Below, one piece after another: positions 1-44,395 of a DNA stretch of 44,395 nucleotides. The notes beneath the pieces are model-generated. The model was not told the origin of the DNA, searched no databases, and saw nothing but the letters and a program-made list of their open reading frames with translations. The position numbers were made by a program, and so were the translations under genes. The DNA is from an uncultured Ignavibacteriales bacterium (GTDB lineage Bacteria; Bacteroidota; Ignavibacteria; Ignavibacteriales; Melioribacteraceae). Position 1 is the first letter of the stretch, and each line of letters opens with the position of its first letter. The DNA is taken from NCBI GenBank assembly GCA_947311785.1, contig CAMZLW010000089.1:1-44395 (forward strand), in the 5' to 3' direction.

Positions 1-105
1 CTCCTTTTTTTTGCGTTTTCTGAAATAACTGGAAAAATATTTCTGTTTAATCTCGTAACTTGTTGTTTTATTGAATTTTAATTTTGACTCTGAATTGCTG
101 TAACT

Positions 106-139
106 ACTTGGTTACTAACTATTTTGTTAGTAACCAAGT
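106..139. repeat. Perfect 14-bp inverted repeat upstream of the kinase gene
   Basis: ACTTGGTTACTAAC (106-119) and its exact complement (126-139) flank a 6-base TATTTT loop, 80 bases before the first gene. No T-run follows on the plus strand, so it is not a standard terminator in that direction. It could be an operator, an RNA hairpin in the leader, or the end of a transcript from outside the window. The rest of 1-218 shows no gene. Confidence 0.6.
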
Positions 140-218
140 GATGTTGGCTTTGGTATTTGTTTTGCAAACTGCATAAGTTTACAAGAAAGTTTTTCTATGA
201 ATAATTACATTTGGAGAT

Positions 219-1097
219 ATGAGTAAAATATTATTAATTGGGCATTCGGTTCTCGATAGAATATATTATAAAAGCAAATTACAAGAGAAGCCTGGTGGAA
301 TTTTTCACACAGCTAATACTCTTGTAAGTATTGCAAACAGTGGGGATGAGGTTTATCTGATAACCCATACTTCAAAAAAATCTTATAAATATTTTTCCGA
401 AATTTATGATAAAGTTAGGTTGGAATTTTCAGAAACAAAGAGTGAAATTCCAACAGTTACATTAAATTTGTACGATTACAAAGAACGAGATGAAAAATAT
501 AGTAGAGGAACAGAAAAAATAAATCTCTCAGCCAAAATTGATTACACACAATTTGATATTATTCTTGTAAATATGATTTCTGGATTTGATATTACTCACG
601 AAGATTTGAAAATGCTTAAAGAAAAATCAAGTTGTGAAATATATTTTGATATCCATACACTCTCGCGTGGCATTGATGTTAAAGGGAATCGCGTGTTTAG
701 AATAATTCCAGAAATAGAAAAATGGCTTAATAGTATTGATGTTTTACAAATGAATGAAAGTGAAGCTAAAACATTATGGGGCATAAATTCCGAAAGTGAA
801 AACATTAATAAACTACTTGAAGTTGGAGTTGAAAAAGTAATTATCACTAAAGGCAAAAATGGTGTAACCCTTTACAACAAAGGGGTTAAGCAACATTTTA
901 AAGCAATAAAAACAGATTCAATAAATTTTGTTGGATGTGGAGATAGCTTTGGTGCGGCATTTTGTTATCACTATTCTAAAAATAAAGAGTTAAATTCTGC
1001 AGTAGATTTTGCTAATTTAGTGGCTGGAATTATTACTTCTTATAATTCTCAAAATAAATTCAAAAAATTAAAAACATATATAAAGAAATATGATTAA
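219..1097 (+). CDS. PfkB/ribokinase-family carbohydrate kinase
   Basis: A 292-residue ATP-dependent kinase of the PfkB (ribokinase-like) fold, expected to phosphorylate a sugar or nucleoside in the cytoplasm. The N-terminus (KILLIGHSVLDRI, then a PGG stretch) fits the sugar-binding strand and lid. NESEA at about residue 178 and VIITKGKNGV near 208 are family motifs. The C-terminal anion-hole and catalytic motif reads GCGDSFGAA (about residues 239-247), with Cys where GAGD is usual; the catalytic Asp is kept. A GGAG lies just before the ATG. It overlaps the next gene by 8 bases. Association with the RmlD-like reductase and HAD phosphatase suggests nucleotide-sugar or cell-surface sugar metabolism, but the substrate cannot be told from sequence. 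Confidence 0.85.
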   Translation: MSKILLIGHSVLDRIYYKSKLQEKPGGIFHTANTLVSIANSGDEVYLITHTSKKSYKYFSEIYDKVRLEFSETKSEIPTVTLNLYDYKERDEKYSRGTEKINLSAKIDYTQFDIILVNMISGFDITHEDLKMLKEKSSCEIYFDIHTLSRGIDVKGNRVFRIIPEIEKWLNSIDVLQMNESEAKTLWGINSESENINKLLEVGVEKVIITKGKNGVTLYNKGVKQHFKAIKTDSINFVGCGDSFGAAFCYHYSKNKELNSAVDFANLVAGIITSYNSQNKFKKLKTYIKKYD

Positions 1098-1992
1098 AAA
1101 ACGAATACTAATAATTGGTTCCAACGGAATGCTTGGGCAAAGTTTAACAACACATTTTATGTTTAATAAAGATGTTGAGCTTATGTGTGCTTCATTTGAG
1201 AATGAATCATTTTATGACAAAGTAGAGTATAAAAAAGTTGACATTTCATCTTCCAAAGAAGTTAAAATTTTGATTAAGGGTTTTTGTCCCGATGCAATTA
1301 TTAACGCAGCTGCTTACACAAATGTTGATGGTTGCGAAACAGAAAAAGAATTATCGTGGGCAATAAATGTAACTGGTGTAGAAAATATTGTTAAATATGG
1401 ACGCACCTGCGACGCACATTTTATTCACATTTCTTCAGACTATATTTTTGATGGAAAGAGTGGACCTTACACAGAAGATGAAAAGCCAAACCCAATAAGC
1501 CACTACGGAAAAGAAAAACTTGCTGCAGAAAATGTTATAAAAGCAGGTAGAATTAAGCACACAGTAATTAGAACAAATGTTCTTTACGGTGCAACACAAT
1601 TTGGCAGACCCGATTTTGTAAAATGGGTTTACAACTCATTAAGTGAAAAGAAAAACATCAGAATTGTGAAAGACCAAATAAATAATCCAACTTATATTGA
1701 TGATTTATCCTCTGCAATTTCTAAATTTATTGAATTTGGTAAAGAGGGGGTTTATAATATTGGCGGAGCCGAAACACTATCTCGCATTGAGTTTACATAC
1801 AAAATTGCAGACTATTTTAATTTGGATAAATCTTTGATTACTCCAATTGTAACATCCGATTTGAACCAACCCGCACCACGCCCACTAAACTCGGGGTTAA
1901 TTAACTTAAAGGCAGAAACAGAAGTAAATTATCATCCACTTACAATTGATAAAACTCTATTTTTAATGAAGCAAAGTTTGGTTAAAAGTTGA
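1090..1992 (+). CDS. RmlD-like dTDP-4-dehydrorhamnose reductase / NAD-dependent sugar epimerase-reductase
   Basis: A 300-residue extended short-chain dehydrogenase of the RmlD substrate-binding family. The Rossmann motif GSNGMLGQ is at about residues 10-17. INAAAYTNVDGCE near 75-87 is typical of RmlD, and the catalytic pair is HYGKEKLAAE (YxxxK, about 138-147). The usual reaction is NADPH-dependent reduction of dTDP-4-dehydro-L-rhamnose to dTDP-L-rhamnose. No rmlABC genes are adjacent, so the exact substrate is uncertain. The start overlaps the kinase gene and the stop overlaps the TTG start of the phosphatase gene, so the three are almost certainly co-transcribed and translationally coupled. 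Confidence 0.85.
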   Translation: MIKKRILIIGSNGMLGQSLTTHFMFNKDVELMCASFENESFYDKVEYKKVDISSSKEVKILIKGFCPDAIINAAAYTNVDGCETEKELSWAINVTGVENIVKYGRTCDAHFIHISSDYIFDGKSGPYTEDEKPNPISHYGKEKLAAENVIKAGRIKHTVIRTNVLYGATQFGRPDFVKWVYNSLSEKKNIRIVKDQINNPTYIDDLSSAISKFIEFGKEGVYNIGGAETLSRIEFTYKIADYFNLDKSLITPIVTSDLNQPAPRPLNSGLINLKAETEVNYHPLTIDKTLFLMKQSLVKS

Positions 1993-2771
1993 ATCAGCTC
2001 TTGGAAAAATATAAAGGATTTATTTTTGATATGGATGGCACAATTTATCTTGAAGATAAAATGATAGATGGTGCTGTTGAAACGCTTAATTTCCTAATTG
2101 AGAAAGAGAAGCATCTCCTTTTTGTAACAAATAAAACAACACAGACAAAAGATGAATATTCTAATTTCTTGAAAAAAAATGGGGTAAACATTTCATCCAA
2201 AAATATTTTAACTGCGGCAAATAATTGTGTTAGTTTCTTGAAACAAGAGAGGAGTAAAAAAAACTTTTATGCAATTGCGGAAGATGTATTTATTGATAGC
2301 ATTAAAGGTGCTGGATTAATGTATTCTGAAAATCCAGAGAAGATTGAAATTATTATAATTAGTCTCGATAGAAATTATTCGAAAAGTAAATTTAAAATTG
2401 CTAAAAAAGCTTTGTTAAACGGTGCAGAATTTTTAGCCGCAAATATCGATAATACTTGTCCAGTTATTGAAGGTGAAATAGTTGATGCTGGAATAATTAT
2501 TTCAGATTTGGAAAAAGAGACTAACAAAAAACTATTGCAACATTTTGGCAAGCCATCTGAGTATATGATTTCAACAATTAAAAATAATCTACAATATAAA
2601 AAAGAAGATTATTTACTTGTTGGAGATAGACTTGAAACAGATATTTTAATGGGAACAGAAATGGGAATTGATACTATGCTTGTAAATAGTGGTGTTTTCA
2701 ATAGTGTTAAAAATGGGAACAATTCACCAACCTACAAAATTACCTCAATAAAAGAATTGCTATACCGATAG
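1989..2771 (+). CDS. HAD-superfamily IIA (NagD-like) sugar phosphatase
   Basis: A 260-residue HAD hydrolase of subfamily IIA. Motif I is FDMDGTIYL with nucleophile and acid Asp at residues 14 and 16. Motif II is VTNKTTQT near residue 47. The conserved C-terminal GDRLETDILMG near 212 is motif IV, with GKPSEYM before it. NagD, AraL and phosphoglycolate-type relatives dephosphorylate sugar or nucleotide monophosphates in the cytoplasm. The frame has no ATG; TTG at 1989 overlaps the upstream stop by four bases (TTGA), the arrangement expected of a coupled start. The C-terminus overlaps by 12 bases the end of a convergent small gene. Confidence 0.87.
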   Translation: MNQLLEKYKGFIFDMDGTIYLEDKMIDGAVETLNFLIEKEKHLLFVTNKTTQTKDEYSNFLKKNGVNISSKNILTAANNCVSFLKQERSKKNFYAIAEDVFIDSIKGAGLMYSENPEKIEIIIISLDRNYSKSKFKIAKKALLNGAEFLAANIDNTCPVIEGEIVDAGIIISDLEKETNKKLLQHFGKPSEYMISTIKNNLQYKKEDYLLVGDRLETDILMGTEMGIDTMLVNSGVFNSVKNGNNSPTYKITSIKELLYR

Positions 2772-2972
2772 AAGAACAATTGCCGCTAGAAAAATTAGAA
2801 CTATTCCTACAATTAAAGAACTTACTAAAATGTTATGATTTCTTAACCTTTTATTAAACTGGGCACTATCGCTTAAGGAATTTTCTTTCACAAAATCTCC
2901 TTTTTCAGGGTGCCAATCGGTGTGAAGTAAGCTACTAAAATTTTCAAAGTTGGAGTTTTTCATTTTACCCAT
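2760..2972 (-). CDS. Small single-pass membrane protein, unknown function
   Basis: A 70-residue ORF with a polar N-terminal half (HTDWHPEKGDFVKE, then an NKRLRNHN segment) and one strong C-terminal membrane helix (ILVSSLIVGIVLIFLAAIVLL). Basic residues just before the helix suggest the N-terminus stays in the cytoplasm. Met at 2972 or the next Met at 2963 could be the start; neither has a clear ribosome-binding site. It is convergent with the HAD gene. The composition looks like a real protein rather than a shadow frame, but I recognise no family. Homologues in related genomes would settle it. Confidence 0.5.
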   Translation of the reverse strand: MGKMKNSNFENFSSLLHTDWHPEKGDFVKENSLSDSAQFNKRLRNHNILVSSLIVGIVLIFLAAIVLLSV

Positions 2973-3096
2973 GCAATTGTTATTTTTATTTTGAACCCAA
3001 TTTAATTTTTTTTTAAGTATAAAGCAATTTTAAAAAGATAGTTGTGTGCTGAATATCACATTTAGAAAACAAATTCATAATAGAAAAAATGCAAAA

Positions 3097-3120
3097 ATAC
3101 AGTTTGATAAAAAACTGTAT
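3097..3120. repeat. 9-bp perfect inverted repeat in the rimP upstream region
   Basis: ATACAGTTT (3097-3105) and AAACTGTAT (3112-3120) are exact complements around a 6-base loop. It lies in the 400-base gene-free stretch 2973-3372. No T-run follows, so an operator or a leader hairpin is more likely than a terminator. Confidence 0.45.
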
Positions 3121-3247
3121 AGCTTACAAAAGCAACCAAGTTACAACATCACCTTTTTAATGAAAGCAAAATTGCTAAAGAGAGGTTTGTTGGCAAAATG
3201 AATTTGATAAAGTAGTTTATCTTATTAAAAATAAATAGTTTATAAGA

Positions 3248-3287
3248 ATTTGCAAGTAAGTTTTCAAAACGGAAACAACTTGCAAAT
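3248..3287. repeat. Long imperfect hairpin upstream of rimP
   Basis: ATTTGCAAGT (3248-3257) pairs perfectly with ACTTGCAAAT (3278-3287). A second inner helix, GTTT..C with GAAAC, extends the stem after a mismatch. It lies 35 bases upstream of a terminator-like hairpin, so the two may be parts of one leader or a small RNA. Confidence 0.5.
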
Positions 3288-3321
3288 CAAATAAAAAAGT
3301 AGTAAATTAGGAGTTCTAATT

Positions 3322-3347
3322 CGCCCCATTGAGGGCGTTTTTTATTT
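3322..3347 (+). terminator. Intrinsic terminator or attenuator before rimP
   Basis: CGCCC (3322-3326) pairs with GGGCG (3333-3337) and is followed directly by TTTTTTATTT. This is the G+C-richest short stretch of its surroundings and a classic rho-independent terminator for plus-strand transcription. The upstream plus-strand gene ends 550 bases earlier. It therefore either ends a short untranslated transcript or acts as an attenuator in the leader of the rimP-nusA-infB operon, whose first codon is 25 bases beyond the T-run. Confidence 0.7.
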
Positions 3348-3372
3348 GTGTAAAGTTATTTTGTTAGGATAA

Positions 3373-3822
3373 ATGAAAATAAGTCAATCAGAAATTGCGC
3401 AAAAAATTCAAAAAATTGTTGAACAACTTGGATATTTATTAATAGATATTCAGTTCAGAGGCGATGAAAGAAACCGAATTATTGAAATATTTATTGATGG
3501 CGAAAACGGAATTTTAACATCCGATTGCGTAGATGTTAGTAGAGCATGTGGCAATATTATTGAGGAAGAAGATTTAATTGAATCGAAATATAGATTAGAT
3601 GTATCTTCGCCAGGTGTAGATAGACCACTTAAATATGCACTGCAATATAAAAAAAATATTGGTAGAAAATTTGAGATAGAATTTGAAAATCAAGTTAATG
3701 AAAAATTTGAAGGCAAATTAATTGCTGTAGATAATGAAATATTAAAATTTGAAATAAATAAACAAACAGAAGAAGTTAACTTTAATAAAATTAAATCTGC
3801 AAAAATAATTGTAAGATTTTAA
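3373..3822 (+). CDS. rimP: Ribosome maturation factor RimP
   Basis: A 149-residue protein needed for 30S subunit maturation. It has the two-domain layout of the family: an alpha/beta N-terminal domain containing a DxxxRACGNI-like helix and the strongly conserved SSPGVDRPL loop (about residues 78-86), then a small Sm-like C-terminal barrel. Its place directly before nusA and infB is the standard bacterial order and supports the call. The ATG at 3373 follows TTAGGAT, a weak ribosome-binding site. Confidence 0.95.
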   Translation: MKISQSEIAQKIQKIVEQLGYLLIDIQFRGDERNRIIEIFIDGENGILTSDCVDVSRACGNIIEEEDLIESKYRLDVSSPGVDRPLKYALQYKKNIGRKFEIEFENQVNEKFEGKLIAVDNEILKFEINKQTEEVNFNKIKSAKIIVRF

Positions 3823-3840
3823 TACGGAGGCAACCGGAAA

Positions 3841-5085
3841 ATGAATAACGCAATAGTTGAAGCATTCTCTCAAATGGTAAAGGGAAAGAATGTTGACAGA
3901 GATGTTCTTGAAAATATTATTGAAGAAATATTTGGTGTAATGGTTAAGAAAAAATACGGACTTGAAGCCAACTTTGATGTAATTGCCAATATGGACAAAG
4001 GCGATATTGAAATATTTCTTGAACGCACAATTGTTGATGAGGTTGAAGATCCAGAGCATGAAGTAAGCATTGACGAGGTAAACGAAAAAGGGAACGATGA
4101 AGAGTTAGAAGTTGGCGAAGATTATGTTGAAAAACTTGAACTCTCTTCGTTTGGCAGAAGACTTATAAATCTTGCACGTCAAAGTCTTAATCAAAGAATT
4201 AGAGAAATTGAAAAAGAACTTATCTATAATGAATATTCCGAAATGGTTGGAGAAATTATTGTTGGCGATATTTATCAAGTAAGACGTAACGATATTTTAA
4301 TTAACCACAATAAAAATGAATTGCTATTGCCACGTGTTGAACAAATACCGCGCGAACGCTACAGAAAAGGCGATACGTTAAGAGCTGTAGTTAAAGAAGT
4401 TAGAAAAACTCCAAACGGACCGATGATTATTATTTCAAGAGCAGATAATTTATTCTTGAAAAAATTATTTGAAATTGAAATTCCAGAAATTTATGATGGA
4501 ATTATTGAAATTAAACGAATTGCTCGCGAGCCAAGCGAAAGAGCAAAAGTTGCGGTAGAATCAATGGACGAAAGAATAGATGCAGTAGGTGCTTGCGTTG
4601 GTATGAAAGGTGTACGTATTCATGCAATAGTACGCGAGTTAAGTAACGAAAACATTGATATTGTAAACTATTCGGAAGATCCTGTAACTTTAATTCAAAG
4701 ATCTTTGGCTCCAGCAAAACTAAAACAAATAGAGCTTGATGAAGCTAAAAAACAATGCTCTGTTCTTGCCGATAGCGATCAAGTGTCTTTAATTGTTGGT
4801 AGAAATGGTGTTAATATACGGCTTGCAATGAAGTTAACTGGCTACGATATTGATGTTATTCGCGAAGAAAAACCTTTTGAAGAGTATGACGAAGACATTG
4901 AACTTGTTGAACTAAGAGAAGAATTAGGAACAGAAATAGTTGATTTGTTAATTCAAAACAGATATGATACTGCTGTTGAAGTTTTAACTGCTGGCATTGA
5001 CAAACTTAAAGAAATAGAATCTTTAGATGAAGAAAAAGCTACAGAAATATTAGACACAATTAAAAATCAATTTGAAGAAGAATAA
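3841..5085 (+). CDS. nusA: Transcription termination/antitermination factor NusA
   Basis: A 414-residue RNA polymerase-associated factor. The order is N-terminal polymerase-binding domain (1-135), S1 domain around 138-200 (GEIIVGDIYQVRRNDILI), then tandem KH domains. The first KH region contains GACVGMKGVRI (about 251-261) and the second contains LIVGRNGVNIRLA (about 319-331). A short acidic tail replaces the longer C-terminal repeats of gammaproteobacterial NusA. CGGAGG at 3824-3829 is a good ribosome-binding site for the ATG. It lies in the rimP-nusA-infB-rbfA operon. Confidence 0.96.
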   Translation: MNNAIVEAFSQMVKGKNVDRDVLENIIEEIFGVMVKKKYGLEANFDVIANMDKGDIEIFLERTIVDEVEDPEHEVSIDEVNEKGNDEELEVGEDYVEKLELSSFGRRLINLARQSLNQRIREIEKELIYNEYSEMVGEIIVGDIYQVRRNDILINHNKNELLLPRVEQIPRERYRKGDTLRAVVKEVRKTPNGPMIIISRADNLFLKKLFEIEIPEIYDGIIEIKRIAREPSERAKVAVESMDERIDAVGACVGMKGVRIHAIVRELSNENIDIVNYSEDPVTLIQRSLAPAKLKQIELDEAKKQCSVLADSDQVSLIVGRNGVNIRLAMKLTGYDIDVIREEKPFEEYDEDIELVELREELGTEIVDLLIQNRYDTAVEVLTAGIDKLKEIESLDEEKATEILDTIKNQFEEE

Positions 5086-5111
5086 AATTTAATTTATAGG
5101 TAATTTCCAAT

Positions 5112-7829
5112 ATGGCTACAACTAGTAAACCAAAAAAGATAAGAGTTTATAAATACGCTTCAGAGATAAATCTTTCAACTGATGCTATACTCGATTTTTT
5201 GAAAAGTAAAGAATATGAAGTAAAAAATCATATGACACTTCTTACCGAAGAAATGCTCTCCGATATTCAAACACATTTTAAAAAGGATATTGACAAATCG
5301 GATGCACATAAAAGAAAGCTTGCTAAGATTGATGAAATAAGAGCAGAAAAAGCTGGTGTTTCAGTTAATAAAGAGGTTGAAAAAGAGGTAGAGGTTGCTG
5401 AGCAGGCAGTTGAAGAGCCTGTTGTGGAGAAAGAAGAGGAAGTTGTAGAGGAAATAGTTGAAGAGGTTTCCGAAGAAATTACTACTGAAGAAATAGAAGT
5501 TGAAGTTAGTGAAGAGAACGTTGTTGAAGATGAACCAATTGCTGAAGAAGTTATTGTTGCCGAAGAGGTTGTTACTGAAGAGGTTGTTACTGAAGAGGAA
5601 GAGATTAAGGTTGAAACTGTTGAAAAAGTAGAGCCAGAAGAAAAATTTCAAACCGAAGGTGCTAAAAAACTTAGTGGAATGAAAAAAGGCTTAACAGTTC
5701 TTGGTAAAATTGAAATTCCAGAAAAGAGGAAAAAGAAAAAACATACTAAAGCAGTGGAAGAAAAGCCAACACAAAAAGGTGAAAAAGCAAAAGCAACTGC
5801 AGAGAAAACTAGTACGGTTACTAAAGAGCCAGAGAAAAAGAAAAAATTTAGACGTAAAAAGAAAAGCGAAGGTGATACAGAAAATCCACAAGCAAAAAAA
5901 TTCAAAAGAGTTAAAAAGGCTGTAGTTGATAAGCGCGAAGTTGAGGCTGCCATAAAAAGAACTATGCTTAGTATGGATGATGCTGGAACTGGTGACAGAG
6001 CAAGTGCTAAAAAACGTCGTAAAAAGGAACAGATTGTTGAGCAAGAGCAAATTGTTGAGCAAAAAGAATTAGAAGAATTAACAATTAAAGTAACAGAATA
6101 TATAGCCGTTAACGAACTTGCAAACTTAATGAACGTATCTGTTAGTGATGTTATTTCTAAATGTATGGGTCTGGGTTTAATGGTTTCAATAAACCAACGC
6201 TTGGATACCGAAACAATTACTTTGGTTACAGATGAATTTGGTTTTGAAGTTGAATTTGAGGATGAATATGTTGCAGATTCCCTTTCTGATATTGAGGATG
6301 ATGATTCAACACTTCAACAACGTCCTCCTATTGTTACAATAATGGGGCATGTTGATCATGGTAAAACATCATTACTTGATTATATACGTCGCGAAAATGT
6401 TGTAGCTGGTGAGTCTGGTGGAATTACGCAACATATTGGAGCTTATCAAGTTGAAGTTGCTGATGGCAAAAAAATTACATTTTTAGATACTCCTGGTCAT
6501 GAAGCTTTTACAGCAATGCGTGCTCGTGGTGCTAAGGTTACAGATATTGTAGTAATTATTGTTGCAGCTGATGATGCTGTGATGCCACAAACTGTTGAGG
6601 CAATAAACCATGCACAAGCAGCTAGCGTGCCTATTATTATTGCTATAAATAAAATTGACAGACCAAATTCCAATATCGAAAAAATTAAGCAACAACTATC
6701 AGAACGAAATGTATTGATAGAAGAGTGGGGCGGTAAATATCAATCAGTTGAAATTTCTGCTAAAACTGGTGTTAATATTGATGTATTGTTAGAAAAAATA
6801 TTATTAGAAACAGAACTTTTAGAGTTAAAAGCTAACCCCAATAGACAAGCACGTGGTAGTGTTGTTGAATCGCAAATGGAACCTGGTAGAGGAATTACTT
6901 CAACAGTATTGATTAATAAGGGAACTCTAAAAGTAGGTGATCCGTTTGTTGCTGGAAATTATCAGGGTCGTGTTAGAGCCATGTTCGACGAAAGAGACAA
7001 TAAACTTACAGAAGTTTTACCAGGTGCCCCTGCGTTAATTTTAGGCTTTGAAGGAACACCCCAAGCAGGCGATTTATTTGCTGTAGTAAACTCTGAACAC
7101 GAAGCTAGAGAGATTGCTCTTAAGCGTCAACAACTTAAACGAGAACAAGACCGCCGACAAGTTCGCCATATTACGCTCGATCAAATTGCACAGCAAATTA
7201 GTGAAGGTGCACTAAAAGAACTACCAATTATTGTTAAAGGTGATGTGGATGGTTCGGTAGAAGCACTTGCCGATTCATTAATGAAATTATCAAATTCTGA
7301 AGTTGCAGTTAATGTTATACATAAAGCAGTTGGTGGAATTACTGAAGGTGATGTTCTTCTTGCATCTGCTTCGGGTGCTATTATTGTTGGATTCCATGTT
7401 AGAGCAAATAGTAATGCTCGTAAGTTAGCTGAAAATGAAAATGTAGATATAAGACTTTATAACGTAATTTATGATACCATTAACGAAGTAAAATCTGCAC
7501 TTGAAGGAATGTTATCTCCAATTATAACAGAAGAGTTTGTAGCAACTGTAGAAATTCGTGATACGTTCAAAGTTCCTAAAGTTGGTACCATTGCTGGGTG
7601 TTATGTTACCGATGGTAAAATTACACGCTCCGACAGAATTAGATTATTCCGTGATGGAATAGTTGTTTACGAAGGAAACCTTGCAACTCTTAAACGCTTC
7701 AAAGATGATGTTAAAGAAGTTGTTGCTGGTTACGAGTGTGGATTAAATATTGCAAACTTTAATGATATAAAAGTAGGTGATGTTATTGAAGCGTATAAAT
7801 TTGTTGAAACAGCAAAGAAATTGGATTAA
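5112..7829 (+). CDS. infB: Translation initiation factor IF-2
   Basis: A 905-residue GTPase that places initiator tRNA on the 30S subunit. An N-terminal IF2_N-like helical module occupies about residues 8-60. A low-complexity linker follows: strongly acidic with EEVV/TEE repeats at about 85-185, then strongly basic ([10 protein letters not shown] and similar) at about 200-320. A second IF2_N segment is near 330-360. The G domain has GHVDHGKT (about 412), DTPGHEA (about 459) and NKID (about 512), followed by the barrel and C-terminal tRNA-binding domains. The linker is long and charge-segregated but within the range seen in the family. Confidence 0.97.
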
Positions 7830-7832
7830 AAA

Positions 7833-8183
7833 TTGTCAACAAGATTACAAAAAATAGGTGAGTTAATTAAGGAAGAGTTGAGTCTTATTTTTCTTTATAA
7901 AATTCAAGACCCCGAGTTGGGAATGTTAACAATTACATCTGTTAAAATTACACCCGATGCAAAAATTGCAAAGGTTTATATCTCAATATTTGAAAAAGAT
8001 GGAAGAGATAAAAAAATTGAAAAGCTCAACAGCATAAAGGGTTATATCAAATCTAACCTATCAAAAAAAGTAAATCACTTACGACAAATGCCAGATATAT
8101 CTTTTTATTTGGATGATACTTTAGATTACGTTGAAAAGATGGAAAAAATATTTAAGAAAATTCACGAAGATGATAACAAATAA
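7833..8183 (+). CDS. rbfA: Ribosome-binding factor A
   Basis: A 116-residue KH-like protein that helps mature the 5' end of 16S rRNA. The sequence RLQKIGELIKEELSLIF, the ITSVKITPDAKIAKVYIS strand region and the closing MPDISFYLDDTLDYVEKMEKI match the family throughout. The start is TTG at 7833, three bases after the infB stop; no ATG lies upstream in frame. The 3' end overlaps truB by 14 bases if truB starts at 8170. Confidence 0.94.
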   Translation: MSTRLQKIGELIKEELSLIFLYKIQDPELGMLTITSVKITPDAKIAKVYISIFEKDGRDKKIEKLNSIKGYIKSNLSKKVNHLRQMPDISFYLDDTLDYVEKMEKIFKKIHEDDNK

Positions 8184-8877
8184 ATCTGATGATCTTTCAC
8201 ATGTTGATTACACCGATGGTGAAATTCTCTTAATTGATAAAGAGAAAGGTAAAAGTTCTTTTAACATAGTTTATAGAGTTCGAAAAATTGTAAACATTAA
8301 AAAAATTGGTCATGCAGGTACTTTAGACCCTGCTGCAACTGGCTTATTAATTGTTTGCATTGGAAGACAGCAAACAAAAAATATTTATAAGTATCAGGAT
8401 TTGGAAAAAACATATTCTGGCACAATTGAGCTTGGCAAAACAACTCCATCAATGGATGGAGAAACAGAATGTAGTGAAGAAAAAAATTATTCCTTTGTAA
8501 CAGAGGAGTTGATTGAAGAAACAAGAAAAAACTTTATTGGAGAAAGCAAACAAATTCCCCCAATGTACTCTGCATTAAAGCAAAATGGTAAAAGACTTTA
8601 CAAGTTAGCTCGTAAAGGAATTGAGGTTAAGAGAGAACCTCGCGATATAATAATTTATGATTTTAAAATTACAAGAATTGAACTTCCTGAAATTGATTTT
8701 GAAATTAAATGTTCAAAAGGAACATATATTAGAGTAATAGCAAATGATTTTGGAGAGAAGCTAAATTGTGGTGGATATCTAAAATTACTTAGAAGGGAAG
8801 CTATTGGTGAGTATAATGTTAAAGATGCTTTAACAGTTGATGAATTTCAAAAACGCGTTTGTGTTAAAGAAGATTAG
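8170..8877 (+). CDS. truB: tRNA pseudouridine-55 synthase TruB
   Basis: About 235 residues. It converts U55 of tRNA T-loops to pseudouridine. GEILLIDKEKGKSSF starts the family homology, and GHAGTLDPAATGLL carries the catalytic Asp. PPMYSALKQNGKRLYKLARKG and KCSKGTYIRVIANDFG are conserved blocks. The frame opens at 8131, but those 13 extra residues are read from inside rbfA and have no family similarity. I chose the ATG at 8170, a few residues before the conserved core. The C-terminal PUA-like domain of some TruB proteins is absent. Confidence 0.93.
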   Translation: MITNKSDDLSHVDYTDGEILLIDKEKGKSSFNIVYRVRKIVNIKKIGHAGTLDPAATGLLIVCIGRQQTKNIYKYQDLEKTYSGTIELGKTTPSMDGETECSEEKNYSFVTEELIEETRKNFIGESKQIPPMYSALKQNGKRLYKLARKGIEVKREPRDIIIYDFKITRIELPEIDFEIKCSKGTYIRVIANDFGEKLNCGGYLKLLRREAIGEYNVKDALTVDEFQKRVCVKED

Positions 8878-8882
8878 AAGCA

Positions 8883-9821
8883 ATGAAAGTTTATAAATCT
8901 ATTGATAAAATTGTAAAAGATGAAAACACCGTTTTAACAATTGGAACCTTTGATGGCATTCATAAAGGTCATCAAGTTCTTTTTGAAAAGTTAAAAAGAT
9001 ATTCATCCGAAAACAATTTGAGGAATGTGGTAATAACTTTTGAGCCACATCCAAGAACTGTTGTTTCAAATTTTGATATGAAATTATTAACAACATTGGA
9101 TGAAAAATCGGAAATTTTATTGCAACTCGAAATTGAAAATTTGTTGGTAATAAATTTTACAAAAGAGTTTGCAAAGCAAAGCTCCGAGGAATTTATTACA
9201 GATATTATTTGTAATAAAATTGGTGTTAAGCACATTATTATTGGTCATGACCACAAGTTTGGTAAAGACAGAAATGGAAATGACAACGCACTGATAGAGC
9301 TTGGCATTAAAAATAATTTTACTGTTGAAAGAGTTGAACCAGTAAAATATGGCGATGAAATTATTAGTAGCACAAAAGTAAGAAATGCTCTTTTAAATGG
9401 TGAAATTAAAAAAGTAAGCAATTTTCTTGGACGTTGTTATTGCTTTCACGGAACTATAGTAAAAGGTGTTTCGCGAGGCACAATACTTGGCTTTCCTACC
9501 GCAAACATTGAGGTTGAGGAGGAGAACAAGTTAATTCCTAAAAACGGAGTTTACGTTGTTAAGGTTATTGTAGAAAACGAAATTGTGTATGGAGTTATGA
9601 ATGTTGGCTTGCGTCCAACATTTGCAGATACTTTAAGCGTTGTAATTGAAGCTCACCTTTTTGAGTTCAACAAAGATGTTTACGGAAAAGCAATAAAAGT
9701 TGAAATACTAAAAAGAATTAGAGACGAGAAAAAATTTAATAACAAAGAAGAATTAATCTACCAAATTGGAAAAGATAAAAAAGAAGCAATCCAATTTGTT
9801 GGAAAAATATTAACTAATTAA
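8883..9821 (+). CDS. ribF: Bifunctional riboflavin kinase / FMN adenylyltransferase
   Basis: A 312-residue enzyme making FMN and FAD from riboflavin. The N-terminal nucleotidyltransferase domain has TIGTFDGIHKGHQ (about 19-31, the HxGH-type motif) and ISSTKVRNALLNGEI near 160-174. The C-terminal riboflavin kinase domain begins with GRCYCFHGTIVKG and contains LGFPTANIE and NGVYVV. The start lies five bases after the truB stop. The TAA forms the foot of the rpsO leader hairpin. Confidence 0.95.
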   Translation: MKVYKSIDKIVKDENTVLTIGTFDGIHKGHQVLFEKLKRYSSENNLRNVVITFEPHPRTVVSNFDMKLLTTLDEKSEILLQLEIENLLVINFTKEFAKQSSEEFITDIICNKIGVKHIIIGHDHKFGKDRNGNDNALIELGIKNNFTVERVEPVKYGDEIISSTKVRNALLNGEIKKVSNFLGRCYCFHGTIVKGVSRGTILGFPTANIEVEEENKLIPKNGVYVVKVIVENEIVYGVMNVGLRPTFADTLSVVIEAHLFEFNKDVYGKAIKVEILKRIRDEKKFNNKEELIYQIGKDKKEAIQFVGKILTN

Positions 9822-9842
9822 CTTCGGAAGGGTTCTGAGGTT
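9820..9842 (+). promoter_or_regulatory. rpsO leader hairpin with an S15-type G.U/G-C motif
   Basis: AACTTCGGAA (9820-9829) and TTCTGAGGTT (9833-9842) form ten consecutive pairs around a GGG loop, two of them G.U. The adjacent pairs 9826.9836 (G.U) and 9827-9835 (G-C) reproduce the tandem that S15 contacts in helix 22 of 16S rRNA. No U-run follows, so it is not an intrinsic terminator. It sits about 15 bases before the AAAGGAG ribosome-binding site of rpsO, where a translational autoregulator would act. The regulatory role is inferred. Confidence 0.5.
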
Positions 9843-9874
9843 ACATTGAATTAACAAAAAGGAGAAATTCAAAA

Positions 9875-10144
9875 ATGAATTTATCAAAAGAAGAAAAACA
9901 AGAAATCATTAGCAAATTTGGTGCAAATGACAAAGACAGTGGAAAAGCAGAAGTTCAAATTGCTTTGCTAACTGCTCGTATTAATAAACTTACTGACCAT
10001 TTTTCTGAGCATAAAAAGGATCACCACTCAAGAAGAGGGTTATTAATGATGGTTGGTAAAAGAAGAAGATTGCTTAATTATATTGCTCGTCAAGACATCG
10101 AGAGATACAGAAGCACAATTAAAGAATTGAATTTAAGAAAATAA
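9875..10144 (+). CDS. rpsO: 30S ribosomal protein S15
   Basis: Eighty-nine residues, the normal length of S15. [26 protein letters not shown], then [28 protein letters not shown], match the rRNA-binding helices closely. It binds helices 20-22 of 16S rRNA in the 30S platform. AAAGGAG at 9858-9864 is a strong ribosome-binding site. It is followed after 13 bases by pnp, the usual rpsO-pnp pairing. Confidence 0.98.
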
Positions 10145-10157
10145 GGTTTAAAAAATT

Positions 10158-12290
10158 ATGATGATAACAAAAGAAGTTGAAATAGGCGGAAAAAAGCTAT
10201 CCATTGAAACTGGACGCTACGCAAAACAGGCAAATGGTGCTGTTATGGTGAGGTACGGTGATACAGTAGTTTTAGTTACTGCAGTAGCTTCAAAAAAACC
10301 AAATACTACATTGGATTATTTCCCAATGTCGGTAGAGTATAAAGAAAGATATTTTTCTGCTGGAAAATTTCCTGGCGGATTTATTAAACGCGAAGGTCGT
10401 CCAACAGAAAAAGAAATTCTCGCTGGTCGTTTAATGGATAGACCAATTAGACCATTATTTCCAAAAGATTATAACAACGATACTCAAATTGCAGCGTTTG
10501 TATATTCTTACGATGGTGTAAATAATCCTGATGTAATTGCAGCAATTGGTGCTTCGGCAGCATTAGCTATTTCGGATATTCCATTCCTAGAGCCACTTGG
10601 TCAGGTAAGAGTTGGTAGAATTGATGGAGAGTTCATTATCAATCCAACTTTTGAACAAGAAAAAGAAAGCAATTTAGAATTAATTGTTGCTGGAACCGAA
10701 AGTTCAATAATGATGGTTGAAGGGGAAGCACACGAAGCAAGTGAAACTGACATATTAGATGCACTTAAATTTGCTCATGTAGAAATATTAAAAATAATAA
10801 ATTTACAAAAAGAGTTAGTTGAAGCTTGTGGTAAAGCTAAAATGGTTGTTGAAGAAAAAGTTATTAACGAAGAACTTGTAAAAGAAGTTAACGAATTAGC
10901 TTACGACAGGTATAAAGAAGTTGTTTATTCAAAATTAGCAAAAGAAGTTCGCTACGAAAAAAATGATGAAATAAACGATTCCGTTCTTGAAGCATTGGCT
11001 GAAAAATATCATGAAGATGATGATGTGAAAGACATTAAAAATATTCTTCACGACATCGAAAAAGATTTGATGCGTAAAAGAATTTTAGAAGATGGCAACC
11101 GTCTTGATGGAAGAACATTAACTGAAATTAGACAAATTACTTCTGAAGTTGGAGTTCTTCCACGAACACACGCTTCGGCATTATTTACACGTGGTGAAAC
11201 TCAATCGCTAACAACTGTAACCCTTGGTACAGCTCGCGATCAACAAATTGTTGACGGACTTGATGATGAAGTTAAAAAATCTTTCTATCTTCATTACAAC
11301 TTCCCTCCATTTAGTGTTGGCGAAACTGGACGTTACGGATTTATTGGAAGACGTGAAATTGGTCATGGTAATTTAGCAGAGAGAGCATTGAAATATATTG
11401 TTCCTGTAACTGAAGATTTCCCTTACACAATTCGTGTTAACTCCGATATTCTTGAATCAAACGGTTCATCCTCAATGGCAACAGTTTGTGCTGGTTCATT
11501 AGCAATGATGGATGCTGGCGTTCCTGTTAAGACTCCAATTTCTGGTATTGCAATGGGGCTAGTAAAAGAAGGCGACGACTTTGCTGTCCTTTCTGATATT
11601 CTTGGAAATGAAGATCACCTTGGTGATATGGATTTCAAAGTAGCTGGTTCCGATAAAGGCATTACTGCAATTCAAATGGATATCAAAATTCAAGGTATCT
11701 CTTTTGAAATTATGGAGAAAGCTCTTGAACAAGCCAAAGAAGGAAGAATGCATATTCTTGGAAAAATGAGCGAAGCTCTTTCTGCTCCACGTGAAGCAAT
11801 TTCTCAGTATGCACCTTCATTAATCTTTATCCAAATAGACCCCGAAAAAATTGGTGCTGTAATTGGACAAGGTGGAAAAGTTATTCAAGGCATTCAAAAA
11901 GATTTCAATGTTGAAATTAACATCGAAGAAGATGGAAAAGTTGCTATTGCTGGCGTTAATACTGAAGAAGCTCGTAAAGCTAAAGAATACATAAAAGCAA
12001 TTGTTACTGACCCCGAAGTTGGAATGGTATATAAAGGTACTGTAATTAAAATTACAGATTTTGGTGCGTTTGTAGAATTTGTTCCTGGCACACAAGGTCT
12101 TCTTCATATTTCACAAATAGCTCTTGAACGCGTTAACAAAGTGAGCGACGTTATTAAAGAAGGTGAAGTAATTGATGTTAAATTGCTAAAAATGGAAAAT
12201 GGAAAATTCTCTTTATCTCGCAAAGCGTTATTGGAAGATAAGAATGCCGCAGCTAAAAAAGAAGCAAGCGCAGAAAAGAAAGAAGACTAA
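10158..12290 (+). CDS. pnp: Polyribonucleotide nucleotidyltransferase (PNPase)
   Basis: A 710-residue phosphorolytic 3'-5' exoribonuclease. Two RNase PH-like domains are separated by a helical linker: the first contains FPGGFIKREGRPTEKE, the second GETQSLTTVTLGT and VNSDILESNGSSSMATVCAGS. A KH domain (IGAVIGQGGKVIQGIQ, about residues 560-575) and an S1 domain (GMVYKGTVIKITDFGAFVEF, about 617-636) close the protein. The tail is rich in Ala, Lys and Glu. Two consecutive ATGs (10158, 10161) could start it. E. coli pnp autoregulates via its leader; no matching hairpin is obvious here in the 13-base gap. Confidence 0.97.
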   Translation: MMITKEVEIGGKKLSIETGRYAKQANGAVMVRYGDTVVLVTAVASKKPNTTLDYFPMSVEYKERYFSAGKFPGGFIKREGRPTEKEILAGRLMDRPIRPLFPKDYNNDTQIAAFVYSYDGVNNPDVIAAIGASAALAISDIPFLEPLGQVRVGRIDGEFIINPTFEQEKESNLELIVAGTESSIMMVEGEAHEASETDILDALKFAHVEILKIINLQKELVEACGKAKMVVEEKVINEELVKEVNELAYDRYKEVVYSKLAKEVRYEKNDEINDSVLEALAEKYHEDDDVKDIKNILHDIEKDLMRKRILEDGNRLDGRTLTEIRQITSEVGVLPRTHASALFTRGETQSLTTVTLGTARDQQIVDGLDDEVKKSFYLHYNFPPFSVGETGRYGFIGRREIGHGNLAERALKYIVPVTEDFPYTIRVNSDILESNGSSSMATVCAGSLAMMDAGVPVKTPISGIAMGLVKEGDDFAVLSDILGNEDHLGDMDFKVAGSDKGITAIQMDIKIQGISFEIMEKALEQAKEGRMHILGKMSEALSAPREAISQYAPSLIFIQIDPEKIGAVIGQGGKVIQGIQKDFNVEINIEEDGKVAIAGVNTEEARKAKEYIKAIVTDPEVGMVYKGTVIKITDFGAFVEFVPGTQGLLHISQIALERVNKVSDVIKEGEVIDVKLLKMENGKFSLSRKALLEDKNAAAKKEASAEKKED

Positions 12291-12314
12291 TAAATAATTA
12301 AGTAAATAGGAGAG

Positions 12315-12391
12315 ATGTCATTCCCACATGTTTTTAGTGGGAATCTCTCACTTTACTTTAAGATTTCCGATAGAAGTATTGGGGAATGACA
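12315..12391. repeat. Dispersed palindromic repeat, copy 3 (pnp-dusB spacer)
   Basis: The ends GTCATTCCC (12317-12325) and GGGGAATGAC (12381-12390) are inverted copies of one another. An inner hairpin pairs CATTCCCAC (12319-12327) with GTGGGAAT at 12336-12343. The element aligns along its length with the copies at 27271-27344 and 30179-30252, with more differences and small indels. It occupies about half of the 160-base pnp-dusB gap and may fold as a terminator in RNA. Confidence 0.75.
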
Positions 12392-12451
12392 GCAAAGTAT
12401 GGAGAGTTAAATTTACTCTATTTTTGACTGTTAGAATAAAAAGGGAATGAA

Positions 12452-13498
12452 TTGAAACTTGGTAAACTGGATTTAGGAAACAAATTAATTGTTGCTCCAA
12501 TGGCTGATGTTTCGGATGCTCCTTTTAGAAAAATTGCAAAAGAGTATGGGGCTGGTTTAACTTTTACTCCGATGGTAAGTGCTAAAGGAATTATTGATAA
12601 CGAATTTCATGCACTCAGAATTTTTGCATTTGCAAGAGATGAAAAACCTATTGGAGTTCAGTTACTTGGTAATAATCCAGAATATCTTGCTGGGGCTGTG
12701 CATGAATTAAAACGCTACAAGCCAGATGTAATAGATATAAATTGTGGTTGCCCAGTAGAAAAAGTTACAAAGCTAAATTTTGGAGCACAATTGCTCGACG
12801 ACCCAATTTTAATGGGGAAGCTAATAGAAGCAATGGTTAATGTGGCTGAAGATATTCCTATAACCGTTAAACTTCGTTTAGGTAAAAGTGATGGTAAAAT
12901 TAATATTTTGGAGACTGCAAAAGTTGCAGAAGAAAGTGGTGCATCGGCAATAATTGTTCACGCACGTACACGAAGCACAAAGTATAAAGATGCTCCAGAC
13001 TGGGATTGGTTAGTAAAAGTAAAGGAACAAATAAAAATTCCTTTAATAGGTAATGGTTCTCTCTTTACTCCGCAAGATATAAAGGAGATGATAGAGAAAA
13101 CCAATGTTGATACTGTAATGGTGGCACGCGGTGCTTTAGGAAATCCTTTTCTTTTCAGTCGATATAGGGAGTTGATTGAAAATGGTTCAGACCCTGGCGA
13201 ACCTGATTTAGAGGAGATTGAAAAGGTAGCAATTAAACATGCACGTTTAATTGCACGAGAATATCCTGAAGCCGTTGCTACTATTAAAGCACGAAAAAAC
13301 ATTATATGGTACTTTAAGCATTTGGATGGAGTAACAAAATTTGCATCCACAATAATGCGTACCAAAAATGTAGAAGGCGAAATAAAAATGATTCACGAAC
13401 ATGTTGAAAAACTAAAACAAAATTTTTATCCAAAAGATGATCGTGAATTAATTGACCAAAAGTTTAAAGAACGGGTTCTCTTTTGGTTAAAAGAATAA
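12452..13498 (+). CDS. dusB: tRNA-dihydrouridine synthase (DusB type)
   Basis: A 348-residue FMN enzyme that reduces uridines in tRNA D-loops. It opens as a TIM barrel with VAPMADVSDAPFRKIAKEYGAG. The INCGCPVEKVTK motif (about 96-107) carries the catalytic Cys, VKLRLGKS and VHARTRS bind FMN and tRNA, and GNGSLFTPQD and VMVARGALGNP close the barrel. TTG at 12452 is the start, preceded by AAAAGGGA. The ATG five bases upstream is out of frame and stops at once. The helical C-terminal extension is normal for Dus proteins. Confidence 0.94.
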   Translation: MKLGKLDLGNKLIVAPMADVSDAPFRKIAKEYGAGLTFTPMVSAKGIIDNEFHALRIFAFARDEKPIGVQLLGNNPEYLAGAVHELKRYKPDVIDINCGCPVEKVTKLNFGAQLLDDPILMGKLIEAMVNVAEDIPITVKLRLGKSDGKINILETAKVAEESGASAIIVHARTRSTKYKDAPDWDWLVKVKEQIKIPLIGNGSLFTPQDIKEMIEKTNVDTVMVARGALGNPFLFSRYRELIENGSDPGEPDLEEIEKVAIKHARLIAREYPEAVATIKARKNIIWYFKHLDGVTKFASTIMRTKNVEGEIKMIHEHVEKLKQNFYPKDDRELIDQKFKERVLFWLKE

Positions 13499-13531
13499 TT
13501 TGTGGTAATCCGTTAGATAGAGATTTTTAAA

Positions 13532-15109
13532 ATGTTGAAAGAAATTATAATTAGTTCAACAGCTTCGCAGAATAGAATTGCTATTACTGAAGATAGAAAG
13601 CTAGTTGATTTTTTTGTTGAACATCCCGAAAAAGATAGGATGGTTGGCAATATTTATTTGGGCAAAGTTGCACGCGTACTTCCTGGAATACGTGCTGTGT
13701 TTATTAATATTGGATTGAAGCACGATGCGTTTCTTCACTTTTCTGATATTGGAGATACGCTAAAAGATAATCTAAATTTTGTTGATGACGATTATGTTGC
13801 AGAGCCTGAAGTTAAAGAGGAAACAAATAATAAGAATAGTTCAGATTCAAAAAATGGAAATTCGGAAGTTAAAAGAACTAGAATTCCACGACTAAAAAAA
13901 GGGCAAGAAGTTTTAATCCAAATTATTAAAGAACCAGTAAAAGGAAAAGGTGTTCGGGTTTCAACATCAATTTCAATTCCTGGTAGGTTTTGTGTACTAA
14001 TTCCGTACGAAGATAAAATTGGAATTTCAAAAAAAATAACAGACTACCGCGAAAAGAAAAGGCTAAAAAAATTAGCCCGTGGTATTATTCCAGATAATTG
14101 TGGCGTTATAGTTAGAACTGCTTCTAAAGATCAGCCCGAGGAATTACTTAGTGCTGACTTAACCTACCTCAGTAAAACTTGGGTGCAGGTTCAGGATGAG
14201 GTTAAAAAAAATTCTCCTCCTGCATTGGTTTATAAAGATTTAAGTACAACCATAAGTGTAATAAGAGATTTATTTACTACTGATGTATCTAATATTTTTA
14301 TTGATTCAAAAAAATTGTATAAAGAGATTAGAACTTATGTGAATGCTCATCAGCCTGAGTTGGTCGATAAAGTTAAACTCTACAAAAGTTCTACCCCAAT
14401 ATACGAAGAGTTTAAAGTAGAAGAACAAATTCAAGGAATGATGAACCGCCAAGTTCCTTTGCCAAGTGGTGGATATTTATTTATAGAGCATACTGAAGCT
14501 ATGACTGTGGTTGATGTAAATAGCGGAAGGTATGCAGCAAAAAAGGAACAAGAGCAAAATTCACTTAAAACAGATTTAGAAGCTGCACGCGAAATTGCAC
14601 GTCAGTTAAGGCTTAGAGATATAGGTGGACTTTTAGTGGTTGATTTTATTGACCTCGAAGAGGAAAAGAACAGAAAGAAAATTTACGACGAACTAAGAAA
14701 AGAATTTAGAAGAGATAGAGCAAAAATTGCAATGTTGCCAATGACTGATTTTGGAATAATGCAAATTACTCGCCAAAGAATTCGTGAAAATATTATGCAA
14801 TCAACTCACGAGTTGTGTCATTGCTGTAACGGAACTGGTTTAATGCAAAAAAAATCGAACTTGATAAATGAACTTGATCAATGGCTACAAAGGTATAAAA
14901 ATGATGGAAAGAAAAACCCACTTAGATTAATTGTTCATAATTCTTTAGGAATAAAACTTAGAATAGGTGTCTTTTCTACTTTAAGTAAACTTAAACTAAA
15001 ATATTTTGTAAGAATAAAGTTAGAAGAAAAAAATGATGTAAATCCACAATCTTTTAGGTTTATGGATGCTAAAACGGGAAAAGAAATAACCAATGATTAT
15101 AATAATTAG
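13532..15109 (+). CDS. rng: Ribonuclease E/G family endoribonuclease (RNase G-like)
   Basis: A 525-residue endoribonuclease for rRNA maturation and mRNA decay. The S1 domain spans about 35-145 and is split by an acidic and Asn/Ser-rich insert at about 80-120. The catalytic DNase I-like region has TVVDVNSGRY (about 325) and LLVVDFIDLE (about 367), which supply the two metal-binding Asp residues. CHCC near 428 matches the Zn-link cysteines. The RNase E C-terminal scaffold is absent, so it is the short RNase G form. It lies 33 bases after dusB. Confidence 0.93.
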   Translation: MLKEIIISSTASQNRIAITEDRKLVDFFVEHPEKDRMVGNIYLGKVARVLPGIRAVFINIGLKHDAFLHFSDIGDTLKDNLNFVDDDYVAEPEVKEETNNKNSSDSKNGNSEVKRTRIPRLKKGQEVLIQIIKEPVKGKGVRVSTSISIPGRFCVLIPYEDKIGISKKITDYREKKRLKKLARGIIPDNCGVIVRTASKDQPEELLSADLTYLSKTWVQVQDEVKKNSPPALVYKDLSTTISVIRDLFTTDVSNIFIDSKKLYKEIRTYVNAHQPELVDKVKLYKSSTPIYEEFKVEEQIQGMMNRQVPLPSGGYLFIEHTEAMTVVDVNSGRYAAKKEQEQNSLKTDLEAAREIARQLRLRDIGGLLVVDFIDLEEEKNRKKIYDELRKEFRRDRAKIAMLPMTDFGIMQITRQRIRENIMQSTHELCHCCNGTGLMQKKSNLINELDQWLQRYKNDGKKNPLRLIVHNSLGIKLRIGVFSTLSKLKLKYFVRIKLEEKNDVNPQSFRFMDAKTGKEITNDYNN

Positions 15110-15140
15110 TATTTTAAGAATCAAAATTTAAGAGGAAATT

Positions 15141-15782
15141 ATGAAGTTTTTTATTGATACTGCAAACATACAAGAGATTAAAGAAGCTGAAGCAATGGGC
15201 ATTTTAGATGGTGTTACAACTAATCCATCTCTAATTGCACGTGAAAATGGCGACTTTAAAGAGATACTTACAGAGATTACAAAAATTGTTGATGGTCCTA
15301 TTAGTGGTGAAGTGGTTGCACTAGATTATGATGGAATGATGAAAGAAGCTGAAGAGTTAGCATCAATTCATAAAAATATTGTTGTTAAAATTCCTTTAAT
15401 AAAAGAGGGAATTAAAGCTGTTAAATCTCTATCGGCAATGGGAATTAAAACAAACGTAACTTTATGTTTTTCGCCAGCTCAAGCAATTTTGGCAGCAAAA
15501 GCAGGAGCCACTTACATTTCTCCTTTTGTTGGAAGACTTGATGATATAAGCCATGTTGGTATGGACTTGGTTGAGCAGATTGCACAAATATATGCTAACT
15601 ATGGATATGAAACAGAAATAATTGTTGCAAGTATCAGAAATCCGTTACATATAATAGAATCGGGTATGATTGGTGCTGATATAGTAACTGTACCATTAAA
15701 AGTAATTGAACAATTGTTTAAACATCCTCTTACAGATATTGGAATAGAGAAATTTTTAGCTGACTGGAATAAGGGGAAATAA
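15141..15782 (+). CDS. Transaldolase-like protein (fructose-6-phosphate aldolase/TalC type)
   Basis: A 213-residue small transaldolase barrel. [16 protein letters not shown] and [10 protein letters not shown] start it. VVKIPLI places the Schiff-base Lys at residue 83. [11 protein letters not shown] and [10 protein letters not shown] follow, with ASIRNPLHI near 164-172. Proteins of this length act as transaldolase (pentose-phosphate pathway) or as fructose-6-phosphate aldolase; without pathway neighbours I cannot choose. It has a good AGAGGAAAT ribosome-binding site and is followed four bases later by gcvT. Confidence 0.93.
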
Positions 15783-15785
15783 AGA

Positions 15786-16868
15786 ATGAAAGCAACAAGG
15801 TTTCACCAAAAGCATGTAGAACTTGGTGCAAAGTTAGTTGAGTTTGCTGGTTATCAGATGCCAATTCAATATACTTCAATTATTGATGAACACAGAGCCA
15901 TTCGCAATTCTGTTGGAGTTTTTGATGTTTCACACATGGGTGAAGTAACTATTAAAGGCGAAAAGGCATTAGATTTTGTTCAGCACATTACTACAAATGA
16001 TGTCTCAAAATTAACGGTTGGTAGAGTTCAATACACTGCAATGTGTTACGAAGATGGCGGTATTGTTGACGATTTGTTGCTTTATCAAATGGGCAATACA
16101 GAATATATGCTTGTTATTAATGCATCCAATATTGCAAAAGACATTGATTGGATGAATAAAAATAATTCATTTGGCGTTGAAATTATTAACGAAAGCGATG
16201 AGTATTCGTTACTTGCAGTTCAAGGACCAAACTCTAAAAAAACTTTAGCAAAAATTTGTAAAGATGCCTTAGAAATGGAATATTATCATTTTCTAATTTC
16301 AGAGTGTGAAGGAACAAAAATAATTATTTCACGAACTGGTTATACAGGTGAGTTAGGTTACGAAATATATTTTAAAGGCTCAGAAGAAGAGGCATTAAAA
16401 ATATGGGATAAAATTTTTGGAGCTGGGAAAAAATTTGCTATAAAACCAATTGGCTTAGGTGCAAGAGATACTCTACGCCTTGAAATGGGTTTTTGTCTTT
16501 ACGGTAACGATATTGATAAAACAACAAACACTATTGAAGCTGGACTTGGGTGGATTACCAAAGTTCAAAAAGATAGTTTTATTGGAAGAGATGCAATTAT
16601 AAAAATAAAAGAAAATGGAATTAGCCGAAAATTAGTTGCTATTCTTTCAGAAGAACGAATGATACCACGCCAAGGTTACGAAATATTTAATAATAGTACT
16701 TTGATTGGAAATATTACTAGTGGTACACTTAGTCCTGTGTTGGGCAAACCAATTGCCATGGGTTATGTGAGTAAAGATTTTTCGGATATTGACACAGAGG
16801 TTGTAATAAAAATTAGAAATAAAGAGTTAGTTGGAAAAATAGTAAAGCTACCTTTTATAAGTAAATAA
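15786..16868 (+). CDS. gcvT: Glycine cleavage system T protein (aminomethyltransferase)
   Basis: A 360-residue, tetrahydrofolate-dependent enzyme that releases ammonia from the aminomethyl-lipoyl H protein and forms 5,10-methylene-THF. FHQKHVELGAKLVEFAGYQMPIQY, FDVSHMGEV, QHITTNDV and YTAMCYEDGGIVDDLLLYQ are strongly conserved. The C-terminal half has GARDTLRLEMGFCLYGNDID and GYVSKDF. No gcvH or gcvP lies in this window, so the rest of the system must be elsewhere. It probably shares a transcript with the transaldolase gene. Confidence 0.95.
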   Translation: MKATRFHQKHVELGAKLVEFAGYQMPIQYTSIIDEHRAIRNSVGVFDVSHMGEVTIKGEKALDFVQHITTNDVSKLTVGRVQYTAMCYEDGGIVDDLLLYQMGNTEYMLVINASNIAKDIDWMNKNNSFGVEIINESDEYSLLAVQGPNSKKTLAKICKDALEMEYYHFLISECEGTKIIISRTGYTGELGYEIYFKGSEEEALKIWDKIFGAGKKFAIKPIGLGARDTLRLEMGFCLYGNDIDKTTNTIEAGLGWITKVQKDSFIGRDAIIKIKENGISRKLVAILSEERMIPRQGYEIFNNSTLIGNITSGTLSPVLGKPIAMGYVSKDFSDIDTEVVIKIRNKELVGKIVKLPFISK

Positions 16869-16935
16869 TTTTTTTATTAAAATAATTCTGATGAAGATTT
16901 TTATATCTCATCTATATTAAGGATATTTTAAGTAA

Positions 16936-17676
16936 ATGAAAGTAAATGTAATATTATCACCAAATAATGTTGATGACCTTTATTATACTGGTAAAACTAC
17001 AGTTGTAATAGATGTTCTTCGTGCAACATCTGTTATTGTTAAGGCTCTTGATGCTGGTGCAAAGGAAGTTATTCCAGTTGGCTCAATTGATTTTGCAATG
17101 AAAATTTCTATTAACTCACATGGTGGACAAACATTGTTGTGTGGCGAACGAAATACTAAAATTATCGATGGATTCGATTTAGGAAATTCTCCTGCAGAAT
17201 ATACCGAAGAAGTTGTTAGCGGAAAATCCATAATTCTCTTTACAACCAATGGTTCTAAGGCTATTGTTAAAGCAAAGTATTCTGAAAGAGTTTACATTGG
17301 TAGTTTTAATAACTTATCAAAACTGGCAGAGCATTTAGTTAGTTTAGATAATGATGTTGAAATTATAACTTCGGGTGTTAATGGTGTATTTTGTTTGGAA
17401 GATACCATTTGTGCAGGAGCTTTAGCAAAAAAAATGAAAGAAATCAATTCCGCCATAGAGCTAAACGATGTTACAAATGCTAGTTTAGTGCTAAACGAAA
17501 AATATGGTTCAGATATATTACAAATGATGAAAAACTGTGAGCATGGAATTTTATTAAAAGAGAATGGATTAGAGAGTGATATAGAACTCTGTGCTAAAGT
17601 AGATAACATACCAGTAATTCCATATTTTACAGGTGGTGAAATAAAACTTTTAAAAGATGAAAGTAACAAAGCATAA
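16936..17676 (+). CDS. comB: 2-phosphosulfolactate phosphatase-like protein (ComB family)
   Basis: A 246-residue protein matching the ComB fold: VIDVLRATSVIVKALDAGAKEVIPV, LCGERNT, GFDLGNSPAEY, and LFTTNGSKAIVKA are the family blocks, followed by CLEDTICAGALA. ComB hydrolyses 2-phosphosulfolactate in coenzyme M synthesis. The family is also common in bacteria that make no coenzyme M, where it may serve sulfolactate metabolism or another role. No comA, comC or sulfolactate gene is nearby, so the biochemical role here is open. It lies 14 bases before ftsK. Confidence 0.88.
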   Translation: MKVNVILSPNNVDDLYYTGKTTVVIDVLRATSVIVKALDAGAKEVIPVGSIDFAMKISINSHGGQTLLCGERNTKIIDGFDLGNSPAEYTEEVVSGKSIILFTTNGSKAIVKAKYSERVYIGSFNNLSKLAEHLVSLDNDVEIITSGVNGVFCLEDTICAGALAKKMKEINSAIELNDVTNASLVLNEKYGSDILQMMKNCEHGILLKENGLESDIELCAKVDNIPVIPYFTGGEIKLLKDESNKA

Positions 17677-17690
17677 TTGGACTTTTTTTT

Positions 17691-20177
17691 ATGGCAATAA
17701 AAAGAAAAACGAATACAAAAAAACCGATTACAAAAAGTGCTACTTCGCCTGAATCTAATGAGCGAAAAACAAAGTTGCTCGGAGTTTCTTTAGTTATTTT
17801 AGCATTGCTTTCGCTTTTAAGTATTCTTTCATACTCCAGATATGATGTGGCAAACCTCTATTTTGGATTTGCCGATTTATTTAAAATTTTTTCATCCGAC
17901 CCAGAATTTGTAAGTCGTGCATCCAATGTTCACAACTGGCTCGGAATCCTAGGTGCCTATCTATCCAACTTTTTTATTAATTCTACTATCGGGTATTTCT
18001 CAATTGTATTTCCTGTGTTGATGTTTATTTGGGGAATTGCAATAATTACGAAAGAGAATAATAAATTATCAATTCATTTATCTAATTTTCTTGTAGCCTT
18101 TGCCGTTATATTAGCAACTTTTTTTGGAATGCTTCGTGTTGAGCTAAATATACTTGCTGAGTTTAATGAACTATCTGGAAATGTTGGCGATTTTTTTGGT
18201 GGTGCAGTTGGTAGGTTGCTTGGTGGATTAGGCAGTATTATTGTACTTCTTTCAGTTTTAGTTATTTCAACCATAGTTGCCTTTGATATTAAATTAGAGA
18301 AAATATGGAATTTTATTAAGGGAAATATTCAAGGTGCACTTGAAAATGATAATAGCGAAACACGAATAACAATAAAAAAAGATGGTGCTGAAAATAATAT
18401 AGAAAAAATCACTAAACTTTCTAAAGAAGAAAAAAAATCAAAATCATCTCTGTTAAAGCGTAAGAAAAAATTGGTTGAGGCAGAACTACCAATAGATGTA
18501 GTGGAAGCAGAAGAAGAGACCAAAATAAGAATTGTTCATAAAGCTCAAAAAGAAGAACCAGAAAAAATTGACCCGGCAATTATACCACTTGAGCCACAAA
18601 TTAGTAAAGATACAATTCCAAATAAAGGTTCATCAATTCCTCCAATAGTTGCAAATGATGATAAAGATATGCCAGAGCCTTGGGAAGAAAAAATTAAATT
18701 TGTTCCTCCAAGTTTAGAGCTTTTAGATAAGCCAAACGAAGAAGAACTAAAGATTCCTGAAAGTGATTTAAAACATCAAGCAGAATTGTTAAAAGAGAAG
18801 TTGCTTCTTTTTGATATTAAGATTGAGGATATTTCGGTAACTCCTGGTCCAGTTGTAACACAGTACGAAATGGTTCCTGCACCTGGTGTTAAAATAAGTA
18901 GAATTGTAAGTCTCGAACACGATATAGCTCTTGCCCTTGCTGCACGTGGTATTCGTATAATTGCTCCAATACCTGGCAAGAGTGCAATTGGTATCGAAAT
19001 TCCAAACGAAAAATCTACAATTGTAAGAGCACGCACAGTTATTGCAGGGTTAAAAAATTCAAAAGCTGCACTTCCTATAGCACTTGGCAAAACAATTATT
19101 GGTGATATCTACATTGCTGATTTAGCATCAATGCCTCACCTTCTTGTTGCTGGTGCAACAGGTTCGGGTAAGAGTGTTGGAATTAATATGCTGATTGTTA
19201 GTCTATTATATGCTAAGCATCCATCGGACGTAAAGTTTGTTATTGTAGATCCTAAAAAAATAGAGCTATCTTTTTACGGGAAATTAAATAAACATTTTCT
19301 TGCAATTTCTCCAGATTTAGATGAAGAAATTATAACAATGCCATCAAATGCCTTACTGGCACTGAAGTCGGTTGAATTTGAAATGGAGAAACGTTACGAT
19401 AAGCTTGCAAAGGCTGGTGTTCGTAACCTTATTGATTATAACGCAAAAGTTGCAAATCCTAAAACACGTCCAACAGATACCGATAAAATAAAACACTATA
19501 AGTTACCGTACATAGTTGTTGTTATAGATGAACTTGCCGATTTAATGATGACATCGGGCAAAGAGGTTGAAGAACCAATTGCACGTATTGCACAACTTGC
19601 ACGTGCAGTAGGTATTCACTTAGTTGTTGCTACTCAACGACCATCTGTTAATGTAATTACTGGTGTTATTAAAGCTAACTTTCCTGCACGTATGGCTTAT
19701 CAAGTTGCAACTAAAATAGATTCACGAACCATACTTGATATGAACGGGGCAGAGCAACTACTTGGGCGTGGCGATATGTTGTTTCTTCCTGGTGGAATGC
19801 CAAAACCAGTTCGTATCCAAAATGCTTTTATCTCTACCGAAGAAGTTGAAAAAATTACAAATGCAATTTATGTCCAAACTGGATATACCAAACGCTACTT
19901 CTTGCCATCATTGATGGAGAAGAGAAATGACCCTGATGCAAATTTCCTATCTGACCTTGACCCAATGTTTGAAGAGGCTGGGCTTGTTGTTATTAGACAT
20001 CAGCAAGGTTCTGTTTCGTTACTGCAGCGTAAATTAAAATTAGGATATTCAAGAGCTGCAAGAGTAATGGACCAGCTTGAAGAGGCTGGTATTGTTGGAC
20101 CATCCGAGGGTAGCAAAGCTCGCGAAGTTATTTGTGAAAGCGAAGAACAACTACACACAATAATTAGGTCTATATAA
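17691..20177 (+). CDS. ftsK: DNA translocase FtsK/SpoIIIE
   Basis: An 828-residue septal DNA pump for chromosome segregation and dimer resolution. Four to five membrane helices lie in the first 200 residues, followed by a charged linker (about 210-350). The motor follows: GATGSGKSVGIN Walker A at about 486-497, IVVVIDELADLMM Walker B near 607, and GRGDMLFLPGG. The C-terminal winged-helix gamma domain (SVSLLQRKLKLGYSRAARVMD, then EEAGIVGPSEGSKAREV) reads polar DNA motifs. The stop overlaps the lolA start by one base (TAATG). Confidence 0.96.
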   Translation: MAIKRKTNTKKPITKSATSPESNERKTKLLGVSLVILALLSLLSILSYSRYDVANLYFGFADLFKIFSSDPEFVSRASNVHNWLGILGAYLSNFFINSTIGYFSIVFPVLMFIWGIAIITKENNKLSIHLSNFLVAFAVILATFFGMLRVELNILAEFNELSGNVGDFFGGAVGRLLGGLGSIIVLLSVLVISTIVAFDIKLEKIWNFIKGNIQGALENDNSETRITIKKDGAENNIEKITKLSKEEKKSKSSLLKRKKKLVEAELPIDVVEAEEETKIRIVHKAQKEEPEKIDPAIIPLEPQISKDTIPNKGSSIPPIVANDDKDMPEPWEEKIKFVPPSLELLDKPNEEELKIPESDLKHQAELLKEKLLLFDIKIEDISVTPGPVVTQYEMVPAPGVKISRIVSLEHDIALALAARGIRIIAPIPGKSAIGIEIPNEKSTIVRARTVIAGLKNSKAALPIALGKTIIGDIYIADLASMPHLLVAGATGSGKSVGINMLIVSLLYAKHPSDVKFVIVDPKKIELSFYGKLNKHFLAISPDLDEEIITMPSNALLALKSVEFEMEKRYDKLAKAGVRNLIDYNAKVANPKTRPTDTDKIKHYKLPYIVVVIDELADLMMTSGKEVEEPIARIAQLARAVGIHLVVATQRPSVNVITGVIKANFPARMAYQVATKIDSRTILDMNGAEQLLGRGDMLFLPGGMPKPVRIQNAFISTEEVEKITNAIYVQTGYTKRYFLPSLMEKRNDPDANFLSDLDPMFEEAGLVVIRHQQGSVSLLQRKLKLGYSRAARVMDQLEEAGIVGPSEGSKAREVICESEEQLHTIIRSI

Positions 20178-20785
20178 TGATTGTGCGTGTTTTAATATTT
20201 TTAATTATTCCATTTTTTTTACAAGCACAAAATGTAGATGAAGTGGTTGCAAAAATGCAAACCAAATTTACCACCATACAAAATTTGAAAGCAAATTTTA
20301 GTCAAACTATTTCTTCTTCACAAAATACTAGCTCAATAAATTTTGAAGGTGAATTCTATTATAAAAAGAAAAATAGCTTCTCAATAATTTTGCCAAAAAG
20401 AAGTATAATCTCTGATGGCAAATCTATTTGGAATTTTGACAAAACTAACAATAAAGTTGTAATATCAGAATTTGATATTAGTAATACAACTTTTTCGCTA
20501 AACGAAATTATCTATTCCTATCCAGAAAAATGCGATTTGTTTTTAATTAAAAATGAAAAGAATACATTTATTATTAAGGCAGTGCCAAACGATTTAGAAG
20601 AAAATTTTAAAGAAGCTTACTTAACAATGAACAATAATTATATTCTAAATAAAATTGAAATAATTGATTTTAATAATATTAAATATACTTTTAAATTATT
20701 TTCAATTGTTATTAATAAAATAATTGATGATTCTGTTTTCCAATTTATTCCACTAAATGAGGTAGAAGTAATTGACCTCAGATAA
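20177..20785 (+). CDS. lolA: LolA-like outer-membrane lipoprotein carrier
   Basis: A 202-residue periplasmic protein with a signal peptide (VRVLIFLIIPFFLQAQ, cleavage near residue 18). The mature part has the LolA pattern: MQTKFTTIQNLKANFSQTI, then GEFYYKKKNSFSI and SDGKSIWNFDKTNNKVVIS. LolA ferries lipoproteins from the inner to the outer membrane. The start overlaps the ftsK stop, and the end overlaps the next gene by 14 bases, so translation is probably coupled. The lipoprotein genes elsewhere in the window would be clients. Confidence 0.85.
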   Translation: MIVRVLIFLIIPFFLQAQNVDEVVAKMQTKFTTIQNLKANFSQTISSSQNTSSINFEGEFYYKKKNSFSIILPKRSIISDGKSIWNFDKTNNKVVISEFDISNTTFSLNEIIYSYPEKCDLFLIKNEKNTFIIKAVPNDLEENFKEAYLTMNNNYILNKIEIIDFNNIKYTFKLFSIVINKIIDDSVFQFIPLNEVEVIDLR

Positions 20786-21842
20786 AAAAAATGCAAGTAA
20801 AATTAAAAAGTATATTGGTTACACTTTACCAATAATACTTATGGTGCTTTTCCTTTATCTTGCTTTTAATAAAGTTGATTTTCAAAAAGTTATTCAAATT
20901 CTTTCCAAACTTTCTATTGGCTGGTTCATAGTTTTTGTTGTCGTTTTTTTCTTTTCCCACTTCTTACGTGCACTTCGTTGGAAAGTAATGCTCAATTCAA
21001 CAAAGCAAAGTTCTTCCTTGTTAAATCTATTTGGTGCAACAATGATTGGATATGGGTTAAATAGTATTATTCCCCGATTAGGTGAATTGTATCGTGGATT
21101 TTTTGCTGGTAAGTGGGAAAATATTTCACGTTCTGTTGTTTTAGGTACAATAGTTGTTGAAAGAGTTATTGATATTCTTGCACTCGGAATTTCTGTACTA
21201 ATAACAGTGTTAATCTACAATGGTGATTTATACTCAGAGCTGGCTTGGTTAAAGGCTACTGTTATCTTTGGCTTTGCTGGAATTTTTATAATAATTATTG
21301 TGTTATTTCTGTTAGTTAAATTCAAAGAGAAATTTTATTCTCTAATTTTAAATGTGGTTAGTAAGCTTTCTGAAAAAGCTGCTAAAAAAATTGCAAATAT
21401 TTTTGATATGCTAATTGATGGATTTTCTACAATTAAAGGAACATTAAACTATATCTGGGTTTTAGTGTACTCTGTTTTAATAATGCTTAGTTACGGATTA
21501 ACAGCAGAACTTGGTTTTTACGTTTTAAACCTCCAAAATGATAATGTTATAAATTATAGTATGGCGTGGACTGTAATGACAATTAGCGCGTTTGGGGTTG
21601 TAATTCCTACTCCAGGTGGTGCTGGTACTTATCATTTTATTGGAATTACAGTCTTGGTTTCACTTTTTGCTTTTTCTAACGAAGCTGCTTCTGCCTACGT
21701 ATTACTCACTCATACAATTTCCATTTTTATTTTTATAACTTCAATGTTTCTCTTTATGGGGTATATTAATAATAAACGAGAAAAAATGGGACTACAACGA
21801 GAAAACTTTTACAGTGTTATTAAAGGAGGTAAAACAGAATGA
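20772..21842 (+). CDS. Flippase-like integral membrane protein (LPG synthase TM / UPF0104 family)
   Basis: A 356-residue polytopic protein with about eight membrane helices. The conserved core includes FFSHFLRALRWKVML near residue 60, the MIGYGLNSIIPRLGELYRG motif near 92-110, VVERVIDILAL, and PTPGGAGTYHFIG near 280. These match the lysylphosphatidylglycerol-synthase membrane domain / AglD-like family, which lacks the transferase domain and is often proposed to flip lipids or prenyl sugars. The substrate is unknown. TTG at 20772 is the likely start, with GAGG ten bases upstream; the next gene overlaps as ATGA. Confidence 0.82.
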   Translation: MTSDKKNASKIKKYIGYTLPIILMVLFLYLAFNKVDFQKVIQILSKLSIGWFIVFVVVFFFSHFLRALRWKVMLNSTKQSSSLLNLFGATMIGYGLNSIIPRLGELYRGFFAGKWENISRSVVLGTIVVERVIDILALGISVLITVLIYNGDLYSELAWLKATVIFGFAGIFIIIIVLFLLVKFKEKFYSLILNVVSKLSEKAAKKIANIFDMLIDGFSTIKGTLNYIWVLVYSVLIMLSYGLTAELGFYVLNLQNDNVINYSMAWTVMTISAFGVVIPTPGGAGTYHFIGITVLVSLFAFSNEAASAYVLLTHTISIFIFITSMFLFMGYINNKREKMGLQRENFYSVIKGGKTE

Positions 21843-22456
21843 AAAAAATAATATTTCTTTTATTGCTATCACTGCTACTCTCTAAAAATATTTTTGCACA
21901 GATTGATGTGGTTACTGGAATGGGAATTAGTTTTGTTTATAATCCGTCGTTAAATGATTATTTAGACTTACGAAGTCCCGCAGAAGAGGTTAAACCATTT
22001 TCAACTACCGCTGAATTCTATGGTGAGGTTGATTATTCAATTTCTGAAAAATATCAAATAGGCATCGAGTATGTTTACACTCTTTTCGATTTTAACTCTG
22101 CGTATGCAGGTAATTATACTTTTAGTTATACACACCAAAAACCTTCGCTGTTAGCATATTATGTTATTAGTGGCAAAGGATATAAGTTTAAGTTCGGTGG
22201 TGGTGCAGGAATTAGAATTATTAATTTAACAGAGAATTTTAGTGTTGATGAAAATTTTTCTGCAGTTGGATTTGGATTATTGTTAAGAGCACAAGGGCAT
22301 ACAGCACTAAGTGATAATTTTTACGCAAATATCGGTGGCACCATGCGAACAGATTTTCCAGGCACTCCGAGTAATAGTAATCACAATTTTTATGATGATA
22401 CAAATCTCAATTCCTTTTCAGTTAGTGTCAATTTAGGAATTTCATATTTCTTTTAA
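21839..22456 (+). CDS. Outer-membrane beta-barrel protein, unknown function
   Basis: A 205-residue exported protein. The signal peptide is KKIIFLLLLSLLLSKNIFAQ, with probable cleavage after residue 20-21. The rest shows alternating amphipathic strands with many Tyr, Phe and Gly, for example YQIGIEYVYTLFDF, YKFKFGGGAGIRI and FSVSVNLGISYFF, and ends in a Phe as outer-membrane barrels do. It resembles small OmpA/OmpW-like barrels without an identifiable family. TAAAGGAGG just upstream is a strong ribosome-binding site, and the start overlaps the preceding stop. Confidence 0.75.
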   Translation: MKKIIFLLLLSLLLSKNIFAQIDVVTGMGISFVYNPSLNDYLDLRSPAEEVKPFSTTAEFYGEVDYSISEKYQIGIEYVYTLFDFNSAYAGNYTFSYTHQKPSLLAYYVISGKGYKFKFGGGAGIRIINLTENFSVDENFSAVGFGLLLRAQGHTALSDNFYANIGGTMRTDFPGTPSNSNHNFYDDTNLNSFSVSVNLGISYFF

Positions 22457-22480
22457 TATTAATTATAGGATAAAAAATAG

Positions 22481-23329
22481 ATGACATTTTTAGAAGCAAT
22501 ATTTTTAGGTATTATACAAGGGTTAACAGAATTTTTGCCAATTAGTAGTACTGGGCATTTAACCATTGCTGGTAAGTTAATGGGAGTTATTTCAACAGAA
22601 AGCCCAGAACATTGGACGTCATTTATGGCAGTAATTCAGTTAGGAACTTTGCTTGCAATAATAGTATATTTTTGGAAAGACCTTTGGGGAATTTTTATCG
22701 ATTTTATGAAAGATAATATGATTAAACCCAAAAAAATCAGCACACAAAGTAGCAATTCAAAAATGGGATGGCTAATAATTTTGGGCTCAATTCCTGTTGC
22801 TATTATTGGACTTGGTTTCAAAGATATTATTGAAGGTGCTTTTACTAAAAATTTATATGTAATTGCTACAAGTCTTATTGTGCTTGGCGTTATACTTGCA
22901 CTTGCAGAAAAATTAGGAAAGTTCAAACGCGATATAAAAGATATTACTTGGAAGGATACACTAATTATTGGCTTCGCACAATCTTTAGCTCTTATTCCTG
23001 GCTCATCACGTTCTGGAACTACAATAACTGCTGGAATTTTTCTTGGATTAAAAAGGGAAACTGCTGCCAGATTTTCTTTTCTATTAAGCGTACCAGCAAT
23101 TTTAGGTAGTGGACTTTTAGAATTTTACAGCTCACTCGAATACATTCAGTTTGATGGAATGATAAATTTAATTTTGGCTACTGTTGTTTCTGCAATTAGT
23201 GGTTATATTACAATTTCATTTTTACTATCGTTTTTAAAGAAAAATTCAACAATGGTATTTGTCTTTTACCGAATTGCAATAGGCTTAATTATTTTTGCTC
23301 TTATTGAAGGTAGCATAATTACACCATAA
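22481..23329 (+). CDS. uppP: Undecaprenyl-diphosphatase UppP (BacA)
   Basis: A 282-residue inner-membrane phosphatase that recycles undecaprenyl pyrophosphate for cell-wall synthesis. The two family signatures are present: [15 protein letters not shown] (about 14-28) and [15 protein letters not shown] (about 171-185). Seven to eight membrane helices can be seen. The run flippase-like protein, beta-barrel, uppP suggests an envelope-biogenesis cluster. The gap to the previous gene is 24 bases. Confidence 0.96.
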
Positions 23330-23357
23330 AATTTATTTAATTACAAAAAGGAAAATT

Positions 23358-23996
23358 ATGAAAGGATTAATAATTTTAGTGTTATCTCTATTTTTACTAA
23401 ATTGTAGCAGTGGAGAAAAGACTGGAAAACAGCAAGCAGTAAAGAAACAAGAAAAAACAATAATAAAAAAACAGGATCCAAAAGTGAAAGAATTAATGAA
23501 CGTTTCGGAAAACGAAATATTAGTAGCAACAATAAACACAAATGTTGGTTCATTTGAAGTTAAATTATTTGCAAACGAAGTTCCTAAAACAGTAGAAAAT
23601 TTTGTAGGCTTAATAACAGACGGAAAATATAATGGTGTTATTTTTCATAGAGTTATTGCAGGTTTTATGCTTCAAGGTGGCGATCCTACTGGTACAGGAC
23701 GTGGTGGCGAAAGTTACTGGGGTGGAAAATTTGAAGATGAATTTAACGATTCGTTGAAACACTCAAAACCAGGTATGCTATCTATGGCTAATGCTGGTCC
23801 TAACACTAATGGAAGTCAATTTTTTGTAACATTAGTTCCTACTCCTTGGCTTGACGGAAAGCACGCAATATTTGGTGAAGTTATTTCTGGAATGGATGTG
23901 GTTGAGGCAATTGGCAAAACAAAAACTGGAATGATGGATAAACCAGTTGAAGATATAGTAATGGAGAAAGTTACTGTAGAAAAAAGAGCAAAATAG
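23358..23996 (+). CDS. Lipoprotein cyclophilin-type peptidyl-prolyl isomerase
   Basis: A 212-residue protein with a lipoprotein signal ([13 protein letters not shown], Cys near residue 16), then a Lys/Gln-rich spacer and a cyclophilin domain from about residue 55. Core motifs are [40 protein letters not shown] and [12 protein letters not shown], which include the usual catalytic Arg and the Gln/Phe pocket. It probably assists folding in the periplasm or at the outer membrane. A hairpin follows the stop. Confidence 0.93.
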
Positions 23997-24008
23997 TATA
24001 TTTGAATA

Positions 24009-24056
24009 TCTCTCTTCTGTATCTTTTACAGGAGAGAATATTTATTGATTTTTTTA
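24009..24056 (+). terminator. Probable terminator after the isomerase gene
   Basis: TCTCTC-TT-CTGTA (24009-24021) pairs with TACAG-GAGAGA (24027-24037) with a two-base bulge. A T-rich stretch ends in TTTTTTT near 24049-24055. The separation from the T-run weakens the call. holA starts 18 bases later. Confidence 0.5.
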
Positions 24057-24073
24057 AATAATAAAAATGAATT

Positions 24074-25072
24074 TTGAAAAAAGAATCTAAAGTAGAGTCA
24101 ATATATAGCCTTCCAAATTATTTGAAGGAGGATACACTTCTTCCAATATATTTTTTGTATGGCGAAGATACTTTTACAATTAATAATGCAGCAAAGGCAA
24201 TTGAAAAAGTAGTTGCTCCACTAGTTGCATCCGATTTTGATAGGGAATCCATAACTCTTACAAAGGATAGTACAGTTTCTCAAATAGTCGATTTAGCATA
24301 TTCATTTCCTTTTAGCGGTGGGAAAAAGCTGATTATTGCAAAAGGTTTTAATGAATTAAAGGAGATGAAGACTTTTGCGAGCTATGTAAAAGATCCTGCC
24401 GAATTTACCGTTTTAGTAATACTACAATCGTCAAAAAAAGCTCCATTAAATCAAGAACCCTATAAATCTTTATATGCAAATAAATTTTTATTTGAAGCTA
24501 GAGAGTTATCAGGCGGTGAGCTATCCGATTGGATGTTTAAAAAAGCTAGAATTGAAAAATTAAATTTAACAAAAGCAGCTGGCGATTTACTAATTGAAAT
24601 GGTTGGGGAGAACAAAGGTATTCTGGAAATGCAGCTAAATAAAATTGCTGCTTATTCAAAACCAGATGAAGAAATTACCCCAGAAATAATTCAAAATTTA
24701 GCCGAAATTACTAAAGAATATTCAATATTTGATTTACAAAATGCGTTAGAAAAAGGGGACAAAAGTAAAGCAATTAGCTATGCGTATAATCTTTTAAGCT
24801 CACAAAACGATATGACTTTTATTATTGCTATGCTTACAAGATTTATAACAACCCACGCACGTGTATTGGAACTTAGGAAATTACCAGATAGTGAAGGGAA
24901 AAAAGAGTTCCGAAATAGATATTATTTTTTAAAAAAAACAACATATATGTCAAACGAAAAAAGATTGGAGAATGCTGCTAAAGCACTTCTGGAAGCTGAC
25001 ATTAGGTTAAAAACTTCAGGAATAGATGCTAAAAGCAACGTAGCTATTTTGATAGCTGAAATGTTAAGATAG
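24074..25072 (+). CDS. holA: DNA polymerase III delta subunit
   Basis: A 332-residue clamp-loader subunit that opens the sliding clamp. LLPIYFLYGEDTFTINNAAKAIEK starts the AAA-like domain. FPFSGGKKLIIAKGF, FVARELSGG-like FEARELSGGELSDWM, and DLLIEMVGENKGILEMQLNKIAAYS follow, and the C-terminal collar contains SIFDLQNALEKGDKSKAI. The start is TTG at 24074; the nearby ATG at 24067 is out of frame. Sequence divergence of delta subunits is high, but the block order is typical. Confidence 0.9.
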   Translation: MKKESKVESIYSLPNYLKEDTLLPIYFLYGEDTFTINNAAKAIEKVVAPLVASDFDRESITLTKDSTVSQIVDLAYSFPFSGGKKLIIAKGFNELKEMKTFASYVKDPAEFTVLVILQSSKKAPLNQEPYKSLYANKFLFEARELSGGELSDWMFKKARIEKLNLTKAAGDLLIEMVGENKGILEMQLNKIAAYSKPDEEITPEIIQNLAEITKEYSIFDLQNALEKGDKSKAISYAYNLLSSQNDMTFIIAMLTRFITTHARVLELRKLPDSEGKKEFRNRYYFLKKTTYMSNEKRLENAAKALLEADIRLKTSGIDAKSNVAILIAEMLR

Positions 25073-25127
25073 AAAATAATTTGTATTTTATAATAATTAA
25101 AAATAAATTTTAAAAAATGGTGTAAAT

Positions 25128-25145
25128 GTTTCCCCCTTTGGAAAC
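25128..25145. terminator. Hairpin with following T-rich run between holA and the sigma factor gene
   Basis: GTTTCC (25128-25133) and GGAAAC (25140-25145) pair around CCCTTT and are followed by TTTTATTTTAAT. This suits a weak terminator for holA. It ends 23 bases before the sigma gene start, so it could also affect that gene's leader. Confidence 0.45.
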
Positions 25146-25168
25146 TTTTATTTTAATAGTTGGTATAA

Positions 25169-25756
25169 ATGGCGTTGGATAAAAAATTACTTTTATTAAC
25201 AGATGAAGAACTGATTAAAGAATTTCAAGATAGTAATACTATTGAAGCTTACGAAATTCTTGTGAAGCGTTTTAAAGATCCGTTAATGAACTTTGTTTAC
25301 AGATTTCTTGGCGACAGAGATGTAACAACTGATATTGTTCAAGATACGATGATTAAGTTTTATTTAAAAAAAGACTCGTATCAGTCAATTGCAAAATTTT
25401 CAACTTGGATTTATACTATTGCTGGCAACTTAGCAAAAAATGAATTGAAGCGTAGAAACAGAAGACAAATACTTTCAATTTCTAATGATGACCCTGATGA
25501 TTTTACTTTGCAAATTGAAGATAAAAAATTTGTTGCTCCCGATAGAGCTGCCGATAATAGTATAAAAGGTGAAATGGTTCAAAAAGCTTTGTTACGTGTA
25601 AAGCCAATATACAGAGAGTTGGTAATCTTAAGAGATATTGAAGGATTTACTTACGATGAAATTTCTGGAATGACAGATTTATCAATTGGAACGGTGAAGT
25701 CCCGAATTAACCGTGGAAGAGCACATTTGCAAAAATTATTAAAAAATATTTATTGA
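25169..25756 (+). CDS. ECF-type RNA polymerase sigma factor
   Basis: A 195-residue sigma-70 family protein with regions 2 and 4 only. Region 2 runs from about residue 24 (YEILVKRFKDPLMNFVYRFLGD, DIVQDTMIKFY, FSTWIYTIAGNLAKNELKRR). Region 4 runs from about 130 (VKPIYRELVILRDIEGFTYDEIS, then LSIGTVKSRINRGRAHLQKLL). Such factors direct polymerase to stress or envelope promoters and are usually held by a membrane anti-sigma factor. The next gene, 12 bases on, encodes a single-pass protein in the right position. Confidence 0.93.
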   Translation: MALDKKLLLLTDEELIKEFQDSNTIEAYEILVKRFKDPLMNFVYRFLGDRDVTTDIVQDTMIKFYLKKDSYQSIAKFSTWIYTIAGNLAKNELKRRNRRQILSISNDDPDDFTLQIEDKKFVAPDRAADNSIKGEMVQKALLRVKPIYRELVILRDIEGFTYDEISGMTDLSIGTVKSRINRGRAHLQKLLKNIY

Positions 25757-25768
25757 GTAAAAAAAGAA

Positions 25769-26407
25769 ATGAATGAAGAAAAATTTACAGAAGATAATGA
25801 GTTTAGTGAACTCAAAAAATTATTAAAAGAAATTCCAAAGGTTAAAGCACCAGATAATTTTGAATTTAACTTAATGACAAAAATTCAAAATCAGAATTTT
25901 GAGGTTAAATCTGAAAAGAAAAAATCCATTTTTTCTTGGGCATTAACTCCTGCAATCGGATTTGCAGCAACTCTCTTTTTAGTAGTTTTTCTTTTTACTG
26001 GAAATGATGAAATAGGGGATAACCCTTGGAATACCACTCCACGACTAATTGAAAATAATGTTGCAGAAGTAAATTCAAGCAAAGTAAAGATTTCCACCTT
26101 TAGAAATCCCACAGAGCTAAAGAAAAGCGAACAAGCTAAAAGCATAAGTCAAAATAAAAATCTTGCAACAAACAATAAACCACAAAATTTCCCGTTTGAC
26201 AAAAGAACATCAGTTAATTTGGATGAAGGTATGCAACCTAGTGTTAATAGTAATTCAAGTATTGGTACTGCACAATTAGCTGGGGCTTCTACAAATAACA
26301 CCTCACCATTTGATGGGTTTTTTCTGCGTGAAGTTGAAAAATACCAACGGGAAGATAGTTTGGAAAACTTAAAGGATTCGTTAAGGCAGAATGAAATTCC
26401 AGAGTAG
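25769..26407 (+). CDS. Single-pass membrane protein, candidate anti-sigma factor
   Basis: A 212-residue protein with an acidic cytoplasmic N-terminus of about 50 residues (EFSELKKLLKEIPKVKAPDNFEFNL), one membrane helix (about residues 54-75, WALTPAIGFAATLFLVVFLF) and a long Asn/Ser/Thr/Lys-rich extracytoplasmic tail. It lacks a recognisable zinc-finger anti-sigma motif (HxxxCxxC). Its role as a sigma regulator is inferred only from position and topology. KVKAPDNFEFNLMTKI resembles the segment that often precedes the helix in sigma-linked proteins of this group. Confidence 0.6.
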   Translation: MNEEKFTEDNEFSELKKLLKEIPKVKAPDNFEFNLMTKIQNQNFEVKSEKKKSIFSWALTPAIGFAATLFLVVFLFTGNDEIGDNPWNTTPRLIENNVAEVNSSKVKISTFRNPTELKKSEQAKSISQNKNLATNNKPQNFPFDKRTSVNLDEGMQPSVNSNSSIGTAQLAGASTNNTSPFDGFFLREVEKYQREDSLENLKDSLRQNEIPE

Positions 26408-26494
26408 AAAATTGGAAAATGATTTTTATAGTAAATTCAGTTATGGCTTTTAAAAAATATTGGTAGCATTATTTATAAAAAGGCTTTTATCCAT

Positions 26495-28339
26495 CTAAAT
26501 TTCAAAATATTTTTTATATTGTTCTGAGTTTATTAGTAACTCAGAGTGAATTCCTGCAGAAACAATTTTTCCATTTTCAAGTAAATAGATAGAATCAAAT
26601 TTATCCATATCAACAAGCCGATGCGTAATATAAACAAGCGATTTCTCTTTTGTAACCGAATGAATTGTGTTTAGAATATTCATTTCAGTTACTGAATCAA
26701 GGTCGGCTGTTATTTCGTCGCAAATAAATATGTTGGAGTCTTTAAGAATTGCCCTTGCAATTGCAATCCGTTTTTGCTCACCACCGCTTAATTGTTTGCC
26801 CTGATTACCAATCCAAGTATCTAATTTATTTGGCAATGCTTCAACAAATTTTTTCAATTCTGCTTTTTGCAGTACACTCCACAATTCAGAGTCAGTTGCA
26901 TCGGGTTTTGCAATTAACAAATTGCCTTTAATTGTATCGCTAAAAAGAAATATTTTTTGTGGAATTGTTGAATATACACTTCTAATATCTTCTTCCGACA
27001 TTTCATTATAGTCAATGTTATCAATGGAAATAGAGCCATTGTTGATTTTCCAAAAATTTAAGAGCAAATTAATAATGGATGATTTACCAGCACCACTTCC
27101 ACCAATAATTGCAATTTTTTCTTTTGTATTAATTTTTATGGAAATTTCTTTTAGAACTTCTTCGTTTTTTCTGTATGAAAAATTTATGTTTTTTAGTTCA
27201 ACATTTTCACCTTTTAACTTGAGATTCGATTTTTTTTTGTTTTTAAGATACCTTTGTTTAGTCAAGTTAGTGTCATTCCGTGATGCTTCTACACGGAATC
27301 TATCTTTTTTTGAGAGATTTCCAATAAGAACATTTGGGAATGACTCTGCATCAGAGGTTATCCAAAATCTTTTTTTATCTTCAATTGTTTGCTCAGTAAT
27401 TTGAAAGAGTCTGTTGCCTGCTTTAATACTATTATTTAGATACTGAATTGCGAGAGGTATTGGTAATACAGCCTCAAATGCTGCCATTGTTCCAAGAGCA
27501 AGAACTGAAAGAGATATTCCACTAATTGCTCCACTTTTAACAAGTGGAACAGCGGTAATGAATATAGCAATTATTGCAATGTTCATCATCAAGCCAATAA
27601 GACTTTCGTTCATTCCGCTAATTAGGTTCATCCTGCGTTGAAGTTTTATAAGTTTATTGTTAGTGTCATTAAATTCTCTATTATGTGTTTCAAGTTTTCC
27701 AAAAGAGATTAATTCGTTTTTCCCTTCAATTCCATCTAGGGAAAGTTCTGTAAGGCGAGAGCGTAATGAAATTATATCTTCGCCAATTTTAGCACTTAAT
27801 TTATAGGTAAGAAATGGGATAACGATACCAGCCAGTAAATATGGGATTAAAAATGCGATTGCAAACGAAATATCAAAAAATGCAAATATAACAGAGACTA
27901 AAATTCCAACCAATAAAGCAATAATGGGGGGGGACAAAACACGGATAAAAATATGTTCTAAACTTTCAACATCCGAAACAACTCGTGTAAGCAAATCTCC
28001 ACTAGTAAATTTTCCAGTCTTTGAAGGGACAAGAGGTTCAATAGATTTAAAAAACCAGACTCTAAATTTTGCTAGCAAATTAAATGTAACATCGTGCGAA
28101 AAAAGTCTTTCGGCATAGCGGAGTAGCCCACGGGATATTCCGAAGAAACGAACACCAACAATTGCGATTGATAACTCTCCAATATGTGGATGGAGTGCAG
28201 CTTTGGCTATAACATATGCAGATGTCATTAACAGCCCAATACTACTGCCTATTGTGAGAAATCCCATGAGGGAGGCAAGGAGCATCCACCATTTATAAGG
28301 TGAAAGGAGTTTTAGTATTTTAATTAAAGTCTGTTTCAC
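26495..28339 (-). CDS. cydC: Thiol reductant ABC exporter CydC subunit, with in-frame repeat insertion
   Basis: A 614-residue ABC half-transporter. The six-helix membrane domain (about 1-315) includes RFFGISRGLLRYAERLFSHD, a CydC signature. The ATPase domain (about 375-614) has GGSGAGKSS (Walker A, about 412), LSGGEQKRIAIARA and the DEITADLD Walker B with Asp replaced in the usual DEPT. CydDC exports cysteine and glutathione to the periplasm and is needed for cytochrome bd assembly. Residues about 332-357, in the linker between the domains, are encoded by a dispersed repeat. GTG at 28339 is the start, overlapping cydD by four bases, with GAGGGA upstream. Confidence 0.93.
   Translation of the reverse strand: MKQTLIKILKLLSPYKWWMLLASLMGFLTIGSSIGLLMTSAYVIAKAALHPHIGELSIAIVGVRFFGISRGLLRYAERLFSHDVTFNLLAKFRVWFFKSIEPLVPSKTGKFTSGDLLTRVVSDVESLEHIFIRVLSPPIIALLVGILVSVIFAFFDISFAIAFLIPYLLAGIVIPFLTYKLSAKIGEDIISLRSRLTELSLDGIEGKNELISFGKLETHNREFNDTNNKLIKLQRRMNLISGMNESLIGLMMNIAIIAIFITAVPLVKSGAISGISLSVLALGTMAAFEAVLPIPLAIQYLNNSIKAGNRLFQITEQTIEDKKRFWITSDAESFPNVLIGNLSKKDRFRVEASRNDTNLTKQRYLKNKKKSNLKLKGENVELKNINFSYRKNEEVLKEISIKINTKEKIAIIGGSGAGKSSIINLLLNFWKINNGSISIDNIDYNEMSEEDIRSVYSTIPQKIFLFSDTIKGNLLIAKPDATDSELWSVLQKAELKKFVEALPNKLDTWIGNQGKQLSGGEQKRIAIARAILKDSNIFICDEITADLDSVTEMNILNTIHSVTKEKSLVYITHRLVDMDKFDSIYLLENGKIVSAGIHSELLINSEQYKKYFEI
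27271..27344. repeat. Dispersed palindromic repeat, copy 1, inside cydC
   Basis: TGTCATTCC (27271-27279) and GGAATGAC (27337-27344) are inverted ends; an inner hairpin pairs CATTCCGTG with CACGGAAT. On the minus strand it reads in frame with cydC as SFPNVLIGNLSKKDRFRVEA-SRNDT. The spacer copy at 30179-30252 is about 90 per cent identical over some 72 bases by hand alignment. Repeat insertion without frame disruption into a domain linker resembles the Rickettsia palindromic elements. Confidence 0.9.
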
Positions 28340-30063
28340 ATTTCCCTCTTAAATGTGTTATACAAATTTTGGTATTTCTTGCTGGAAATTAATAACTCTG
28401 CGTGTGTTCCTTCTCCAATAATTTTGCCACTATCCATTACAATAATTTTATCGGCATTAGTAATTGTATTTAATCTGTGTGCAACAATTACAACAGTTTT
28501 ATTTTTTGAAAGTCTTTTTATTGATGAAATTAATTCTTGCTCATAAATTGAATCAATACTTGATGTTGCTTCATCCATAAGCAGAATTGGAGAATCCTTA
28601 AGAAACGCACGGGCTAGAGCAATGCGTTGTATTTCTCCGCCACTTAATGTTGTGCCTCTTTCACCAACAATTGTTTTATAGCCATCTTTTAGTTTTATTA
28701 TCCAATCGTGGATTAATGCATTTTGTGCTGCTTCAATAATCTCGTTTTCTGTTGCATCTTTTTTTGCAATAGAAATGTTCTCCAAAATTGTTTTATGAAA
28801 AATATGTGGCTTTTGTGAAATCCAACTAACTTGTTTGTGCCATTCGCTTTCAGAAATATCCAACAGCCTATTCTTACTAATTAGTATATCTCCATTCTCT
28901 AATTTTAAGAATTGCATTAATAGATTTATTATTGTTGACTTACCCGAACCCGATTCTCCAACAATAGCAACAGTTTTACCCATTTCTATTGTAAATGAAA
29001 TATCATCCAATGCTTTTGTTTCTCTACTTGGAAATTTGAATGAAACATTTTTGAATTCAATGTCTCCATTTCTAAATTTAGATTGAGAAGAATTTATCTC
29101 GTTTTTATTGCTATTGCTGGTAAGTAATTTTTGAATTGACTTGAATGCCGCAATGCCTTCCAAACCAGCGTGGTATCTTGAACCCAGTTTGCGTAAGGGG
29201 AGATAAAATTCTGGGGCTAATATTAAAACAAACAATGCACTTTCAAAATCCATTTTGCCATACATTAAACGCAAGCCTATTTCAACTGCAATAATAGCAA
29301 TGCTTATTGTTGAAAGTAGTTCGAGAACTAGAGCCGATAGAAAAGCAATTTTTAATACTTTCATAGTTGAAGTTTTAAATGCGTTACTTATCATTTCAAT
29401 TTGTTTAATTTCTTCTTTAGCTCTATTAAATATTTTTAAAGTTGTAATTCCTTGAAGCACATCAAGAAAATGTCCGCTCATTCTATTTAATGATTTCCAT
29501 TGCTTTCTATTTAATTCCTCGGCTGTTGAGCCAATTAAATACATAAGTAGTGGAATTATTGGTGCAGTAATTAAAAATACAACTCCAGATAAAATGTCGA
29601 TAGGAGACACAAAAATTAAAATTAAAATTGGAGTTAAAGCCGAAAGGAAAAGTTGTGGTAAATACTCGCTAAAATATGTATCTAATGCTTCAACCCCTTT
29701 AACAACAGTGTTGGTAAGTCCTCCACTTTGTTTGTTTAAAAGTATATTCCCTTTATCTTCAAAGAGTTTTTTATTTATTGCCTCTCTTAAATTCTTCTTC
29801 ACATCCCCCACAACTACATCAATTTTGTTCCTTTCAAACCAGATGAAAAATGCTTTTAGTATTGCAGCAATAATAAAAAGAAACAAATAATTTGAAACAT
29901 CGGATAGTGTTTTGTTTTCTAAAAATATTTGGTTTATTGATTTTGCTAAAAAGTGTGCAAGTAGAATTGTAAAACCAGATGCAACAACTCCACTAATAAT
30001 TGAAATAACAAATGATGATTTTGTTTTTGAGGTTAGCTTTAATAAGTTTTTATCGATATTCAT
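28336..30063 (-). CDS. cydD: Thiol reductant ABC exporter CydD subunit
   Basis: A 575-residue ABC half-transporter that pairs with CydC. The membrane domain (about 1-310) contains NKQSGGLTNTVVKGVEALDTYF and a typical CydD coupling region, KQWKSLNRMSGHFLDVLQGITTLKIFNRA. The ATPase domain has GESGSGKST (about 367), LSGGEIQRIALARAFL and LLMDEATSSID. There is no hybrid insertion here. It starts with ATG at 30063 and ends ATGTGA, coupled to cydC. A strong hairpin in the 218-base gap separates it from cydB, so it may have its own promoter or be partly attenuated. Confidence 0.93.
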   Translation of the reverse strand: MNIDKNLLKLTSKTKSSFVISIISGVVASGFTILLAHFLAKSINQIFLENKTLSDVSNYLFLFIIAAILKAFFIWFERNKIDVVVGDVKKNLREAINKKLFEDKGNILLNKQSGGLTNTVVKGVEALDTYFSEYLPQLFLSALTPILILIFVSPIDILSGVVFLITAPIIPLLMYLIGSTAEELNRKQWKSLNRMSGHFLDVLQGITTLKIFNRAKEEIKQIEMISNAFKTSTMKVLKIAFLSALVLELLSTISIAIIAVEIGLRLMYGKMDFESALFVLILAPEFYLPLRKLGSRYHAGLEGIAAFKSIQKLLTSNSNKNEINSSQSKFRNGDIEFKNVSFKFPSRETKALDDISFTIEMGKTVAIVGESGSGKSTIINLLMQFLKLENGDILISKNRLLDISESEWHKQVSWISQKPHIFHKTILENISIAKKDATENEIIEAAQNALIHDWIIKLKDGYKTIVGERGTTLSGGEIQRIALARAFLKDSPILLMDEATSSIDSIYEQELISSIKRLSKNKTVVIVAHRLNTITNADKIIVMDSGKIIGEGTHAELLISSKKYQNLYNTFKREM

Positions 30064-30108
30064 TTATGAAAGATTTTTTCTTTGCTTTTGATGGGGTAAG
30101 ATACAAAA

Positions 30109-30137
30109 CAACAAGGCATTTTGTAAATGCCTTGTTG
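30109..30137. terminator. 13-bp perfect stem-loop in the cydB-cydD spacer
   Basis: CAACAAGGCATTT (30109-30121) and its exact complement (30125-30137) enclose a 3-base loop. Read on the minus strand it is followed by TTTTGTATCTTA, a weak T-run, 45 bases before the cydD start. It may be a partial terminator between the oxidase genes and the transporter genes. Confidence 0.6.
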
Positions 30138-30178
30138 TTAAAGTTTGTTTGAAGACTTTGCACAATCTTAAAACTACT

Positions 30179-30252
30179 CTCATTCCGTGATGTTTCTACA
30201 CGGAATCTATATTCTTTTGAAAGATTCCCAATAAAAGCATTTGGGAATGACA
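30179..30252. repeat. Dispersed palindromic repeat, copy 2 (cydB-cydD spacer)
   Basis: CTCATTCCGTGATG begins the element and TTGGGAATGACAT ends it, with an inner CATTCCGTG/CACGGAAT hairpin. It is about 90 per cent identical to the copy in cydC. The minus strand has an open frame across it (SFPNAFIGNLSKEYRFRVET), but no gene uses it here. The copy is 30 bases downstream of the cydB stop. Confidence 0.88.
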
Positions 30253-30281
30253 TCAACTTATGCGTTGTGCAAAGCACTCTA

Positions 30282-31295
30282 TTAATATTCCAATTCAGAA
30301 TTTTTACTAATTCTTTTTTTGAATACCCAATATGACCATCCTTGATATAGGAGAACAAGCGGAACAAAGATAGCAGCTACAATACTCATAATACCGAGAG
30401 TGTATTGGGAAGATGAGGCATTATATATTGTTAAACTCCATTCTGGATTTGTAGTTGAAACCATAACTCTTGGGAACAAACCAGAAAAAACAATTATAGT
30501 TGAGAACGCAATTGTTATACCAGTCATTACAAAAGCCCAACCTTCTTTTTTAGCTTTCAGTAAAGTTCCAACAGAAAGTATTGCCAACATTGCAATTATT
30601 GGAATTGAGCCTGGGTTAATACCAAGTGCAACAAACATATCTGTTTCTACATAACTATAAGCTACAAAGAGTAACAGAATTATAGTTGTAGGCAACCATA
30701 ATTTGCGTGCAGTTGCACGAGACGTTTCAAGTATATCGTCAGTAGTTTTTAATGTTAAGAAAATTGCACCGTGCAAAGTAAACATCGAAAGAGTTGCAAG
30801 ACCACCAACTAACGCATAGGGATTAAGCAAAGTAAAGAATGTGCCAGTGTATGTCATAGTTCCATCTATTGGAACTCCTCTTATCAAGTTTGCAAGTGCA
30901 ACGCCCCACAATAGTGCAGAAACGAAGCTACCAACAAAGATGCACCAATCCCAAAGGTTACGCCATCTTGGGTCTTCCGATTTGCTTCTGTATTCAAAGG
31001 CAACAGCTCTTACAACCAACGAGGCTACAAGAAGAAATAGTGCAATATAAAAGCCACTAAACATTGTTGCATACCAATGAGGAAATGCTGCAAAGATAGC
31101 TCCACCAGCTGTTAGCAACCAAACTTCGTTACCATCCCAGTGTGGACCAATTGTATTAATAATTACTCTACGTGATTTATCATCCTTTCCGAGGAAGGGA
31201 AGTAAAATTCCAACTCCAAAATCGAATCCTTCAAAAAAGAAAAATCCAACAAAGAGGACTGTGATTAAAACAAACCAAAGTGTATTTAAATCCAT
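30282..31295 (-). CDS. cydB: Cytochrome bd ubiquinol oxidase subunit II
   Basis: A 337-residue membrane protein of the cytochrome bd complex, with about eight or nine helices. LNTLWFVLITVLFVGFFFFEGFDFGVGILLPF is the family N-terminus. VNTIGPHWDGNEVWLLTAGGAIFAAFPHWYA is the most conserved block. FEYRSKSEDPRWRNLWDW follows. Subunit II stabilises the complex beside the heme-bearing CydA. It lies 12 bases after cydA, and AAAGGAG just before the ATG is a strong ribosome-binding site. Confidence 0.96.
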   Translation of the reverse strand: MDLNTLWFVLITVLFVGFFFFEGFDFGVGILLPFLGKDDKSRRVIINTIGPHWDGNEVWLLTAGGAIFAAFPHWYATMFSGFYIALFLLVASLVVRAVAFEYRSKSEDPRWRNLWDWCIFVGSFVSALLWGVALANLIRGVPIDGTMTYTGTFFTLLNPYALVGGLATLSMFTLHGAIFLTLKTTDDILETSRATARKLWLPTTIILLLFVAYSYVETDMFVALGINPGSIPIIAMLAILSVGTLLKAKKEGWAFVMTGITIAFSTIIVFSGLFPRVMVSTTNPEWSLTIYNASSSQYTLGIMSIVAAIFVPLVLLYQGWSYWVFKKRISKNSELEY

Positions 31296-31307
31296 TGTAA
31301 TCTCCTT

Positions 31308-32675
31308 TTAATTTTCTGATTTAATTGATTCGTGAATTTCCAATCCGTCAGTGCCTGCGTTCGCAAACTTTTTCCACAAATAAACTGTTGGAAATACGAG
31401 TGCAGCATAGATTAGTGTAAAGCCTATCATTGAAAACCATACTTCTCCGGCAGTAGTAGCAATAGAGACAGAATTTTCAATTCTATAAACGCCAAATACA
31501 GTCCACGGTTGTCTTCCAACTTCTGTAAAAATCCAGCCAGCAGAATTAGCAAGATAAGGCATACCTATACTGAAGAATAAAATTTTATAGACCAATGGAG
31601 GAATTTCAAAATTGTTTTTGAATGCAACCCACCAAGCTAATAGTAAAATTCCTAGCATTGCGGTTCCAATACCAGCCATTATTCTAAAACTCCAATAAGA
31701 AACTGCAACAGGGGGAACATAGTTACCAGGTCCATAGGTTTTTTCATACTCTTTTTGTATATCTTTAATTCCTTTTATTTCTCCCTCAAACTTATTGTAA
31801 GCCAAAAAGCTTAATGCCGCAGGAATTTTAATTGCAAAAACGTCTTCCATTTTTTCTTCATCACCAATGGTAAACAACGACATTGATGCAGGGTTTTCAG
31901 TTTCCCAAAGTGCTTCTGCGGCAGCCATTTTCATTGGTTGTTGTTCAATAATCATTTGTGCTTGGCTATGACCAACAAGCCCAACAAATAGAGTTCCAAC
32001 AAGTCCAAAAGCAACACCAAATTTCAATGATGTTTTAAATACTTCTTGATTCTTGTTTTTCTTTAACTGATAAATACTAATTGCAATAATAAAGAAGGCA
32101 GCAGTAGCAACTCCATCAAAAAATACGTGTGGATATTGATTCCAAAGATAGCTGTTAGTTGGAAGTGCTAAGAAGTCAACCATTTCCGCTCTACCATTGG
32201 CTAATTCGTATCCAACTGGATGTTGCATAAATGAGTTTGCAACAAGTATCCAGAATGCCGAAAGATTAGAACCAATTACAACCATCCAAATTGAAAGTAA
32301 GTGGACTTTTTTTGAGACTTTATCCCATCCAAAAATCCAAATACCAAGGAATGTAGATTCCATAAAAAAGGCAAGAAGTGCTTCGATTGCAAGTGGGGCA
32401 CCAAAAATATCACCTACAAATCGTGAATACTCAGACCAGTTCATTCCAAATTGGAATTCTTGGAAAAGTCCAGTGGCAACACCAATGGCAAAGTTGACAA
32501 GAAAAAGTTTACCCCAAAATTTTACCATTGTCTTATACTTTACGTCTCCACTTCTAACATATTGTGTTTCCATTAGAGCTATTGCTAACCCAAGACCCAA
32601 TGTTAGTGGCACGAAAAGCCAATGATAAACAGTTACAATGGCAAATTGCCATCTTGCGAGGGCGAGAACATCCAT
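31308..32675 (-). CDS. cydA: Cytochrome bd ubiquinol oxidase subunit I
   Basis: A 455-residue heme-bearing subunit that oxidises quinol and reduces oxygen to water, giving microaerobic respiration. ARWQFAIVTVYHWLFVPLTLGLG contains the N-terminal heme-ligand His near residue 18. FGMNWSEYSRFVGDIFGAPLA and GHSQAQMIIEQQPMKMAAAEALW are conserved blocks. The Q-loop after QQPMKMAAAE is short, so this is the short-loop class. AGGAGG lies just upstream of the ATG. The broken Rrf2 gene ends 25 bases upstream on the same strand. Confidence 0.97.
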   Translation of the reverse strand: MDVLALARWQFAIVTVYHWLFVPLTLGLGLAIALMETQYVRSGDVKYKTMVKFWGKLFLVNFAIGVATGLFQEFQFGMNWSEYSRFVGDIFGAPLAIEALLAFFMESTFLGIWIFGWDKVSKKVHLLSIWMVVIGSNLSAFWILVANSFMQHPVGYELANGRAEMVDFLALPTNSYLWNQYPHVFFDGVATAAFFIIAISIYQLKKNKNQEVFKTSLKFGVAFGLVGTLFVGLVGHSQAQMIIEQQPMKMAAAEALWETENPASMSLFTIGDEEKMEDVFAIKIPAALSFLAYNKFEGEIKGIKDIQKEYEKTYGPGNYVPPVAVSYWSFRIMAGIGTAMLGILLLAWWVAFKNNFEIPPLVYKILFFSIGMPYLANSAGWIFTEVGRQPWTVFGVYRIENSVSIATTAGEVWFSMIGFTLIYAALVFPTVYLWKKFANAGTDGLEIHESIKSEN

Positions 32676-32700
32676 ACTACCTCCTAATAATTAATTAAAG

Positions 32701-33110
32701 TTACTCTATACTATCGTTTGAAAATGCAAAATTGTTTATAGTAGTTTTCTTTAAATCTTTAATAATTCTACTTTCTTGGTCAATAAAAAATTGATGAATA
32801 TTACATGGTGCAGGTAACGGACAAAAATTTTCATCGTTAATACACGCACTAATCCCATTGCTTCAAATATTTGATAAAAAGACAGTTTGCTTGGATTTAC
32901 AGCAAGGAAAACGCCACCCTTTTTGCCACGTATTGTATTTACAATTTTATTTTGCTTTAATTGGTAAATAATTTTTGTGGCAAATGGTTTTGAAATTAGT
33001 AGTGTTGAAGCGAGTTGAGTGATTGTGTAATGTGCTTCTGGCACAGCACCAGCAAGGTATGCACAGATTCTTATTGCGTAATCATATTCTTTTTTAGCTA
33101 AATAATACAT
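32701..33110 (-). pseudogene. Rrf2-family transcription regulator with a 1-nt frameshift
   Basis: The first frame from ATG at 33110 gives an intact winged-helix region: EYDYAIRICAYLAG, then TITQLASTLLISKPFATKIIYQLKQNKIV and RGKKGGVFLAVNPSKLSFYQIFEAMGL. From about 32850 that frame turns into unrelated sequence and ends at 32751 (119 residues). A shift at this point restores ACINDENFCPLPAPCNIHQF and runs to a stop at 32701, giving about 136 residues, the normal Rrf2 length. CX6CX5C is the Fe-S or redox cysteine motif of IscR/NsrR-type members. One base seems to be missing after TTA (TTAAGTGCG to TTAGTGCG). There is no slippery heptamer, so it is a mutation or sequencing error. It would regulate the adjoining cyd operon. 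Confidence 0.85.
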
Positions 33111-33123
33111 CTTGTTCTTATCT

Positions 33124-33138
33124 ATACTGTTTTAGTAT
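33124..33138. promoter_or_regulatory. Candidate Rrf2 operator
   Basis: ATACT-GTTTT-AGTAT is a perfect dyad with 5-base arms, 14 bases upstream of the Rrf2 start codon. Its A/T-rich ends and ACT/AGT cores resemble sites bound by Rrf2-family proteins, so autoregulation, together with cyd control, is plausible. Only a half-site (TATACT) is seen before cydA near 32705. Confidence 0.45.
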
Positions 33139-33179
33139 GGTTAAGCTACAAAACATTTTTGATGGATGCAAAGTCTTTT

Positions 33180-34034
33180 TTAATATGAAATAATTATCGT
33201 TTTTTGCGAAACTGCGTAAGCACTAAAATAACCAAGAGCCTTGTTGCTCCAGTTTGTTACAGGGTTTGCTGGTGCGGCAGATGTTGAACTTGGACCTCTT
33301 CCACTTCCACCACTTGCATTAACACTATTTGCTGTTTTGTAAAATTCAAATGCGGCTTTATCTATTGACATTAACTCTACAGTAAGTGTATCACCTATAT
33401 TTATAAATCCGTTATTAGCATTGATAATTAATCTGTAGTTAACATAATTACCATCTGTAACTTTATCTTCATAAATATTAAAACCACTAAGCAAAAATCC
33501 TTTATTATACATTCTTATTCTGGCATAATTATCAATACCTTTTTGATCTTGAAAAAACAGCCGTAGAAAAAATTGGTATGAATTATCATCTCTGTTGGGG
33601 CGTTTGGGAGCTTCTTCTAGTGTTAGAGTATCAAGCACCATTTTGCTTGGCATAGTTGAAACGGCATTATAAATCTTTTCTTCAGTTAAAACTTCAATTG
33701 AATATTCTACACCTGGCTTACCCTTTATAATTGTGTTTTCATAAATGCCTTCTGTAAATTCGGTAAATAGGAAACTGTTTCCCTCGCTATCATCAACTAT
33801 TACTTTAGCACCTGATACTGCAGGATAGAGGCTTGGCTTATAAAAATCCGTTGATTTTGTTATTGCAACTCTGCTTGGTAAACCGTTGTCAGAAATTGTT
33901 GCTTCAATAACAATGGCAGGGTTGGCAGAATTTAGCTCAACTATTATTACGTCTTTGCAACCAAATGTAAAAAATTGAAAAACAATTACTGTTATAGCAA
34001 GGTTATTGTAAGCCATCTTTTTATACTTATTCAT
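33180..34034 (-). CDS. DUF4249 outer-membrane lipoprotein
   Basis: A 284-residue protein with a lipoprotein signal (VIVFQFFTFGCKD, Cys near residue 26), then the DUF4249 pattern: NPAIVIEATISDNGLPSRVAITKSTDFYK, a VSGAKVIVDD segment and EGIYENTIIKGKPGVEYSIEVLTEE. The family is of unknown function and usually sits beside a TonB-dependent receptor, as here: the receptor gene ends 13 bases upstream. It probably binds a receptor ligand at the cell surface or forms part of the transport complex. A Gly/Ser-rich patch lies near residue 245. Confidence 0.85.
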   Translation of the reverse strand: MNKYKKMAYNNLAITVIVFQFFTFGCKDVIIVELNSANPAIVIEATISDNGLPSRVAITKSTDFYKPSLYPAVSGAKVIVDDSEGNSFLFTEFTEGIYENTIIKGKPGVEYSIEVLTEEKIYNAVSTMPSKMVLDTLTLEEAPKRPNRDDNSYQFFLRLFFQDQKGIDNYARIRMYNKGFLLSGFNIYEDKVTDGNYVNYRLIINANNGFINIGDTLTVELMSIDKAAFEFYKTANSVNASGGSGRGPSSTSAAPANPVTNWSNKALGYFSAYAVSQKTIIISY

Positions 34035-34047
34035 ATTACCCTATCCT

Positions 34048-36366
34048 TTAAAAACTAAAATTAAATGTTATTGATGGAACAATTCCAAAGAGTGCAAGCC
34101 TTACCGCATCGGTGTTTAACGAATTTGTTTTACTCTTTTCAAAAGAAATTGTGTAAGCATTTTTTCTGTTGTATGCATTATATAAAGAAAAAGTTAAACT
34201 CATTTCAGATGATTCTGTTTTTTTTAGAATCATTGTTGCACCAACGTCTAAGCGGTGATAGTTGGGCATTCTGTAACCATTACGCTCAGTATATAGACTT
34301 AAAGTATTTCCATCAACAATATATTTTCCGCTAGGGAATGTTACAGCATCACCAGTATAATAAATCCAGTTAGCAGAGAAAGTCCACCATTTATTAAATC
34401 TGTAAATACCTGTAATTGAAAAATCGTGATTCCTATCTTGCCTTGCAGAGTAAGGATTTCCATCGTTTATATCTGGGAATTCTCTTTCTGATTTTGAAAG
34501 AGTATAGCTCAACCATCCAGTAAAATTTCCAAAATTTTTCTTCAAATAAAATTCAATTCCATAAGCGTATCCAGTTCCAAAAACTAATTGCGATTCTATC
34601 TGCTCATTAAAATATAAATCAGCTCCGTTCTCATAATCAATTTGATTTTCCATATCCTTGTAATAAATTTCTATGGATGACTCATACTCATTGTTTGCAA
34701 AGTTTTTGAAATACCCTAAACTAACTTGGTTTGCTATTTCTGGTTTAACTATATCTGTTGTTGGTAACCAAACATCAATTGGCGTTGATGTAGTTGAGGT
34801 TGAGAGAAGATGAATATATTGATAGTTACGTGCAAAAGAACCTTTAAGCGAACTAGTTTCATTAAGCAAAAAAGTTGCAGAAAAGCGAGGTTCAAAGCCA
34901 CCGTAGTTAGTTATTACGTCCCAACTTTCATATTCAGAATTGCTAGTTACAAAATTATCTTTATCATAAGTTTTAGCAGAACCAGGTCCCATATTTAAAT
35001 AAGTAGAATATCTTAGTCCATAATTTAGTTTTAATCTGTTTGTTAAATCCGTTTCGTGTGAAAAATAGGCTGCTAATTCAACTCCATATTTGTTTGGAAC
35101 TGTATAAGAATTTATAGTTCCACCATTGCTTTCAATATCACCAGGAAGAAATGTGTGATAGAACCCAATAAAACCAAAACGAAAACGATTTTCGGAATTG
35201 TAAAAATATTGAAAATCAGTTTTAAAATTTACGTCCCTTATTCCAGAAGTAACTTTAAATTCAATATCGTCATCCACAATGCTAACGGCATAATTGTAAT
35301 CACTAAAAATTAAAGATGTATTAGAAAATAATTTTTCGCTAAAAAGATGATTCCATCTGAGGGTTCCTGTTATGTTTCCCCAATCGAAACCAAATTGGTC
35401 TTCGTAACCAAGAACATCACGTCCAAAATATCCAGAGAGAAAAAGCCTATCGGAGTTACTTATTTTATAATTTGCTTTAAGATTTAAATCGTAAAAATAT
35501 AATTTTGAATTGCTAAGCGTTTCATCACCAGCAAGTGGAATAAATATATCGGCATAAGTTCTGCGTCCAGAAATTAAGAAGGAACCTTTATCTTTTACTA
35601 TAGGACCTTCAACAGAAAGCCGAGATGAAATTAATCCTATGCCACCATTGAATCTAAAGTCTTTGTTGCTTCCTTCTTTCATTTTAATATCAAGCACAGA
35701 TGAAATTCTGCCTCCGTATTCCGCAGGCATACTACCTTTAATCATCTTCGCATTTTTTATTGCATCGGAATTGAAGACGGAGAAAAATCCAAAAAGATGA
35801 GATGGATTATAAACTGTTGCTTCATCAAGCAGAATTAAATTTTGGTCAACATTTCCACCACGGACAAAAAATCCACTGTTGCCATCGCCCGCTTGACTAA
35901 CGCCTGGTAGCAATTGCATTGTTTTTAATATATCAGCTTCGCCCAATATTACTGGAACAGCTTGTAATTCTTTTGGAACAATTTTGGTAGTTCCCATCTC
36001 TGTTGACTTAATATTGTGGTCGCTCTTTTTCCCCTTTACAACAACTTCACTCATTTCGTATGAGTTAGGAGTTAGCTCAACATTGGAGTTAACAGAATAT
36101 TCTAAATCAATTTCTAAAGTTTCTTTCTTAAACCCAATGTAGCTGTAGCTAATTGTATATTTTCCTTTAGGAATTGTAATGGAGTAGAATCCATACTCAT
36201 TGCTTGTTGTTCCAGAACCTAATTTGGCTACAAAAATATTAGCACTAATTAATTCCTCACCAGTTTCGGCATCAGTAACAAATCCGCTAAGTGTAGAGTT
36301 TTGTGCAGTTATAATTGTGGTTGCAAAAATAATTGGAAGTAAAAATAATTTTATTTTGTTTTTCAT
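34048..36366 (-). CDS. TonB-dependent receptor with carboxypeptidase-regulatory-like N-terminus
   Basis: About 772 residues from ATG at 36366. The open frame continues 78 bases upstream, but only the downstream Met gives a proper signal peptide (NKIKLFLLPIIFATTIITAQ). A CarboxypepD_reg-like domain follows (GFVTDAETGEELISANIFV, about residues 25-105). The plug is at about 115-225, with LQLLPGVSQ-like LLPGVSQAGDGNSGFFVRGG. The barrel ends in ITFNFSF. It imports an unknown substrate using TonB energy. It is followed by a DUF4249 gene and preceded, 81 bases upstream, by a lipoprotein gene, so the three may form one uptake unit. Confidence 0.92.
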   Translation of the reverse strand: MKNKIKLFLLPIIFATTIITAQNSTLSGFVTDAETGEELISANIFVAKLGSGTTSNEYGFYSITIPKGKYTISYSYIGFKKETLEIDLEYSVNSNVELTPNSYEMSEVVVKGKKSDHNIKSTEMGTTKIVPKELQAVPVILGEADILKTMQLLPGVSQAGDGNSGFFVRGGNVDQNLILLDEATVYNPSHLFGFFSVFNSDAIKNAKMIKGSMPAEYGGRISSVLDIKMKEGSNKDFRFNGGIGLISSRLSVEGPIVKDKGSFLISGRRTYADIFIPLAGDETLSNSKLYFYDLNLKANYKISNSDRLFLSGYFGRDVLGYEDQFGFDWGNITGTLRWNHLFSEKLFSNTSLIFSDYNYAVSIVDDDIEFKVTSGIRDVNFKTDFQYFYNSENRFRFGFIGFYHTFLPGDIESNGGTINSYTVPNKYGVELAAYFSHETDLTNRLKLNYGLRYSTYLNMGPGSAKTYDKDNFVTSNSEYESWDVITNYGGFEPRFSATFLLNETSSLKGSFARNYQYIHLLSTSTTSTPIDVWLPTTDIVKPEIANQVSLGYFKNFANNEYESSIEIYYKDMENQIDYENGADLYFNEQIESQLVFGTGYAYGIEFYLKKNFGNFTGWLSYTLSKSEREFPDINDGNPYSARQDRNHDFSITGIYRFNKWWTFSANWIYYTGDAVTFPSGKYIVDGNTLSLYTERNGYRMPNYHRLDVGATMILKKTESSEMSLTFSLYNAYNRKNAYTISFEKSKTNSLNTDAVRLALFGIVPSITFNFSF

Positions 36367-36447
36367 AAAACCCATTAGTCGTTGTAATGTAAATAGACAA
36401 GTATATGTAATAATAGTTTCAAAAATGTTGTAAATAAGCACCAAATT

Positions 36448-37233
36448 TTACTTTGCCAATATTACATCAACCTCAAGTTTAAATCTTTCCATACCCATTC
36501 GGCTATTGCCACGTCCGCCACCTCTTTGCATATTTCCCCGCATTCCTTCTCCATCACCATATTCATTATTTCGCATTTTACCATTATTTCTTAACTCATC
36601 CATATCAACTTCTCCAGATTCAAATTCAATTCTGAATTTTTCATTTGGAAAAATATTGATAGGTATTTGTGCTTGTGTATTATTTCCGATAGGAATTTTT
36701 GCTTCATAGACAAATTGCCTATTAACAGCATTAGCTTTTATTTTGTAACCGTTATTACTTCCAACTGGTGATGCGTAAATAATTTCATTATCATCATCAA
36801 CAAGTGCAAACTCGCCCTGGTTCTGTAGCATAGCTTTTATAGTCATTTCTAAATCGGAGATATCATTTTGGTTACGATTTTTGCCCATTAAATTTTGAGG
36901 TGGTACTCTATCCATTCTTTTAGGGTATTGTAAACCTAGAACTTGCTCGTTGCCTTGTGGATAAAACCACGTGGTTAATCCGAGAGATAATATTTTTATT
37001 ACATTCGATTTATCGGAAGAGACTATGCAGAAGTAAAGATTATCTTCGTCATTTTGAAAACCAACAGCAACTTTTTCATCTTCAAAATATTTTAGTTTAC
37101 CATCCCAATCTTTATGGTTTCCGTCAATTACAATTTGGCTTGTAGTTGCACTACTAAGCATAAGTTCGGAAGGGCTACAGCCTATTACAGAAATTATAAT
37201 TATTAGTGTAGAAAATAGTTTTACTTTGTTCAT
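36448..37233 (-). CDS. Lipoprotein with a CBM9/DOMON-like N-terminal region and a Met/Gly/Arg/Asn-rich segment
   Basis: About 261 residues from ATG at 37233, chosen because AAGGT lies just before it and a clean lipoprotein signal follows (LFSTLIIIISVIGCS). The frame itself opens at 37272. After the Cys comes IVIDGNHKDWDGKLKYFED, which resembles the opening of family-9 carbohydrate-binding or DOMON-like domains. A low-complexity stretch lies near the C-terminus (MRNNEYGDGEGMRGNMQRGG and onward). I do not recognise a family. The tail may bind metal or heme, but this is only inference. Confidence 0.7.
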   Translation of the reverse strand: MNKVKLFSTLIIIISVIGCSPSELMLSSATTSQIVIDGNHKDWDGKLKYFEDEKVAVGFQNDEDNLYFCIVSSDKSNVIKILSLGLTTWFYPQGNEQVLGLQYPKRMDRVPPQNLMGKNRNQNDISDLEMTIKAMLQNQGEFALVDDDNEIIYASPVGSNNGYKIKANAVNRQFVYEAKIPIGNNTQAQIPINIFPNEKFRIEFESGEVDMDELRNNGKMRNNEYGDGEGMRGNMQRGGGRGNSRMGMERFKLEVDVILAK

Positions 37234-37350
37234 TACCTTAACTCTTTTTTTTTGAATATAATTGATAGACAAATTTAGTTAGAAATTGGTTTAAATTTTA
37301 TTGAAAGTTGGATTGTTGTTACATGGGCTGTTTGTGAATTGCTAGATATA

Positions 37351-37380
37351 AAAAAACCTCCAAAATTATGGAGGTTTTTT
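37351..37380 (-). terminator. Bidirectional intrinsic terminator after the large TonB receptor gene
   Basis: AAAAAACCTCC (37351-37361) and GGAGGTTTTTT (37370-37380) form a stem with A- and T-runs on both sides. On the minus strand it lies 27 bases past the receptor stop and separates that gene from the lipoprotein-receptor-DUF4249 group, which needs its own promoter in the 37234-37350 gap. Confidence 0.9.
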
Positions 37381-37407
37381 ATCTAAAGGTTTTTAAATAA
37401 TTTAATA

Positions 37408-40128
37408 TTACTTAAATCTTACTGCAATGCCAACATTAAATGTTCTTTGCAATCCGAAAAACACATCTGCTCTTTGTGCAGAGTGTAAAGGAGTTGCAAC
37501 ACCATTTATATCTTTTTTAATACCATTATACCGACTATGGTCAGTTGCATCTTGAATAAAAGTAGCATCAAGTACATTAAATACATGAGCAAAAAGATCG
37601 AATGTAACACCTGACAAATTAATTGGAAGACCATAGCTAAAATGCAAGTCCATAACATTGTAGTTAGGTGTTTTCCAACTTTGGGCAGTGTCATCTTTGT
37701 TAGTTCGTGAAGTTGGATCCCAATCAGCATACATATCCATATACATCTTGTAGAGAACTTGTACTGACATTCCTTTGGTTGGGTTTAATGTTAAGCCAAA
37801 AACAGCAGATGTTTGAGGCTGATTACCAACTTTAAGGTCCTTAATGTAGTAATTATATTCTTTTGTTACAGCACTACCTGAAGAATAATCAATATAAGTT
37901 CCTGAAACATTGTCAAGATATTTCCAATTACCTATAGAGAATATACCATCTAACTGAACTAAAGATACAGGCATATAGCTAAGTTCTAACTCAAATCCCA
38001 TGTGGTTAGCATCGATACCATCAAGGTTAATTATATCATCACTACCATCTTGATTTTGAATGCCTATTCTTTTTGCTCGGTTTAACCAATTAGTGTAATA
38101 CAAGTTGGCATTTACTCTAAGTTTATTATTAAAAAATCTGTTATTAGTACCAATTTCAAAAGCAGAGAATGTTTCGTTAGTTGGGTTTGAAGCTACAGTT
38201 CCATCATAATCGTTAATCACTTGGTCAAAAATAGGCACCTTACTTACATAACCAACATTAGCATAAATACTGCTTTGAGTAGTTAAACGATAACTGGCAC
38301 CACCTTTAAGTTGATATCCGTTTATCCAACCTGTTTCTGAATTAAGCTCACCGCCTGTTTCTGCATCTTTTGAAAAGTGATCGGTAAATGTATAAGAAAT
38401 CATAGACCAACCTAAAGTACCATACATGGATAATAAGTTTTTAGTATATTCTGCTTGAGCATATCCACCAAGCCAATCAACAGTATTGGTGTTATAATAA
38501 ACAATTTTATCGCCAAGAACTTTTTTCTGTGAATGCGGAGTTGTATCAAAATCATTACCTGTAAATATGTAATAATCTCCTCCAAGTAAATCTCTAACTT
38601 CTCTAAAGTGATCTATTGAAGCAGTTCTCCAATCAATGCCTACGGAAGTTTTTAAGTTATCATTTATTTTGTAATAAGCTTTAGAAATAACACCAATTGT
38701 CCATTGTTCGTTAACACTATTTCTTAAAATACCTTTAGAACCTGTTGAAGAAGTATCATTTATAGAAATAGTTTTATCCCAATCCCATGCCCAAGGAGAA
38801 CTTTTGTACCATGCGTTACCTGGAACAGCAGGTTTTCTTTGAACACTTCCATAAGTACCGGAACCACCGCCAACACCACCTGAGTAGTATGCAGTAGTAT
38901 ATAAGCTAAGTTTTTTAGATAGTTGTGAATACCAGTTTAAATTTACAATTGGTTTATGATAATAATTTTCTCTTTCGCTGATAAAGTTAGGATCATATCT
39001 ATCACTTACGGAACCATTCCAATATTGTTGTCCTGTATAAGAAGAATTAACATTTGCCCAGTTTTGATTAAATAATCTACCATTTTCGGTAACAACTGCA
39101 AGTTCATCAGCTGTATAACCTAAAGTGTTTTCTGCATAATCTTTATCATATACAGCAGCATTTTGTTTGTAGTAGTTGTTTCCGTGTCTTTGAGGAGCAC
39201 CAAGAGCATAAAGTTCTAATCTGTTGTTTTTATTAACTTCATAAGCTAAGCCAACATAATAAGACCATGCATCTGTCCATGTATTATCAATTGTTCCGTT
39301 TCCTGTTTTTTTAACAATATTTGCATTAACGGCAAACTTACCCATCTTACCTGAGCTTGCTCCTAATGTGGTTTTTAGGAATCCATCACTTCCAAGCACT
39401 TGTTTCAATGAAACACCAAATTTCTGTGAAGTTGGGTCAGAAATGATGTTCATAGTTCCACCAATTGAAGGTGTTGCTAAGTTAACAGCAGAAAGACCGC
39501 GTTGTAGCTGGATAGAAGAAGTTGCGTCGCCAAGTCCATCCCAGTTAGACCAATAGACCCAACCGTTTTCCATATCGTTTACAGGAACACCATTAATCAT
39601 AACAGCAACGTTACGTTGGTCAAAACCACGAATATTAATGCGTGCATCACCTGAACCACCACCTTGTGAAGTTGCATAAACCGATGGAGTAGTGTTCAGA
39701 ACTAATGGAATATCTCTAGAACCTAATTGTTTTTCCATTTGTTTTTTGTCAATATTTGTAAAAGCAACTGGAGTTTCGCGTTCTGTAGCTCTATCGGCAA
39801 GCACAGTAACATTAAGTGAAAATTGGTGGTCATTCAAAGAAAAATTTAATTCCATATTGTTAGTAAGGTTAATGTTTTCTTCAATTGTTTCAAAACCGAT
39901 GTAGCTACATACAACTGTGTATTCACCAGCTTGTATTGATGGAATTGAGAATTTACCATCAACATCAGTTGCAGCACCCATTGTAGTGCCTTTTACATAC
40001 ACATTAGCCCCAACTAGTTTTTCACCAGATTCTTTGCTGGTTACTACACCAGATAGTGTATAAGATTGTGCAAATAGTGCCGATGTTAAAAGCATCATCA
40101 GTACTAAGGTTTTGTAGATTTTCATCAT
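37408..40128 (-). CDS. Large TonB-dependent receptor
   Basis: A 906-residue outer-membrane receptor. The signal peptide is KIYKTLVLMMLLTSALFAQ. The CarboxypepD_reg-like domain is SGVVTSKESGEKLVGANVYV (about 25-105). The plug contains LNTTPSVYATSQGGGSGDARINIRGF and a NDMENGWVYWSNWDGLGDATSS stretch. The barrel ends in TFNVGIAVRFK. The plug motif resembles receptors for large or glycan-like substrates in this group, but the ligand is not identifiable. It is transcribed alone: a terminator follows it and a 315-base divergent spacer precedes it. Confidence 0.93.
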   Translation of the reverse strand: MMKIYKTLVLMMLLTSALFAQSYTLSGVVTSKESGEKLVGANVYVKGTTMGAATDVDGKFSIPSIQAGEYTVVCSYIGFETIEENINLTNNMELNFSLNDHQFSLNVTVLADRATERETPVAFTNIDKKQMEKQLGSRDIPLVLNTTPSVYATSQGGGSGDARINIRGFDQRNVAVMINGVPVNDMENGWVYWSNWDGLGDATSSIQLQRGLSAVNLATPSIGGTMNIISDPTSQKFGVSLKQVLGSDGFLKTTLGASSGKMGKFAVNANIVKKTGNGTIDNTWTDAWSYYVGLAYEVNKNNRLELYALGAPQRHGNNYYKQNAAVYDKDYAENTLGYTADELAVVTENGRLFNQNWANVNSSYTGQQYWNGSVSDRYDPNFISERENYYHKPIVNLNWYSQLSKKLSLYTTAYYSGGVGGGSGTYGSVQRKPAVPGNAWYKSSPWAWDWDKTISINDTSSTGSKGILRNSVNEQWTIGVISKAYYKINDNLKTSVGIDWRTASIDHFREVRDLLGGDYYIFTGNDFDTTPHSQKKVLGDKIVYYNTNTVDWLGGYAQAEYTKNLLSMYGTLGWSMISYTFTDHFSKDAETGGELNSETGWINGYQLKGGASYRLTTQSSIYANVGYVSKVPIFDQVINDYDGTVASNPTNETFSAFEIGTNNRFFNNKLRVNANLYYTNWLNRAKRIGIQNQDGSDDIINLDGIDANHMGFELELSYMPVSLVQLDGIFSIGNWKYLDNVSGTYIDYSSGSAVTKEYNYYIKDLKVGNQPQTSAVFGLTLNPTKGMSVQVLYKMYMDMYADWDPTSRTNKDDTAQSWKTPNYNVMDLHFSYGLPINLSGVTFDLFAHVFNVLDATFIQDATDHSRYNGIKKDINGVATPLHSAQRADVFFGLQRTFNVGIAVRFK

Positions 40129-40443
40129 TAAGTTTCCTTATGATTAGTTAGTTAAATAAGTTAATTAGGTAATAAAATTTAGGGAGTAATAATAAATATA
40201 AAGTAGGATTAAGGGCAAATATTTTTGCTTATTTAACAATAAATTAACACTCAATACGTTCTTTAAGTTCATTATTTTTTTACTTGTGATAAATTGATTG
40301 TATCCAAAAAATAACTACTTTATAAGTTAAATGCTATAACGAAAATGATAATATATTTAGCATTGTAAACTGTTTTTTTGAACAAAAAATAGTTAGAAAG
40401 TGTATTTTAAAGTTTAATTATTAATAATAGTTGAACTAAAAAA
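40129..40443. promoter_or_regulatory. Divergent gene-free spacer between the TonB receptor and kdsC
   Basis: This A+T-rich stretch of 315 bases separates two divergently transcribed genes, so it must hold promoters for both. I see no ORF, tRNA, strong hairpin or repeat in it. The A/T-rich composition prevents confident promoter calls. Confidence 0.5.
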
Positions 40444-40932
40444 ATGAAAAATAAATTAGAAAAAATAAAACTGGTTATTACTGATGTTGATGGCGTGCTT
40501 ACTGATGGCGGACTTTACTACACCAATGAGGGATTAGTAATGAAAAAATTTAATGTAAAAGATGGTATGGCAACAAGACGCTTACGCGAATATGGTTTTA
40601 AATGTGGAATAATAACAACGGATGTTGCTGAACTAATTAAAGTAAGAAACAAAAGATTAAAAATGGATTTTCTTGTTACCGACACTTGGGATAAATTAGG
40701 CAAGTTAAAAGAAATTTGTGCAACAGAAAAAATTGAATTGGAAAATGTAGCGTATCTTGGGGATGATGTAAACGATTTAGAAGTTATTGCTGGTGTTGGT
40801 TTTTCTGCGTCTCCAAGGGATGCAGTTGACTCGGTTCTTAATTCAGTAGATTATATTTGCAAACGCAAAGGCGGTGATGCAGTTTTTAGAGAATTTGCCG
40901 AGTTGATAATATCTGCTAGGAAGGGAATGTAG
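40444..40932 (+). CDS. kdsC: KdsC-type HAD phosphatase (3-deoxy-D-manno-octulosonate-8-phosphate phosphatase)
   Basis: A 162-residue C0-type HAD phosphatase, the usual length of KdsC. Motif I is VITDVDGVLTDGG (DxD at 14 and 16), motif II IITTD, and motif IV YLGDDVNDLEV. FNVKDGMATRRLREYGF is the family's substrate loop region. KdsC makes KDO for lipopolysaccharide core. Relatives act on KDN or other ulosonic phosphates, so the exact substrate is likely, not certain. It is convergent with the permease gene. Confidence 0.9.
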   Translation: MKNKLEKIKLVITDVDGVLTDGGLYYTNEGLVMKKFNVKDGMATRRLREYGFKCGIITTDVAELIKVRNKRLKMDFLVTDTWDKLGKLKEICATEKIELENVAYLGDDVNDLEVIAGVGFSASPRDAVDSVLNSVDYICKRKGGDAVFREFAELIISARKGM

Positions 40933-40942
40933 AATAACGAAC

Positions 40943-40985
40943 AAGGAATATAGAATGATGAATTAGTCTTCACTCAATATTCCTT
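40943..40985. repeat. Hairpin-forming spacer repeat between kdsC and the permease gene
   Basis: AAGGAATAT (40943-40951) and ATATTCCTT (40977-40985) are perfect complements. The A-rich GAATAACGAACAAGGAATAT text preceding the loop has the look of a widespread spacer repeat of this lineage. It sits between convergent genes, so it may act as a bidirectional terminator. Confidence 0.5.
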
Positions 40986-41019
40986 TACCGTAGGTGTTTT
41001 AACAGAAGTTCAAAATTTA

Positions 41020-42873
41020 TTATTCGGCACTCGCTTCTTTTTTCATCCCAAAGGTTGCATCTAATGGAACAAATTTTGTAATAATAAATGCTGGAATTGT
41101 TGCAAGTATTACCCAAATAAAAAAGTGTTGATAACCAATTAGCTCTTGTAACCAACCACTTAGCATTCCAGGTATCATCATGCCTAAAGCCATAAAGCCA
41201 GTTGTAATTGCAAAGTGAGCAGTTTTGTGTTCGCCATCCGATACGTATATCATGTAGAGCATATAGGCAGTAAATCCAAATCCGTAACCAAATTGCTCAA
41301 CTGCAACTGCAAGGTTCACTAATAAAAACGATTCGGGCATTGCATACGATAAATAGATATAAACAGTATTTGGTAAGTTAATTGCAATCAACATCCACCA
41401 AAGCCATTTTTTTAATCCATGTTTTGAAGCAAGATAGCCACCAAGAATTCCACCAAGAGTTAGAGAAATAATACCTACAGTTCCGTAAACTAACCCAACT
41501 TCGCCAGTTGTAAGTCCTAAACCACCAACTTCTCTTGCATCCAGTAAAAATGGGGATGCTAACTTAACTAACTGAGATTCTCCAAGCCTGTAAAGGAGGA
41601 GGAAGGCTATAATAATTCCAATATTTTTGCGTTTAAAAAAGATGATAAATGTATCAATAAATTCTTTGAATACAGATTTTTCTCCACTTGCAATTGATGG
41701 CTTATCGTTAGGGGAGTGGGGAAGTATGAATTTATGATAGATGAAGAATACAAAAAACAGACCAGTTAAGATAGAAAATGTAATTATCCACGAAAGTTTT
41801 ATGTTTCCTGAACGAGCTTCAAAAGTTGCTGTGGATAGTGCGTTTAGTTTTGGGTCAAGCTGAATAACAGCAAATGCTGGCTTATTCCAATTTGATTTGT
41901 TGAACGTAAAGCGAGTTCCTTCAACAAGCGATATGCTTTTATCTCCTCCGCTTGCACCAAAGTTTACAACTATTTCGTCATCCTCTGGTTTATTTGAAAG
42001 ATGAAAGTAGATTAGCCCAACATTACCAATGCCTAGAGATTTATTTACTACTGGTTTTTCAATTCCGAAAGTATTTTTAATAAATTTTTCAAAGGAGGAT
42101 AATTCAACTGGTGCTACTACTGAAGTAGAAGATTTTGCTCCTTCAACTTTATAAAACCCATTTCTTGTATTCCATGTTTTTGCAAGAGCTATAACTGAAT
42201 CAACTTTTGCTTGTGTTGTTTTGCTAGTGCTGATATCTAAGTTGGATGAACTTACAATTATTTTTAACTCGCCATCTATTGCATCAAGTTTAAGTGAACC
42301 TGGGTTGAGGGTTTGCACTACCGCAGTTGGGTTTGCATTTATATTTATGTCGAGTGCAGGAAGTCCAGTAGTAGTCTCAAAATATCCAGCAAGAATAATC
42401 AATAGCCCCTGACCAGTAATCATTGCAAGGCGATAGAATGTTGATCTTATTCCAACAAAGTATGCTTGCTTATGCTCCGAAAGACCAAGCATGTAAAAGC
42501 CATCAGCGGCAATATCGTGTGTAGCAGAACTGAAAGCGAGAAGCCAGAAAAACAAAAGTGTGTATTGGAAAAAATCTGGGACTGGAATGGTTAGTGCAAC
42601 GCCCGCCAAACCCGCACCAATAAAGAGCTGCATGGTTATAATCCAAAAACGTTTGGTCTTAAAGATATCAACAATAGGCGACCAAAGTGGTTTTATAACC
42701 CACGGAAGGTAGAGCCAGCTTGTGTAAAGTGCAATATCGCCATTTGAAATACCAAGACGTTTATACATTATTACCGAAACTGTCATCACAATTATGTAAG
42801 GAATTCCTTCGGCATAATAAAGTGTTGGAACCCATGACCACGGGTTTACTTTGCTTTTCTTTTTGTTAGTCAT
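41020..42873 (-). CDS. AmpG-like MFS permease with a large extracytoplasmic insert
   Basis: About 617 residues from the second Met (AAGG lies eight bases upstream; ATG at 42879 is the alternative). Membrane helices one to five (about 15-170) match AmpG-like muropeptide transporters: PTLYYAEGIPYIIV, SPIVDIFKTKRFWI, FSSATHDIAADGFYMLGL. Residues about 172-365 form a soluble insert between helices five and six, with beta-rich text such as IVVNFGASGGDKSISL and FTFNKSNWNKPAFAVIQ. Helices six to twelve follow (WIITFSILTGLFFVFFI onward). Ordinary AmpG-type proteins are about 400-500 residues. It lies 93 bases after a BadF-type kinase gene and probably imports peptidoglycan fragments or amino sugars. 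Confidence 0.85.
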   Translation of the reverse strand: MTNKKKSKVNPWSWVPTLYYAEGIPYIIVMTVSVIMYKRLGISNGDIALYTSWLYLPWVIKPLWSPIVDIFKTKRFWIITMQLFIGAGLAGVALTIPVPDFFQYTLLFFWLLAFSSATHDIAADGFYMLGLSEHKQAYFVGIRSTFYRLAMITGQGLLIILAGYFETTTGLPALDININANPTAVVQTLNPGSLKLDAIDGELKIIVSSSNLDISTSKTTQAKVDSVIALAKTWNTRNGFYKVEGAKSSTSVVAPVELSSFEKFIKNTFGIEKPVVNKSLGIGNVGLIYFHLSNKPEDDEIVVNFGASGGDKSISLVEGTRFTFNKSNWNKPAFAVIQLDPKLNALSTATFEARSGNIKLSWIITFSILTGLFFVFFIYHKFILPHSPNDKPSIASGEKSVFKEFIDTFIIFFKRKNIGIIIAFLLLYRLGESQLVKLASPFLLDAREVGGLGLTTGEVGLVYGTVGIISLTLGGILGGYLASKHGLKKWLWWMLIAINLPNTVYIYLSYAMPESFLLVNLAVAVEQFGYGFGFTAYMLYMIYVSDGEHKTAHFAITTGFMALGMMIPGMLSGWLQELIGYQHFFIWVILATIPAFIITKFVPLDATFGMKKEASAE

Positions 42874-42971
42874 AAACATTGCCTTTTTAAATTAAATACC
42901 TAAAATCTGAACTGTCATTACGGGGAGTGTTTTTTTTTACGACTATATAATCGATAAAAATGTGCAGCAAC

Positions 42972-43901
42972 TTAAACAGATTGCTTCGCAAAAATATTTT
43001 TTGCCATAAGTGCAGCACCAATTTCTGGTGGTAACTCGGCATCAACTATTTTTACATCCGTAATCTCTTTTACTTTTGCTCGGAACAAATTTGCATAATA
43101 ATTATCTGTTGTAATTGTTCCACCAATTAAACTAATTGATAATACATCCTCGTTTATTTTTTCTTTCATCGCATTTATGTGCTGAACAAGTTCCCCAACT
43201 TCAGTGTTCAATATTTTTTTACAAATCTCATCATCCTTTGTTGCTGCTTCAATAACCAATGGAGCTACTTGTGGAATGTCGAAACTGTTTTTATAAATTT
43301 CATTTATTAATTGAGTAGAATCTGAAATGTTAAATTTTTCTTTTACTAATTCTGTAAGCAATGTTGTAGCGTTTCTGCCATCAAAAGATTTTGCAATTGC
43401 ACTTAAGCCTGCACGCCCAATGTGGAATCCGCTTCCCTCATCGCCAAGTATTCTGCCAAAGCCACCAACTCGGTGAATATTTTTATCCGCATCTTTACCA
43501 AACATAATGGAGCCAGTTCCAGCAATTAATATACTTCCAGGTTTACCAGCAAATGCACCTTCAAGAGCAATACGTGCATCACTTTCCACATGAAAATTGG
43601 TTATTGCAATATTTTTCTTTTTGGCACTACTTATAACTGCACTTCTTAGCCGTTCAGCATCCTCTTCCCTTCCAGCACCAGCAGTTCCAATAAGGATGGA
43701 ATTTACCTTGCTAAGCTCAACATTCCCACTTGTACAAATATTTGAAGCTAATTCTAATATTGAATTTGCAATTTCATTAATATCAAAAACTAAAAAGTTG
43801 GAAGGAGAACCAACACCCTCAGCAATAATATTTAAGTTTTCATTCACCAACGAGGCTTTAGTTTTAGTTCCGCCACCATCAATGCCAATAAAGTAGTTCA
43901 T
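42972..43901 (-). CDS. BadF/BadG/BcrA/BcrD-type sugar kinase (N-acetylglucosamine or MurNAc kinase-like)
   Basis: A 309-residue actin-fold ATPase. FIGIDGGGTKTKASLV is the phosphate-1 loop (about 4-19). GTAGAGREEDAERL, IAGTGSIMFGKD and RVGGFGRILGDEGSGFHIGRAGL are NagK/MurK-type motifs, and LIGGTITTDNYY is near the C-terminus. Family members phosphorylate GlcNAc, MurNAc or glucosamine, and related BadF subunits are Fe-S activators. No cysteine cluster is seen, so a sugar kinase is favoured. Paired with the permease gene, it fits peptidoglycan-sugar salvage. The last residues (AKQSV) are read from sequence resembling a dispersed repeat end. Confidence 0.88.
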   Translation of the reverse strand: MNYFIGIDGGGTKTKASLVNENLNIIAEGVGSPSNFLVFDINEIANSILELASNICTSGNVELSKVNSILIGTAGAGREEDAERLRSAVISSAKKKNIAITNFHVESDARIALEGAFAGKPGSILIAGTGSIMFGKDADKNIHRVGGFGRILGDEGSGFHIGRAGLSAIAKSFDGRNATTLLTELVKEKFNISDSTQLINEIYKNSFDIPQVAPLVIEAATKDDEICKKILNTEVGELVQHINAMKEKINEDVLSISLIGGTITTDNYYANLFRAKVKEITDVKIVDAELPPEIGAALMAKNIFAKQSV

Positions 43902-44203
43902 TTAGTTCTCGTGTAATTTGTGATACACAATTTATAAAAAAGATAGGTAATTAGAAATAAACTAATTACTAAAAGTAAAATATTAGCAACAACATAGAAA
44001 TATTGATGAAGCTCCAATAGATAGCAAATTAAGTATTATTCTGCAAAATCTTTCGGATGTTTTTCCCTTGCGTAACATTTTATAATTATTAAATCTAAAC
44101 CCAAATAAAAATAGATGGTAAAGTTGCAAAGGTATTTTTGAAATGATTAGCAAAGCGGTCAATCTGCATAATCACTATAATTTAATGGGTTTAATTAGCG
44201 TGG
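43902..44203. other. Gene-free stretch upstream of the kinase gene
   Basis: About 300 bases with no credible ORF on either strand. It must hold the promoter for the minus-strand kinase gene and the 3' flank of the interrupted gene to the right. I see no tRNA, strong hairpin or repeat in it. Confidence 0.5.
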
Positions 44204-44268
44204 CTATCTAAGCAAAGCCATTTTTTTAGTGATTTTAACATTCTCTCCACTCAAAGAGTAAAAATATA
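44204..44268 (-). pseudogene. 3' remnant of a gene encoding a type IX secretion C-terminal domain
   Basis: The last 21 codons read YFYSLSGENVKITKKMALLR and stop (TAG at 44204). This is the standard ending of a T9SS type-A sorting domain, usually written GxYFYxL...TKKMxLL. The frame is lost at 44269, where insertion-sequence DNA begins; continuing upstream meets a stop at once. The first Tyr comes just after the point where Gly-(Ile/Val) would be expected. The rest of the gene would lie beyond the insertion, outside the window. Confidence 0.8.
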
Positions 44269-44395
44269 GGTTCTACCCTTATTGTTGTGGGTAAAGGTCT
44301 AAGTTCCCATGGAAAAATAGTATGGCACTTCTAAAATTCTTAAAAGTTCTATAACCTCTACCAACAGATTTCACTTCTTGAATTTTTCCATTTAA
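44269..44395 (-). mobile_element. 3' end of an ISL3-like insertion sequence, cut by the window edge
   Basis: The probable terminal sequence starts at GGTTCTACCC (44269-44278) and lies next to the interrupted T9SS remnant. The adjoining 44261-44268 (AAAATATA) could be one copy of an 8-base target duplication, the size ISL3 elements make. The other end is outside the window, so neither the partner repeat nor the duplication can be checked. Confidence 0.7.
44279..44395 (-). CDS. Transposase C-terminus (ISL3-type DDE), partial
   Basis: The last 38 codons of a transposase, running off the right edge, with TAA at 44279. The text LNGKIQEVKSV, then GRGYRTFKNFRSAILFF, matches the C-terminal helix region of ISL3-family DDE transposases, where NGxIQ and GYRT(F/T)xNF are conserved. 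The stop is ten bases from the inferred element end, as is usual for compact insertion sequences. Whether the rest is intact cannot be judged. Confidence 0.75.
   Translation of the reverse strand, partial: LNGKIQEVKSVGRGYRTFKNFRSAILFFHGNLDLYPQQ

Follow-up and report, generated by a model that had tools for sequence, protein, structure and literature searches.

A palindromic repeat lies in frame within cydC. It is very probably a REP dimer of the CGTC superfamily, a repeat of intergenic DNA, which inserted once into a tolerant, linker-encoding part of the gene. In the proposed course of events, TGTC-tagged head-to-head REP dimers, similar to BIMEs and REPINs, would have dispersed through the intergenic DNA of a Melioribacteraceae genus, and one dimer would have entered cydC at the stretch coding for the linker that joins the membrane and ATPase domains. 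The open frame running through both hairpins there coincides with the frame of cydC and is free of stops, so that the dimer could be translated as a tolerated spacer. The peptide is probably made and functionally neutral, and we infer that the dispersal was driven by recognition of the hairpin in single-stranded DNA.

The cyd cluster and its repeats

The window, the whole stretch of DNA analysed (44,395 nt), is one contig (C89) of a 2.85-Mb genome in 181 contigs. Among named relatives, a Melioribacteraceae MAG is nearest, with 82 per cent identity in the CydC protein. The cyd genes, named by sequence similarity, lie on the minus strand in the order cydA, cydB, cydD, cydC; the identity of cydC was additionally tested against Pfam and the PDB, where CydC chains are the top matches of the product of 26495–28339. 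Species were compared through one genome each, and the congeners are G001–G004. The features under study are:

26495–28339, minus strand: cydC, ABC transporter half (TMD plus NBD), 614 aa; open ORF with Pfam ABC_membrane and ABC_tran
27227–27364, minus strand: entire 138-nt (46-codon) cydC insertion relative to the congeners; ends known only within several nt
27271–27345, no strand given: REP dimer in frame in cydC, 25 codons; core 27272–27344, 73 nt
27272–27301, plus strand: REP hairpin B, GTCATTCCGTGATGCTTCTACACGGAATCT; the TGTC tag includes the preceding T
27315–27344, minus strand: REP hairpin A, GTCATTCCCAAATGTTCTTATTGGAAATCT
30179–30251, minus strand: REP dimer, cydB–cydD spacer
12317–12390, plus strand: REP dimer, pnp–dusB spacer

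A sequence-only reading had placed an element of about 75 bp in cydC and in these two spacers, and it is present at all three places, with the exact cores listed above (73–74 nt). The two cyd copies, described there as about 90 per cent identical, measure 88–90 per cent. All three copies fold far below dinucleotide shuffles (z −3.3 to −5.3, with 0/200 shuffles as low), and an Rfam search of the window returned no match.

The cydB–cydD copy lies within an insertion of about 136–137 nt relative to G004 and G002, from which the copy is absent. The same spacer in G003 (L064, 2000–2073) holds an unrelated REP dimer, GTCATTGCGAGGAG...CTCGCAATGAC, and two REP families have thus struck this site. A terminator-like hairpin (30106–30141, arms ACAACAAGGCATTT/AAATGCCTTGTTGT) also lies between cydB and cydD; both of its arms are changed in G004 and G002, with pairing kept. 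The pnp–dusB copy has an orthologous copy in G003 and none in G001, G002 or G004. In that spacer (12290–12452 here), after pnp, G002 and G004 carry instead a small hairpin, GC-rich and with a T run (ACCGGATAAATTATTTATCCGGTTTT in G002), in the place that the REP dimer occupies here and in G003.

Anatomy and fold of the REP dimer

The dimer consists of two TGTC-tagged REP hairpins set head-to-head, each with an 8-bp stem and a 9-nt loop. A copy is laid out as GTC-ATTCCnnn-ATGYTYYTA-nnnGGAAT-CT, a linker of about 11–17 nt, and then the same reversed. The stem (ATTCCNNN/NNNGGAAT) has AT in its first positions, the loop is of the type ATGYTYYTA and the tail is CT. Of 170 ends, 84 per cent have T as the base outside GTCATTCC (an outward A on the complement), which gives the TGTC tag. 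The inner 3 bp of the stem covary: 15 cells of the single hairpin have two-sided changes, a level reached by 0/500 shuffles, and the compensated inner triplets among 107 halves are CGA/TCG, GTG/CAC, CAC/GTG, CGC/GCG, GGC/GCC and GCG/CGC. Folding of the whole dimer into one long hairpin was rejected, with zero two-sided changes. Because the inner stem pairs covary and the long fold does not, it is most likely the single hairpin that selection, or a protein, recognises as a unit.

On each strand of the common layout, a single frame tends to run open through both hairpins. Open frames number 104, against 95 ± 9 in shuffled cores, and with no excess over the shuffled cores there is no sign of a repeat built for coding. 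Composite copies also occur in this genome (C93:3910, C123:3876, C132:5027, C44:20703 and C141:269), with one hairpin arm swapped for a CCCCAAAGGGGCAGGCTGTGTAAG-like stretch, which suggests recombination with another repeat.

Copy number and genomic placement

Used as a query against its own genome, the cydC copy returned 44 matches. A covariance model trained on eight copies (threshold E ≤ 0.01) found about 54 distinct places in the 2.85 Mb, so the expectation of a multi-copy repeat extending beyond the three copies of the window was borne out. All four congeners carry comparable numbers, and 28 of the 58 genomes searched, this genome and its relatives, have at least one match. The family is therefore old, and much older than the cydC insertion; the recent spread that had been proposed applies to that insertion, absent from G003, and not to the family.

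Placement is overwhelmingly extragenic. Among 50 scored copies of the genome, 39 lie in codirectional, seven in convergent and two in divergent spacers, and the median distance to the 3' end of a gene is 45 nt. Only the cydC copy lies within a credible gene (1/54 here and 0/62 in the congeners, the latter being the better-scoring subset), or 1 of 116 copies inspected, at odds with the earlier prediction that several would be in frame in genes. Two other copies of this genome fall in spurious-looking ORFs of 103–105 aa, and a few overlap the ends of predicted ORFs.

The cydC insertion

The cydC copy is part of one unbroken ORF of 614 aa, in which it is read as SFPNVLIGNLSKKDRFRVEASRND. CydC has 568–569 aa in G003, G004 and G002, where the segment is absent, as anticipated for orthologues lacking the element, and it is likewise missing from more remote orthologues. 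The insertion adds 46 residues (138 nt) from about residue 323–326. The repeat encodes 24–25 of them, in keeping with the roughly 25 that had been predicted, and the whole insertion is larger by 21 residues that are unexplained. The 63 non-REP nucleotides of the 138 have no convincing match elsewhere in the genome, which points to an event that was more than the plain insertion of a dimer.

In CydC of solved structures the match runs as far as residue 322 and resumes at residue 339, and the insertion thus lies in the linker between the membrane and ATPase domains, where the sequence-only reading had put it. The flanking domains are intact, also as proposed: both Pfam domains are recognised, inspection shows no damage to the Walker A, signature or Walker B regions, and dN/dS against G003 is about 0.1, similar to that of CydD, as an average that also spans the time before the insertion. 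An AlphaFold2 model of CydC built from a two-sequence alignment was set aside (pLDDT 36.5). The order of the cyd genes is common to G003, and the absence of the insertion from that genome is most simply explained if it is younger than the split from G003.

Superfamily membership

CGTC REPs have a C/TGTC tag and an 8-bp stem beginning with AT, form head-to-head dimers, show an extragenic bias to codirectional and convergent spacers, and count Chlorobi/Bacteroidetes among their hosts (PMC3733652). They have been reported without a dedicated transposase and with occasional in-frame genic copies (Di Nocera 2013, PMC3733652). The present repeat has the same unpaired tag at one end, a stem starting with AT, dispersed extragenic head-to-head dimers with the same spacer bias, no dedicated transposase gene with copies of it at the flanks, and an in-frame genic case. 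It differs in its 9-nt ATGYTYYTA loop and its CT tail, as compared by description with the published families, which mostly have a loop of 4–5 nt, a stem of 8–9 bp and a CCA tail (PMC3733652). This mismatch does not exclude membership, because other loops occur in some species and CCA describes most tails, not all (PMC3733652). The loop, the tail and the non-REP share of the insertion do count against the preferred reading.

The CGTC-tagged REPs include Neisseria dRS3, and RPE-4 and RPE-6 of R. conorii have been assigned to the superfamily; many Rickettsia palindromic elements lie within genes (PMC3733652). The sequence-only reading had likened the cydC element to these. Since RPE-4 and RPE-6 are CGTC-tagged REPs and the present element has the same tag, stem and dimer layout, the likeness holds at the level of the superfamily, and in both cases a palindromic repeat stands in frame in an apparently working gene. 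It does not hold for behaviour: the genic copy is exceptional here, whereas many of the Rickettsia elements lie within ORFs, and the present element has its own loop and tail. With the REPINs and BIMEs associated with RAYTs it shares an inverted REP doublet of ~70 nt as the dispersed unit (PMC3116915, PMC2817692), but no RAYT flanked by the present REP was found in this genome or the relatives scanned.

Transposases and MITE carriage

A scan of the Y1/RAYT loci of this genome and its relatives found the present REP absent from their flanks and yielded no cognate transposase for it. At the sole RAYT-like gene found in this genome (C160), the flanking REP is of the GTAG type. RAYT-type transposase genes in this family repeatedly hold an in-frame REP palindrome of their own soon after the HUH motif (L033/L249 in G000:C160, L252 in G029:C101, L266 in G005:C35, and L224, L250 and L251), and in three of them the internal palindrome and the flanking REPs share one type.

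A different association is seen in the congeners. Some copies there share CTTAAGTTGACAGCATTG on both flanks, and a CAATGCTGTCAACTTAAG repeat borders 12 of 62 REP dimers at either end; these are mostly uniform 131-bp elements with 18-bp terminal repeats in G002, G003 and G004. Related elements have target duplications of about 10 bp (a score of at least 7 is reached by 15 of 24 and by 1.8 per cent of mismatched pairs), and one CAATGCTGTCAACTTAAG terminus adjoins an IS4-family transposase fragment (E 6e-13, under the curated cut-off). These framed elements and their target duplications indicate that an IS4-type MITE can carry REP dimers. The cores of CAATGCTGTCAACTTAAG-ended MITEs with such duplications vary, being either REP dimers or GGCTAAAGCC-type palindromes (L176, L181, L193, L273, L279, L288 and others, in G001–G004).

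Alternative explanations

The MITEs bear directly on how the cydC copy arrived. Had an IS4-type MITE brought it in as cargo and then lost its terminal repeats to decay, 131 bp and a target duplication of about 10 bp would account for an insertion of 138 rather than 75 nt, and the cydC and cydB–cydD insertions are both about 137 nt. The cydC flanks, however, match the terminal repeat no better than chance (best p 0.11), CAATGCTGTCAACTTAAG stands on both sides in 0/23 of the genome's own copies tested, and no target duplication is seen at these copies; at cydC, only an A run allows a 9-of-10 duplication to be drawn. Unlike the framed congener copies, then, the cydC copy has neither terminal inverted repeats nor a target-site duplication, and we consider its arrival as MITE cargo unlikely. 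Outer inverted repeats at the cydB–cydD copy (CTTTGCACAA/TTGTGCAAAG) are suggestive; locus-specific outer inverted repeats as a general feature of the genome's copies were rejected, with a mean over 21 copies of 7.5 against 8.0 for mismatched flanks. The broader proposal, that CGTC REP dimers spread in the genus at least partly as IS4-family MITE cargo with exchangeable palindromic cores, the cydC and cydB–cydD insertions being decayed examples, is doubtful. If true, the length of such an insertion, 131 plus 10 bp, would keep it in frame.

The remaining readings concern the insert itself. It might be functional, with an mRNA hairpin that slows ribosomes between the domains or sets cydC expression, or with a peptide that tunes the linker. 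Its location exactly between the domains and its strong fold would fit such a role, which is nevertheless very unlikely for an insert that occurs once and is missing from all orthologues seen. A selfish element adapted to genic life through a permissive peptide, in the manner of the Rickettsia elements, could draw on the frame that tends to stay open on each strand and on the superfamily common to RPE-4 and RPE-6; with a single genic copy among 116 and open frames as common in shuffled cores, it is highly improbable. An assembly artefact or a dying gene is the least probable reading: the element is repetitive and the assembly is in 181 contigs, but cydC lies on both sides of the repeat in the right order with its frame intact, both domains are conserved and the gene order is that of G003.

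Significance

In-frame intragenic REPs are already known from other bacteria, and the cydC copy is a clean new example, not a new kind. With closely related empty alleles at hand, the 46-residue extension of the linker in this ABC transporter half amounts to a natural experiment with clear bounds. The REP dimers inside the IS4-type MITEs of the congeners, for their part, offer a testable dispersal route for REPs without a transposase.
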